Shown piece after piece: positions 1-64,000 of a stretch of DNA of 64,000 nt (the stretch's first letter is position 1; every line of letters starts with the position of its first letter). The translations under genes were made by a program, and so were the position numbers. The DNA is taken from assembly GCF_010389155.1 (NCBI RefSeq), contig NC_057769.1:12586735-12650734 (forward strand), in the 5' to 3' direction. The notes under the pieces are model-generated. The model saw only the letters and a list, made by a program, of their open reading frames with translations, searched no databases and had not been told where the DNA came from. The stretch comes from Erigeron canadensis (taxonomy: Eukaryota > Streptophyta > Magnoliopsida > Asterales > Asteraceae).

Positions 1-425
1 TGATTACATGCGCACAAACAATCTCGTATACAAGTTTATTATAAAAGAGTTGGTTTAAAGGATTAGCTATGGATCACATGTGTATTACGATGAGCATATG
101 TATGCAGGTATATTGTAAATGAATTGTTCATGGGATTAGTCGTTGATCACATGTGCATGAACAATCTCGTATAGAAGTTTATTATAAAAGAGAGTTTCAA
201 AGGATTATCTATTGATCACATGTATATTACGATGAGCATATGTATGCAGGTATATTGAAAATGAATTGTTCATAGGATTATTTGTTGATCACATATGCAC
301 GTATAGTCACATACACAAGTTTATTAAAGGAGTGTTTCAAAGGATTAGTTGTTGATCTCATGTATATTATGATGAGCATATGTATTCATTTATTTTGTCA
401 ATGAATGTTTAATGGGATTAGTTGT
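1..425. repeat. Tandem repeat, about 142-bp unit, three copies
   Basis: Units begin at 1, 144 and 286, each with TGATNACAT, and a truncated fourth begins at 426. Each unit is made of two diverged halves of about 70 bp that start with a TGATCACATGT-like block and end with GGATTA (half-units at 1, 70, 144, 213, 286 and 353). It is a small higher-order tandem repeat. The array may extend left of the window. I see no coding potential. Confidence 0.85.
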
Positions 426-2040
426 TGATCATATGTTGATGTGTCGTTTGTGTATAATTAAAAGCGGTCAAGTTTTAAATTTATAAAATCAAGGAAATAC
501 CAAACTAAACACACACTCATGGACAGTGGATCCGTTCGTTTGTAATATAGCTATTAGGTAAGACCAGGTTCGTTCACAGGGACTATGTTTAAGAACTAAG
601 CGAGATCAAGTAATACTAAGATTGGGCGGGGGTTGATTTAATGACCAAATGTTAGTTTGATTTGAAAGCAGTTAGTAATTTAAGCAAGTTAGTAATTCCG
701 AAGAATTAATCTGAAAGAGAGTTGTTTTAAACAATTAAATTAAAAGTTATCTATTTTGAATCAGATCCATGATATGTTTCAGGTTGCACTAGTCAATACA
801 ATAGTTGGGATCTAAATAATTCACTAGACTCGGTCACGTGGGTACCACCCTATCCGCTAACAAATCCGTATCTCCTACTCAAATCCCCTAACTGATTAGC
901 TAAAAGTGTGAGTACCACCCTGTCCACCTATAGTTGCCTAACTAATTAGTTTGTTTAACTATTAAATAACAATCTTGTCTACCGAGTTACCAATCCGTTA
1001 ACACACTTAATCCTATTACTATTGAATTCATCTTTACCAGTCCATGACATAAAGCCAATTATCTAAACCTTAGACAATCAAGATCATGTAGACATACAAA
1101 TAATACCATTACAAGCATGCACACACAACCAATAATTCAACAATAAATAATAAAGAATAAATATGTTAAGATCACGACAAGACGTTAAGTGTATCTAGCA
1201 TGCAACCATCACATAATCATGTCACATCATCTTAGTAGATGATTAAATATCTAGCTACTCATGGCAAAACAAATACTACTAACAATGATAAATAAATCCA
1301 TAATAATAATTGTCAATAAAATAAGTCTTGCAAACAAGTATGCTAATAAAAATAATAAAAGTAAAAGAAAGATCAAACAAAGATTGTGATGCGGTAGATG
1401 TCGACGACCACGGCTGTTATCTCGGCCGATCCACTCACGAACCAAATACCCACACCTTCTGATTGATGATATGATGATGTTGTTGTTATGGATTTATGTT
1501 TGATTGGTTGGATGATTTGAGGGTGTTAGGAGGGTTTAGATATGGAGAAAATACCCTAGGAGCAGCTCCAAAGTCGTCTGGAATAAGTGTTTGTCCAATT
1601 TTAGGGTTCAGGGTTGGTATTTCCTGGTTTTCGAAAAGTCCAAATCTGGCCGACCTACTTCCAGCGGCGCTGGTGCACTCCCAGCGGTGCTGGTAAGGTT
1701 CTGGGTGAGGAGCGGCACTGGTAAGGTGTCAGCGGCGCTGGTTAGCTTCAGGATGACTTCCAGCGGCGCTAGAGAGAAATGAGCAGCGATGGAGGCTTCA
1801 GCTTCAACACGAAAGTTGTAGATCTTTCTCTCTCGGTTCCATGGACAACTTATGCGTCAGAAACGGAGTTCGTATGAAGAAGTTATGCCCAAAATATTAA
1901 CACATGGTCATAGGCTTCACGTCAACACAAGTTTCTTCATCTTAAGTCTTGAATCTTGACCCGAATCTTCATCGAACCATCATTTATCTTCCTTTAAGTC
2001 CTTATGTCTATGTGCTTAGTCCTACTGTGCTTAACAGGAT
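426..2040. repeat. Non-coding dispersed repeat R1 (unclassified)
   Basis: There is no credible ORF. The stretch shares layout and short phrases with 16474-17600: GTACCACC blocks (near 842 and 912), an A-rich middle, a CTACTCATG-like phrase (1254 here, a one-base variant near 16864 there), then a cluster of GC-rich palindromes, then sequence resembling plant retroelement LTR or leader DNA. I infer two members of one high-copy non-coding family. Which transposon class it belongs to cannot be told from the sequence. Confidence 0.4.
1661..1772. repeat. Cluster of five 13-bp near-palindromes
   Basis: The word CCAGCGGCGCTGG or a close variant occurs at 1661, 1681, 1709, 1729 and 1760. The starts are alternately about 20 and 30 bp apart. 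Each copy is a perfect dyad except for its central base. The cluster sits at the GC-rich end of repeat R1. Similar clusters with a different outer triplet lie at 17148-17336 and about 19775-19852. Confidence 0.85.
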
Positions 2041-2062
2041 TATTGGTAATGGATATAGTTGA

Positions 2063-3011
2063 TTAATTGTGTATCTTTATGAGAGTACAAAGGAAATTTT
2101 GACCGTAATCGCGCAGTTGTTGCTGAATCCATAGAACCTGTGAACAACATCTAACAGCTGCCATATATTCTGCCTCGCAAGACGAGATTGCAACCGAAGT
2201 TTGCTTCTTACATTGCCATGAAACCAATCTCCCCCTTAAGAACTGACATCCACCTGAAGTCGATTTCCTATCAAAGTTGCAGCCACCATAGTAAGTATCT
2301 ATAGACGCTATGAACTTAAAGTCTCCCCCAATCGAATACCAAAGACCCAACACTGGTTTCCCTTTGAGGTAGCGAAGATATCGCTTAACTGCTTTCATAT
2401 GGCTTTCTCTGGGACATGACTGATAACGTGCACACATACAAACCGCAAACATGATATTTGGTCTTGATGCTTTAAGATACATCAAGGAACCTATCATGGC
2501 CCTATAACGAGTAGGATCAGCTTCTGGATCATTAAAGGAAAACATCCCAAGTTGATGGTTCTTTTGTATAGGAGTATCCATCGGTGAAGTATCTTCCGTT
2601 CCAAATTGTTTGAAAATATCTTGTGCATACTTCGTCTGATGAATGAAGAATCTGTCCTTTTTCTGTTCAGCCTACACACCTAAAAAGAAGTTCATCTCTC
2701 CCATAGCACTCATTTCAAATGTGCTTTTCATAATCTGCTCAAACTGCTTGCACATCTTTTCGTCTGATGACCCGAAGTCATCCACGTAAACTTGTACAAG
2801 TAGGAAATCTTCTCCTTTCCATTTTGTAAACAACGTATTATTGATCAATCCTCTTAAAAATCCATTTTCAAGAAGATGCTTCGACAGCTTGTCGTACCAT
2901 GCCCTAGGAGCTTGATGTAATCCATACAATGCCTTATTCAGTCGATAGACTCTATCAGGATAATCTAGATCTTCAAACCCTGGCGGTTGAGTAACATGCA
3001 CCAATTCCTGG
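2063..3011 (-). pseudogene. Ty1/copia reverse transcriptase-RNase H fragment
   Basis: Read on the minus strand, 3004-2672 encodes the middle of a copia reverse transcriptase: [20 protein letters not shown], the [16 protein letters not shown] block and the catalytic YVDD, after which two residues usual in this family are missing. After frame changes near 2675 and 2580, the connection and RNase H domains follow (TRYRAMIGSLMYLKASRPN, STSGGCQF, SSCEAEYMAA). The first catalytic region of RNase H is altered (DTYYGG where DADYGG is usual). The N-terminal RT, integrase and Gag are absent. The fragment is cut at 3011 by the end of an LTR of another copia family. It is a dead remnant and is more diverged than the plus-strand pol next to it. 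Confidence 0.9.
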
Positions 3012-3340
3012 TGTAATTAACACAATTTCATCTCCTAATTCACATATTCAATGGTGGATTTTGTGTGTGCGTGTTCTTGGTGTTTTAGTGTGTGTTTCTA
3101 GAGAGAGAGAGAGGGGAAAGATTAAGATTAAGTGTGAGTAAATTTGTTACAGGAATGAAAGTTGTTGTTGTTAAAGTTATGATTTCTAAGGTGTTAAGGG
3201 ACTATTTATAGTCTAACTATACAATTAAGCTAATTAACACATCTAGTCCCTCATCCTTAGAAATCATTTATCTATGACTTAACAACAAGTAAGTCCACTA
3301 ACTTAAATTTCAATTTATCACTATTTTTGGATTTCTAACA
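3012..3340 (-). mobile_element. Copia family A LTR, minus orientation (copy Z)
   Basis: The sequence opens TGTAATTAACAC and closes TTTCTAACA, i.e. TG...CA ends, and aligns by eye along its whole length with 14933-15251. The complement of a polypurine tract (TTCTCCCCCTTAG) follows directly at 3341-3353, so this is a 3' LTR of a minus-strand element. A GAGA-rich stretch near 3103-3116 becomes the CT-rich leader in sense orientation. Confidence 0.9.
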
Positions 3341-3795
3341 TTCTCCCCCTTAGTGATATATTGTAATGAATGAAGTACGTGTTAATCTTGTCTTGTAGGA
3401 ATGAATTTGATGAGCCCGATGGTGAAGACAATTGGTTTGTTGAAACAAGTGTTTGGAGAACTTGATTCAATCTTGGTCTTGGACTTCTTGAAGTTAAATC
3501 ATGAAGAGATTCTCAATGTTCTTTTTGAACAGAGAACAAGTGTGTGTTCTTTCTTGATTCTTTGAAGATTGTTGAACCATGAATCAGAGTTGTCTTTTGA
3601 GGTGCGGAAGGTATAAACTTGGCTTTGGTTCTTCAATCTTCGATTCTTGAGTGAAATTCATCTTCTTGGAATGAAGTATCATGAACTTGTACTCTCCTCC
3701 TTGATGTATGCATTGGAGCTTCTTGAACGAGTATAATTGTATGACTTGAAGCTCTTGAATGGAATATGTTGATGAAGACTCTTTTGAAGCTTTAC
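3341..3795 (-). mobile_element. 3' untranslated end of family A, inverted copy
   Basis: Its reverse complement matches 8818-9297 block by block: the polypurine tract, the phrase around CACGTACTTCATTCCTTAC and the AAGCTTCAAAAGAGTCTTC block. The match stops abruptly at about 3795, where plus-strand integrase sequence begins. With LTR copy Z it forms one arm of an inverted repeat of about 790 bp; the other arm is 8818-9604. Confidence 0.85.
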
Positions 3796-6402
3796 TTCTA
3801 TGTCAGACTATAAGTATGAAAGTGAGCATGTGTGTCCTTCTTGTGCTGTTGGGAAGATTAAACGAGCTTCTCATAAACCAAAGAAATCTCCTAATTCATT
3901 AGCACCTCTTCATTTGCTTCACATGGATCTTTGTGGACTGATGAAAGTACAAAGCCGAAATGGGAAGAGATACATCTTGGTTATTGTTGATGATTATTCA
4001 AGATATACTTGGGTCAAGTTTCTTGCCTCCAAAGATGAAACAACTCAAATTCTGATCGATTTCATCACTTCTACTCAAGTAAATCTTCAACTTCCAGTTC
4101 GTTACATTCGTTCAGAAATGCTGTGTTCAATGAATTTTGTAAATCCAAAGACATTACACACCAATTCTCTGCGGTTCGTACCCCACAACAAAATGGTATC
4201 GTTGAAAGGAGAAATCGAACGCTTGTGGAGGCTGCAAGAACCATGCTTGCTTATTCTAAGTTGCCTTCTAACATGTGGGCTGAAGCAGTTGACACTGCTT
4301 GTCACACTCATAATCGGTCCATTGTTAATCAGCGTTTTGAGAAGACTCCTTATGAGGTTGTTAACAAACGGAAACCCAACATCAACTATTTTCATATCTT
4401 TGGGTGTGTTTGTTATACTCTGAATGATCGGGAGAATCTTGGAAAGTTCGAGAAGAAAGGTGATGAAGGTTACTTTGTTGGTTATTCCAAGACATTGATT
4501 GCCTACCGAATCTACAATCGTCGAACAAATACAATTCAAGAAACCATGAATGTTTGGTTTGATGAGATGTCAGGCATGATCTTTGAGCAAGAAAGTTTGC
4601 TACCAACAAGTTATGATCCAAGTGATTCAAGTACTTCATCAAGAACTTCTACTTTGGCATCTAAATTCAAGAAGTTTCCAGCTCCAACATGTGATGAGTT
4701 AGATATTCTTTTTGAAGAATTCTACAATTCTAAACCGATTCATGATGAAGAACCTCAAGTCATCATTGAACCAATTCCGAACCATGATCCAGTTCCTGAG
4801 AACTATCATGAATCATCATCAAGTTCTTCTGAGCAAAAAGCTACTTCTTCAAGTAGTAGTTCTTCATCCTCTTCTAATGATTCTTCTTCTCAAACCTCTC
4901 TTGATAATTCTTCTCCAGTGAATGTTCAAGAACAACCTACCCAATATACCCAGACTATCAATCCGATGAACACTCCAAATGTATATGTGCCTCTTGATTT
5001 CGATCATCCATCCTACGAGGAAGCTGTTCTACCAAACTATGATTCCATCTCTCAGCAAAACTCTGGTTTTAATGATGATGATGTTGATGTCAATCAACAA
5101 GATCCTCTTCCTCATGATTGCAAATGGTCACGTATGCGAAAAGATCATCCTACAAATAAAATTATTGGAGATCCACAAGCCGGAGTAACTACTCGTACTT
5201 CAGTGAATGAGTGTCTTGTTGCACTTTCTCTTAGCAACATTGAACCCAAAACTGTTTCTGAAGCTCTTCGAGATCCAGAATGGGTTAAAGCTATGCAAGA
5301 CGAACTCGCTCAGTTTGAAAGATTGAAAGTATGGAGATTAGTTCTAAATCCAAGAAAAGATGAACCTATTGGAACAAAGTGGATTTTCAAGAACAAGAAG
5401 GATGAGAATGGAGTGGTAGTAAGAAACAAAGCTCGATTAGTTGCAAAGGGTTATTGCCAGCAACCTGGTGTTGACTTCGATGAAACTTTTGCTCCAGTTG
5501 CAAGAATGGAAGCCATTCGGATTTTCTCAGCTTATGCCGCATTCAGAAACTTCACTGTGTTTCAAATGGATGTGAAGACAGCTTTCTTGAATGGTGATCT
5601 CAAAGAAGAAGTTTACGTTGAACAACCAGAAGGTTTTGTTGATCCCAAAAGACCAAACCATGTCTACAGGTTAGACAAGGCTCTCTACGGTCTTAAGCAA
5701 GCACCCCGAGCATGGTATGATTCCTTATCTACTTTCTTGATTAGAGGTGGCTTTACCAAAGGCACAATAGACCCTACCCTGTTCATTCCTAAACAAGGTA
5801 AACATGTTCTTCTTGTCCAAATATATGTTGATGACATTATCTTTGGGTCAACCAGTCAAACATTTTGTCGAAACTTTTCATCTCTAATGGTTAATCATTT
5901 TGAAATGAGCATGATTGGGGAAATGAACTATTTTTTGGGTCTTCAAATCAAACAACTACCAAATGGTATATTTATATCACAAGGTAAATATATTCATGAC
6001 ATGTTGAAAAAGTTTGATATGACTACTTGTTCTTCAATTTCAACTCCAATGGCTGCTCGTACAAATATTAATGCTGATAAAAATGGGAAACCATTTGACC
6101 AAAAGAGATATAGAAGTATGATTGGTTCATTGTTGTATCTTACAGCATCTCGCCCAGATATCCCTATCTATTGTGACTCTCAAAGTGCCATTGCTATTGC
6201 AGTCAACTCAGTAAACCACTCTCGATTAAAGCATATTGATGTGAGATATCATTTTCTCAAAGATCATATTGAGAAAGGTGACATCGAGCTCTACTTTGTG
6301 GGAACTGACTATCAGCTTGCAGATTTGGTCACCAAACCATTGGATGAGAAAAGGTTTAACTTTCTTATCTCTAAGCTTGGCATGTTAAATCTTGAACCTT
6401 AA
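3796..6402 (+). pseudogene. Family A Pol: integrase and reverse transcriptase, broken
   Basis: The first frame (3800-4120) holds the end of the integrase zinc region (CPSC, then KIKRASHKPKKSP) and the first catalytic Asp (HMDLCG). A small deletion at about 4115 removes the usual RSDNGTEF segment with the second catalytic Asp and shifts frame. The second frame (stop at 6402) continues with [12 protein letters not shown], the integrase C-terminal region, a Ser-rich linker, and a nearly complete [36 protein letters not shown] and catalytic YVDD at 5824-5835. At about 6162 the text jumps from TASRPDI to [12 protein letters not shown], so the central RNase H domain, roughly 150 residues, is missing. 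Gag and protease are absent. The element cannot supply its own integrase or RNase H. Confidence 0.93.
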
Positions 6403-6522
6403 CTTATTTTGTTCTTGATACATTCTTGAAAAACAAAATACAAAATTTGAAAAGATAAAAATCAAATACAAAAATATAAAATTTTGGAAAAATAACAAAA
6501 AGATTTTCTTTATTTTTTTAAA

Positions 6523-6670
6523 TGGCTTACATATGCTATGTATGTAACCCGGGCTTCATAGTTTTATTTATATCTTTGAGGTTTACATATACTCTGTATG
6601 TAACCCGTGCTGAAATGATTTATTTATTTCAAGATGGCTTATACATACTTTGTGTATAACCCGTTCTTTT
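6523..6670 (+). repeat. Three tandem hairpin-forming repeats after pol
   Basis: Three units of about 60 bp each contain TTACATA or TATACATA, a short spacer, then TATGTAACCCG or its equivalent. The pairs TTACATA/TATGTAA can fold into short hairpins. They lie between the pol stop and the conserved stem-loops. Confidence 0.65.
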
Positions 6671-6673
6671 ACT

Positions 6674-6860
6674 CTCAATTGTTGATATGAGAAGCGACGG
6701 ATTGAACACCTTTGTGTACTCCCTAGTTGTCTCATCTTTAACAATTGATTGAGTTAAATGTGCTTAAATGTTTTATTTGCATCCAACTTGTTGATGTAAG
6801 ATGTGAAGGATTGAACGCCTTTGTGTACTCCTTAGTAGTCTTACTATGAACATTGTTGTT
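6674..6860 (+). other. Two candidate conserved RNA stem-loops
   Basis: The loop word GGATTGAACRCCTTTGTGTA followed by CTCC occurs at 6699-6722 and 6808-6831. Copy 1 is flanked by complementary arms: CAATTGTT near 6676-6683 pairs with AACAATTG at 6740-6747, and ATGAGA at 6687-6692 with TCTCAT at 6730-6735. Copy 2 has GTAAGA (6796-6801) against TCTTAC (6839-6844), with a weaker outer stem. A third copy lies in a different copia family at 34967-35035. Function is unknown. Confidence 0.6.
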
Positions 6861-9297
6861 GACGCAAAACTTTGTGTTTCTTAAAATCCTGTTCACTTGT
6901 AGACTCTCAAATTTTTGTTTTCCATGTATATATCACAATAAAGATTTTACTCTTTTTGACTTCAAAAAAACCAATTTTTGCTCTATCTTTGTATGAAAAA
7001 CTTTTAAGATCTACCTTTGCATAGATTAAGGGGGAGTTTGTGATTTCAAAAATTTTAAAACTTCAAAATGTGTTTTCAAATCATTTTCTTACACACATTT
7101 GATGATTTTCAAATGATTTTTCATCAATTGAAGTTCGGTGTTTAGTTTGCACATGAGCGATTCATTCACTCCATGAACTTCATCATCGCCGATGAATTCT
7201 AACCCCGGAGTATTCACTTCTATTTTGAGTGATGATCGTTTCGTGCAAATAGGATGGAGGGAGTAAAGTCGAAAAGTGAGAGGTTATGGTGATATGTTGT
7301 GAGAAAAGGGTTAAAAGTAATGACACCCTTCACTAAATTTCTCAAATCGCCGGGTATAACACATTTCTATCGGATGTCATTTGTTGATATCCTGATAAAG
7401 ACTTCATGGACCCAGTGAAGTGATGCACATCTTTACCGAACCACTCAAGTGTTTCTTAACAAATACTTGTTTTATTTCTCACGAAGATTTTCGCATTTCT
7501 ATTGACCCTTCATTTGGAAGATGTTGATATTGAATAAGGGCGACACTCTGCTCCGGTCCCCGACTTCATTTGCTCACGTTGTGTCTAGAGCTATCTTGTT
7601 TGATCATTAATTTGATCCTTATTCATTTTCTTAAGACACATTTGAGTCATATCTTTATGATATTATTGCATATCTATGTGATATAGCCGGAACATTTGTA
7701 GTGATATCTTAATTGATATTCCACAATGATCAAATGAAAATCCTACCAATGCTAACATCTTTTCCAACGTTGATCGTAGGTCTCATAATTACACTTGTGT
7801 AATTATCGAGTGAACGAGAAGTCTGTCAGTAACCTCGGATGTTACCTAAAAGTCTTTAAGGATAATAGATTGTGGTTATCGAACGCCTTAGGTGACATTG
7901 ACCATGATTTCTATTCTTTGAAGCAATCTCGTAGTTGAAAAGCTACAAGACCAAACTATATTAGAATATTGCTTTGTGAATAATTCAATGATACATAGGA
8001 AATCCAAAAAATGTCATATATTTTTATCAGTCATTTCATTAATCTTTTTGATTTTTTGAACATGTTGAACGGATCATCCTTATCCGGTTTTTCCATTTTT
8101 CATTTCACAAACACATAAACCACCAACACCATACTATAACATTTGTACCAACAACTTCAACCTTACATTTTAGTTACCCTTAGGATTCTTTGGGTTGGGA
8201 CTATTGAATTGGATTGATGTGTTGTTGTTTGATATTTCTCCATGCAAATCTAGTTTTAACTTGTGATATTTCTTTTCGTATTTTATCAATCAATGTTTGC
8301 ATAATGACATTGGTTCCCAACTTTGTCATTATGAGGGGGAGAAAAAGATTATGATTGATTGAGAAAGAAAACCTTTGAGCTTGATTTGTGCAAACATGGA
8401 ATTAGTAAGAAGGTTGTAGTGAGTGTATGGAGGTTACGGATAAAAGATAAGAGAGAATATTTAGTGTATGGGATTGATGGGAAAACTTGCAATTGATGGA
8501 ATTTCAGTCAATTGAGCTCAGATTTTCAGATTTGAGTTGTTCATTTTTAGTCAACTAAGTTCTTGACTTGAAAAAGAAAATCAAGATGATTACAAAGATA
8601 AGAATGAGACTAATGATGAGAGGATATTATCTCAAGATGGAACAAATGTTCAAAGATGCTCCAAAATGTTTATACTCATGAATTGAGGGGGAGCATGATC
8701 ACTTAATAAGAGATTTATCCAAATTTCATTCAAATATTTACTTTCCAAAGTGTTCAAGTTAAATGTAACAAAGATCAAAGCTACGAAAAGTTGAAAATTG
8801 ATTGGAAGATTCAAGACCAAGAAGTAAAGCTTCAAAAGAGTCTTCATCAACAGATTTCATTCAAGATCTTCAAGTTGTTCATTTACACTTGTTCAAGAAT
8901 GTTCCTATGCATACATCAAGGGGGAGAGTACAAGTTTTTGATACTTTATTCCAAGGAAACAAATTTTCATTCAAGAATCAAAGATTGAAGAACCAAAGCC
9001 AAGTTTATACCTTCCGCAATTCAAAAGACAACTCTGATTCATGGTTCAACAATTTTCAAAGATTCTAGACTCATTCATTTTATTCTCTGTTCAAAAAGAA
9101 CTTTGAGAATTTCATCATGTTTTAACTTCGAGAAGTCCAAGAGCAAGATTGATTCAAGTTCTCCAGAGACGATGAGAAAGCTTTGAAGACTTGTTTCATC
9201 ACACCAATTGTCTTCACCATCGGGCTCATCAACTTAATTTCTACAAGACAAAATAACACGTACTTCATTCCTTACAATATATCACTAAGGGGGAGAA

Positions 9298-9604
9298 TGT
9301 TAGAAATCCAAAAATAGTGATAAATTGTAATTTAAGTTAGTAGACTTAGTTGTTGTTAAGACATGGTGAAATGATTTCTAAGGTTGAGGGACTAGGAGTG
9401 TTAATTAGCTTAATTGTAGATTTAGACTATAAATACCCTCAACTCCTTAGAAATCATAAGCCTTTAATCCATTTTTGACACACACTTAATACAGTTCGTT
9501 CCAATCTCTCTCTCTCTCAAGAAATCACACACACTAAACACACCAAGAACACACACACTTGATCTGCCATTGTTGAGATCAAATCCAGAGCAGAAATCGT
9601 GTTA
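9298..9604 (+). mobile_element. Family A 3' LTR, plus orientation (copy Y)
   Basis: It starts TGTTAGAAATCC directly after the polypurine tract. It is the reverse-complement relative of 14933-15251 and 3012-3340, but more diverged from them than they are from each other. A CT-repeat leader lies near 9507-9521. The last six bases expected (ATTACA) are missing: the sequence changes at 9604 into minus-strand gag-extension DNA, so this end was cut by rearrangement. Confidence 0.88.
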
Positions 9605-10238
9605 TGACATCTTCCAATTTAAAATTTGAAGACTCTTTTGTTTCGTAAGAAGCATTTAGAGCATCATAATTAACCAAAAATTCATCTTTTGGTTTCTCAA
9701 CTTCATCGGTCTCAAATTCGTTATCCAATGGACGAATAAATTGTTGTACCATACCAAGTCGAAGAAATTTTTCATCATACAAAGGTTCTATTTCATCCTT
9801 GGCTTTTTGCAATGGTGTGATATTCTCAAATCTCAACCCGAGAAGAAGATCATCTTTTGCAATTTTTGACTTGTTAAAATAGGCAGTGAAATCCAAGAGA
9901 GGGTTTTGTTCAACTTTATATAACTTCTCTTGATAGAAAAGTATATTCTTTTTAAATTCCTCAACTTGTTTTTCAAGATTTTCAATTTCAACGCCTTTTA
10001 GAAAACAAGTATGATTTAAGTCAGAAATCTTCCTTTCGAGTTCATCATTGTTTGGTTTAGCTTCTTGAAGCTTTTTATTGAGAATATAAATATCCATTTG
10101 TCTAGCATTTGTCCGAAGCCATTCATTGGTCTTTTGAATTTCAAGATCTTGATTGACTTTTTCAAGATCTTGAATGGTCTTTTCAAGATTGTGACATTAA
10201 TAACTTAGAATCAGGAGAGGCATCCAACTCACATTCTT
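9605..10238 (-). pseudogene. Duplicated piece of the Gag coiled-coil extension
   Basis: The minus-strand reading (172 residues, 10097-9579) repeats the segment at about 11459-12098: the same MDIxILNKKLQEAKPNNDEL block, the LDFTAYFNKSKIAKDDLLLG block and the DEKxxRLGMVQQFIRPLDNE block. This copy keeps the frame across the LLLGLRFENITPLQKAKDE joint, where the other copy has lost one base. It has no start region of its own and runs into LTR copy Y, so it is an internal duplication and not a separate gene. Confidence 0.85.
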
Positions 10239-11660
10239 TAATCTATTTATGCTCTTTCCACTTGTTGAATTGAAACTAAGAAGATTAGAACGAGGGGTTT
10301 TAAACACTTTCATCTTTTTGGTCTCTTTTGGAGGCAAGAAAACTTCTTGCTTCTTTGGTTTATCATGAGAAAACCATCCATATCTATCCCTATATCTAGT
10401 TGAACCATTCGATGTGTCCTTATTTAGCAACCCCGAGCTAGACTTAGACACCTTAGGTAAAGAACTAGATTGAGAGTTAGATGGAGAAGCATTGGGATTG
10501 TCTTTTGGAAGTTTCACTTTGGTGTACTTTGTTCTGGGAATGGTCTTAACTTGTTTAGTTTTGACATGATTATCCGGGGTAGGACACTTTGGTTTTAACT
10601 TATTGATTTTTGTGATAGTCTTTGGTTCAGTCTTGACGAGTTTGGAAATAACTCGTTTCTTTGAAAAATATGAAGTTGGAGCTTTGGGAAATGGGTTTTG
10701 AGATTCCTCATTTGTTTCAACTTTGATTTTGGTAGATTCAATTTTTTTCTCAGTTTTTGAATCAAAAACATATTCTCCCTCCATGAATTTATCAAAATCA
10801 TCTTTTGTGAAGAATTTCTCCGGAGGTTGATTAGTTTTAAATTCTTTTGAAATTTTTGAAAAATGAGGAATCTTGGGATCCAACTTCACATCATGGGTAG
10901 TCTCAGAAATTAGGTCAACTTGAACTGACACATCTATGGTTTCACAAGAAATTTGAGTAGAAGTATCAACACCTATACTAGCACTAAGCTTAGGGTGAAC
11001 AACTAACTCATCAAGAGTATCACAAGTGAAAAACCTATAGAAGTACCATATTAAAACTAAACTATGAGCAAGTTCGTCATTAGATAAATCAGATTGCACA
11101 TAATCATCAGCTATAAAGGTAGCTGTATCTTGATAAGTACATCCAAGAGAATCAGTCAAGGTCTGAGTGGAGGAATTTGTAGATGAAACACAAGTAGCTT
11201 GGGTTGAATGTTCTACTAAATCAATTAGGTCAGTTTGAGTAGAAGCATTCTCACAAACTTTCTTAGCATGTACAACAACTAATTTATCCTCTGAATATGG
11301 ACTTTGAGACTTGAGATGATCAATGACTTTTTGTTGAGAATCCACCTTTTGTTGTAAACCTTCTATTTGTTTTTCCAAAAATGTTGATGGAATATACATT
11401 TTAGTTGGTTTAGGTGGAGGACAGACAGATTCTTGGTTTTGAAAATTCGATGCAATTTCTTCCAATTTAAAAATTGAAGACTCTTTTGTTTTGTAAGAAG
11501 CATTTAGAGCATCATAATTAACCAAAAATTCATCTTTTGGTTTCTCAACTTCATCAGTCTCAAATTCGTTATCCAATGGACGAATAAATTGTTGTACCAT
11601 ACCAAGTCGAAAATTTTTTTCATCATACAAAGGTTCTATTTCATCCTTGGCTTTTTGCAA
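10197..11660 (-). pseudogene. Family A Gag, C-terminal extension with TQT motifs
   Basis: This 487-codon frame continues the Gag of 11636-12964 after a one-base deletion near 11690. It has a coiled-coil-like start, then five spaced motifs of the form STQT: ASTQTD (11230-11247), HSTQAT, SSTQTL, TSTQIS and SVQVD (about 10915). A Lys/Ser-rich basic tail follows. TQT-type motifs are the core recognised by dynein light chain LC8, and Sirevirus Gags have been reported to bind LC8-family proteins; that this one does is inference. No protease or pol follows. At 10197 the frame runs into a second copy of the coiled-coil DNA and stops. The element is non-coding downstream of this point. Confidence 0.8.
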
Positions 11661-12964
11661 TGGTGTGATATTCTCAAATCCAACCCGAGAAGAAGATCAT
11701 CTTTTGCAATTTTTGACTTGTTAAAATAGGCAGTGAAATCCAAGAGAGGGTTTTGTTCAACTTTATATAACTTCTCTTGATAGAAAAGTATATTCTTTTT
11801 AAATTCCTCAACTTTTTTTTCAAGATTTTCAATCTCAACGCCTTTTAAAAAACAAGTATGATTTAAGTCAGAAATCTTCCTTTCGAGTTCATCATTGTTT
11901 GGTTTAGCTTCTTGAAGCTTCTTATTGAGAATATCAATATCCATTTGTCTAGCATTTGCCCGAAGGCATTCATTGGTCTTTTGAATTTCAAGATCTTGAT
12001 TGGCTTTTTCAAGATCTTGAATGGTCTTTTCAAGATTATGACATTTTTGTAATAACTTAAAATCAGGAGAGGCATTCAACTCACATTCTTTAACCAACAC
12101 TTGGTCTTTATATGATTGAAAGTCTTGTTTAATAGCATCATGTTCAAAAAGTAATTTTGAATGTTCTCCAAGAAGTTTTGAAAATTCACTTTTAGACAAT
12201 GAATTACTATTTTGCAGCTTTTTGTTTTTGTTGGCTAAAGACTTAATATGAGTTATCAAGTTAGACAGAGCTAAATTAAGTGACTTTTTATCTCTAACTA
12301 ATGAAAAAGTAGAGTTAAGATTTACCTCATCATCTGGGTACTCATCATCAGTGCTTTCAGCCTCAAAAGCCTTGTCCTTGGCCAACCTCGCCATAAAGCA
12401 AACATTAGCAGAAAGATCTTCATCTTCATCATCCGAGAGCAACAGCCATTTGTCATCTTCAGCAAGCAATGCATGACCGGCTTCCACTTGCTTGGCTAAT
12501 AACATCTTCTGCTTGTAGTACTCATAGTTCCGCTTATGAGGTTGCTTGCAATCAATAGCAAAATGACCAGGAATTCCACAGTTGTAACACTTTTTGTCTG
12601 ATGTTTTCCCCTTCTCAATAGCTAGTTTCTGAAATCCTTCTTTCTTCTCACCATGCTTTGATCCACTTCCTTCACCATGCGCATAACTCTTTGAATGATA
12701 TTGTTCCTTCTTTGGAAATGCACTTGTAGAAGAGGTGCGGAGATTGTTGTTTGTTGGCCTCGCTTTGTAGAATTTCTTCTTGAAATGCTTAGTTACCACG
12801 GAAAGAGCTTGATATAGTTCATCTGAGACACCACCTCTTGTAGCCATCATATCATCTCCCTCCTCATCAGATGAAGAAACAACTACCATTTGCCTTTTAA
12901 GAGCTTCAGAAACCTTCTTTTCAACAATCAATGCCAAAGGATCAGAAGATACAACTTCTGGCAT
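11636..12964 (-). pseudogene. Family A Gag, nucleocapsid and coiled-coil part
   Basis: The 442-codon frame carries a complete retroviral-type zinc knuckle, CYNCGIPGHFAIDC (C-x2-C-x4-H-x4-C), expected to bind the element's RNA. It is preceded by a Lys-rich stretch and followed by acidic patches (LLSDDEDEDL, ESTDDEYPDDE) and a long heptad-like coiled coil ending in LLLGL. It lies in the same frame as the Gag N-terminus at 13085-13630 and is separated from it only by two in-frame stops (about 13085 and 13053). It was therefore once one polypeptide. A one-base loss near 11690 breaks the link to the TQT-rich extension. Confidence 0.88.
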
Positions 12965-13084
12965 TTTGTTTGATGAAGCTTTGCTTAGAACTTGATGTTC
13001 ATTGAGTTTGAAAGATTCATGAAGATTATGGATGGTAAACTTGGTCAGATTTTAATGTTGCTTAATCTGTGTTCCAAAATCTTC

Positions 13085-13630
13085 CTATTTTGGACCAAGA
13101 GCTTTGATGAATTTGATGTTTAACTCAATCTCTGACTTCTTGACATTGTTCTTCCTAAGTTCATTTATGACATTGCAGAATCTACAGTAGACAGCCTCTA
13201 GAGATTCATTTGGCAATTTGCTGAAGTTGTCAAACTCAGTCAACACATTTGTCAATCTTATTGTTGAAGTTACATCAGATCCTTCCATTTGTCTTGCCAC
13301 CTCATCCCATATTTCCTTGGCTGTATCATAAGAATCAACATAGCCATAGATTTCATCTGGCAGTGCTTTGTACAAGCATGATCTAGCTCTGTTATTTGCA
13401 GCTGTTCGATCTTTTTGTTCAGCATTCAAAAGATCAAGAGAGAGTATTGCACCGGTAGTGGGATGGCGATGAACTGCAAGTCCATTAAGAATGGAATCTT
13501 TAAGTAGGTGAACATTTGGTTGACATTCCACATAGTCCATAAATCTTTTCTTCCATAGTCCATAGGAACCACGGTAGAGAACTGGAGGTCTTGTATCGGA
13601 ACCCAATGCCAATGCTTCACGAGAAGCCAT
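13085..13630 (-). pseudogene. Family A Gag, N-terminal capsid-like part (UBN2 type)
   Basis: The 181-codon frame starts MASREALALGSDTRPPVLY, with the LYRGSYGLWKKRFMDYVE block typical of copia Gag (gag-polypeptide/UBN2 family). It continues with LPDEIYGYVDSYDTAKEIWD and NESLEAVYCRFCNVINELRK. This domain forms the virus-like particle shell. The ATG at 13630-13628 is the natural start: it follows a long leader and the primer site at 14919-14930. The frame ends in a stop (complement CTA at 13085), after which the same frame resumes, so the stop is a disabling mutation in one longer gag. Confidence 0.9.
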
Positions 13631-13690
13631 TTGAAAGAGATTTGATTTGTAACTTGAAATGAAATGAGAGTTGTAAAAATCAGGAAATGA

Positions 13691-14492
13691 AATGATCTTG
13701 GTGAAGATCGTTCTAGGTGAAGATCGTTTTGGAAGATCGTCCTAGATTTGAAGAAAGAAGTAAGACGATTTAATGAAATACTGTCTTGGAAGAAATTCAG
13801 TGGAATTTGTCTAAGTATGAAATGAAATTGAAATGGAGATATGTTTTTGGATTTTTTGGAAATGGGAATTGAAATTGAATTAAAGGAAATTGAAATGAAA
13901 ATTGAAAAATGAGAGATTTGGAAATGAAACGATCTTGAAGGAAGATCGTCTTAGATTTTGTAAGAAAAATGAGACGGTCTTGATTTGAAGATCGTCCTGG
14001 TTGCTTTGAAATTTTGATGGAGAAAAAAAATCCTAAGTTTTTTGAGAACACTTGGACAGAGTTTCAGTATGAATTTGAAGGAATGAATTTGAGCAAAACC
14101 AATCTATGAGATTAGTTACCCAGGAAGTGTGTGATTCCCAATCACAACAACTTCGATTAAACAACCAAAACACAGCAACTTTCAACAAAGACACTGAGAC
14201 GATCTTGGGTAAGATCTTCCTAGGGTTAGTGAGCTGAGACGATCTTGGCAAGATCATCTTAGCTTTCTGTCACAAAACTTACACTTTTCAAATATTTTTT
14301 TTTAAGTATTTGAATTGACCAAACCGATCCTTTCAGATTAGTTAGCCGCAACCAAACACTTCACACCACAACCACTTGCCAGAACGATCTTATGAAGATC
14401 GTCCTACAAGCCACAAAACTTATTAAACTGGAAAATGAAGGTTCAAAGGCTGAGATGATCTTGTGAAGATCGTCTTAGCCAAGATCGTCTTG
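13691..14492 (-). promoter_or_regulatory. Array of eight GACGATCTT/AAGATCGTC hairpins in the gag leader
   Basis: Between the primer site and the gag start, the word ACGATCTT followed within a few bases by its complement AAGATCGT recurs at about 13692, 13725, 13929, 13973, 14196, 14236, 14382 and 14452. It is often followed by CYTAG. Most copies can form an 8-bp stem with a 2-6 base loop. This position in a retroelement RNA is where packaging or dimerisation signals lie; that role is inference. The leader is otherwise non-coding. Confidence 0.8.
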
Positions 14493-14918
14493 TGGTCATC
14501 TTCTTCATCATCTCATCAACTTTTTTTGAAAACTCCATTGATGACTAAGAAAAACTTCAATAACTTTTGAATTACTGAGAGTTAGAACTTGAAATCACTT
14601 GTAAAACGTTTGTTTTCACCTCCGCAACAAATCCTTAAACAAAATTCAGCTAAAAACGCAACAGAATCAAATCCCAAATTTTAGCGCCAAAAACTCAAAA
14701 TTCAATCTCGAGTAGTGGATCGAATTGGAACTTGAAACTTGACAGGAATGTGTTTCAAACTATCAGGAATCTAATTGTAAACAAAAATCTATGATTTTAT
14801 GCGATTTTATCGATGAAAAATGAAGAACAAGTTACGGTTTGAAAAACGGTTTTGATTTTGAATTGTTGATGAAACTGTGATTGAATTCAGTAATGGATCG
14901 ATATCAGAATGATGTTTT

Positions 14919-14930
14919 GCTCTGATACCA
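14919..14930 (-). other. Primer-binding site, initiator Met tRNA
   Basis: The plus strand reads GCTCTGATACCA, so the minus strand has TGGTATCAGAGC, the standard plant copia primer site complementary to the 3' end of tRNA-iMet. It lies two bases inside the LTR ending at 14933 and fixes the orientation of the element as minus. Confidence 0.95.
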
Positions 14931-14932
14931 CA

Positions 14933-15251
14933 TGTAATTAACACGATTTCATCTCCGAATTCACAGATTCAATGGTGGATTTGTGTGTGTGTTCTTGGTG
15001 TTTTAGTGTGTGTTTCTAGAGAGAGAGGGGAAAGATTGGTATTAAGAGTGTGTAAAATTACAGGAATGAAATGGAATGGGGAAAAGGCTTAAGATTTCTA
15101 AGGTGTTGAGGGGTATTTATAGTCTAACTATACAATTATCCTAATTAACACATCTAGTCCCTCATCCTTAGAAATCATTTATCTATGACTTAAAAACAAG
15201 TAAGTCCACTAACTTAAATTACAATTTATCACTATTTTTGGATCTCTAACA
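14933..15251 (-). mobile_element. Family A 5' LTR, minus orientation (copy X)
   Basis: The 319-bp sequence starts TGTAATTAACACG and ends TCTCTAACA beside the primer site. It is about nine-tenths identical by eye to copy Z at 3012-3340. The five bases beyond it (CATAT) do not match those beside copy Z (CCTGG), so X and Z are not a simple LTR pair of one insertion. Confidence 0.92.
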
Positions 15252-16131
15252 CATATATCGCATAATAAGGCGTAGTGGATAAAACTCAATCACAACACAC
15301 CACACACTAATCAATTATACAAGTTTGTCAAATTCTGACCGGGAAAGTTGCACATTACCTTAGGAGATCATCTATCGTAGCAACAAAGACATTTATCGAC
15401 GGAGGAAGCGAAAAATTAAGGAATAAGGCTAATTAACATGAACATAGATTAAGCATAAAACATAACATTAGCCTTAACCTAAACTCTCACTCATCCCAAC
15501 CCGTCCTAAAGACATTTCATCATAAAGCTAAAGCATCACTACTTAAGCCTGCCATTTCTCATATGGTTTAAGTCCAAAATCCTAAGGTCTTGATCGAATT
15601 TTGGTTCACTTAAACCATTACTCTGATACCAACTTGTAACACCCTTCGTTTAAAAACCTGGATTTTTAAAAACTTTCGCCTAATGGCGTTTAATAATAGC
15701 AGAAAAGGATCTCATATAAATCTGCCCATCCGTAACCAGATGAAACATTTGAAAACATTTAGTGTTACTAGATCATCGAAATAATAAAAGAAAATCCAAG
15801 TCTTGGCACCAACATAAATGCCAAGCATTATTACATAGTATTTAATCATAATATCGTTAATGAAGTAGCCAAACAACAGGCTAAGGATAGTTTAAGCATC
15901 AGGAACATAAATGCTATCGTCTTTAATGTCTCTACCCATCCTCACCAAGCTATCCTTTCTCTAGCTCCAAACTCACCTAATCTGATGGCACAACATTTCA
16001 AAGAGCAAGTGTTAGCTAAGTAAGAATAACATATTTGAAAACATTTGTCGATTAGATATATTAACAAAATCATATCATCGTTATATGTTATTATCACATG
16101 AGCATCATATAGCATAACACATTAGGAACAT
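15252..16131 (-). mobile_element. Leader, primer site and partial LTR of another retroelement (family F)
   Basis: ACTCTGATACCA at 15620-15631 is a tRNA-iMet primer site in minus orientation. From 15635 an LTR opens TGTAACACCC and continues to about 16131 without a recognisable end; it is interrupted by LTR C1 at 16133. The sequence at 15252-15619 to its left is non-coding and would be the leader. The TGTAACACCC start is common in plant Ty3/gypsy LTRs, but no protein domain remains to decide the class. Confidence 0.6.
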
Positions 16132-16132
16132 C

Positions 16133-16473
16133 TGTAGGGTCCTACGGTTGCGCGGATCATAATAAGACGTGATTCGTTATGTCAAGAGTGCGGAATCCTC
16201 TTGAGATAACTAGATTGCTATTGCCTTTTGCTGATTAATGAGTAATTAATCAACCCAAGGAGATGCACAAGGCTTGTGGTTCGTGTAGGAGGTCACACGA
16301 AGGAACAATTAACCTTAATTCGTGTCTATTCCAAAAGATTCACCAAGATCTCTAATTATGTAGATTAGGTCTTGTATTTATACTAGAAGTGTTTTGATTC
16401 GTGTGGGCTTCGGCCTTAATTAAGTATTAAGCCCGATTAAGCAACCAATCGATCTCCCTCATGCTGACGTCAG
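16133..16473 (-). mobile_element. Truncated LTR of family C (copy C1)
   Basis: It starts TGTAGGGTCCTACGG and runs parallel to 18175-18490 with few differences, mainly about 19 extra bases near 16295. The match ends at ATGCTGACGTCAG, in the middle of a palindrome that is complete in copy C2, where repeat R2 takes over. Confidence 0.85.
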
Positions 16474-17600
16474 TCGGTACCACCAAAACTAAGACAATTC
16501 TTCTAACAATCAATTTTATTGACTATCAAATTATCAATTGAACCTATGTGACAATAGTGTGGTACCACCAACCGATATCAATCACGTTGACAAAAGTAAT
16601 CTTTTCTTAAAATGATATTCACTATCATACCATGAACTAGTGATAATTACTTATAGACAAGTAACCGTTTTAAAATCACATACACATTCAACTGGTACCA
16701 CCAACGAAGAATCATATGCAACCAATATCAAAATTAATTAATGAAAAGAGTTAACATCATCAAGATCACAGAACAACGATAATTAAACAAACCCTTTTGA
16801 ATTAAAAATATTGCAATCACATTATCCGTCTAGTTTCATCAAGGTGGATGATTATACGTTTAGCCACTCATGATCAATTCACAATAATAAATAAAATAGA
16901 AAAACATGATGTACCAATCGTTTGAAGAAAATAAAATGCAAGACAATAAGTAGATACGATCTAGATTGGTGCCCGTGAATCTTCAACGAATCCGCCTAAG
17001 AAATAATCTTGATTGGAGGAAGAAGAACCCTTGTAGAACAGCTCCTAGAAAGATTTTTGATAGCCAATTTTCGACCTAGGGTTTTCTATTTATACTCCTC
17101 CAAAATCTGATGCAAAAACAAGGCAAGTCTGATTCTCCCGTGCACCTACTGCGGCGCAGTGAGGTATTATTTGACTTTGACTTCGGATGACTGCGGCATA
17201 GTGGCTTGTGTGACCACCACTGCGGCGCAGTCCTTCTGTTGCCATCCCCACTGCGGCGCAGTAGGGCAAATCCCACTAAATTCCGTGGATCTGGGCTACG
17301 GCGCAGTGGGCTTGTGCATCCCTACTACGACGAAGTGAACACTTGTACAGAGCCACTTCTTTCGATCTCGATTACTCGTCAAACTTTGCCGTCTCTTCCA
17401 CTCAATTCAACTCTCAACATCATATTGCACTTCCAAGCCAATAATCATCCGAAAATGTACCAAATGAACGCATATCCTGTTTAGAGCCTGTAAACACTAA
17501 CAAACACCATAAACGCGCCAAATGCATACAAAAACGACTTAAAACATATAGTAAAATGGCCAATAACGATATGGGTAATGGGTATAAATTAGTCACATCA
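16474..17600. repeat. Non-coding dispersed repeat R2, with palindrome cluster
   Basis: GGTACCACC occurs at about 16475, 16559 and 16692, then an A-rich middle, then six near-palindromes of the form ACTGCGGCGCAGT at 17148, 17190, 17219, 17250, 17295 and 17324. The plan is the same as repeat R1 at 426-2040, but with a different palindrome. There is no credible coding sequence. Confidence 0.5.
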
Positions 17601-17770
17601 GAGCTTTTAGCAGGATCCAGTCTTCAGGAATAACATATCCTGGTTTCAATATAAGTACTTCTTTCTCAGTAAAATGGACATTGTTTCCCTTGTCACAAAT
17701 CTGAGAAACACTTAATAAATTATGTGCTAACTGTTTCACATAGTTGACTTTCTCCAGCGTAATCTTCCCA
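17600..17770 (-). pseudogene. Copia protease/pre-integrase fragment
   Basis: The minus strand reads through the block LAHNLLSVSQICDKG, then VHFTEKEVLILKPG and VIPEDWILLKA. This is the stretch between protease and the integrase zinc region of copia Pol. Only about 50 residues are left, ending where tandem CATTGACAACATCACCTT copies (17773 and 17808) begin. It is a relic with no catalytic residues. Confidence 0.8.
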
Positions 17771-17839
17771 TTGACAACATCACCTTGGCCCGAGCTGTTG
17801 CCGCCATTGACAACATCACCTTCCCATTGAAATCAAATA

Positions 17840-18095
17840 AAACGAAATAACAAGTAGTTCGTGTGGCACGAAGTACACGAAATACACTCGTCACGACCTT
17901 AGTCACGAAGGGTAGTTCGTGTTGACGTGGCACGAAGTGGACACGAAGTACACTTGTCACCACGAAGAGCTATTCGTATTGACTTGACACGAAGTGAACA
18001 CGAAGAACACTGGGTGACGTAAGCACGAATCAAGAAGATCACCTCGTGCTGACGAAAGCACGAGGTTGCACGAAGCACGAATTAAAAAACGAAAT
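17840..18095 (-). promoter_or_regulatory. Leader rich in the word CACGA (family C)
   Basis: About thirteen CACGA and three TCGTG copies lie within some 240 bp next to the primer site. This is the untranslated leader of the minus-strand family C element. The same word occurs in its LTR (GCACGAGGTTCG). A minus-strand ORF over this stretch (17963-17736) is repeat-driven and not a gene. Confidence 0.7.
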
Positions 18096-18160
18096 TCGAA
18101 AGGTTTTTGCAATCAATAGCAAATCAAATGATCTTAAACCTTCTGGTAATCAACCTTAGG

Positions 18161-18172
18161 GCTCTGATACCA
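18161..18172 (-). other. Primer-binding site, initiator Met tRNA (family C)
   Basis: GCTCTGATACCA on the plus strand is an exact tRNA-iMet primer site in minus orientation. It lies two bases inside the LTR that starts at about 18175. Confidence 0.9.
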
Positions 18173-18174
18173 CT

Positions 18175-18650
18175 AGTAGGGTCCTACGGTTGCGCAGATC
18201 GTAATAAGACGTGATTCGTTATGTCAAGAGTGCGGAATCCTCTTGAGATAACTAGATTGCTATTGCCTTTTGCAGATTAATGAGTAACTAATCAACCCAA
18301 GGAGATGCACAAGGCTTGTGGTTCGTGTAGCAGGTCACACGATTCGTGTCTATTCCAAAAGATTTACCAAGATCTCTAATTCCGTAGATTAGGTCTTGTA
18401 TTTATACTAGAAGTGTTTTGGTTCATGTGGGCTTCGGCCTTAATTAAGTATTAAGCCCGATTAAGTAACCAATCGATCTCCCTCGTGCTGACGTCAGCAC
18501 GAGGTTCGACCCCTTAGTGCTTTGTTTGACTTCGTTTGGCTCGTACACAATATCCAACCATCGTTTAAGTATTCTAGGACACTTATAAACCTTGGTTCTA
18601 TGTTCTAGTACCTGTAAAACAATATATAACACACAAACACAATACAAAAT
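18175..18650 (-). mobile_element. LTR of family C (copy C2), right end uncertain
   Basis: It aligns with 16133-16473 from TAGGGTCCTACGG onward. The first two bases are AG where copy C1 has TG. It contains a perfect 24-bp palindrome at 18481-18504 centred on TGACGTCA. The far end was not located; 18650 is approximate. Confidence 0.75.
18481..18504. promoter_or_regulatory. 24-bp perfect palindrome around TGACGTCA
   Basis: CCTCGTGCTGAC is followed directly by its exact reverse complement. The centre TGACGTCA is the palindromic ACGT-core site recognised by plant bZIP (TGA/CREB-type) factors. It lies in the LTR part expected to hold the promoter. Binding is inference. Confidence 0.75.
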
Positions 18651-20235
18651 ACAAACAGATATAATGTTGAAGTTCAACTATAATCATTAAATATCAACAC
18701 AAGTTCTTATTTAAATGATTACAAAAATAGTTCTTAAAACATAAACGATAATCAAATCTATGTTGCGATTGTCACAATGAATCTGCATCTACAACGTCAT
18801 AATCCTAAGTGTGCCTAACTTTCTTACGCAATTTTCTTTACTTCGTATCTTTAATTTGTTTCTTTCCCTAGACGTAGGCTAAGTGTCTTATGCCAGTTAC
18901 ATAGGGATGTGGGGTTGTGTGTAGGCGGTAATAGACCATACAGGGAGTCCTCACACCCGACATGATGGGTAACCAATAAGGGGTCCATCGGTATCGTTAA
19001 GGAAAGACAAAGTCATTACCAACTGAATGAACCGTTTATGCCTTTACGCATTGGTGGTTAGTTACTCCACCCGGAATAAACAAAAATAACTATGCTACAA
19101 GGAGCAACTCAAGTGACCACATACGTACTAGCTTTACAACTAGCACAGGTTAAGCTTAACACAACTTTAAATATGCTCGAGACTTCTTTATTACATTAGT
19201 TTAGGCTAGACATTCACCTAAACTAATCACTTTTATCGTTACTTTATATTAACGTAGGCTACACTTTCACCTAAGTTAATCACATATCATCTTTACTTTA
19301 GGGCCCTTAACGTGCACATGAACATGGCAATCCTAATCAAAGGACTAGTGACTAGGTGATAAAGCCACACATATAATCATATCATAAACATGTCACCATT
19401 ATACGTTCACATATCAAAAGCATAACATTATATCATTATCATTTAGCTTAAGCATAACATCGTATCATGATCACATAACATAAACATGGCATCATATCAT
19501 ATTCACATTTCATAAGCATATCATCATTCCATAGAGTGGGAACTTACCTTTCCCTTTACTTTACTTTTATTCATACATAAATGTTTGGAAGGTTTTTACT
19601 TATGAAAAACGTGTTTTGTTGTACCACTAGGGGACAAAAGATGTTATCTTACCTTGGTACAACTTATGAACCTGTTATGAACTGATTATAGTGCTTGTTA
19701 AGTGCTCCCGCCTACCTATAATGAAGCACGAATGATCTAAGAATCGAATGACAAAACTTAGCAAAAATACACTAGGTGCCGCAACAGAACACAGCACCTC
19801 CCTTCCGGACAACTCAGTGCGCCGCACCTCCCACATGGGTGCGTCACACCTGCTGCTGGACGGGAAAAAACCCCTTTTTTCATTCTTGAACAATACCCAA
19901 TCAAACCCTAAACGACTTTAACTCTTTAAATCGACTTGGGGACATAAAATTGACCCCTTTGACAACACTTTTAATAACTTTAATCCATCAATCAATCCTT
20001 TAATCCTTTACAACACGAATCAATCATTCAAACACCCGAATAACATGAATTCGGTAAACGTTTAATCAAATAACCCAGCCCAAACCTTATGGCCTGGATT
20101 GAATACTCATCTATGACTCATAAGATCAGATTTCAAAGAGAATATTACCTATATTACCTGTGGATGACTTAGGGGATTCAAGATCTTAACAAAACTTAAT
20201 CAATATGGCACGAACAATGAAATCTTGGAGGGAAC
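18651..20235. repeat. Non-coding repeat-derived stretch
   Basis: I found no credible gene. It has imperfect repeats of CATATCATAAGCATAACAT type (19375-19530), paired TAGGCTA...CACCTAA blocks (19203-19290), and at about 19775-19852 a small cluster of GTGCGCCGCAC-type palindromes. It may be the remainder of the family F LTR begun at 15635, split by the family C insertion; that join is not proven. Confidence 0.4.
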
Positions 20236-20241
20236 TTTGCT

Positions 20242-20736
20242 TTGGAGAGGGAAGGGATCGGCTGGGGGATTTCTCACGCACAAAAGCAGACGTTTTATGA
20301 CAAGAAGAAGAAAAAAAGCCATAGAAAAATTGATGGTCCTGAAGGTGACCACACAGATTTTCTTAAAAACTTGAACCCTTCAGAACTACTTGCTCAATTA
20401 TCTCCTGAAGCTCTTGACAAGATTCTCAGTCATCTTGATCTGTCTCTACCTGCTGGTGTTACAAATGCAAGAAGTGGGTTGTTCATCACTGAACCTGAGC
20501 ATGGAATGTATTTTATGAATGCAAGGGGGAAATTGGTATTTCAAAGGAATGCTGAACTAAAACGGGTACCTCATATGCACCTATATACCTTGTACAGATT
20601 TTGTGCTTCTTTTAGTGAAAAAGGTAATGGGTATGAGCAGTTCTTTATTGATGAAGGTCTAGATAGAAAGTTGGATGTTAGAGTTGCCCCATCATATGAA
20701 GTGAAACAAGAAGCTGTAGAAATGATTAAGGAATAA
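20242..20736 (+). CDS. Unrecognised ORF upstream of a copia 3' LTR (accessory-type)
   Basis: The ORF is 164 codons with no disruption. It starts with a basic stretch (YDKKKKKSHRK), then a Leu-rich helix-like block (FLKNLNPSELLAQLSPEALD), then an LFITEPEHGMYFMNARGK block with LVFQRNAELKRVPHMHLYTL. It ends about 200 bp before the polypurine tract (AGGGGGAGATTG) and LTR at 20949. That is where plant copia elements carry an extra ORF after pol. I therefore infer the C-terminal part of a retroelement accessory protein, not a host gene. The true start is unclear, because the upstream sequence changes character at about 20236. No catalytic motif, signal peptide or membrane span is visible. Confidence 0.5.
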   Translation: MEREGIGWGISHAQKQTFYDKKKKKSHRKIDGPEGDHTDFLKNLNPSELLAQLSPEALDKILSHLDLSLPAGVTNARSGLFITEPEHGMYFMNARGKLVFQRNAELKRVPHMHLYTLYRFCASFSEKGNGYEQFFIDEGLDRKLDVRVAPSYEVKQEAVEMIKE

Positions 20737-20948
20737 CTCTTTATGTTTGTAAAAAACTTCTTATTTCTCAATATATGCAAAGCATCTGTACAAAATTTCA
20801 GCCTTTTCTTGTGTACAGTTCATATCAGATTGAAAAGAGCGCAAAAGATTCAAAGGGTCACAAATTGTTAGTTGTATTTTACTTTATTCTTTGTAAGCTG
20901 ATAGTTAGAAAGTGTGTTGGGTTTTGTCATCATCAAATAGGGGGAGAT

Positions 20949-21923
20949 TGTTGAGTCCCAGTGATAATTGAAAATTTAATGATGACAAATATGATGTATA
21001 AACACTTAGAAATCTTTTAGTTCTTGTAATCTGATCTGGGTCAGATTGAGCTGACACAACTTGCGATCTGTAACTGACCCAGATCATGCTTCATACTCTG
21101 TAATTGTTGAAGAGGAGGATTGAAGATAGAAGACTAAACTGCTAGTGGAACTTGGGATTAGCAGTCAGCTTGGGAACACTTTGACAGATTTGTGCTTTGA
21201 TAAATGGCCAATATGTGTCTTACAATCAAGTGAAGATAACCACCTGGATTTAAGATAAGGAAAAATGACGTGACTAGGAAGAATCCTAGGATCCAGGTTG
21301 GTATTTGGATTTACATATGCGTGTCCATACTCTTATTGGACGATGAAGAATGTGCAGTTGTACATGGGGGACCACAAGTACCATGAAAGGCACGATCTTA
21401 TATTCCTTGATCGTCTAACAAAAGAAGAATATGTGGCTTAATTGGATACCAAGAGAATAAGGGCTTTCGCCTATAAAAGCCTCATTCCTTGATTGCATAT
21501 GTGTGGCATTCCTTAGAATCATTCTTCATATAAGTTTCTCTGCTCTTACACACAACTTAGTCTGTTCATGATCAGCTTGGGCTGATCCTTTTGAGTAGAA
21601 ACTTCTTGATTGTAATTTGTCATTTCAAAGGGTTGTTTAGATATCTGTAGGCTACCTTGTTTCCGCAACAACCCTGTAATTCTTTGTATAGATTATTTCT
21701 TAACAAAGAGTTACATTTGAAAATTACAATCTGAGTGCAAGAATGTTAGCTTTACTGTTTTGTTGATTCACTGTCTTTACTTGTTTAATATATGTAATCT
21801 GAGTCTATAAACGTTTTTGTTAAAAAGTTGGTAAAGATTAAGCAAAAGTTGTATTCACCCTCCCTACAACTGTTCTGTGCTCATAATACTTTGGTATATT
21901 GAGACAATTTGGGACATAATACA
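20949..21923 (+). mobile_element. Copia-type 3' LTR (family E)
   Basis: It is preceded by the polypurine tract ATAGGGGGAGAT. It starts TGTTGAGTCCC and ends GGGACATAATACA, giving TG...CA with matching short inverted ends. The length is 975 bp. A GGTTCCGCAACAACC-like phrase is shared with family B LTRs (TTTCCGCAACAACCCTG at 21660). No second LTR is visible. Confidence 0.8.
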
Positions 21924-22163
21924 TGCAAACACCAATTTTCTCGCAATTTCTTAGATCCCGAACCTGATATTGTTCCTTGATCAACGAAAACTTGAGAAAA
22001 TGATCTTAGGAATGAGATATGTCTTATTTTGGAGTCAAGTTTGAACCTTTATTCCAAAACGCATCCGAAAACTCTTCTCTACCTAAGAACACGCAAAAGC
22101 GGGATATCCAAATGGTGATCGATCTCGAACCAAGGTTGTTAATAACCTATGGCTCTGATATCA
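21924..22163 (-). mobile_element. Short leader and degenerate primer site of family D
   Basis: GGCTCTGATATCA at 22151-22163 is a one-base variant of the tRNA-iMet primer site, next to the LTR that starts at 22166. The remaining internal sequence to the left is non-coding and is cut by LTR E. Confidence 0.65.
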
Positions 22164-22618
22164 GTTGTAAGTCCCCTGGGTCATACTGAACCGAGATTGA
22201 CTTAAAGATATGTCGAGGTGCGGAGTTCCTCGAGATAACTCACGGTTACTATATCTACCTTTTATGATATATATATCACAATATGTATATATATATCTTT
22301 TGCGTGAATATAAACACCCGTATTTGGTTATATAGTGAAATGACTCTCTGGACAAACTTTACCAACCAACGTGGTAACCTAAGTCTACAAGGCGTCCAAA
22401 CCGAGTGTGTGTTTGCGGTTCGTATGTGAGTCGAGAACCCACATGATCAAACCGTGCGTGTTCCTGGTTTTCTCTCTCTAGGTTTTGCTCGTCTCTCTCT
22501 CTACACTCTTATTGGAACACGCATACACACACCCTCTATTTATAGGCAAGTGACAAAAACTTTCAAATCCATTGGATTTGAGTGTTCTCATGTCAATCCC
22601 ATTAGGGTATTGGTCTTG

Positions 22619-22858
22619 TTTGAGAGTTCTTGTGTACAAGCATACTTTTGCTTGTTTCCACAGAAACTCTTAAACCATTTGAGAGTTCTTATGCACAAGC
22701 AAACATTTGCTTGTTCCTCATAAACTCTCAAATGACCATTTGAGTGTTCTTTCCACAAGCAAACTTTTGCTCGTTCCTAAGAACCCTCAAATGACCTTTT
22801 GAGTGTTCTCTCCACAAGCAACTAATTGCTTGTTCCTGAGAACACTCAAATAACACTT
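22619..22858. repeat. Four 60-bp tandem palindromic units
   Basis: Units start at 22619, 22678, 22739 and 22798. Each has nested arms: TTTGAGWGTTCT against AGAACWCTCAAA outside, CACAAGCAA against TTGCTTGT inside. Each unit could fold into one long hairpin. Confidence 0.85.
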
Positions 22859-22869
22859 AGGAATATTTG

Positions 22870-23200
22870 AGTTAATGTCTTTACTGCTGTCAAGACGCAG
22901 AACCGAAATTACACTCTGAGTTAATGTTTTTACTGTTGTCAAGACGCAGAACCGACATTAACTCAGCCAATGTTTCTACTGCTGTAAATATATGCAGAAA
23001 CAACATTAGCTATGAAAACGTTCTCCTACTGCTGTAAATACGTAGCAACAACGTCGTCAATATTACATTGGAAGTATATATTTAAGATATTGTTTCTCCT
23101 AATGTAAATACGCAGAAACACAATTATCTTAACTTCCCTTTGGAAGTACATTAAGTTAATATTTCAACAGTTGTTAAACGCAGAAACAATATTAACTTAA
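22870..23200. repeat. Five to six palindromic units with a TGCTGTAAATACGCAG core
   Basis: Units share GTTAATGTTTCTACTGCTGT, a few bases, then CGCAGAAACAACATTAAC, so the outer arms GTTAATGTT and AACATTAAC pair. The units differ in detail but keep the dyad. The same unit appears in opposite orientation at 63908-64000. Confidence 0.75.
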
Positions 23201-23431
23201 TGACTCTTTACATGTTATGTCTAGAACCTGCAAAATACAAATAATAAACAAACACATAAACATAAATGGATCCCAATATGATCAACAATATATGCCAAGG
23301 TAATATTATAGACAACCGGTAACTACAAGATAAATTACAAGACTTGGATATATATGAAAATATATGTATCACATCTAGAATGCTTTTGTCACCGAAAAAC
23401 ATGCACTAACAACTTCCATAAAGCAAAACAC

Positions 23432-23560
23432 CACGTCATAAGACGACTGCCATAATACATCTGCGTCATAAGGCGACCATCATGAGACAACCACGTCATA
23501 AGGCGACTGCCATAAGACAATAACGTCACAAGGCGACTGCCATAAGACAATAACGAGAAA
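23432..23560. repeat. 31-bp tandem repeat, four copies
   Basis: The unit ACGTCATAAGGCGACTGCC followed by ATAAGACAAT recurs four times with a few changes, directly beside LTR D. There are no spacers, so it is not a CRISPR array. Confidence 0.8.
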
Positions 23561-23768
23561 TTCTACTAATGGGTTATTCGAAGATATCAAATGCGTGAAC
23601 CTTTGAAACCTAATACCCTTATAGGGTAACTCCAGATATCATACGTTGAAACCATCACAAAGTAAAAAGGAGGATTCACAATAGCAGGAAGCGGAAACAA
23701 TATTTAACAAAGTAGCAACCACGAATGTTAAAAGAAGCCAGTAAACAAGTTCCAAACAGTGAGAAAAT

Positions 23769-24675
23769 CTATGCATTAGGAATTCGCATCAGTTGGGTAG
23801 GGGAAGCATCAGGATCTAATGAAAGAGCGCGAAGGTATAAAGAGTGCATATCTTCCAGCTCACTCATGGCTTTGTTCAAAGGACCCGCAGTATCTTTCAC
23901 AAGCTCGGAACCATTAAGGGTTATGCGACCTTTCGCAGCAAGAACACGGATCAACTCTGACTCAGCATCCACCCTACTAGCATTACACAAATCCGAGATC
24001 CTCTTACCAACTTCAGGTACGTTCAAAAAAGACTTGCAAGCATCAGGAATCACATCAACAACAAGTCGCTTATACCCCTCCTTCAGATCCACAAGCAGAA
24101 CGATTATGCCCCAACATCCCCTTTAGCCCAACTGTTGTCACGAACAGATTGAAGCTCTGCAGTCAAACTACCCAACTTAACTTCCAACTCAGACATCTTA
24201 AACTCCAGCGACAACTTCTCTGCTTTGAGCCAGTCAATCTGCTTAAGATCGCGCAACTTCGAATCCAATACATTCCCAATTATGGAAACACAAAAAGAAG
24301 ACTGATTGAACAATTCGGAGAGCTTTGCCAAATCCATGCCCATCAACTTTGAATTCCATTCAGAAGGAGCAACAGACCCAATGCTGTGATGACAAGATTG
24401 ACCATCTGGAGCTTGGAGAAAAGGGTTAAATTCTGCAAAAACACACATGTGAGAAGACAAAAAAAAAGGAAAAAATAGAGATCTGAAGAACGGACATCTA
24501 AATACATACGGGAACTATCCTCTACATCATCGGATCGTTTCACCTTCTTCTTGGACGAAGACACACCAGGCCTCTTTGTAGAAGTTTTCTTTCTTCTCCT
24601 AAGGCGGCCAGCAATAGGGCCTTGTTCATCAACAGGTTGATCGCAATTCTCCCCACTGGTAGGGCAGTCAAACAC
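23769..24675 (-). pseudogene. Gag-like gene fragment with an intron (gypsy-type 'putative transposase' family)
   Basis: Exon 1 (24675-24510) has DCPTSGENCDQPVDEQGP, then a Lys/Arg-rich nuclear-signal-like tract (RRRKKTSTKRPG). A 77-bp intron (24509-24433) has GTATGT and TTTTTGCAG borders. Exon 2 reads NPFLQAPDGQSCHHSIGSVA, then a coiled coil (KAEKLSLEFKMSELEVKLGS). A stop near 24107 and a frame change follow, after which a C-terminal block resumes to 23769 (GYKRLVVDVIPDACKSFLNV). It resembles, from memory, the C-terminal half of plant proteins annotated as putative gypsy-type transposase, a Gag-related family. The N-terminal domain is missing. A relative lies at 25948-26451 on the other strand. 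Confidence 0.6.
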
Positions 24676-25947
24676 TTAATAACATGAAGACCATCTGTTT
24701 GATCAAATAATCGCACTATGACTCAACTGGAGGTGTGAGTGGGTTTGGAGTGTTTTGTTGGCGATTCCCTTCCGGTCAGAAGATCGAAGACCGCTTTACA
24801 CCTATTGCTTGTTCCTAAGCCTATTCGTGTGACTTAGGATTTATTTATGAATTCGTAGATCAAATATGTGTTATAAGGGTTTTAGTATGTTGAATGGTGG
24901 CGAATGAATGTTCTATGTCGCATGGTATCTCCTCTTTATATAGAGGGTAAAGCCTTGGAGAGGAAGATAAAGATTTAGGGTAAATCTCTTCCTCTTTCGT
25001 GATATATTCTAAGCAAGGAAGGTATATCTTGGACTCTTAGATCGCGTCATAGCTTATAGGAGTTATTTGATTTTATTCCTTATGGGGAGGTTGCATGTAT
25101 GTTCGTGAATATCTTGGGAGCTCCGATATTACGGAGGTATACATTGTAGCTTCGACTACGGATAGGTCTCCTTGGTACAATGTATTAGTACCTTTGCTGC
25201 TTATGAAGGGTCCTTCGTATCCAGTCTTCAGTACGGAGGTAAAGCTCCGTATATGGTATATCATCAAGCCTCCTAGTCTGCTGGGAGAGTCTATCTGTAG
25301 AGTATCGCATTAGACTTCAAAAAATAATAGTCGGTCCCCAGGTCATCCTTACGGTAGTCCTTCAGAAACAACGTATGCTAAATCAGACCGAAAATTGTGA
25401 TATGCTTATCCCATACTTATCAATGGTTGAGATTTGTTTAGCGGCTTTTGGCTGAAATACTCTCGATATATATATCTGTTAGATATTATAGTCAAAATAA
25501 AAAATATTTTACCTTCTTCGGGTGATATCTTTCTTACCAATTTTATCCGCCGTCTGCCTTCTTCGGATATCGCCTTTTTTTGAAAAGGTATGTGATTCTT
25601 CTCGGATTTCTCTTTTTGTTGCTAGTAGGGTTACGTGTTGAGTCTGATAACTTGAAACGCTACCATGATCTTTGACCGATGATGGCCTTTAGATCCAGGT
25701 TTCTCTGTTATGCACACAACTTTATTTGCTAGTTATAGCAATTCCATTGTGTTGCCTCATTGTTGAATCATTCATCACTGTGCTCTGCCCCTTTTCATAT
25801 TAAAATAGAGATGATGACATCACTAAGTAGTAGTTCTTCTTCCTCCCCCCCCCTTTTTTTGTCCTGTCCTGATGTTGATCTCACTAGGGTTTCATTTTTC
25901 CCCTTCATTGTCGCCTTTTTATATTTCCATCCTTTGTTTCTTGTAGA
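24676..25947. other. Non-coding spacer between two opposite gag-like relics
   Basis: I found no convincing ORF. A TATA-like TTTATATAGAGG at about 24935 and paired words (GGTACAATGTATT at 25172 with its complement-like AATGTAT...GGTATACATTGTA at 25135) suggest LTR or promoter debris. A C-run and T-run at 25846-25860 precede the plus-strand fragment. Confidence 0.4.
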
Positions 25948-26451
25948 ATGGCGTTCAAACAGATGATCAACAGACAATCATTTCTCACTCAGCTTGTCAT
26001 CAAGGCTCCTCCATCTATTGCGGCTGCAGGTTCAGAGACTTCTGTCGGGGGTTCTGATGCGCAGGCCACAGATCGTGCTGGTTTGGAGGCTATTTTACAC
26101 GGGGATGACCCGACTGGTCATCCTGTTATTGATGTGTCTGACTGCCCCACCAGTGGGGAGAATTGTGAGCAGCCTATTGACAATCAGGGTACTGTGGTTG
26201 GTCGCCTTACAAGTAGGAAGAAGACTTCTTCAAAAAGGCCCAACAATTCTTCTTCCCGTAAAAAGGCGAAGCGATCCACTGAAGCAGGGGGGTGCGGGTA
26301 TGTGTACGGATTTTCTGAAAAAAACACTCTGTCTTTCTCTTCTCTTTTTTATGTATATATTTGTTTTTGCATAATTTAATCCTTTTTTCCAGGCTCCTAA
26401 TGGTCAATTTTGTCATCATAGCATTGAGTCTGTTGCTCCTCCTGAGTGAGA
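25948..26451 (+). pseudogene. Gag-like fragment, plus-strand relative of 23769-24675
   Basis: The frame starts MAFKQMINRQSFLTQLVIKA and then matches the minus-strand copy: VSDCPTSGENCEQPIDNQG, then RKKTSSKRPNNSSSRKKAKR. A donor-like GTATGTG at 26298 and an acceptor-like TTTTTTCCAG ending at 26392 flank a short non-coding stretch. The text resumes as APNGQFCHHSIESVAPPE, followed by a stop. With these splice sites the frame is not kept, so it is probably dead. The coiled coil and C-terminus are absent. Confidence 0.55.
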
Positions 26452-28448
26452 TTAGTTAGCTTAGGAAAGTTTTCCTTGGTCTTAGGTTCACTACTAGATT
26501 CTAATGGAGAATCAGTCAGCCAAGAAGAATCCAGACTGACCTCAGACTTGGTAGGGGTAGACTCAATAGTAGTGACACCATCAAACTAGGATTTTAGATT
26601 ACCACCATAAACAAAACCAAGACCAGGATTTTTAGACTACTTTTTAAGAATCCTTTTGGTGTGAATAACTGTAGGAGGTATGGCTGATAACAAAGCTCCA
26701 TTGCACATACTTCACTTATGGCAATAGCTTTGTCATAGTCACCATCAAATGTGGCCTGAATTTGTTAAGGTACTTGCTCATTGACACACTTAGCAGTTCT
26801 TTTAGAACCAATACACCTAGACTCAGTTATGTGCTTGATTTTCAAATACTTTTCATTAGATTCCTTAGCTTCTTGTAAAAGAGAAACATTTACTCTTTTT
26901 AAAACTTTGATTTCTCACTGAAGTTTTTCAATAGACAGAGTTTGTACTGAAATTTCATTTCATAAAGACACAATCTACATTTTATGTTAATTATTTAAAT
27001 GTCTTTGTAAAAGAACTTCATCACCAAGTTTGTTCAGTTTAGCAAGTTTTTCTTCATTAGAAAGAGAAAGGAAAAGGGGATACCTATTGAACAGTGAAAG
27101 CAGAGTGAGCTGACTGATTTCTTCTCTCAGCTTGGTCATGCCATCAAGAAGCTTTTCAGTAGCATCTTTGGCTATCAAGCATCTTTCCTTGATTTCTTGA
27201 CACTTGGATGACTACTCTGTGACTATGAAGCATTGAGCATCTTCATAAGTCTCATCTTTAGATGAAGTTGCACTCTCAGCCCAATCTTTTGCAACAAGAC
27301 TCTTTTCACAAAGCTTGGCCACTTGTGCTTTTATTTTCTTATACTATAGCTTGCGTTTTGAGTATTTTGCACCACTTTTAGATTTAGAGTTATCAGCTTG
27401 TTGAGTGGGTTTAGATTTACAATCATTAGCCAAATGATTAGTTTTACCTCATTTGTAACAAGTTACTTTTGACATATCCAAAGGCTTTTTGGGTTTGTCA
27501 TTTTTAAAGGTTCCTTTTCCATTTCCTTTAAATTTTGAAAAATTCCTTCTTTTCAATCTCTCAGCCAACATGGCAACCTCATTAGCTAAATTTTTAGTTT
27601 CATCACTTGAATCATATTCAGTTTCAGATTAACATGGTTTATCAGTTTCAACAACATCAATCACAAATTGACTCAGATTCATCACACGGTGAGCTGAGAT
27701 GCTCAGTTAAAGATGCAACAAGTGCAGAGATAGAGTTTCCCATAGCATCACCCATGGCAATCAACTTTTCAGCTTCAGTGTATTCATAGTTGTGAAGCAA
27801 CCCATAGAGACCTAACAAATCTAGTTCTTTGTACACTGGACTCAACTTGAAACTAGCAACATAAATATTCCATGTTAAATATAATGAATCTAGAAATTTT
27901 CTTTTTAAGTACATCATCATTTTTAATTATGTCAATAGCATTTAAGTCATTTACAAGTAAGTGTCAGTGAGGGATTCATTCTTGTGTGCAAAGAATCTCC
28001 CATACCTTCTAGTCAAGGTAGTCTTGATAGACTCCATAGAGTTTGCACGGCCCTCATACATAACAGTCAAAGTATCTCACATCTTCTTAGTATTAGGACA
28101 GTGTCTAATGGCTCTATAAATGTTCTTTGGTACAACTTGGACAATAAAGTTGCTAGCCTTTACATCCAAGTTGATCATTCTTCTATCCTCATCACTCCAA
28201 TCAGCTTTGGGTTTGATAACAACTCTGACATCATGTGAACCAAACTCATCTCCATCAGTAGAAGTTGGCCTTGGTCTAATAACTGTATCCCTTGGAACAT
28301 AAGGTCCATCAACAAGTATGTTAGGCATGTCATTATCAATTGATTCAAGAAAGAGAGACATTCTTCCTTTCCACCCACTGAAATCAGTCATACCAAACAT
28401 GGGTGGTCTAGTGGAAGAACCGTTATCAGTATACATAGGTTCAAACAT
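26452..28448 (-). pseudogene. Decayed copia gag (family G)
   Basis: The N-terminus (28448-28077, 123 codons) starts MFEPMYTDNGSS and has FSGWKGRMSLFLESIDND, DGPYVPRDT and WSDEDRRMINLD. These match the family B Gag blocks (DGPYIPMSSG, WSDEDRKLVVLD). Further pieces follow with many stops: YKELDLLGLYGLLHNYEYTE (about 27840-27760), and a zinc knuckle near 27475-27425 in which the second Cys codon is a stop (CYK-stop-GKTNHLANDC). Weak coiled-coil text goes on to 26460. It is far more decayed than the gag of family B. The primer site at 28510-28521 lies upstream, as expected. Confidence 0.8.
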
Positions 28449-28509
28449 GTTTTAAACCAAAGATTAAATAAAATGAGAGGGGTTAAGTTAAGTGTATTAT
28501 AAAACCCCT

Positions 28510-29344
28510 GCTCTCATACCACCTGATAGGTACTAAAAGAGATAACAGGATAATTTAAGATGTCTCATAGAGTTGTAGAGGGGTAAATACAACTTTTAAA
28601 CTTAATACAACTCTAAAATACTTTTAATGCGGAATATAAATTATGTTAAAGTATTTGTTCATATTCAGCTTGAGATAATGTGTTAAAGAAACAGTAAAGA
28701 TAAATAACAGAATATAAAGACTAAGTAAAGTGCAGTCCAAGAACAAAGTGCAAGCTAATTTCAACTTATTCTTTTATTGATCAATAAAAAGAATTACAAG
28801 TAGTTGTGGAATAGTTAGCCTACAAATCTAACTACTTGGTTGAATAGCAAGTGACAACTTTGTATATTAACTTTACTAGCCTAAGCTAAGTGCAATACGA
28901 ATCCAAGCTAATAGCTTTATCGTTGTGAGTTAATGTAATGGATGCATACATTCTTGAGACTCTAAGGTTGGTTTGTATAAGCATCAACCATGCCCTGGAT
29001 GCCATTCATTATCTTCTACGTGTCTTGATGTAATGGCTTATGTTTGATTATGTACCTGGTGATAGTGACATTGCCTTTTTTGTTCCCCATAGCCTTACCA
29101 AGGTTGATCGTGTAGTCACATGTATAATGAACACCTCATAGAATGTTTACAATCACCAACTAGCACTTTAGAATGTCCTTCCATGCTTATCCAGATGGGT
29201 GACATATATACAAAGTTAAATAACAACACTGGAGCACTTGCAATACTCTATGCTGAACTTGTACCTTCTAAGCTGACCGGAAGAACCAAGCTGATTTCCA
29301 CCCATTAGCTTGGCCTTCTATCCTTGTTCTTTATCTTCGTTTTA
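28510..29344 (-). mobile_element. Degenerate primer site and possible LTR of family G
   Basis: GCTCTCATACCA (28510-28521) differs by one base from the tRNA-iMet primer site. A sequence beginning TGATAGGTAC at 28524 would be the LTR. I could not find its other end or a partner. Nothing coding is visible to 29344. Confidence 0.45.
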
Positions 29345-29387
29345 GATCGAGTGCTTATCTTTAGTTTGATCGAGTGCTTATCTTTAG
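29345..29387. repeat. 23-bp direct repeat at a breakpoint
   Basis: GATCGAGTGCTTATCTTTAG stands at 29345-29364 and again at 29368-29387, and the second copy ends exactly where homology to 36888 begins. Such short duplications are typical of repair joints. Confidence 0.8.
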
Positions 29388-29737
29388 GCCTTGATCTTGA
29401 AGACAAACAGCCAATTTCATCAGTTGCCAAAAGAAGGAAAACTGGCGAAGGGCCATCTGTTTAAGTTTTCCTTCTATCTATCTGCTTGTAATTTTATTTA
29501 CTTTCTTGTAACTTCATTGTAAAGTTGTGTATATACAAGTTGCCAGATTGTAATTCACAAGTTAGATATCTGATAAGATCTACAAACAATTAAAACTAAA
29601 CCCAAGGCATTTGATGATCTATAAAAATGTCTTGGAAACTTAATAGGTTTTATCAAACTCAAGTATTTCAAACTTATACTTGTATAGAAACAAGTTTGAA
29701 AATACTTGGCAATATTTCAGGACAATTAGGGGGAATT
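29387..29737 (+). mobile_element. 3' internal end of family B, extra copy
   Basis: By eye it is identical over its 351 bp to 36888-37238, including the last codons of the accessory ORF (SSVAKRRKTGEGPSV) and the polypurine tract. Its presence directly left of the 5' LTR means a second copy of the element once lay upstream in tandem. Confidence 0.92.
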
Positions 29738-30713
29738 TGTTAGGTCCAGTTTAAGCTATAAACTGGAGCTCTCCAGCGGCATCTGGAGAGCATGAAGAAT
29801 TTTCCAAAATATTAGAAGTCTAGTTAGATTGTACAGTTTAAGCAACTGATGACTTCCTCCAGTTGAGATCTGAAGACTTAAATCTGAAGACCTTCTAGTT
29901 GAAGTCGAAGACAACAAGTGGAAGAAAGGAAATGTCAATGGCAGCGAAGCCCAGTTGACATTTCACCAGATCAATCAACTGGAGATCCTTCAGTGTAAAT
30001 GCCTTTACAAAGCTTTACACTGATCACGAGGAGGACCTTTTACACTACATCCTTTTAACCAGACAATAATCTTGTCTGTGGATAAAAGTGCAAAGATATA
30101 GAGTGGTTGAATAAAGTAACCTTTTGTCTTACTTTATTTATCACACACAAAGGATTATTTAACAATACTTTTGTGTGCTGTCAACCATACTTACACGTCG
30201 AAGTTGAGATCCCAATGCTCATACTTCGACTATAAATAGAGGTCCTTGCACAAGCATTTTCACAACTTTGCAAATACATATATTCTGCAATATTGGTGAA
30301 CTTGTGCAATATTCTCTCAATCGCAAAAAAGAACATTTCACAACTCTAAGTGTTTCGATTGTTTAGGAGAATTTCCAAGTTTAGATCAATTGTATTTCAT
30401 AGGTTGTTAGGATATTTACATTCTTGTATTATCTTGGTTCCGCAACAACCTTGTATTTTATTTAAACAATTAATAAATAAAATACACTTGAAAAAATACA
30501 TATTGTCTTACCAATTTATATACTTGTCATTTATATTATTGCATTGTATTTACTTATCCATATTGTCACTTTAATAAGTTTACATCCAGTTAACCTGGTA
30601 CACAATCAATCTAAACTGGCCAAGTCCAGATTAATTGATTGTGTTGCAAAGTTCACTCACCATTGACATAGAGGTGTCTTCAGCACCCATCTAGCAATAG
30701 TTTGGGACTTACA
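29738..30713 (+). mobile_element. Family B 5' LTR (mosaic middle LTR)
   Basis: The 976-bp sequence starts TGTTAGGTCCAG and ends GGGACTTACA. A TATA-like CTATAAATAGAGG at about 30229 is the likely promoter. Against 37239-38213 I count 10 substitutions and one 1-bp indel, 8 of these 11 in the last 226 bp. It carries many CAGTT/AACTG words. Confidence 0.95.
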
Positions 30714-30715
30714 AG

Positions 30716-30727
30716 TGGTATCAGAGC
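30716..30727 (+). other. Primer-binding site, initiator Met tRNA (family B)
   Basis: TGGTATCAGAGC lies two bases after the LTR, an exact match to the plant tRNA-iMet complement. Confidence 0.97.
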
Positions 30728-30771
30728 AGGCAGGTTGAATTGTTTCAATTCTATAACCCAGGTCTGCTTCG

Positions 30772-33186
30772 ATGGCTGCTGAAGGTGAGAATGGTTCTGG
30801 TCTAAATGAATCTAATCCTAATGTTACAACTCCTTTAAATACTAACCCTCCTCCTCCTCCTCCTCCTCCTCCTACTCCTGGAGCAAACCATGTCCATGTA
30901 CATTACTCCAACACTCCTGTTCCCAAATTCGATGGGAATGGTGAGACCTTTGGTACATGGAAAGCTAGAATGCTCTTGCATTTTGGTGGGATAGAGAGGT
31001 ATATGTTGAAAATCCTTAAGGATGGACCATATATACCCATGTCCAGTGGTGTTAGCCCTCTTCTTGACCCTACTGGGAGAAGAGGTACCAGGGAAAAGTC
31101 TGAGGAACATTGGTCAGACGAGGATCGCAAACTGGTTGTTCTTGATACCAGACTGAAAAACATGATCCTTGCTGCTGTTCCTGAGGAACTAATTCCAATA
31201 CTTGTGCTATTTCCCAGTGCTAAATCTATGTGGGATGAATTAGTTCTCCAGTTTGAAAGAGGAAATGACACCATTGTCACCAGAAAGGTTGCTCTTAACA
31301 AGAAGTATGAATCCTTCTTTGCTCTTCCCAATGAAAGCTTAACTGGTACTTACACCAGATTTACCGGCCTAATTAATCAACTTAGAGGCTTGGGAGTGGA
31401 GAAGGATAAGGATATTCTTCTTGAGAAATTCTGTGATGTCTTGCCATCCAAATGGGCACACATGGTTCTTGTCTTAAGACAAGGTAAGACCTTGCACAGC
31501 CATACTCTTGCTTCCCTTTATGGAGCCTTCAGATTCACTAAAGATAATGATGCTGCAAGAATATTGGCTGAGCAAGATGCTTTAAACCATGCTCAGAGTT
31601 CCAAGGTAGCCAACCTTACTAGGCAACCTTGTGCTGCTTTAATGTCTGCTGAGAATGTCCAGTTACATTCTATGAAGGAGATGTTAAACAACTTACTGAA
31701 CTCTGGCCTAACCACAAATCTAAGTAATGGTTGTGAGGAAACTGACGATGATGATCTGGTAGCCATGATTGCTAAAACCTTTAATAGGTTCAAGCATAAA
31801 TCTAATCGATTTAATGGGTCCAATAATGCTTCCAATTCAAATTCTCTGGATAAGGCCAATCTTATCTACTACAAATGTGGTAAGAAAGGTCATTTCATGA
31901 AGGAATGCAGATCTAGTCAGATGAACAACCAAACTGGTCCTGTTGTCCCAAATTTTGTTAAAACTGATGATTATAAGGCCAAATACAAGAAACTTAAGGC
32001 CCAGATTGCTCTCATGTCTCTTGAACAAGAAAAAGAAAAAGAAAAGAACAAGTGCATGATGGCTCAAACTGAAGGGAAATGGAAACTCTCTGATGATTCA
32101 TCTGATGATGAGGAAGAGATTAGAGATGTGTGTTTCATGGCATTAGAAAATCAACAACCAGTGGTGAAAGATGATGTTGTTTCTGGAAGATGGGTGGACA
32201 TCATTTTAAAGAAGGTAAGAGATTATGATGTTGAATTAGATACAGAACTAAAACTGGATATTGCTGAATCATTAAATGATGACCTGTTATTTGTTGCAAC
32301 TATGAGAACTGACTGTGAAAGATACTTGGAAACTGTTTTAGTTGAATTTAACAACATGAAAGGTCAAATTAATGATTTGCAAAGTGTCCAGTTGGCTCTC
32401 AAAGAGTCAGATTTGAAAAATGACGCATTGGAAAGAGATAACCAAAAACTGAAATTTGATCTAGAAAAGGAACACATGGTTATCAATTCTTGGGTACAAG
32501 CATCTGGTAAAAATTATGACGCTTTTTCAAAAACCATTGATGCTCAAAAAACTGCCTGGAAATCTGGTGATCTCCAGATGGCAGCTGTTTTACCCACAAT
32601 TCACCAGATGCCAGAATCGGTAAGAATTGAGACTCCCTATGACTCCTCTGACCATGTCAAGTTAGATTCTGTTGAGACCACCCCCGATGAGGTTCAAACT
32701 GGAGCCAAAAAGGCTAAAGCTCCAGTTAAGAAGGAATCTGGTGACATTCCTCTACCTCACAAGTCCAAAGAGTCCAAAACTCAAAAGATTAAAACCCCCG
32801 CTGAGCCCAAGTCCATGGGCCAGCAGCCTGATGAGAAAAACATTTTGTTAAAACTGGAGAATCAACTCCAAAATTTGTCAAGGCAGGTACAAAGTTGTAC
32901 TGCCAGAATTAAAAATTTGGAAAGAGCTTCATCTTCTTCAGTTGAAAAACAAAATGTCAAAACCCCTCCTCAAAAACAAAAGACAAAACAATCTGCTCAG
33001 AAAGGAGCAAAATCTGAAAAGAAAAAGGAGGTTAAAATTCTAGTCAAACCAATTTTTTTTACTCCTGAAGTTGGAAAGAACCCTCCAGTTTCTTCATCCA
33101 GTTCTACACCAAGTCAAACTCCTGAGACTTCTCAGAAGGAGTCCAGTGGACCCATCAAGAAAAGATGGGTTCACAAAAATAACTAA
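30772..33186 (+). CDS. Family B Gag polyprotein, intact ORF
   Basis: The ORF is 804 codons; its ATG is 45 bp past the primer site. Order: a Pro-run (residues about 25-35), a UBN2-type capsid region (about 50-270: VPKFDGNGETFGTWKARM, WSDEDRKLVVLD, PNESLTGTYTRFTGLINQL), a zinc knuckle (366-379), a coiled coil (about 395-430 and 480-590), and a long Lys/Ser/Pro-rich basic tail. The knuckle reads YYKCGKKGHFMKEC: the first zinc Cys (residue 366) is Tyr, which should weaken zinc and RNA binding. The protein would form virus-like particles in the cytoplasm. It is the only undamaged retroelement gene in the window. The pol behind it is deleted, so movement would need a partner element. Confidence 0.9.
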   Translation: MAAEGENGSGLNESNPNVTTPLNTNPPPPPPPPPTPGANHVHVHYSNTPVPKFDGNGETFGTWKARMLLHFGGIERYMLKILKDGPYIPMSSGVSPLLDPTGRRGTREKSEEHWSDEDRKLVVLDTRLKNMILAAVPEELIPILVLFPSAKSMWDELVLQFERGNDTIVTRKVALNKKYESFFALPNESLTGTYTRFTGLINQLRGLGVEKDKDILLEKFCDVLPSKWAHMVLVLRQGKTLHSHTLASLYGAFRFTKDNDAARILAEQDALNHAQSSKVANLTRQPCAALMSAENVQLHSMKEMLNNLLNSGLTTNLSNGCEETDDDDLVAMIAKTFNRFKHKSNRFNGSNNASNSNSLDKANLIYYKCGKKGHFMKECRSSQMNNQTGPVVPNFVKTDDYKAKYKKLKAQIALMSLEQEKEKEKNKCMMAQTEGKWKLSDDSSDDEEEIRDVCFMALENQQPVVKDDVVSGRWVDIILKKVRDYDVELDTELKLDIAESLNDDLLFVATMRTDCERYLETVLVEFNNMKGQINDLQSVQLALKESDLKNDALERDNQKLKFDLEKEHMVINSWVQASGKNYDAFSKTIDAQKTAWKSGDLQMAAVLPTIHQMPESVRIETPYDSSDHVKLDSVETTPDEVQTGAKKAKAPVKKESGDIPLPHKSKESKTQKIKTPAEPKSMGQQPDEKNILLKLENQLQNLSRQVQSCTARIKNLERASSSSVEKQNVKTPPQKQKTKQSAQKGAKSEKKKEVKILVKPIFFTPEVGKNPPVSSSSSTPSQTPETSQKESSGPIKKRWVHKNN

Positions 33187-33194
33187 TTGTTTAC

Positions 33195-34560
33195 TTGGGT
33201 GTGCAGGGCGATCGAAAGAAGAATATCTGGTATCTGGACAGCGCTGCTGGCCGGACTATGACCAGATGTAAGCCCCTGCTGGAAGAATTCACTGTCTGTG
33301 ATGGACCAGCAGTGACATTTAGTAATGATGGAAATGGGAAAACTAAAGGATATGGTGTTGTTGACAATTGGCGGATCCAGTTCACAAGAGTTGCATTTGT
33401 TAATGGTTTGAAATATAACCTGATAAGCGTCAATCAACTTTGTGATGATGGATATAGGGTACTGTTCGATATTGCTCAAGGCACTGCTTTTAACAAAGAT
33501 TGGAAGGTGGTGATGATTGCACCAAGAAAAGGGAATGTGTACATCATGGACATGGAGCCTACTCCAAAAGAGCATTGTTTCTATGTCAAGGCTGATGAGG
33601 ATACCAACTGGCTGTGGCATAAACGGTTATCCCACCTTAATTTCAAAAATATCAACAAGTTGTCAAGAAAGCAACTGGTGGATGGGATACCTTTGTTTTC
33701 CTTTAAAAAGGAGAAGCCATGTCCAGGGTGTGAGATGGGCAAGAAGAAAAGAGCCAGTTTCAAAACCAGGCAGAATTTCAGTATCACTAAACCTCTTCAC
33801 ATGCTTCATATGGATCTTTTTGGTCCAGTGAATGTTCAAACTAAAGCTGATAAAAGATACACTTTAGTTGTTGTTGATGAATACACCAGGTATTGTTGGG
33901 TGGTATTTTGGAATCATTTTGCACTGACACTGGCATTTCTCAGAACTTCTCATCAGCTCGTTCTCCAGAGCAAAATGGTGTGGTTGAAAGAAAGAATCGC
34001 ACATTAATTGAAGCTGCCAGAAGTATGTTATCTGAATCAGGTCTTCCCACCTGTTTTTGGGCTAAAGCTGTGGCAACTGCTTGCCATACCCAAAATCGGT
34101 CAGTTTATGTCAAGAGACATAGGAAGACTGCCTATGAAGTCCTTAGGAATCGCAAACCAAATATTGGATATTTCCATGTATTTGGTTGTCCAGTGTTTAT
34201 CTTAAACGATTCCAGTCAGTTGGGAAAGTTTGATGCAAAGGCTGATAAGGGTGTTTTCGTGGGGTATTCAGATATTAGAAAAGCCTATAGAATTTATAAT
34301 TATAGACTCCAAAAGGTACATGAGACAATTCATGTCACATTCGATGAATCTAATGAAGCAATCAATAAAAGACCAAGCCTTGATTTATCTCCAGTTGTCC
34401 CAGTTGATTTTGGTGTATCTGATCAAGTTCATCAATCAGTCAATACACCAAGAGATGTTTCCAGTCATCAGGACTTGGAACCAATTATACTAAAGAAAAG
34501 CTCCAGTGACACCTCATTCTATCCCTCCATCAGTTTCAATGTACCACAGAAACTGGTGAT
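33195..34560 (+). pseudogene. Family B Pol: protease and integrase, deleted
   Basis: The frame opens after a TTACTTGGGTGTGCAG that looks like a splice acceptor. The protease active site reads WYLDSAAGRTMT, with Ala in place of the usual Gly of Asp-Ser-Gly. The integrase zinc region (HKRLSH, then CPGC) and first catalytic Asp (HMDLFGPVNV) follow. At about 33906 the text jumps from YCWVVF to LESFCTDTGIS, removing some 40-50 codons with the second catalytic Asp and shifting frame. The second frame holds SPEQNGVVERKNRTLIEAAR with the catalytic Glu, the integrase C-terminal region and a Ser-rich linker to about 34560. The whole reverse transcriptase is missing after that. It is a deletion derivative and cannot act alone. 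Confidence 0.9.
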
Positions 34561-34932
34561 TGGACCAGTAAGAAGCAGACTTCGGTCTCAATGTCCACTG
34601 CTGAGGCAGAATAGATTTCTGCAGCCAATTGCTGTGCCCAGATTCTCTGGATCAAAAACCAGTTACTTGATTATGGTATGAAATACACAAGAACCCCAAT
34701 TTTTTGTGACAATACCAGTGCAATTGCTATATCTCACAACCCAGTGATGCACTCAAAGACAAAGCATATTGACATCAGGTATCACTTCATTCGTGATCAT
34801 GTTATGAAAGGAGACATTGAAATACATTTCATCCCCACTGATAAACAGTTAGCTGATGTCTTTACAAAACCTCTTGATGAGAAAACTTTTAAACATCTCA
34901 TCAGTGAACTGGGTATGTTAAATCCTCATTAA
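34561..34932 (+). pseudogene. Family B RNase H C-terminal remnant
   Basis: From 34561 another frame reads the RNase H block KKQTSVSMSTAEAE, a stop, then ISAANCCAQILWIKNQLLDY, joined to the ORF at 34678-34932 (TPIFCDNTSAIAISHNP, KHIDIRYHFIRDHV, ADVFTKPLDEKTF). The RT and the N-terminal RNase H that should precede it are deleted. The stop at 34932 is the normal end of Pol. Confidence 0.9.
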
Positions 34933-34960
34933 ACTGGAGAGGCCCTCCAGTTGAGGATGG

Positions 34961-35036
34961 TCCAGGTGATCCTTGATTGGTTGGAGATTGAACGCCTTGA
35001 TGTACTCAAAGACTAGTCATTGATCAAATGGATCAT
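34961..35036 (+). other. Third copy of the conserved stem-loop
   Basis: AGATTGAACGCCTTGATGTA followed by CTC at 34985-35007 is the loop word. TGATCC (34967-34972) and TTGAT (34973-34977) pair with GGATCA (35030-35035) and ATCAA (35023-35027). It lies 30-100 bp after pol, like the copies at 6674-6860, but in a different copia family and with different stem sequence. Confidence 0.6.
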
Positions 35037-35497
35037 ATTTTTAGGGGGAAAAGACTCAAAATATTTTTCCAAATTAAAATTCGTTTTATTTTGAAAAATG
35101 CAACTGAGGGTCATCAGTTGAAATTGGCATATGGAAAATCTCTCCAGTATGCTAGTTTGGTCTTGTCTTAAACTGGTGGTCAACCAGATTTATGTTTTAC
35201 TTGGTGGATACTTGTGACACGTGATGTTACTCGAGTGTTTTTCTCGCACTCACAAACGTCACCTGACATGTCTTACGTGTCAAGACTTTTTGCTGAAAAT
35301 TACTGCACTTTTTTTATGGGAATTGTTGAAGTTAATGGGTGAGTGGGAATACCAGCCGTCATAGCATTAAATGTTTGATGGAAGGTATTAAATGTTTTTG
35401 AATTCTCAAAATTACTGAAAATCAATTTTTACAAACTATTTCAAAATTTGGGGATTAAAATATCTTTTCGTATATATTTTGGTAATATTTTATTACC

Positions 35498-35634
35498 TAT
35501 ATATACCCCCACTAAATACCTTTCTCATTTACTCCACTCAAAATTTCTTTCATTTACTCTTCCAATCATTCACAATTCGAGATCCCTTTCTCTCTTTCTT
35601 CTTTAAATCCAAAACCCTAAATCCAATATCACAA
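35498..35634 (+). promoter_or_regulatory. Promoter-like leader of the internal accessory gene
   Basis: TATATATACCCC (35499-35510) is a good TATA box. It is followed by a CT-rich leader and a telo-box AAACCCTAA (about 35613) just before ATGGCTCC at 35635. This is the look of a plant gene promoter and 5' UTR, placed inside the 3' part of a retrotransposon. Confidence 0.55.
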
Positions 35635-36965
35635 ATGGCTCCTAAATCATCATCTTCTTCATCTCGTTTCGTGATGTGAATCTACTCACTGTTGAGTATA
35701 CTCCATCAGAAAATGTTTCTCGTGCTGTTGGTGCTCCCATTAGTTCTAAATTGATAAAATAAAATCCAAATAATCCAATGGCATCTCTCCAAGGGCATCA
35801 GGCCGCTGACTCTTTTATTGGGAAAATCCAATCCTTTCTTCGGATTTCTCCCCTCAGCGATGCCTTTTCTCTGAACCCAAGCAAGCTGTTTCACGACTAC
35901 TTGTGCGAGTTCTGGTACACAGCTTCTATTTCTGATGACTGCTCATCCATCTCCTTCTCTTTAAAGGATGGGTCAGTCCCGTGTACCATCACCACTGAGA
36001 CATTGAGGGAGGCCCTTAACCTCAGTTACTGGAGACAAGATGAAAGTCCAGTGGTGATTTCCTCTAATATCAATTTCCGTCAGGTCTTCCTTGACATGGG
36101 GAATAAAGAAGTTTTGGAGGGAGATGCACTGAAGACCAAGGGATCAATCACTATGAGAGGGCTTTCACCATCCTGGAAGTACTTCATGGTCCATTTGGTG
36201 GAAAGTTTAGGTGGGAGTTCTGGTGGTTTGGACCAGATAAACTCTTTCCAGGCAGAGATGGCATAATGCCTGTGAAATGGACTGAGGTGGATTTCGCAAA
36301 TATCCTGTTTAGAAGCCTGGTGTTTAAGTTGAAAGGCAACAGGGGTCCTTGTATCCCATTCTCACGATTTCTATCCCTTTGTTTCATTCTTATTCAGGGC
36401 AGAGAAGAGTACAACAACACGCAATCCTTATACTCTGTGCCAGAATTATTAAGAAATCTGGACAACCTTATGTCCACCTCTGATGAAGTCCAAATTTCCC
36501 CAAGAATGCTACTAGCATTCTCTAGAACTGATGCACCACTATCAGGTGAGTCAGAAAGACAACTGGGCGGGCCTCAAAATAATGAGGGACCCACTAGTTC
36601 GTCTGCAGGTGCTGTGACTGTTGCAGAAACCGGAGATCTCCCCTCAGGTATCCAGGCGGCTCCAAAAGCAAGAAGATCTACCAAAAATAGAAGAAGATCT
36701 AGATCAGGACTTGCTGTATCTGACTAGTCACAGCCTGTGATTGTGGTCCTTGAAGCAGTAGCCCATGATACTGCTTGAAAAAGGCTGTTTAAGTTCAAGG
36801 AAAACATTGAAGAACAAGGTTGAAAAAGGCTGGGAATATGTATTGCAAAATCTGATCAAGTTCAAGGAAAACATTGAAGAAAGATTGGGCCTTGATCTTG
36901 AAGACAAACAGCCAATTTCATCAGTTGCCAAAAGAAGGAAAACTGGCGAAGGGCCATCTGTTTAA
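35635..36965 (+). pseudogene. Family B accessory ORF after pol, broken
   Basis: The reading starts MAPKSSSSSSR, loses frame near 35672 and has a stop near 35758. It then runs as a 162-codon frame (35778-36266: SLNPSKLFHDYLCEFWYTAS, TTETLREALNLSYWR, LSPSWKYFMVHLVESLGG). It ends TAATG, where a second frame of 153 codons starts one base back (MPVKWTEVDFANILFRSLVF, PFSRFLSLCFILIQGREEY, a Ser-rich linker, RRSTKNRRRSRSG). A last frame ends SSVAKRRKTGEGPSV at 36965. I infer one former protein of about 440 residues. Similar proteins occur after pol in copia elements of the daisy family, as far as I recall. Function is unknown; the basic patches suggest nucleic-acid or nuclear association. It is not an obvious envelope, as no membrane span is visible. 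Confidence 0.65.
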
Positions 36966-37227
36966 GTTTTCCTTCTATCTATCTGCTTGTAATTTTATTT
37001 ACTTTCTTGTAACTTCATTGTAAAGTTGTGTATATACAAGTTGCCAGATTGTAATTCACAAGTTAGATATCTGATAAGATCTACAAACAATTAAAACTAA
37101 ACCCAAGGCATTTGATGATCTATAAAAATGTCTTGGAAACTTAATAGGTTTTATCAAACTCAAGTATTTCAAACTTATACTTGTATAGAAACAAGTTTGA
37201 AAATACTTGGCAATATTTCAGGACAAT

Positions 37228-38213
37228 TAGGGGGAATTTGTTAGGTCCAGTTTAAGCTATAAACTGGAGCTCTCCAGCGGCATCTGGAGAGCATGAAGAA
37301 TTGTCCAAAATATTAGAAGTCTAGTTAGATTGTACAGTTTAAGCAACTGATGACTTCCTCCAGTTGAGATCTGAAGACTTAAATCTGAAGACCTTCCAGT
37401 TGAAGTCGAAGACAACAAGTGGAAGAAAGGAAATGTCAATGGCAGCGAAGCCCAGTTGACATTTCACCAGATCAATCAACTGGAGATCCTTCAGTGTAAA
37501 TGCCTTTACAAAGCTTTACACTGATCACGAGGAGGACCTTTTACACTACATCCTTTTAACCAGACAATAATCTTGTCTGTGGATAAAAGTGCAAAGATAT
37601 AGAGTGGTTGAATAAAGTAACCTTTTGTCTTACTTTATTTATCACACACAAAGGATTATTTAACAATACTTTTGTGTGCTGTCAACCATACTTACACGTC
37701 GAAGTTGAGATCCCAATGCTCATACTTCGACTATAAATAGAGGTCCTTGCACAAGCTTTTTCACAACTTTGCAAATACATATATTCTGCAATATTGGTGA
37801 ACTTGTGCAATATTCTCTCAATCGCAAAAAAGAACATTTCACAACTCTAAGTGTTTCGATTGTTTAGGAGAATTTCCAAGTTTAGATCAATTGTATTTCA
37901 TAGGTTGTTAGGATATTTACATTCTTGTATTATCTTGGTTCCGCAACAACCTTGTATTTTATTTAAACAATTAATAAATAAAATACACTTGAAAAATACA
38001 TATTGTCTCACCAATTTATATACTTGTCATTTATATTATTGCATTGTATTTACTTATTCATACTGTCACCTTAATAAGTTTACCTCCAGTTAACCTGGTA
38101 CACAATCAATCTAAACTGGTCAAGTCCAGATTAATTGATTGTGTTGCAAAGTTCACTCACCACTGACATAGAGGTGTCTTCAGCACCCATCTAGCAATAG
38201 TTTGGGACTTACA
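37228..38213 (+). mobile_element. Polypurine tract and family B 3' LTR
   Basis: TTAGGGGGAATT precedes TGTTAGGTCCAG at 37239; the LTR ends GGGACTTACA at 38213 (975 bp). It is nearly identical to 29738-30713. The sequence beyond (AGCTCCATACC) is unrelated to the element, so this is the true right boundary. Confidence 0.95.
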
Positions 38214-38342
38214 AGCTCCATACCCAAAGACTTAAGTATTTCTTGAACTGTTTGTCATCTTTAAATCTCTTAATGTATGAGCAGCTTGACTCCAACAGTA
38301 AATTAACATAAATGAATAACATCATTGTATCTAATAGATATT

Positions 38343-38606
38343 ACTAGATGGTTACCTGCGCAATGCGGCGACGATGGTCGTGGAGGCATCGTGATGATGG
38401 CGGTGAGTTGTATAGATTATTGATGTAAAAGAATAGAGTAGTTATTTTAGGAATTCATGAGTAGATATTGTAAACTAATTTCATTAAAGGTTTATTGGGT
38501 ATTCAATAAGCTCATAAATATTGTTAGTTACATTATTAAAGGTATTTTAGATATTTTAAAGGTATAAAATTTGAAAGGGGAAAAAGAGTTTCTTTTATAT
38601 ACTAGT
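38343..38606 (-). mobile_element. Small Helitron-like element, minus orientation
   Basis: Read on the minus strand it ends CCGCATTGCGCAGGTAACC and then ATCTAG before T, i.e. a GC-rich dyad followed by CTAG. It begins near TTACTAGTATATAAAAGAAA. Small size and no ORF fit a non-autonomous Helitron. The 5' end is uncertain. Confidence 0.45.
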
Positions 38607-40790
38607 AAAGCAAATTGAATATCTATATCTATATCTATATATCTAATAAAACAGTAGTTATCCTAGCTTTCTAAAGTCATCCACCTAAGCTTAAACTATC
38701 TTCAGACTTTGCCACGTAGGATTTTTCCTACTGTGTCATCTCCATATTTTTTCCAACAATACTTATCTATTTTATCTATAAATCTAATAAAAGTAATAAT
38801 AATAAAAAATTAAGTGATTTTGTTTCTATATTATCTTTTTCGGTACCTATAAATAAACTTATTATTCCAAAACAATAACTTAACAATTTGTTATATTAAA
38901 CAAATCCCGTATTAAAAAGAAAGATTTTCAATTTATTTTGTTTCTATGTTATTTTTTACAATGAATACATTTATTGTTCCAAATCATGAACTTAACAAAT
39001 TAGTGTTTCTACAATATTATATATGCAACATTATACTGTTGTATATTTCAAGTTTAATGTTTATGTGATATAATATGCACATTATATGATTCTATTGCCG
39101 ATTTCAAAATATATTTCTTCGTCCTTTTTAATACATACATGTAGATACATGTTTTGTTTTAAATCAGTAACTTAACAATTTATTGTTTGTGTAAAGTTGT
39201 CGTCTAAGTTTAAAAAAAACATTGTATAAAGTTAAATCTGTTGTTGATATAGCGGAATGCTTATAGTAAAACATCTCAAATATAGTATCGAAAAGTCACC
39301 GATTAATTTACTGACCCAAATTCGTATGCTTATTAAACTTAACCATTAATTGTTATTTCGATATCTAATATAGGTCGTGGCCAACACCATATGCACTAGA
39401 AAATGGTAGATAAATTTCATGTTTTACTTATAGGCTTAATTATAGCTCTTAGGTTTGTTCCCACATATAAGCTACCATGCTTTGGTGAGCGAGATAAGAT
39501 ACCCATAGTGGCATCATTCATCTACATGAAAATTTTAATTTAACTACATAATATCTAATATATGTTTCTGTATGTGATTTTGGGTTTTAAAGATTCATGT
39601 AAGTTGATTTTCTTCATTGTTTTTTTATATATAATTTTCAAGACATGAGTTTAAAATAGCTTCAACTATTTCAAATATCTTGATATTTCTTTTCCAGACA
39701 GATGCAACATTAATTTGAATATAAGTATGTTCTTTGCAAATTATTGTAATATTAATTTGGTTTCTAATTATGTCACTCAATTACATTCTACCTAAAATTC
39801 TTATTCCATTCTTAATTCAAGAATACATGATAAAAAAAAAAATTTATATACGCATGACAAGGTATTTTTTACCTCAAATGTAAATATTGTTGTAATCATA
39901 TGATATGTAGGTGTAAGTGTCTTCTTAACTATCTGCTTTCAGATAATAGATGTAACAAATTTGCTCTAAAATCGTTGAGGTTATATGTTTTAGGTTACAA
40001 GAATTTAATAAAAAACTAGTAAAGATGTTTTTATATTGGACTTTTATTGAATTATTTATTGTAAATTTATGTTAACCTTGTATTATATAAAGTCGTATAT
40101 TGCACATGAATATTAACACTAGTAAAGTATATAACATATTAGAAAAAAGAAAAGGAAAAGTTAATTTTTATTTTAATTGTTTTTAACAACAGGCGAGAAT
40201 GGAGTGAGGCACATGAAAAGCATTAAAGTTAAAGTTGGGAGAATGACTTGCAACTATTAAAGATTCATATTCTCTATTATTTTCCTTTTTAAATCCCATT
40301 TAGAATTTCACTCGATTAATATTACCATTATTTATGATACCAAGTATATATTATATCCAATTTTTCATCTACATTGTAATGGACTTTCCCCTTCAATAGT
40401 TCAGTGTCTTGATTGGAAGTGAAGCACTCCTTCATTATCAGGTTCTCTCTTACTGTCTCACACAAATACGACACAATGAATAGTAATAAATTGGAACTTT
40501 TTGGTATGTTGAGTTGTTGACTTTACCCAAATAACTTTTAGATATGTTGAATTGTAATTTATTTTACGGTAATTTGCATGCTTAACCTAGTATAAAAATG
40601 CATTTAGTTTATTTTGAAAATGTAGAAAAGATAATAATAATCTTTTTAAAGGAATGCAATTCTCAAATTTTAAGAATAATCATGTTACAATTTTTAATTT
40701 ATGCTCTTATGGTACATACTAGAAAAATCCTTGATCTATTTATATGAAAAGATAACAGAATATAAATGATGCATGAGATTGAACACTTGT
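38607..40790. other. AT-rich non-coding DNA with degenerate repeats
   Basis: Helitron-like 5' starts (TCTATATATCTAATAAAA at about 38634 and TCTATAAATCTAATAAAA at 38772) and three imperfect repeats containing CTTAACAATTTNTTGTTT-like blocks (38815-39200) are present. There is no gene, and no matching 3' Helitron end that I can assign. Confidence 0.4.
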
Positions 40791-41936
40791 CAATAAAGGT
40801 AATATCGTTAATTTTTAACGTTAGACCTTCGTTAAATGCCAAGTCAGCTTGACACGTCACTAAAAAACTGACGTGGCCATACAACCGGTACTCTGGTAGT
40901 GCTTCTGTATGCAACATATTTATATATCTATCTAATCTAAATAAATACTATATAGCATGAAAATAAATCAAACACTTCCAAACAATCCAATTACAATATA
41001 ACTTCAAAAATCAAATCAAAAGCCATATTTAAACTCAAATCTATACGCTCAAAAGCATGTTCTCAAGGAAGAAAGAAGCTATACATGACCAGGAAGCCTA
41101 CTATCGGGATTTTTAACACATACGAAAATGTTAGATCTCGGTGGTGGTTCGTTTTACCGGCAACGTTTTCTGTCAAAGAAAACTAAGTTCAAGGTTTTCC
41201 ACCGATCTTTGCCTTCGTTTTTGTGGAATCAAGTCCGGATGTCAACAAAGATGGTGGCAGTCGGAGGTGTTGCAACAACCACTGCCACCTCAGCTAGATG
41301 TAATTTTTGTATATCATTATATATAATTATAGATCTGTCTATATATACGTGGTGATGATTGTCGTCATTGGCCGAATCTGGTAGTGGTGATTGTCGGTCA
41401 GTGGTCGGATCTGGTGGTGGTTTCCGTTCACCTGATGTTGCTCTCCTCAAATGAGTTTTATTTTGTAGTAGTCGATTTTTTTGGTGTTGATATATTCGGA
41501 TTTGTATTCCAACAATGATGGTGATGACGTTGGTTTTAATTTTGAATAAGGGGAACAAATATGAAAAAGATGACTGGATTTGTCACCGGAAAAGGGTGGC
41601 TGGACTTGTGGCTGGAAAATTCCCATCTCGGCTTGATACATAAATGAAAGATAGATTAGATACTCCGATCTTGGATTCTCGATGTTATACTTTTTATCAG
41701 TTTTCATATTGTTGTGATATGAGAATATCAATTCTCGAAAACTAAGGAATATTATTGTTCATTGTTGTGGATATGAAAGTATTTGAGAAATTTTTTTCCA
41801 CACCTACGGTATATGTATACCAGTATATGTGGAGCTGTTCCATTTTCAATTTGTTGTTTTTTTCAATGATAGTGGTAAGTTGACATGGCATTTAACGGAG
41901 TTCTCACGTTAAAAACTAACGATATTACCTTTATTG
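40791..41936. mobile_element. 1.15-kb element with long terminal inverted repeats
   Basis: CAATAAAGGTAATATCGTTA at 40791 is mirrored by TAACGATATTACCTTTATTG ending at 41936. The match continues inward with few changes for some 70 bp (GTTAAATGCCAAGTCAGCTT against its complement). There is no transposase; the interior ORFs are GT-rich and unconvincing. Long inverted ends without coding fit a non-autonomous Mutator-like element. A clear target duplication was not seen. Confidence 0.7.
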
Positions 41937-41998
41937 AGAAATTTTCATAAATAGAATCATTTTAATAGACGAAAACTAAATAGGTTTCCTTTAATAAG

Positions 41999-42437
41999 AA
42001 TTTTAATCCTAATTGTTATCTAATTATTATAGGACGGGTGATTGAAAATAACCATTCGTGTTATGGGCCCGTATTATGATCAAAGACATATACTTGAATA
42101 TCAAGTGAAAGATAACAAGTATGTTTATATTTTAATTCTTAACAATCTTTCATAATAATATCACATTATGAGTACAACTGGTCCAAAAAATTTTATAATA
42201 GAGAAACTATTGTAGCATGTGCTTTGTGGAGTGACCACGACAAACAATTTCATCAATATGTCTCAGCTAATAATAATAGTGACAAACCTGTAATTATTGT
42301 ATTACAATTTGCAAAGTATAACATTGAAACCGTATATATTCAAAATTATAAGTTTTTATGACTTAAATGTATGAAGATCTAATATTGATACTATCGTAAA
42401 CCTCGTGTCCAGCGTTGTACACGGGTCTAAAATCTAG
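41999..42437 (+). mobile_element. Helitron 3' part, copy 1
   Basis: It ends with a hairpin (CGTGT...ACACG), then GGTCTAAAATCTAG before T, the Helitron 3' signature. Its 440 bp match the 3' half of the next element. The 5' part is missing. Confidence 0.75.
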
Positions 42438-43261
42438 TATATATACTATAAGACAGTTGAACTAATGACTTATTAATCAATCAAATCGTTCAATTTTATC
42501 AAATTGACTATCGCTTATGTCATTATTTAGATTAACTATAAATTAAAAATCTTAATAATCATTATCCAAATATATTATTATATTAGTATTTATATTAATT
42601 TGTAGAAAAAGTCTCATTAATTTACACTTTTTTGTTTTCGATCAATAATTTACACTTTTTAACCCTAAATACTTATTTTATATTGATTTTTAACCAGCAA
42701 TTTGAGAAGCTTTTTCTTAATTTTTTTAAAAAACGTTACAAAAAGTATTTATATTTAATTTTTTAAAGTTACAATTGTTACTCAAATCAAAAGTCCTAAT
42801 TATTATCAAACAATATGAAAACAATCCTAATTGTTATCTAATTATCATAGGAGGATGGCTGAAAATAAACATATTCATGTTATGGGCCGTATCATGATCA
42901 AACACGTATACTTGAATATTGTCAAGTACGGGATCACAAGTATGTTTATATTTTAATTCTTAATAATCTTTCATAATAATATCACATAATGAGTACAATT
43001 GGTTTCAGAAAATTATATAATTGAAAAATTATTGTAGCATGTGCCTTGTGAAATGACTACGACAAACAATCCAATCAATATGTAACAGCTAATAATGACA
43101 GTAACGAAACATGTGGTTATTGTGCTACAACTTGCAAAGTATAACACTTAGAATCGTATATCTTCAAAATTATAAGTTTTTATGAATTAAATGTATGAAG
43201 ATTTAATATTGATAATATCGTAAACCCCGTGTCCAGTGTCAAACACGAGTATAAAATCTAG
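42438..43261 (+). mobile_element. Helitron, complete non-autonomous copy 2
   Basis: It starts directly at the CTAG of copy 1 (TATATACTATAAGACAGTTG) and ends with CGTGTCCAGTGTCAAACACG, then AGTATAAAATCTAG before T. No ORF is visible. Together with copy 1 it forms a head-to-tail tandem. Confidence 0.75.
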
Positions 43262-44894
43262 TTCTTTTCTATTAAGTGATATCATTACCTAAATCAATAG
43301 TGATAATAGATCTTGATAAAAACCTTTTTGACACATTTTTGTAACTATTATGTTATTATTGAAGCGACCAAATATTTTTAAAAACATCAAGCAAAAAATT
43401 TTGGAACCGATTGATAACTATTATCCTATTTTTTTAACGTATTTACTTTTTTGCTTCATAAAAATTTTTTGGAATATATCCACCTATCGTAACTAGCAAA
43501 AATTCCTTTTTGCATCAAATGTGAGTGGATCGTGAATTTATTGTGAACACGAAAGTTGTTACACTTTTTACAAGGACATGAGATTTTTGATGACTCTTCT
43601 ATGTTACGGTAGGCGAAATTAAGAAACTCTTTCACACCTAAAGAAACTCTTTCACACCTAACTCGTACCTCGGATCCTTTGTCCTATGAATCCAAGACTT
43701 GTCCATATTCTATAGAAGAATAATTTACATGACTACCACAGTAACAATAATACCATTAAAAAAAAACATATAAATCATGAAGTTAAAATGCATAACAAAT
43801 TCCAAATAATGCAATTTCACAATAATAATATATTTAACATCAACTCTTCAGATTAAACTAAATTATAGTTGAAATTCATAAAAAAAAATTCAAAATAATA
43901 GCAAATTATGACTTAAAATCTAAAAGTAAATTAAAATTAAATAATAGCAAATTTCAAAAAAATAATATTAAAGAGAAATTAACCTTGAGAAACGAAAACG
44001 ATGGTTGCGGAGGTTCCAATGCCAGCGTCAATGCGGTCGTTGAAGTGGTTTTAATGGCTGCTTCCGATGGCGACGGTTGCGGTGGTTCTAATGGTTGCTC
44101 CCGATGGCGTTTCTTGGATAAGATTATGTATTTGATTTTCGCCGATGCGTTTGGTGTTTCCAATGGCCGGTCACATCATGACAGTGGAGAAGGTACTGTA
44201 TTTGATTTTTGGGTATTAGGTCGTTGGCACGAGGAATGTAATTTGTAAATAGATTTATAAGTTTGATGGCGTTTGGTTCTATATTTTTGTAAATTGAAGT
44301 TATGATGACTTTTTAACTTTGCCTATGATTCACTTAGAACTGTTAACCGATTATATAGTAACCAATTCTTTTTGGTTTTAACTTGGTGTCTAAGGGGCGA
44401 GAGTGTAGTGCTAAAACCTTAACAAATTGGTTAATTTGGCTAATTTTTGACGAATCACAACTCGCTACGTGACGTAGCCAAAAACTAGTCAAAACTAGAC
44501 AAAAGACATGGTATAGCAAACAAAAGAAGCCAAAACTTGCCAATTTGAAAAAATAAAAGGTAACCGGAATATATAATCAAAGTTGTCGAAAAACATAAAA
44601 CAGTGACCATTTTTTGTATAAGATACGCCTCGGATCATCCGAGTCCCATTTTTACGAACATTTGTATCATCATCGCCCATTTAACGTAACACCGGCAACC
44701 TAACTGTTCAATGATACCATCATCGGCTAAAACTAGTTTTTCCGGCTACCTATTGATTTAATGGAACAAAATCCGGCAAAGCTACCAAGGGAAAATCCGG
44801 CAACGCTACCGTTAAGTTAACACTACCAAGCTAATCACAAACATGCAATTAACGGCAATGTAAAAAGATAAATATACATATATATACATATAAG
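43262..44894. other. Non-coding stretch
   Basis: No supported gene. At 44000-44110 GGTTGCGGNGGTTC and CCGATGGCG recur as short imperfect repeats, which produces a spurious ORF (43985-44248). Confidence 0.4.
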
Positions 44895-45200
44895 CAGCAG
44901 CAGTAACCGGAAAACTCAAGAAAGGGTTCGCCGGAAAATAAACCGTCGTAAGAAGCAGCAGCAGTTAACCATAAACCCAAGAAAGGGCTTGCCGGAAAAC
45001 CACAGTCGTCGTAGCAGCAGCAGCAGTTTAACCGGAAATCACAAGAAAGGGCTCGCCGGAAAACCGATGCAACACGCAACAGCACCAGCAGTTCAACGAA
45101 AACCCAATAAAGGGCTCGCCGAAAAACCAAACCAATAAAGCAACAGGAACCATATCGATTAAACCGGAATCCCTAAAAAAAGGGTCGCCGGAAAATCGAC
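44895..45200. repeat. Minisatellite of about 63 bp, five units
   Basis: AAAGGGCTCGCCGGAAAA or a close variant occurs at 44921, 44982, 45046, 45109 and 45179, with CAGCAG runs between. The spacing of 61-64 bp is near a multiple of three, so long minus-strand frames (45130-44849) stay open. These frames are Phe/Cys-rich and look like a by-product of the repeat. Confidence 0.8.
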
Positions 45201-46099
45201 CAAACAAGTAGTCAAATAGCCAACTACACCCTTGCACAAGTCAAACATAGTTTTGACCATTAAAAAAGTGAACGTTTATGGCCGGCAACCACCGGAAACC
45301 CCAAAAAGGGGTTTCCAATCTCACCGGAAAGGGTGATATATAATGTTAGGAGCATCGGCAAGTTTTATCGGCATGTATTCCGGCAATAGAATCCAAGAAA
45401 AACATAGATCTATCCTCAAAATCGAAAACCCCCAAATCATTTTTTTAGGTTTCCGGCGATACGAACAAGATTGGCACAAGAACAAAAAAAACGGTCACAA
45501 GTACACGCTCCCAACATTTACAAGGATCAGCCAAAATATGCCGATATATATAGCCAAAACATGCCGATTAAACTTGCCAAAACTAGCTGATGCATGTGTT
45601 ATAGGTTTGCCAAAAAGCCGATGCAAGCCGATGCTTTTTGCCGATATAAATATCCGACTACACCCTTGCCCCTAACTAACCACTATTTTGTTTCATCTTT
45701 TAATTTAATGACCACTTTTTGGTCTTTAATCCCTTTTTTAGTGACAACCATTTTCTTGGACACTATTTTTATTTAATGACCAAAAATAGTGATTAAAAAT
45801 TTTTAATGGTGACAAAATGATTTTTTTAATAACCAAATAAAAGTTCGTCGTTAAAAATGTGGTCACTAATAGACTTTTTTCTTGTATTGAATATATGTGA
45901 TTGAGTATGTTAAGATTTTTCTTCCTATATTAAAAAAAAACAATCAAACGATATATATATATATATATAGTTAATTCGTACGTTGTATGGGTTTTAAGAT
46001 TAGTTATAAATAAAAGAATATCCATTGCCGACGTCCATCCATTCGTAAAAACATTTATGAAAGACTCGGTGGGGTGTTATAAATGCTTGACGTTCGTTA
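45201..46099. other. Non-coding stretch
   Basis: GCCGAT words cluster at 45540-45655. At 45690-45880 there are mirrored AGTGACNAAA / TTTNGTCACT words like worn inverted-repeat transposon ends. A (TA)n tract lies at 45951-45969. No gene is supported. Confidence 0.35.
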
Positions 46100-46306
46100 A
46101 GTAAATGGTAAGGGCCATTTTAGATATAGGATACTAGGTGTGGCGGATTTTGCAACTTCAACCTTCCACCCCACCTCATTTCTCTCACTTTTCTTTCACA
46201 AAACACACACAACTTTATATAGTCCAATATTTCTCTACAACCTCACCCTTTCTTTAGAAAAATCACCTCCTTTCTTCAACCTTTTCCTCTAATTCGGTTT
46301 TAATTG

Positions 46307-46563
46307 ATGAAAGACAACAAGGTGCCATCGCTTTCATCATCATTCAACTCGTTTTCACCATCGATACTTGTGGACGTTGATCGTACATGTGCGTGTTCGT
46401 TGGCCAGTTCGATTGAACTTATACTACTATTCAAGTAATCACTTTAATCGTGGCTAAATAAGTAGTAGAATATTTTACAATAATTAATCATCCCTAATTA
46501 TTAATTAACAGGAAGCATAAAAGTCATTTATCCTGTGAATCAAAGTCAATCAAGAAATGCTAA
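46307..46563 (+). CDS. Candidate two-exon small protein gene (59 residues)
   Basis: Exon 1 is 46307-46434 and exon 2 is 46512-46563. The 77-bp intron has AA-GTAATC and TTAACAG-G borders; splicing removes a stop four bases past the exon end and keeps the frame to TAA at 46561. The product starts MKDNKVPSLSSSFNSFSPS, has a Cys pair (CAC) and a hydrophobic ELILLF, and ends SCESKSIKKC. Upstream are a CT-rich leader (46150-46300) and TTTATATAG at about 46215, i.e. a plant-type promoter and 5' UTR. I recognise no family. It could be a real small gene or the first exons of a captured gene, since Helitrons flank it on both sides. No other reading of this stretch is better. Confidence 0.35.
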
Positions 46564-46799
46564 CTAGAGCTCATATCCCTAAATACTAATCTAACAAAAC
46601 ATGCATGAGTTTTTCAAGGGTACCGGTTTTAGGATTATTTTTCAGTCAAACTATCCATGTGTAATTAAATCAACTAGATTTACGCTTTTTTCTATTCAAA
46701 AGGTTTTTTGATTTTTTGATTGATTTCTTTTTTAAATTTATTTTTATAATGATTTGTACATTTGTTTGTATAATTCAAAACTTATATTTTCTTTAATAA

Positions 46800-47695
46800 C
46801 TAAATTTTAGATCCGTGTCCAACACTGGATACGGAGTTTACGATATTATCAATATTAGATCTTCATACATTAAAGTCATAAAAGCTTATAATTTTGAAGA
46901 TATACAGTATCAAGTGTTACATTTTGCAAGTTGTAGTACAATAATCATAGGTTCGTCACTATCATTATTAACTGAGACATAGTGATGAAATTGTTTGTCG
47001 TAGTCATTCCACAAGGCACCTGCTATAATAATTTTCTCTATTATTGAATTTTTTGAAACTAGGTGTACTCATAATATGATATTATTATGAAAAATAATTA
47101 AGAATTAAAATATAAACATATTTGTGATCCCGTACTTGATATTTAAGCATACGTATTTGATCATAATGTGGGCCCTTAACACGAATAGTTTTATTCTCAA
47201 TCACATATCCTATAATATTTATTGATGGCTAAAAATAAATATAAATGAAGTATTTAGGGCAAAAAGGTGTAAACTATTAACAGAAAACAGTACATAAGCA
47301 GGAGTCAATTTGATGAAATTGAGCAATTTGATTGATTAATAAGTCATTAGGTTTTGAAATAAGTTTTTGTAGACAATAATTCATATGTTGAAATTGTTTT
47401 AATGTAAATTTTAAAACATTCTCTTAAGTCGATGTTAAAAACTAGTATAAATAAGTATTCAGGGCTAAAAAGTGTAAATTATTTATGTAAAACAAAAAAG
47501 TGTAAATTAATGATAACTTTTTTACAAATTAATAATAAATACTAATATAATACTCGTAATATATTTGGATAATGATTATTAAAATTTTTAGCTTTTAGTT
47601 ATTCTAAATAATAACATAAGCGAAAGTCAATTTGATAAAATTGAACGATTTAATTGGTTAATAAGTCATTAGTTCAACTGTCTTATAAGTACATA
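46800..47695 (-). mobile_element. Helitron, copy 3, reverse orientation
   Basis: It is the reverse complement of the 42438-43261 family. The 3' end (CCGT...ACGG, then ATCTAAAATTTAG) is at 46800 and has CTAG changed to TTAG. The 5' end (TTATAAGACAGTTGAACTAA) is near 47695. Non-coding. Confidence 0.7.
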
Positions 47696-47920
47696 TTAAA
47701 ATTTAGATTAAGATAACTATTTGTATTATTTTTGAATTGATTGTAACTGTAATTTCACGATTATCTTTAGATTTTATCAAGTTTACTAGCATGTTTTAGG
47801 GTTCACATATTTTTGAAAATCATCGTCAAACAGTTCAATCTTCTCTACGTAATTAGATCCATTTATTTTACTTCTTGTCATTTCTCAATATTTTACTATA
47901 CCTATAATATATCTTAGGTC

Positions 47921-47954
<34 letters not shown>

Positions 47955-47957
<3 letters not shown>

Positions 47958-49080
47958 AGACATTCTAATGAGAAGTGAATTAAAATAAGAATAAATGTGA
48001 GAAGAGATCTGGGCCATCTATTGCATAATCCAACGGTTGATAAATTTAATAGATTTTTTCATTTAAATATCTATTCAAAAGGGCAAACTTGGAAATAAAA
48101 ATTACGGTTTCTAACTTTCTATATGGTTGTCATTATCTTGTCCAACTAATGAAAATCACTTTTTTCCATTTAATTCCTCATGACACACAAACATGGAAAC
48201 ATTACTACATTTGTTTTATAGTTTTCTGACCGAAGCATGTATTAGTAAAATTGGATGCATTTATTACTTTTTTGTTCATCAACATCTCAAAGTTGCTAAC
48301 TGAAATCAAATATTTATTTTACTTTTGTTTGCATATCATGAGATTTACAAAGCGTCGGTTTGCTTTTATTTTCTTGATTTCTTCCCCTTTTTAATATCAC
48401 ATTACGTATCTTATTTTTTTTATGCATCTTGGAGTTGTTTTAATATTGCATCTTAGAGTTGTGTTAAATTGTGTATCCCGAAAGTTAGGTTAATTGTGCA
48501 TCCTGTTATGTTAATTTAAACATTTTAAATATATTTTGCACATCCTGGAACTATAAAATTAAATTATTTCATCCGTATGCTTATATCGTATCTTCTAAAA
48601 AAAATTTCATCCATTTTTCATTAATTGGATGCACTATATATACATATCTATTGGATGCACTATATAAAATCAAATTATTTCATCCGTATGCTCATATTTT
48701 ATTATAAACCATACATGTACATCAATTGGATGCACTATATATACGTATCTATTAGATGCGTTTTGTTTGGATGAAGTTTTTTCCAGGATGCATAAACATT
48801 TGGTTTGTACATCCATATATCTTTTATAATAAATTTTGAATTAAGTAAAATAAAAAGTTACAAATAATAGTATACTATCTTTGGTCAAAGATATTCAACA
48901 TTCTGGATATGGATTCAAAAATTGTAAATGTTGAATTCTTATCCATATTGAACGTGCAATTCATTAAAAGCAGTTACGAATAAATTTTAAAAAACTAAAA
49001 ACTTCCATTACATAGTTAAAATTACTATTTTGTCCCCTATTCTTACTATTCTTATTTTAAAGTTATTCTCACTGGAAAGT
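47955..49080. mobile_element. Inverted-repeat element (a) between (TA)n tracts
   Basis: The left end (GGGAGACATTCTAATGAGAA, then AAAATAAGAATA) and the right end (TATTCTTATTTTAAAGTTAT, then TCTCACTGGAAAGT) are inverted relatives. Both abut (TA)n: 47931-47954 and 49081-49100. Inside, GGATGCACTATATATAC and TTATTTCATCCGTATGCT are repeated. No ORF. It fits non-autonomous elements that target TA microsatellites. Confidence 0.65.
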
Positions 49081-49100
49081 TATATATATATATATATATA

Positions 49101-49426
49101 AGGACATGTTATTTAGAGTCCATCTTATTTTGAGTCCAAAATGGGATCCATATAACTTACACATGTGTAAGTCCTGGTGGCGATGGTTGCTGGAGCCGGA
49201 AAATCATGGTGGTGGTCGGAGATGATAATGGTGGTGCTTACACATTTGTAAGTTAACTTACACATGTGTAATTCGTGGTGGTCGCCGTCACCGAAAAATC
49301 ATGGTGGTGGTCGAAGATGATGGTGGTGGTGGTGGTGGTAGGAGGTGGTTGGAATTTGAGGAGATAAAAGAAAATCAATGGACTCTTTTTTGACTCAAAA
49401 TAAGGTGGATTCAAAATAACTTTTCC
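49101..49426. mobile_element. Inverted-repeat element (b) between (TA)n tracts
   Basis: ATGTTATTTAGAGTCCATCT...TTATTTTGAGTCC on the left mirrors GGACTCTTTTTTGACTCAAA...AATAACTTTTCC on the right. The interior has GGTGGTGG runs and paired ACTTACACATGTGTAA words. It shares its left (TA)n tract with element (a). Confidence 0.65.
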
Positions 49427-49441
49427 ATATATATATATATA

Positions 49442-49903
49442 TCTTATATGAATAAAATAAGATTTATATGATATCATTATTTTCTAACCAATGCTTATTT
49501 GTTATTATTAGATTTTTTTTATACTAATTATTTCCTTTTTATTGTCTTGATTTATGACATCATTTTTATATAAAATTTATACCATTTTCTAATTAATTTA
49601 TGATTTATTTATTTTATAGCCTAAGTCTCATGTAAATTAAAATATAATTATCTAATTTATGATTTATTTCAATTTTATTTTTGTTAAATATTTATATTTA
49701 TTTGTAACATAAGGTATATACTATTCTGAAGTTATGAGTAATATGTTTATGTTTGTTGTTTACGCATATTAAGTATACAAAAAAATGTTTTAGTTAACTA
49801 TAAGATAGATATTTAGGGATAGGCTTAATCAATTTCAAGTTGTGAAAATATGTTTTTACAAAACTTTTATTATGTCCGGGTTGAACCCAGGTTAATTAGC
49901 TAG
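49442..49903 (+). mobile_element. Short Helitron
   Basis: It starts TCTTATATGAATAAAA after an A and ends with the dyad CCGGGTTGAACCCAGG, then TTAATTAGCTAG before T. These are the expected Helitron ends and the A/T insertion site. It is 462 bp and non-coding. Confidence 0.7.
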
Positions 49904-49930
49904 TATATATATATATATATATATATATAT

Positions 49931-50200
49931 GTTATATTAGGAACCCAAAAATTGCAGTAACCCTCAGGAACCTTCTATATAACTATCAATATACATTTGA
50001 TCATCACCAATTACATGAAAACATTAATTTATAAATTATTTACATACATATCATCGATCTGCATACATGTGATCATAACAGTATTCGTACACATGTGATC
50101 ATAAAATTCATGTCCCCAAAAATTGTATAATGGATGATAATCCATGTCTCTGCATAATTGGAAAATTCAAAATTGCACTTGAAAAACTTAAAAACAATAA

Positions 50201-50231
<31 letters not shown>

Positions 50232-50324
50232 AAAAGAAAACAATTATTATGTAAATAAATAATCAATGATTAAGCTTGATTTAAACTTTTTCTAAAAGTT
50301 TTTGCAATTTTTTAAGTTCCTAAA
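49931..50324. mobile_element. Inverted-repeat element (c) between (TA)n tracts
   Basis: GTTATATTAGGAACCCAAAA, then ATTGCA, on the left mirrors TTGCAATTTTTTAAGTTCCT, then AAAATAATA, on the right. (TA)n tracts stand on both sides (49905-49930, 50325-50352). The interior has an (ATA)n run at about 50202-50235. Confidence 0.65.
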
Positions 50325-50352
50325 ATAATATATATATATATATATATATATA

Positions 50353-51365
50353 AAGAGAGAGAGGGAAAGAGAGAGAGAGTAGATTAAGACATTAAGCAAA
50401 AAAATTTTCTCCAAAATACCCTCACCTTATTTCTAAAGTTCCAAACTTACCCTTCTATATCTATATCTATACTCTATACCCCTTATAATACAAACTATTA
50501 ATTTATTTTTAGAAATTTAAGTAATTTTTTCAATATCCCAAAAATGCCCTCAAATACCTATCTATATCTATATTTATACTATATTATAAAGAAAAATCTA
50601 CTTTTGATTTTCAACATTCAACTTAAAATTTCAATATTATTTTTAAGTTATCACAAGGTACACATTCTAATGCATGATGTACCATAAATCATAGTCACAT
50701 TACATCAATAACTTTGACTACTCATCAACGCCACCGCCGCCACCACCACCACCGCCGCCGCCGTTACTGCTGCTCGTCACCATCACCCGTCACCTCCACC
50801 ATCGCCGCCGCCATTATATCACCACCATCACCTGTAACGCGCGAGTACCTTTCTCTCGTATTAATTTTAATTTTTTAAGGGCTTAGTTTGGATGCAGCTA
50901 GCTACATTATTTTTGGATGAAGTTTTTTTAAAAATTAGGGGCATTTTTATAATATATAAAACATCTATATGACATCTATGTAACTGCATCTACAAATTTT
51001 GGAGTCAACTGCATCAGTCGACTACCAAGTGAATTTTCATATCATATATTATTTATATTTATCAATATATATATATATATATCATATTATACAGCAAATT
51101 TATTTTTTGATATTCAATATTGAACTTAAAATTTCAATATTGATTTTAAGTTTCAACAATGTACACAATATAATGCATGATGTACCATACATCATAACCA
51201 CATTATATCAATAACTTCCACTACTCACCGACGCCACCACCACCACCACCAATCTCCTTCAGAGCCACCGACGCCGCCATCACCCATCATTACTACCACC
51301 GCCGCCGCCATTACATCACCACCACCGTAATCACCTCTATCACCGCCACAACGCGCAGGTATATA
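50353..51365. repeat. Two Helitron-like direct repeats with (ACC/GCC)n ends
   Basis: The blocks 50570-50865 and 51075-51365 are diverged copies. Each has an ACTTAAAATTTCAATATT start, GCATGATGTACCAT in the middle, then (CCACCG)n and an ACGCGC word. Such GCC-rich tails before an ACGCGC word are typical of plant Helitron 3' regions. The terminal CTAG is not clear. Confidence 0.45.
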
Positions 51366-53470
51366 TCTCTAATATAAATATAAAAGTGAGGATAGATGAT
51401 TCATACATAGCACTCATCCAGTTATACACCTATGCATTATATTTGTCATCATTTGTTGTAGTTTTTTTTTTACTTATTGTCATTTTTCAGTTTCTTTCAT
51501 TATGATTGATTCATTCGTATATATATAATATATATTTTCCTTATATTAATACAATAGAGTGTTAATAGTTATTAACCTAAAAGAAAAAAGATATATATTA
51601 ATTTCCAAATTATTTAATAATAGAATTTTGGAGGAGTTGGTATTTGGTAAGCATGTCGCTTTGTATGAGATGTTTAGGGTGTGCTTAATTGGGAAAACAC
51701 TTTTTGTTTTTCTTGAAAAAATAGGAAACGAAATACGCGTTCAAGTCATAGTTTTTAAAAAATATTTTCCATGAAAATAGAAAACACTCTTTTCCACTTT
51801 TTTATGGGAATTTATAAAACACTTTTTTATTTTCTTTAACTTTTCATTTTCCATTTTCTAACTTTTGAATAACTCAAATTGTTTTACATTTTCTAATTTT
51901 GAATACGTTTTCAAAATTTTCATTTGTTTTTTAAAGATGGAAAACTCTATTAATTTTAAGAAAATCAAAAAATGAAAAATGAAAAATTATTTTCCACAAC
52001 AAAACGTGTGCTTAGCGTTTCAAAACCTAGCTCTCCCTTCTATAAATTTTTAAGTTTCATATTTTATAGGATTTTGACATTACATTTTTCTTTTTTCTTG
52101 TTTCTTTTTTTTCCAAGTTTTTTTTTTAGATTTTGAAAATGACATTTCACTACCTTTGTTATTCTTCTTTAACATTTTCAATTTTTTTTTTACTTGGCTA
52201 ACATTTTTAGCTATGCATTTTGCTGTATTTTTTGGTTTTCCTTTAACTTATGGCTTTTGTTTTATTAGTTCAATATTTTTTTAGCTTTGTCTTTATTTTG
52301 GATAACTTTCTATCCTTTTATATATTCTTTGTAACACGCCGCTTTCAATCTTGTCTGCCTACATCATTTAAATTATATTATAAGTCATTAAATTATACAA
52401 CCACCACATCATCGTTGTATTGCGCCGAATATCATTCTATCTTCTAAAATACATTCGCCACCACCTTTACATCAGTTTCATTTACCAATAGTCGCCACCA
52501 TCAACATCAGTTGTCGACACTATCAGTCCGACATCATAGCCACCACCACCGTATTACGCGAGTACCATGTTGCTACATATGAAAAATTGAGAGCTGATTG
52601 CAAGGCTGAAGTTTAGTTTTATTTTATTTTTCAATCGATATGCCTATAACGAAAAGAACAGTTTTGAATTTAAAAATTTTACGACTTTGATAAATTTAAA
52701 CTCTCACAAAATCAAACTGTTTTGTTTATGTCTTTTGGTGTTGCTAATTATCATCAAATTTGTTATTAAACTTTTCGTTTGTTTTTTCCAATAATTTTTC
52801 GGTAACATCTTTTTTCATTTATATCTTTTTTGGAATTCTTTACTACCTTTGGTTTTGGACAATTTTATTCTTGTTTGTTTTCCTGTTTTTGTTGTGTTTT
52901 TCTTTTTTTCTTTTTTCTTTTTGTTATTTTTTGGTTTCTTTTACCGGTTTTTTTTATAACGAAATTATTAATGTGGAAGTAAACACATTTATAATGTTAT
53001 ATTTGTGGTATTGTCTTCAGGGAACAAAATGCGCAAAAAAAACGATTACGGCCTCGCAACACGGGCTCGAAACTATCTAGTTATTACTTTTACAACGTCT
53101 ATGCGTGTAGTATTTTATATAATTATGAAAGAGTTTGAAAAACGCTCTACGTACCTAAATCAAGGAACATTCATATTCGCTGGTTAAGGATATAGGGTTT
53201 AGGTGGGTCTCGAACGGGGATTGACAATTTTAAGATGTGTTGTGGGGTAGTCATGACAATGGGGATGGCAGTGAGGACGGTGATAGAGTGTCGATGGTGG
53301 TGAATTTAAAAATAATGGGTAGTGATATTTCTACAACAGAATTTGGTCATCTACAACAAAAAAAATATATTTTATATTGCATAGAGTATAATTGTATAAT
53401 GCAGATGTTGTTGTATTTTAAGTGTTGAGAGATTTATACTGTAAATTACTTCATTAAGGGTATTATAGGT
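51366..53470. other. T-rich non-coding stretch
   Basis: Hydrophobic ORFs here (51559-51774, 52250-52447, 52760-53080) follow from T-rich DNA and have no recognisable features. A CCACCACCACC-ACGCGAG block at 52535-52565 looks like another Helitron tail. No gene is supported. Confidence 0.4.
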
Positions 53471-54205
53471 ATACGAGAGAAAGTGCCCACGCGTTGAGGT
53501 GGTGAGATAGTGGGGTGACAGGTCATAGGAGGTGATAAGTTATAAGTGTGATAATCATATGCTTTAGCTGTACGGGTTGCGCCCTTGGATTTAAAATCTC
53601 GGCGAAAGTATATCGAATGACATCTCTATTGAAAGAACATGAAATTTTAAGAACACCCATAAAGTTTTGATAATTTATTGATATACAGTTTTTGAGATAA
53701 AATTTTTTGAATAAATTATAAAAGAATAAAATGATTTATGGATGAGAGAGAAAAAAAATGAGTGGTTGAGATTTAAGGAGAGAAGAAAATGGGTGGTTGA
53801 GATTTAAGAGTATTATAGGTATATTAGGTAGAGATATTTAAATTAGTAAATAAATAAGAGAGTATATTAAACATTTCAATTCATTAACTAAGAATTTGAA
53901 AAAAAGGTCCTCCTCCTTTATAATGTACGAGGGAAAGTGTTCGCGCATTGCGGCGGTGAGATCGTAGGGGTGATAGGTCATAAGAGGTGATAAGTCATAA
54001 AGTGTGATATCCAAGTACTTTATCCGTATGGCTTCCGCCCTCGCATTTAAAAATTCATCGAAAGTATATCGAATGACATCTCTAATGAAAGAGCATGGAA
54101 TTTTAAGAACACCCATACAGCTTTTATAATTTATCGATATACGGTTTTTGAGATAAAAGATTTTGAATGAATTGGATGAATAAAATGATTTATAGAGGAG
54201 AAGGA
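53471..54205. repeat. Direct repeat, two copies 456 bp apart
   Basis: About 53471-53750 and 53926-54205 share GAAAGTATATCGAATGACAT, TTTTAAGAACACCCAT and a GCG-rich start (ACGCGTTGAGG / CGCGCATTGCGGCGG). They resemble Helitron ends in minus orientation. A 92-codon minus-strand frame in the second copy is not kept in the first. Confidence 0.65.
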
Positions 54206-54522
54206 TATTTTTGGTTTTTTAAAGACAATAAGTTTAAAGAAAAGGAAGGATAATTTATTTTATTAGATACTATAGATTTTCTTAATAATTTTTTTATATT
54301 TACTGTGTAAAACTTTTTGTCTATACCTCTTTATGGTTATTTTAATAACATGTAATAAATAATATTTCTTCCGTCCCATTAGAAGTGTAATGTTTTAAAT
54401 TTTCAAAGTCTTTATTTTCAACTTGGCCCTTAAATATTTTTGTTTGGGTTATATAGTATTTGATGAAGATTATATGAACTGGTTGAGTTTAATATAAATT
54501 TTCATTGGGTAACAAAAAAATG

Positions 54523-54700
54523 AAAAAAATACCCACATTTCGCTACGGCTTTTTCATTTTAGTTTTGATTTTTTAGTTTTGATTAACTAACATGTTTAAT
54601 ACTTATGTTATCAATTAAATATATTCAACACAAGTATTAAACATGTTAGTTAATCAAAACTAAAATGAAAAAACCGTAGCGAAATGTAGGTATTTTTTTT
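54523..54700. mobile_element. Foldback element, about 178 bp
   Basis: The left arm (TACCCACATTTCGCTACGG, then a block ending AACATGTTTAATACTTATGT) and the right arm (ACAAGTATTAAACATGTTAG, ending CCGTAGCGAAATGTAGGTA) are complementary over about 75 bp around a loop of roughly 17 bp. The left arm has a 14-bp duplication (TTTTAGTTTTGATT). It would make a nearly perfect RNA hairpin. Confidence 0.85.
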
Positions 54701-56161
54701 ATTGAGTTCATTTGTGTATCAAAGTTAAAAATAATTGAAAAATGCTAATTAAATGCGGTCTTTAAGGTTACATTTAACGTGCATAAAAAGTATGTATATT
54801 TTATATCAAAAGTTCACCTTTAAAATTTATGATAAATTGATGTATAACTATTTAATGCACTTCAAGTAAAGTAATTAACACTTTGTTTAGAAAAACCCAA
54901 AACAATTATATACATGTGAAACAAATAACGATCATGATAATTTAATATTTCTCACCATGGTTTTATATTACTTGTCACCATTTTGTTTAATTGTTTCATT
55001 TTTGTGTCATTTTGTGTAGGCATGTCATCAAATTTGATTTTCATTACAGTCAAATTTAGTTAGGTAGTAAACTAAATTATGCTTTTTTTCCTCAATAAAT
55101 GAATAAATATCATTAACAAATTTAAAAATATTGTCGTGTGAATCAGTTGAATATTAAAAATCAAAGTGATCCCTGTTTTTTGTATAATTAGTTATTAGTT
55201 ATATAGTTTCAATTATACACTTTATTTTAGTTTACATATTAACGATTATTAATTGTTTCAAGTGAGTGTAAAAAATATATAAAACAAATAAAGAGTTATA
55301 CATGAAGCAACTAAATATTTTTGTTCTCACAATTATAGGAATACTGAACCAATTTGAGTTTCTTCATGATCCCATCTACATTCAAACTAATATCATTTGT
55401 TGTTTTGTCTCCTTTTTGTATATGTATTTGTTTAGGGGTTTTAATTTGTTAACTCCTTGTTTGACAGCTCTTTCAAGAGCACGACGTATCTTGGCCGATA
55501 TTCTGCCACTAGCCTTCCGCTTTTTACAGCTGATGTAATAAAGCTTCCGGCCACTGCAACAGGTCCCAAGGTAGTTTGAGTGTACCTCTTCTTCTATTTA
55601 GTATGCCGCTCTATACCTTAGTATCCCGATCTAGTGAGTTGTCAGAATCTTCCTTGTCTAAATCAAAGTCAAACGCAGCCCTTATGACTAAGGTGCATTA
55701 AATAGTTATACAGTTAACATAAGATTCAATGGTAGATTTTTAGTACGAAAGCTACAACTTTTTTATGCACTTTATTTAACATTATTCTTTGTGTAAATAG
55801 CCAATTTTGTTGTCATGATTAAAAATATAACTCTTATAAAAAACGAAATGTTATATCGATAACTTTTGGTAATTATAGATCCCATCTCTCTCGTGCCTTT
55901 TGGTGCCCAATGCCAACGGCCAACGCCCTATTGGTACTTCTAAAAACCATATCCATGTTCCAAAGCCAAACAGGTTCATTCTGTAGTAATGTCAAGGCTT
56001 CTTTATTTTAATTTATTTAATTATCTAGTTACATGCTCAAATATGATTTCCTTGTCATCTAATATGAAACGTTTGAATTAGAATTTATGGATAGTAACAA
56101 CCATGTGGATGCGGTTGCTTGAAATGATCGAGATTTTCACCATATTGTGTTGTTTTTCAGC
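54701..56161. other. Upstream region of the resistance-like gene
   Basis: No gene is supported. A 55470-55570 stretch reads like worn coding sequence (SRARRILADILPLAFRFLQL) of unknown origin. TTGTTTTTCAG, ending at 56160 just before the start codons, looks like a splice acceptor, so the gene may have a 5' UTR intron. Confidence 0.4.
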
Positions 56162-59032
56162 ATGATGGCATCAAATGACGACTTGCAACCCGACGAGCTG
56201 ACACAAACTATGAACACTAATATCAACAATCAAGATAAAACAAGAGAAAGTTCTTCACCAACCCGAATTCCTGACATAGATTATTCAAATAAACAATCTA
56301 ATCCTGTCTCTACACAAGACCATGGGAATTCACTACCAAATGAGTCTCAACTACCGGCTGTCACAACTGAAACTTCCACGTTTGAACTCGCTAGTTCAGA
56401 TGCTACAAAACAACCTACCACGGACTCTACAAAAGAGCATGGGAACTCATTACCGACTGAGATACAACAAGAAACGACATCTGAACCATTTAGCTCTCAA
56501 GTCCCTGATTCACATGACCCATCAAAGATTGCCACCTCTAACGTTAATGAAGCCAAGAAAGACAAAACGTTGACTCACTTGATCAAAAAAGTACTCTTTC
56601 CCATTAGAAAACCCAAAAAGAAAGACACAACCGAAATAAAGTCTGGTGATTTGGAACCAAACAAGGGTAACACCATAAATGAACCCACCCCTGATAACTT
56701 GGAAACAAACAAGGATAGCCCCAGAACCCATGATCAAGACCGAACTCATTTTTTTAACCCGATCAAACTACTCTTTCCCATTAAAAAACCCAAGAAAGAC
56801 ACAACCGAAATAGAGTCTGGTGATTTGGAGCCAAACAAGGATAACTCCACGAAGGAACCCGATATCCCTGATGATATGGAACCAAACAAGGATAACTCCA
56901 TGAATGAACCCAACCCTGATCAAGAACGAACTCATTTATTTAACTTGATAAGTAAAGAACTAGATTATTTGAAAAGAGTATGTCCAAACCTTGGAAGACT
57001 CCATCAACAATTAACAGAAGAAATAGGAAAAGCCGATCAACAGTTTCTCAAGTTACAAGTAGGCTATTGTGACCTGAAAGAACTCAAAGATCTCAAAAGA
57101 AGTATTACCAAGTTTAAGCTCCAGGTCCCGGCAATACATAGGACATATGATGATAAAGACCAACAAAAGAATCAAAATTTTTTTGTGGATAATAGGATTT
57201 CACCCCAGTTACTCAATATACTACCTCGTTTGCATAATAACTTGTTCCACCAGAGTCTTTTCTGTAAAACTATGCAACAACGTTATAACGACCTGAGGCT
57301 TGAACTCAAGCTTTGCTTGTTATGTTTTTCGGTGTTTCCGGAAAATGAAGAAATAAGTAGAAGGCTAATGGTTTACTGGTGGATAGCAGAAGGGCTTATT
57401 CCTAGTGGAGAAGATGACTATGGAAAAACTTTAGAGGACCGCGCAAATGAGTATTTCATCGAGCTTATGGACAAGGATTTCATTGAGCCTGCCGCCTCGA
57501 CAAGTCCTGTTGATCGCCATGTGGCCACTTGCAAAATGCAGCCAATGATTCGTGCTGCGTTGGTCATGATTTCAGATAGGATAAAGTTCTTTGATTTTGA
57601 TGAATTTGGTAATCCAAAAGACTTTGGTAGATTTGATGAAATAGAAAGCCCAGAAGAGATGCCCGATATCTATCCGCTTGGTGACCCAAGAGAGTTCTTC
57701 GAGTTCTTTGATAAGAAACGCCAACCCATACCAAAAGACGACGTCATTCTATTCTCTGACAAAGGGAACCCAATTCCGTTTGCCGCCTATGAACAAGAGA
57801 GTAACAAGGTTATTCTTGACCGCAATGGAAACGTAATAGATTCCCAAAAGCCACACTATTTTTACCGAAAAATAAAGAACATCAAAATGAATTCCTATAA
57901 GGCGTGTTTGATGGGTACCGGGCTACCAAAAGGTCTTAGCTGGGAGAAGATTCATATGTTGTTCAATGTCAAGGATGATATTCTAGTGTTTAAGCCAGAT
58001 TCGTTTCTAAAAATGCAAAATATCAACTTACTAATCTTAGGAAGATGGCAGAGTTCGGCTGGTCGTCATATTGAAGTTGTGGAGTTCAAGATCAAAGAGA
58101 GCTTAGAGTATATGAAGCATGTGAGATTCTTTAGCCTTCAAGGAGTTTCAAGGATTACTGAGCTTCCGGAATCCATATCAAACCTAGAAAGCCTTTTGAT
58201 TCTTGACCTTAGAGCTTGCCACAATCTAGAGAAAATCCCTAAGACCATTGGTTTACTTAAGTATTTGACCCATTTAGACATCTCCGAATGTTACTTGCTA
58301 AAAGATATTCCGAAGGAGATTTCATCTCTTGTATATCTTCAAGTCCTTAAAGGGTTTGTTGTGGTTGACTCACAACAAAAACACGTATGCACCCTCGAGG
58401 ATTTACACAAACTAGAAAACTTGAGAAAACTTAGCATGTACACACGTATGAAAGACTTCCCAAAAGATACACATCTTTATGCATTGCAAAATCTAAAAGA
58501 ACTACTCAAGCTAACAATATTGTGGGGGGGCCATGAGTTGAGCCCCAAAAAACACCAGACAAAACAAGATAACGTAGCTCTACCGATGTTATCTAATATG
58601 TGTGCCCGGAAAAAAAGGGTACAAGGCTCAATGAAAAGAATGAATGCATTCTTCAATTCGACAATTGGTTTACAACTAGAAAAACTAGACCTCAAGTGTT
58701 TTCCGGACAAGCGTACACCAAGTTGGCTAACACCAGGCAGCCTCAAAGGGTTAAAGAAACTATACATTCGTGGTGGAGAGTTCTCCGATATCGGTCAGTA
58801 TCAAGACATTTATGAATATAATGATTCACTTAATATTCCCAAAGTTGAAACATGGAATGTTAAGGTATTGAGGTTAAAATACTTAAATGAGCTAAAGATG
58901 GAATGGGGAGAGTTACAAAAACTTTTTCCTAAAATGACTTATTTAGAGAAAGTTAAATGTCCCAAACTGACATTGTTTCCTTGTAACGAGCGTGGAGTGT
59001 GGATTGATCAAGAACCGTCAATTAGCGGCTAA
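56162..59032 (+). CDS. Resistance-like protein without a nucleotide-binding domain (winged helix-LRR)
   Basis: It encodes 956 residues from the ATG pair at 56162; the frame is open slightly upstream, but a splice-acceptor-like TTTTTCAG ends at 56160. Residues 1-140 are polar and disordered. About 140-255 hold two repeats of LFPIKKPKKDTTEIESGDLE plus DMEPNKDN echoes. About 260-330 is coiled-coil-like. Residues 380-413 (LCLLCFSVFPENEEISRRLM, WWIAEGLI) are the winged-helix motif of plant NLRs. About 473-567 is an unusual insertion of F-D-GNPI repeats. LRRs run from about 620 to 950 (ITELPESISNLESLLILDLR). There is no P-loop, kinase-2 or GLPLA motif. It resembles, from memory, proteins annotated as RPP13-like protein 4. 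It could be a helper, a decoy or a degenerate NLR. AATAAA lies at 59101. Confidence 0.85.
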   Translation: MMASNDDLQPDELTQTMNTNINNQDKTRESSSPTRIPDIDYSNKQSNPVSTQDHGNSLPNESQLPAVTTETSTFELASSDATKQPTTDSTKEHGNSLPTEIQQETTSEPFSSQVPDSHDPSKIATSNVNEAKKDKTLTHLIKKVLFPIRKPKKKDTTEIKSGDLEPNKGNTINEPTPDNLETNKDSPRTHDQDRTHFFNPIKLLFPIKKPKKDTTEIESGDLEPNKDNSTKEPDIPDDMEPNKDNSMNEPNPDQERTHLFNLISKELDYLKRVCPNLGRLHQQLTEEIGKADQQFLKLQVGYCDLKELKDLKRSITKFKLQVPAIHRTYDDKDQQKNQNFFVDNRISPQLLNILPRLHNNLFHQSLFCKTMQQRYNDLRLELKLCLLCFSVFPENEEISRRLMVYWWIAEGLIPSGEDDYGKTLEDRANEYFIELMDKDFIEPAASTSPVDRHVATCKMQPMIRAALVMISDRIKFFDFDEFGNPKDFGRFDEIESPEEMPDIYPLGDPREFFEFFDKKRQPIPKDDVILFSDKGNPIPFAAYEQESNKVILDRNGNVIDSQKPHYFYRKIKNIKMNSYKACLMGTGLPKGLSWEKIHMLFNVKDDILVFKPDSFLKMQNINLLILGRWQSSAGRHIEVVEFKIKESLEYMKHVRFFSLQGVSRITELPESISNLESLLILDLRACHNLEKIPKTIGLLKYLTHLDISECYLLKDIPKEISSLVYLQVLKGFVVVDSQQKHVCTLEDLHKLENLRKLSMYTRMKDFPKDTHLYALQNLKELLKLTILWGGHELSPKKHQTKQDNVALPMLSNMCARKKRVQGSMKRMNAFFNSTIGLQLEKLDLKCFPDKRTPSWLTPGSLKGLKKLYIRGGEFSDIGQYQDIYEYNDSLNIPKVETWNVKVLRLKYLNELKMEWGELQKLFPKMTYLEKVKCPKLTLFPCNERGVWIDQEPSISG

Positions 59033-59765
59033 TTCAGCTTATTGGTTTTCCACCATACAATATATCTTTTGATTTATTTATTGCATGTGATCTCAATTTA
59101 AATAAAGATTATATGAAGTACTCATATATAATAGTGTCTGGACCACTTATGTTAAAGTTGTATGTTTGGATCAATGCAGTTGACATAGATAGTTTTTGTA
59201 CGCTTTTATACGATGTACTTTTCACATTATGCGTGTAGTGAAAGTTCCAGAGTGAATAAAATAATTATTTGTATATTTGGAATTAATGAAAATTGTGGGT
59301 TTGTTTTGAAAAATTAGATTCTGTTAAAAAAAATTGAAATTACGATGGAATTGAATTAATTGGAATATGATGAAATTAAAATTTAAATGATTTATAATCT
59401 GTTTTTGTTTGAATGATCGTAATGGAAGCAAATCATAATTGTATAAAAAACATAATTAATACTTTATAAAATAATAGGTAATATAAAATATTATAATATA
59501 CTAGTTTTTATAAATTAATCGTTAAGAAATATACAATTAAATACTAATAGTAAAACTAAAATAAACTATTATTTTGTTTTCTATAAAATAATAATTTTTA
59601 TATGTAAATTTTATAAACTAAAAGTATTTTTGGTGACTTAAAATATTTTTTAATAATAATAAACTTTTAAAAACTAGTAAATTATTCTTAACTAATTGTA
59701 ATCTCATTAAGCGCAATGAACAATACCACTGCCACGTGGCACGGTTTAATTAGTCCATTTACGTC
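59033..59765. other. 3' flank of the resistance-like gene (first copy)
   Basis: AT-rich and non-coding. It matches 61343-62080 with small differences (TTATTGGTTTTCCACCATAC against TTATTGGTTCTCTACCATAC; ACGTGGCACGGTTTAATTAG in both). It is part of the tandem duplication unit. Confidence 0.85.
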
Positions 59766-61342
59766 CGCAAATGAGTATTTCATCGAGTTTATGGACAAGG
59801 ATTTCATTGAGCCTGCCGCCTCGACAAGTCCTGTTGTTCGCCATGTGGCCACTTGCAAAATGCAACCAATGATTCGTGCTGCGTTGGTCATGATTTCATA
59901 TAGGATAAAGTTCTTTGATTTTGATGAATTTGGTAATCCAAAAGACTTTGGTAAATTTGATGAAATGAAAAGCCCAGAAGAGATGCCCGATATCTATCCG
60001 CTTGGTGACCCAAGAGAGTTCTTCGAGTTCTATGATAAGAAACGCCAACCCATACCAAAAGACGACGCCATTCTATTCTCTGACAAAGGGAACCAAATTC
60101 CGTTTGCCGCCTATGAACAAGAGACTGACAAGGTTATTCTTGACCGCAATGGAAACGTAATAGATGCCCAAAAGCCACACTATTTTTACCGAAAAAAGAA
60201 CATCAAAATGAATTCCTATAAGGCGTGTTTGATGGGTACCGGGCTACCAAAAGGTCTTAGCTGGGAGAAGATTCATATGTTGTTCAATGTCAAGGATGAT
60301 ATTCTAGTGTTTAAGCCAGATTCGTTTCTAAAAATGCAAAATATCAACTTACTAATCTTAGGAAGATGGCAGAGTTCGGCTGGTCGTCATATTGAAGTTG
60401 TGGAGTTCAAGATCAAAGAGAGCTTAGAGAATATGAAGCATGTGAGATTCTTTAGCCTTCAAGGAGTTTCAAGGATTACTGAGCTTCCGGAATCCATATC
60501 AAACCTAGAAAGCCTTTTGATTCTTGACCTTAGAGCTTGCCACAATCTAGAGAAAATCCCTAAAACCATTGGATTACTAAAGCATTTGACCCATTTAGAC
60601 ATGTCTGAATGTTACTTGCTAAAAGATACTCCGAAGGAGATTTCATCTCTTGAATCTCTTCAAGTCCTTAAAGGGTTCGTTGTAGTCGATTCCCAAGGAA
60701 AACACGTATGCACCCTCGAGGATCTAGAGAAACTAGATAGGTTGAGAAAACTTAGCATGTACACACATATGAAAGACTTCCCTAAAGAATCACATCTTTA
60801 TGCCTTACAAAAGCTTCAAGGACTACGCAAGCTAACCATATTGTGGGGTGGAAGTGAGTCGAAGCCCACAAAACACCAGACAAAACAAGACAATGCAGCT
60901 TTCCCGATATTATCTAATAAGTATCCACGGAAAAAAAAGGGTACAAGGCTCAATGAAAAGAATGAGTGCATTCAAAAATTCGACATTCGGTTCACGACTA
61001 GAAAAACTAGACCTCAAGTGTTTTCCGGACAAGCGTACACCAGCTTGGCTAACACCAGGCAGCCTGAAAGGGTTAACAAAGCTATACATTCGTGGTGGAG
61101 ACTTCTCCGATATCGGTCAGTATCAAGACATTTATGAATGTGATGATTCACTTAAAGTTAAAACATGGAATGTTAAGGTGTTGAGGTTAAAATACTTGGA
61201 TGAGCTAAAGATGGATTGGGAAGAGTTACGAAAACTTTTTCCTAAAATGACTTATCTGGAGAAAGTTAAATGTCTCAAACTGACATTGTTTCCTTGTAAC
61301 GAGCGTGGAGTGTGGATTCAAGAACCGCCAATTAGTGGCTGA
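59716..61342 (+). pseudogene. Truncated duplicate of the resistance-like gene, chimeric start and frameshift
   Basis: From 59766 it copies the parent from ANEYFIE onward (parent 57442). The first 17 residues of the open frame (MNNTTATWHGLISPFTS) come from the parent's 3' flank, joined in frame. The disordered N-terminus, the coiled coil and most of the winged helix are missing. The FDFDEFGNP repeats and the first LRRs are kept. An A-run at 60931-60938 has eight A where the parent (58610-58616) has seven; the frame shifts and ends at 61137, while the original frame continues to 61342 (QEPPISG). If made, the product would be 473 residues with a false C-terminus. No promoter of its own is evident beyond the parent's 3' flank. 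Confidence 0.9.
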
Positions 61343-62080
61343 TTTAGATTATTGGTTCTCTACCATACAATATCTTTTGATTTATATATTTCATGTGATC
61401 TCAATATAAATAAAGAGTATCTAAAGTACTCATAATAGTGTCTGGACCACTTATGTTAAAGTTGTATGTTTGGATTAATGTAGTTAGTTGACATATATAG
61501 TTTTTGTACGGTTTTATATGATGTACTTTTCACATTATGCGTGTATTAAAATTTTCAAAGTGAATAAAATAACTATTTTATATTTGGAATTAATGAAAAT
61601 TATGGGTCCGTTTTGAAGAAATTAGATTTTGCTAAAAAAAGAATGAAATTACAATGGAATTGAATTAATTGGAATATGATGAAATTTAAATTTAAATGAT
61701 TTATAATCTGTTTGTGTTTGGATGACCGTAATGGAAGCAAATCATAATTGTATAAAAAACATAATTAATACTTTATAAAATAATAGGTAATATAAAATAT
61801 TATAATATACTAGTTTTTATAAATTAATCGTTAAGAAATATATAATTAAATACTAATAGTAAAACTAAAACAAACTATTATTTTGTTTTTTATAAAATAA
61901 TAATTTTTATATGTAAAGTTTATAAACTAAAGGTATTTTTGGTGACTTGAAATATTTTTTAATAATAATAAACTTTTAAAAACTAGTAAATTATTCTTAA
62001 CCAATTGTAATTTCATTAAGCGCATGGCTAATGAACAATGCCACTGCTACGTGGCACGGTTTAATTAGTCCATTTACGTC
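61343..62080. other. 3' flank, second copy of the duplication unit
   Basis: It parallels 59033-59765 to the shared end ACGTCCGCA. After 62084 the sequence is unique, which marks the right edge of the original single-copy locus. Confidence 0.85.
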
Positions 62081-62084
62081 CGCA

Positions 62085-63193
62085 TTACTATTCATATTTT
62101 ATTATATTGGATCCCGTTAAAGTTTTCTTTTCTTTCGGTTTTTTTGGATTCTTGCATAATTTTTTTGCTTTTGTGTTCTCTCTTATTGGATCATATTTTG
62201 GGGTTTTTTTTTTATTTTTCTCACAGTTTTTTTGATTTTGTGTTCTCAATGCAACTAGTAAATCTTTGAGTTGTGACGTACCTTTCCCGCCGTTTGCAAA
62301 GATACCTGCAAATTTTATAAGTTATAAACTCAACGATCTATTAACATATACAACTACATATACTAAATTATGTTCAAACATGTAAGATAAAATCGTCAAA
62401 ATAGTGAATGACAAACATATATGCAAACCTCATGTGAAAATAATTGTGTGCCTTCTGAAAAGCATTCATTGAATCCGTGTGATGCACCTTCAAAAACTCT
62501 CAAACATACATCCAAATAAAAAACTCTGAAACAAAATTCCAAACACCGTTAGTTGATCCAAGCTTATGTACCTTGCCACAAGACAGACAAGACCACGTAC
62601 ACCAAGCTCTTTCGGTAACTTCTCCACAAACAGACGTGGGGTAGAGGTAGCAACTACAGGAGCCCTGTTCACAATCACATTTTGGAGACCAAGATGAAAG
62701 CACTCGTTCACAATCACATTATGCAACTACAGGAGCCCTATTCAAGTTGACCCAACTTCGTATAAATAGGTTGATGCTAAAAACAAATAATACAATTCAC
62801 AGGGTACATACCTAGGTTCCCATCCAAGAACTTCTGCCACTCCAGTAAATGATAGCAAGAATGGAGTTCCTGCAGTCGATGCATGATTAGCAAGCTCACA
62901 ATGACTAATATAATATGCATCAAACTTTCCCAAACCTACTTCCCCTTTTAGAAACGAAGCGAAAAGTCATCAACTGCTTAATGCAAGTATTAAACTTCCT
63001 TATCTTTAGTTTCCATTTTCTGGTATTGGAATTCTATTTGCTTGCAATACTAGTCAATCTAATGTCTTGATTACATTTTGGACTGCCCATTCGAATGCAT
63101 AATCTGTTATCTCTCTACTAGCCTCTATGCTTACCAATACTACCTGACCACCCATAATGTATGTTCACTAATATTCCCTCATGAAGCAGAAGG
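62085..63193. other. Mostly non-coding, with exon-like minus-strand scraps
   Basis: On the minus strand about 62935-62812 reads [20 protein letters not shown], then [19 protein letters not shown], up to a donor-like CCTAG-GTATGT. About 62700-62560 reads NRAPVVATSTPRLFVEKLPK, with a nearby duplication of GGGCTCCTGTAGTTGC (62660 and 62728). I do not recognise the protein. It may be exons of a gene fragment. The rest shows nothing. Confidence 0.3.
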
Positions 63194-63303
63194 TCTTTTC
63201 CGGACAAGCGTACACCAAGTTGGCTAACACCAGGCAGCGTCAAAGGGTTAAAGGAACTATAACAGTGCCACTGCTACGTGGCACTGTTTAATTAGTCCAT
63301 TTA
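63194..63303 (+). pseudogene. Third scrap of the resistance-like gene
   Basis: TTTTCCGGACAAGCGTACAC to GGTTAAAG matches the LRR segment at about 58698-58757. It is joined at about 63264 directly to the flank block GCCACTGCTACGTGGCAC...TTAGTCCATTTA, as in 59725-59762. Everything between is deleted. Confidence 0.85.
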
Positions 63304-63545
63304 TGTTAGTGCATGATTCCCAGTGACATGAGCATTCTAGATATGTGAAATATATTTATTTATATATTCAAGTCTTGTAATTTTCTTGTAATTACCGTTT
63401 GTCAATAATATTACCTTGGCATATATGGTTGATCCAATTGGGATCCTTTTATGTTTATATGTTTGTTTATTATTTGTATTTTGTAAGTTTTAGACATTAC
63501 ATGTAAGGAGTCATTAAGTTAATATTGTTTCTCCAACTGATTAGG
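63304..63545 (+). mobile_element. Partial LTR of family D, plus orientation
   Basis: It starts TGTTAGTGCATG and follows the reverse complement of 23411-23180 (AAGTCTTGTAATTTTCTTGT, GGGATCCTTTTATGTTTATA). It stops at ATTGTTTCTCC, before the palindrome arrays. Confidence 0.8.
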
Positions 63546-63688
63546 GTTCCTCTAGCCCTAATCATAATCAAAATATCAGTTGTTGGCCTCTCCAAACCGT
63601 CCTCCCTCTCTCCATTCGAGTTCCCTTGCATAATCCTCCAAAACATGTTGATTCAGGTGTGATTGATCAAACTTTTTGCATCCTTCTT
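63546..63688. other. Spacer with a nested hairpin
   Basis: CCAACTGAT...ATCAGTTGTTGG encloses GATTAGGG...CCCTAATC. CT-rich sequence follows. No gene. Confidence 0.5.
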
Positions 63689-64000
63689 TGTTGGTGCATG
63701 TTTTTCGGTGACAAAAGCATTCTAGAAGTGTCATGTATTTTATACTCAAGTCTTGTAGTTTTTCTTGTAAATTACCATTTGTCAATGAAATTACCTTCAC
63801 ATATATTGTGATCGTATTGGGATCCTTTTATATATGTTTATATGTTTGTTTATTATTTATGTTTTGCAGGTGCTTGACATGAATGTAGACATCAATGTAA
63901 AGGGTAATTAAGTTAATGTTGTTTCTAAGTTTAACAGCAGTAGAAACATTAACTTAATATACTTCCAAAGTTAATGTAGTCAATGTTGATTCTGCGATTA
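63689..64000 (+). mobile_element. Family D LTR, plus orientation, runs off the window
   Basis: TGTTGGTGCATGTTTTTCGG onward matches the reverse complement of 23411 leftward. It includes one palindromic unit (GTTAATGTTGTTTCTAAG...AGAAACATTAAC at about 63910-63955) before the window ends. Confidence 0.85.

What the first reader, a model, noticed from the sequence alone, without database searches (positions are those of the whole stretch)
6674..6860. Conserved stem-loop after pol in two copia families, with differing stems
The loop word GATTGAACRCCTTKRTGTACTC occurs twice here and once at 34985-35007 in another family, each time shortly after the pol stop. Outside the loop the three copies differ, yet complementary arms remain: CAATTGTT/AACAATTG with ATGAGA/TCTCAT, GTAAGA/TCTTAC, and TGATCC/GGATCA with TTGAT/ATCAA. 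A constant loop with changing but paired stems points to a functional RNA structure, such as an export, packaging or translation element. I do not recall it being described.
Basis: partly seen in the sequence, partly recalled or inferred. Interest (0 to 1): 0.86.

Follow-up and report, generated by a model that had tools for sequence, protein, structure and literature searches.

The report
Constant-tip RNA hairpin in plant retrotransposons
A predicted RNA hairpin, whose tip sequence recurs about 2,600 times in this plant genome and mostly sits just after retrotransposon polymerase genes where checked, keeps its tip nearly constant while its stem changes in matched pairs, so it is likely a docking site that would steer the element's own RNA, perhaps out of the nucleus.

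Summary
The 22-nt word occurs exactly three times in the window and 2,643 times in the 426-Mb plant genome at up to 2 mismatches; reversed control 0. Ten hairpin classes, in seven groups with unrelated arms, share the tip. Where position 1 is not G and 22 is not C, 100 of 100 listed copies (of 995) stay Watson-Crick: A-T 81, T-A 15, C-G 4. G with a non-C partner occurs 27 times, 22 of them T, a G-U pair. A formal pair count beats 500 of 500 shuffles on four of five measures. Own arms pair best in 9 of 10 classes; 0 of 20,000 permutations match. The sense strand folds better in 17 of 18. Against: RNAalifold predicted no consensus pair. Of 48 distinct hairpins, 38 have a Copia RNase H upstream on the same strand, 0 downstream; 45 are followed by AGGGGGA. 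Function is untested; my best reading is a protein-docking element for full-length RNA, like a constitutive transport element, with packaging the main rival. Ten literature searches and Rfam gave no description. Other plants could not be searched.

The parts
6671..6754 (+). Hairpin 1 (class c1), tip word 6700-6721
   Evidence: (z -5.0)
6784..6858 (+). Hairpin 2 (class c2), tip word 6809-6830
   Evidence: (z -4.4)
34957..35036 (+). Hairpin 3 (class c3), tip word 34986-35007
   Evidence: (z -3.0)
4039..6402 (+). Open pol frame of element 1 (integrase end, RT, RNase H); upstream neighbour of hairpins 1 and 2. Shortened between RT and RNase H (from the reading, not tested against an intact copy)
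34687..34932 (+). RNase H end and pol stop (34930-34932) of element 2
7029..7035 (+). First internal AGGGGGA (polypurine-tract word) after hairpins 1 and 2
35043..35049 (+). Internal AGGGGGA 57 nt after the start of tip word 3
29738..30713 (+). 5' LTR of element 2 (ends read from the sequence); primer-binding word TGGTATCAGAGC at 30716
37239..38213 (+). 3' LTR of element 2 (ends read from the sequence), preceded by AGGGGGA at 37229

Best explanation
This is a family of sense-strand hairpin-forming sequences between pol and the polypurine tracts of Copia (Sirevirus-type) retrotransposons, with a nearly constant 22-nt tip on stems that change sequence but stay complementary, and it likely works as an RNA docking site that would carry the element's full-length RNA out of the nucleus. 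Shown here: position, copy number, constancy of the tip, covariation and strand polarity. Inferred: the structure forms in the transcript, and a protein, probably a host one, reads the tip. The tip fold I infer is pairs 1:22 and 2:21, a U-Y bulge, 5:20, an A-A mismatch, 7:18, 8:17, 9:16 and a small loop. Also inferred: the stem only presents the tip, which is why it drifts freely, and several copies per element raise the binding. By analogy with the constitutive transport element of Mason-Pfizer monkey virus and the direct repeats of Rous sarcoma virus, the bound protein would link unspliced RNA to the mRNA export route.
For: 2,643 words at up to 2 mismatches, reversed control 0. Closing pair 1:22: 100 of 100 listed of 995 double changes are Watson-Crick; G with non-C only 27, of which 22 G-T. 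Pair count on 18 copies: covariation score 0.285 against 0.137 +- 0.017, 0 of 500 shuffles, slid structures 0.042-0.103. Own arms best in 9 of 10 classes, 0 of 20,000 permutations. Sense strand folds better in 17 of 18. Positions 2 and 21 never change together (0 matches), as for a tip read as sequence. Place: 38 of 48 hairpins after a Copia RNase H end, 0 of 48 before one, 45 of 48 followed by AGGGGGA. Analogy: in MPMV the PPT lies directly downstream of the transport element (PMC11379458, passages); RSV direct repeats act in export (PMC3856414, passages). The hairpin occurs in a family with a third ORF and in one whose linker shows no relative of that ORF.
Against: No call tests function. 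RNAalifold on the 18 copies predicted no pair. Single-sequence minimum-energy folds do not always form the proposed tip: L124, several c2 copies and the GA-loop classes fold the tip another way. Pair 10:15 is broken in the GA-loop classes (5 of 18 rows) and pairs 0:23 and -1:24 in several rows. Nothing found shows that these transcripts are spliced or need an export aid. 3 of 48 copies lack an AGGGGGA within 1.4 kb and 10 of 48 lack a detected RNase H. Presence in other plants unknown.
Confidence: 0.42

Rival explanations
1. Packaging or dimerisation signal: the constant tip is bound by the element's own Gag and marks full-length RNA for virus-like particles.
For: Constant tip on variable stems in several copies; point changes in the 3' untranslated region of an avian retrovirus cause a packaging defect (title in a reference list of PMC3856414). 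Element 2 has a long gag frame.
Against: One tip would have to be read by the Gags of diverged families, which are not compared here; the 5' leader is the usual packaging region of retroelements (recall).
Confidence: 0.25
2. Reverse-transcription aid: the hairpin marks or protects the internal polypurine tract that follows it.
For: 45 of 48 hairpins are followed by AGGGGGA within 1.4 kb; in class c3 it starts 57 nt after the word in 11 of 13 copies, and L124, with unrelated arms, shows AGGGGG at 56 nt.
Against: In the other classes the distance runs from 118 to 514 nt, and Sirevirus linkers hold several such words anyway (PMC2829016 section 6). The RNA stem would not exist once the RNA is paired with minus-strand DNA (inference).
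Confidence: 0.12
3. Translation element for the third ORF (re-initiation, internal entry or stop read-through).
For: In element 2 the hairpin lies between pol and a third ORF. Sireviruses are discussed for unusual recoding (PMC2829016, passage).
Against: Element 1's linker shows no relative of that ORF; its hairpins start about 270 nt after the stop.
Confidence: 0.08
4. Small-RNA source or DNA palindrome: the long arms are a silencing substrate or a DNA-level dyad.
For: 30 to 40 pairs in the minimum-energy folds of 98-nt pieces. Palindromes of maize Sirevirus LTRs correlate with small RNAs (PMC10760457, passages).
Against: A miRNA-type role would conserve an arm; here the arms drift and the tip is constant. 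G-U pairs make the sense strand the better folder in 17 of 18, which a DNA dyad does not predict.
Confidence: 0.08

Closest known systems
Constitutive transport element of Mason-Pfizer monkey virus and simian retroviruses
   Same: Structured RNA near the 3' end, directly upstream of the PPT (PMC11379458, passages); [quoted passage not shown]
   Different: Its binding sites are internal loops ('NXF1-binding loops'); here the constant part is the hairpin tip, in several separate hairpins. No sequence relation shown; export untested.
Direct repeats of Rous sarcoma virus
   Same: Repeated cis elements in the 3' part, at least one needed, with effects on export, stability and packaging (PMC3856414, passages).
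   Different: 115-nt direct repeats kept as sequence; here only the tip is kept and arms differ between classes.
Sirevirus inverted repeat at the PPT/3' LTR junction (PMC2829016)
   Same: Hairpin-forming repeat in the linker of the same kind of element.
   Different: That repeat flanks the terminal PPT and reaches into the LTR; this hairpin ends before the first internal AGGGGGA and contains none.
Sirevirus LTR palindromes (RM boxes, CGG-CCG core; PMC2829016, PMC10760457)
   Same: Short palindromic units, several copies, non-coding Sirevirus DNA.
   Different: They lie in the LTR and before env with a conserved core; here arms vary and the tip is constant (sequences).

Membership tests
Sirevirus-type Copia retrotransposon (host element) | Copia pol order: integrase before reverse transcriptase | tested here: met
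   Element 1: SH3/integrase pieces before RVT_2. Element 2 checked only for gag and integrase-side domains and an RNase H end.
Sirevirus-type Copia retrotransposon (host element) | PPT AGGGGGAG (or final A) starting 10 nt before the 3' LTR, more than one copy in the linker | tested here: met
   Element 2: words at 35043 and 37229, the latter 10 nt before the LTR; element 1: 7029, 8334, 8686, 8919, 9288, its LTR start inferred from the junction.
Sirevirus-type Copia retrotransposon (host element) | LTR palindromes, CpG island, polyC-rich integrase signal, place in an RT tree | not tested
   No call made.
Constitutive transport element (works-like claim) | Lies in the 3' non-coding part, upstream of a PPT | tested here: met
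   38 of 48 after RNase H, 45 of 48 before AGGGGGA.
Constitutive transport element (works-like claim) | Binds TAP/NXF1 or another export factor | not testable with these tools
   Needs pull-down.
Constitutive transport element (works-like claim) | Raises cytoplasmic unspliced RNA without a viral protein | not testable with these tools
   Needs a reporter.
Any described RNA family (Rfam 15) | Match to a covariance model | tested here: not met
   Window at gathering scores: 0; six hairpin loci, 934 bases, E up to 1: 0.
Sirevirus PPT/3' LTR inverted repeat | Arms flank the terminal PPT and enter the LTR | tested here: not met
   Hairpins end before the first internal AGGGGGA, far from the LTR.

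The most novel reading that the evidence does not exclude
Plant Copia retrotransposons own a dedicated RNA transport signal: a modular hairpin with an invariant protein-read tip on a freely evolving stem, in up to three copies per element. It would be the first constitutive-transport-type element known from plants and a handle on the plant protein that reads it.
Probability: 0.33. Interest if true: 0.87.

Novelty: new variant of a known kind. Interest (0 to 1): 0.74.

Why it matters
Sireviruses are a large part of some plant genomes (21% of maize B73; PMC10760457, passage), yet how their RNA is exported, selected and packaged is, as far as I know, open. A tip shared by all ten classes sampled, with all four Watson-Crick pairs seen at its closing position, is a concrete bait for pull-down and a compact reporter test. 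It is also a candidate new RNA family for Rfam and a marker for the otherwise hard-to-align linkers of these elements.

Tried and rejected
Chance: rejected (reversed controls 0). Coding conservation: disfavoured, since the word lies after the pol stop and the arms differ wholly between classes; not tested further. miRNA-like or DNA palindrome: disfavoured. Third-ORF expression as the common role: disfavoured. Long-range pairing of the word inside the element: only runs of 9-14 nt allowing G-U, with no partner place that I could see as common to both elements; dropped.

Led nowhere. Viral contigs: exact word 0; RNase H 2 and 69 pattern matches, none confirmed; RT 5 pattern matches, none confirmed; relaxed word 5 matches, flanks seen, taken as chance and not tested further. 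Genome contigs: relaxed word 43 matches, none of the 43 loci encodes Copia RNase H or RT by tblastn. Protein search: 761 relatives, 120 listed, the named plant ones Tanacetum and Centaurea; none of the 120 carries one of the peptides I looked for from the word. So other plants remain untested. RNAalifold predicted 0 pairs on A2, against my reading; I blame unaligned outer arms, which is inference. The covariance model found no new class among 64 matches (E up to 5) in 45 sources, 336,528 bases; its weakest seven matches (E 1.9-4.8) were not looked at. Never answered: the pattern with position 1 not G and 22 = C, so the 4x4 table of the closing pair is incomplete; the 5:20 test; a protein query of the own genome.

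Rows dropped: of 68 distinct 98-nt copies, 24 remain below 90% identity; 18 of the 24 went into A2. Left out: L049:1574, L050:1463, L050:1575, L063, L064, L089. Some of these are damaged (L064 has a different 5' arm, L050:1575 a broken 3' side), so the 86.1% paired cells flatter somewhat. L125-L130 came later and are not in A2. The arm test used one copy for each of 10 classes, chosen by eye; by 62% single linkage there are 8 groups, one of them a single damaged copy, so some of the ten classes are related. All fetched copies come from the first 18 Mb of contig C1, plus the window on C9.

Full report
OBSERVATION. The word GATTGAACRCCTTKRTGTACTC is at 6700-6721, 6809-6830 and 34986-35007 on the plus strand, with none in 100 shuffles. 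Each copy is the tip of a predicted hairpin. The first two follow the open pol frame 4039-6402 of a Copia element. The third follows the pol stop 34930-34932 of a second Copia element with LTRs at about 29738-30713 and 37239-38213. The RNase H ends of the two are 65-67% identical, so these are different families. The flanks of the third copy agree with those of the other two at 4 to 8 of 23-28 ungapped positions.

HOST ELEMENT. Both elements show Sirevirus hallmarks described by Bousios et al. (PMC2829016; I saw the abstract, the first of seven parts, sections 6 and 8, and passages): several AGGGGGA words in the linker, the terminal one beginning 10 nt before the LTR (for element 1 the LTR start is inferred from the junction alone). 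That paper describes the PPT array, an inverted repeat round the terminal PPT and LTR palindromes. A term search of its main text finds no 'hairpin' or 'stem-loop' and no 'TTGAAC', and I saw no mention of this element.

GENOME-WIDE COUNT. In the window's own genome (426 Mb, 356 contigs) the word occurs 1340 + 1303 times at up to two mismatches, reversed control 0. A pattern that forbids G at position 1 and C at position 22, with the other letters chosen independently, finds 514 + 481 = 995 copies, control 0; of these 100 are listed and all 100 are Watson-Crick at 1:22: A-T 81, T-A 15, C-G 4 (my count of the listing). The two totals overlap, since two changes are allowed. G at 1 with a non-C at 22 occurs 27 times: 22 T (a G-U wobble, but also what C-to-T decay gives), 3 A, 2 G. 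The reciprocal pattern did not complete. Changing positions 2 and 21 together finds nothing, so the closing pair is free to covary while A2-U21 is not seen to.

NEW CLASSES. A 200-kb stretch taken without regard to the word gave five words at up to four mismatches, in two new classes besides c1. There the two full-length RNase H matches of 65-68% identity (L101, L102) are both followed by hairpins. The weaker matches (35-49% in L102, L109, L111, and a 20-residue piece of 80% in L111) have none beside them; the hairpin in L112 has no RNase H match. Twelve small pieces fetched at listed places bring the set to ten classes by eye, with 1:22 as G-C, A-T, C-G or T-A and inner letters TG or GA, one copy TA. 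By 62% single linkage on the flanks, 68 distinct copies made before fall into eight groups, one of them a damaged single copy; the best identity between groups is 0.08 to 0.56. Minimum-energy folds of the 98-nt pieces have 30 to 40 pairs.

COVARIATION. On a MAFFT alignment of 18 copies (A2; 18 of 24 copies below 90% identity) I named 17 pairs. 86.1% of cells pair (shuffles 77.5 +- 1.1), eight pairs change on both sides (4.1 +- 1.2), 29 cells change on both sides (7.9 +- 2.8), and the covariation score is 0.285 (0.137 +- 0.017), each reached by 0 of 500 shuffles. The fifth measure, further pair types, does not stand out (187 of 500). Slid structures score 0.042-0.103. The structure was drawn from these sequences, so the slid control favours it. 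RNAalifold on the same alignment predicted no pair at all. The alignment-free test is therefore the stronger one. Among ten classes each left arm was paired with every right arm: its own partner is the best in nine and second in c2; own pairs average -25.6 kcal/mol, swapped ones -11.7 (2 of 90 swapped reach the own mean); no permutation of 20,000 reaches the own total. With the word fixed and flanks shuffled, 0 to 5 of 500 fold as well for the 12 copies tested. The fold of the tip itself is less sure: L124, several c2 copies and the GA-loop classes fold it another way in single-sequence prediction.

POLARITY. The sense strand folds better than the antisense in 17 of 18 copies (one cG1 copy is the exception), mean difference 7.2 kcal/mol; the sense folds contain 1 to 10 G-U pairs each. 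This points to RNA of the transcript strand rather than a DNA palindrome.

PLACE. Of 48 distinct hairpins in the first 30 genome loci, the 200-kb block and the window, 38 lie within 1.2 kb downstream of a Copia RNase H match on the same strand, 0 lie that close upstream of one, and 45 are followed by AGGGGGA within 1.4 kb. The 10 without RNase H were not traced. In class c3 the word lies at a median of 54 nt after the stop, and AGGGGGA starts 57 nt after the word in 11 of 13 copies (one at 1115, one none). L124, with unrelated arms, shows AGGGGG at 56 nt. In the other classes the distance is 118 to 514 nt, and hairpins come in arrays of up to three. Element 2 has a broken third ORF further on; the element-1 linker shows no relative of it by tblastn, and its two main open pieces match no Pfam family.

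MECHANISM. Shown: a selected, sense-strand, hairpin-forming element with a nearly constant tip in Copia linkers. Inferred: the tip is read by a protein and the stem is only its holder. The pattern (tip held as sequence except for its closing pair and a few inner letters, stem free, up to three copies, place between pol and a PPT word) is most like retroviral post-transcriptional elements. The MPMV transport element sits directly upstream of the PPT, and an HML-8-derived region of a primate retrovirus has the same role (PMC11379458, abstract lines and passages). The RSV direct repeats act in export and packaging (PMC3856414, passages). I commit to an RNA transport/docking element at 0.42, with packaging by Gag at 0.25. 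No call bears on function directly.

NOVELTY. Ten literature searches (listings, with passages of four other papers) and Rfam gave no description. Most subscription papers are not in the library, so this is not proof of absence. Filed as a new variant of a known kind: cis-acting RNA hairpins of retroelements are known; a plant one with a constant tip on freely exchanged stems is, as far as I could find, not.

Noticed in passing
window 6524-6662 +: Three more small hairpins, GGYTTACATA...TATGTAACCC type, at 56-nt spacing between the element-1 pol stop and hairpin 1.
   Followed up: no
window 34932-34952 +: A perfect 8-bp inverted repeat AACTGGAG/CTCCAGTT begins on the last base of element 2's pol stop codon.
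   Followed up: no
L120, L121 and window 34986-35007: The inner tip letters fall into two main kinds, CCTTTGTG and CCTTGATG, across classes with unrelated arms; the second breaks pair 10:15 and may use another loop.
   Followed up: no
L065:1760-1857, L074:1759-1856 and six other loci: Class A (AATT...ACTT) is near enough to a palindrome that the covariance model also matches its antisense strand weakly, E 0.0005 to 0.06.
   Followed up: no
window 2312-3350 - and 9288-9310 +: The same PPT/LTR junction lies in inverse orientation at 3350 and 9288, with another Copia RT match (41% identity) on the minus strand at 2312-3010: looks like a rearranged or nested insertion.
   Followed up: no
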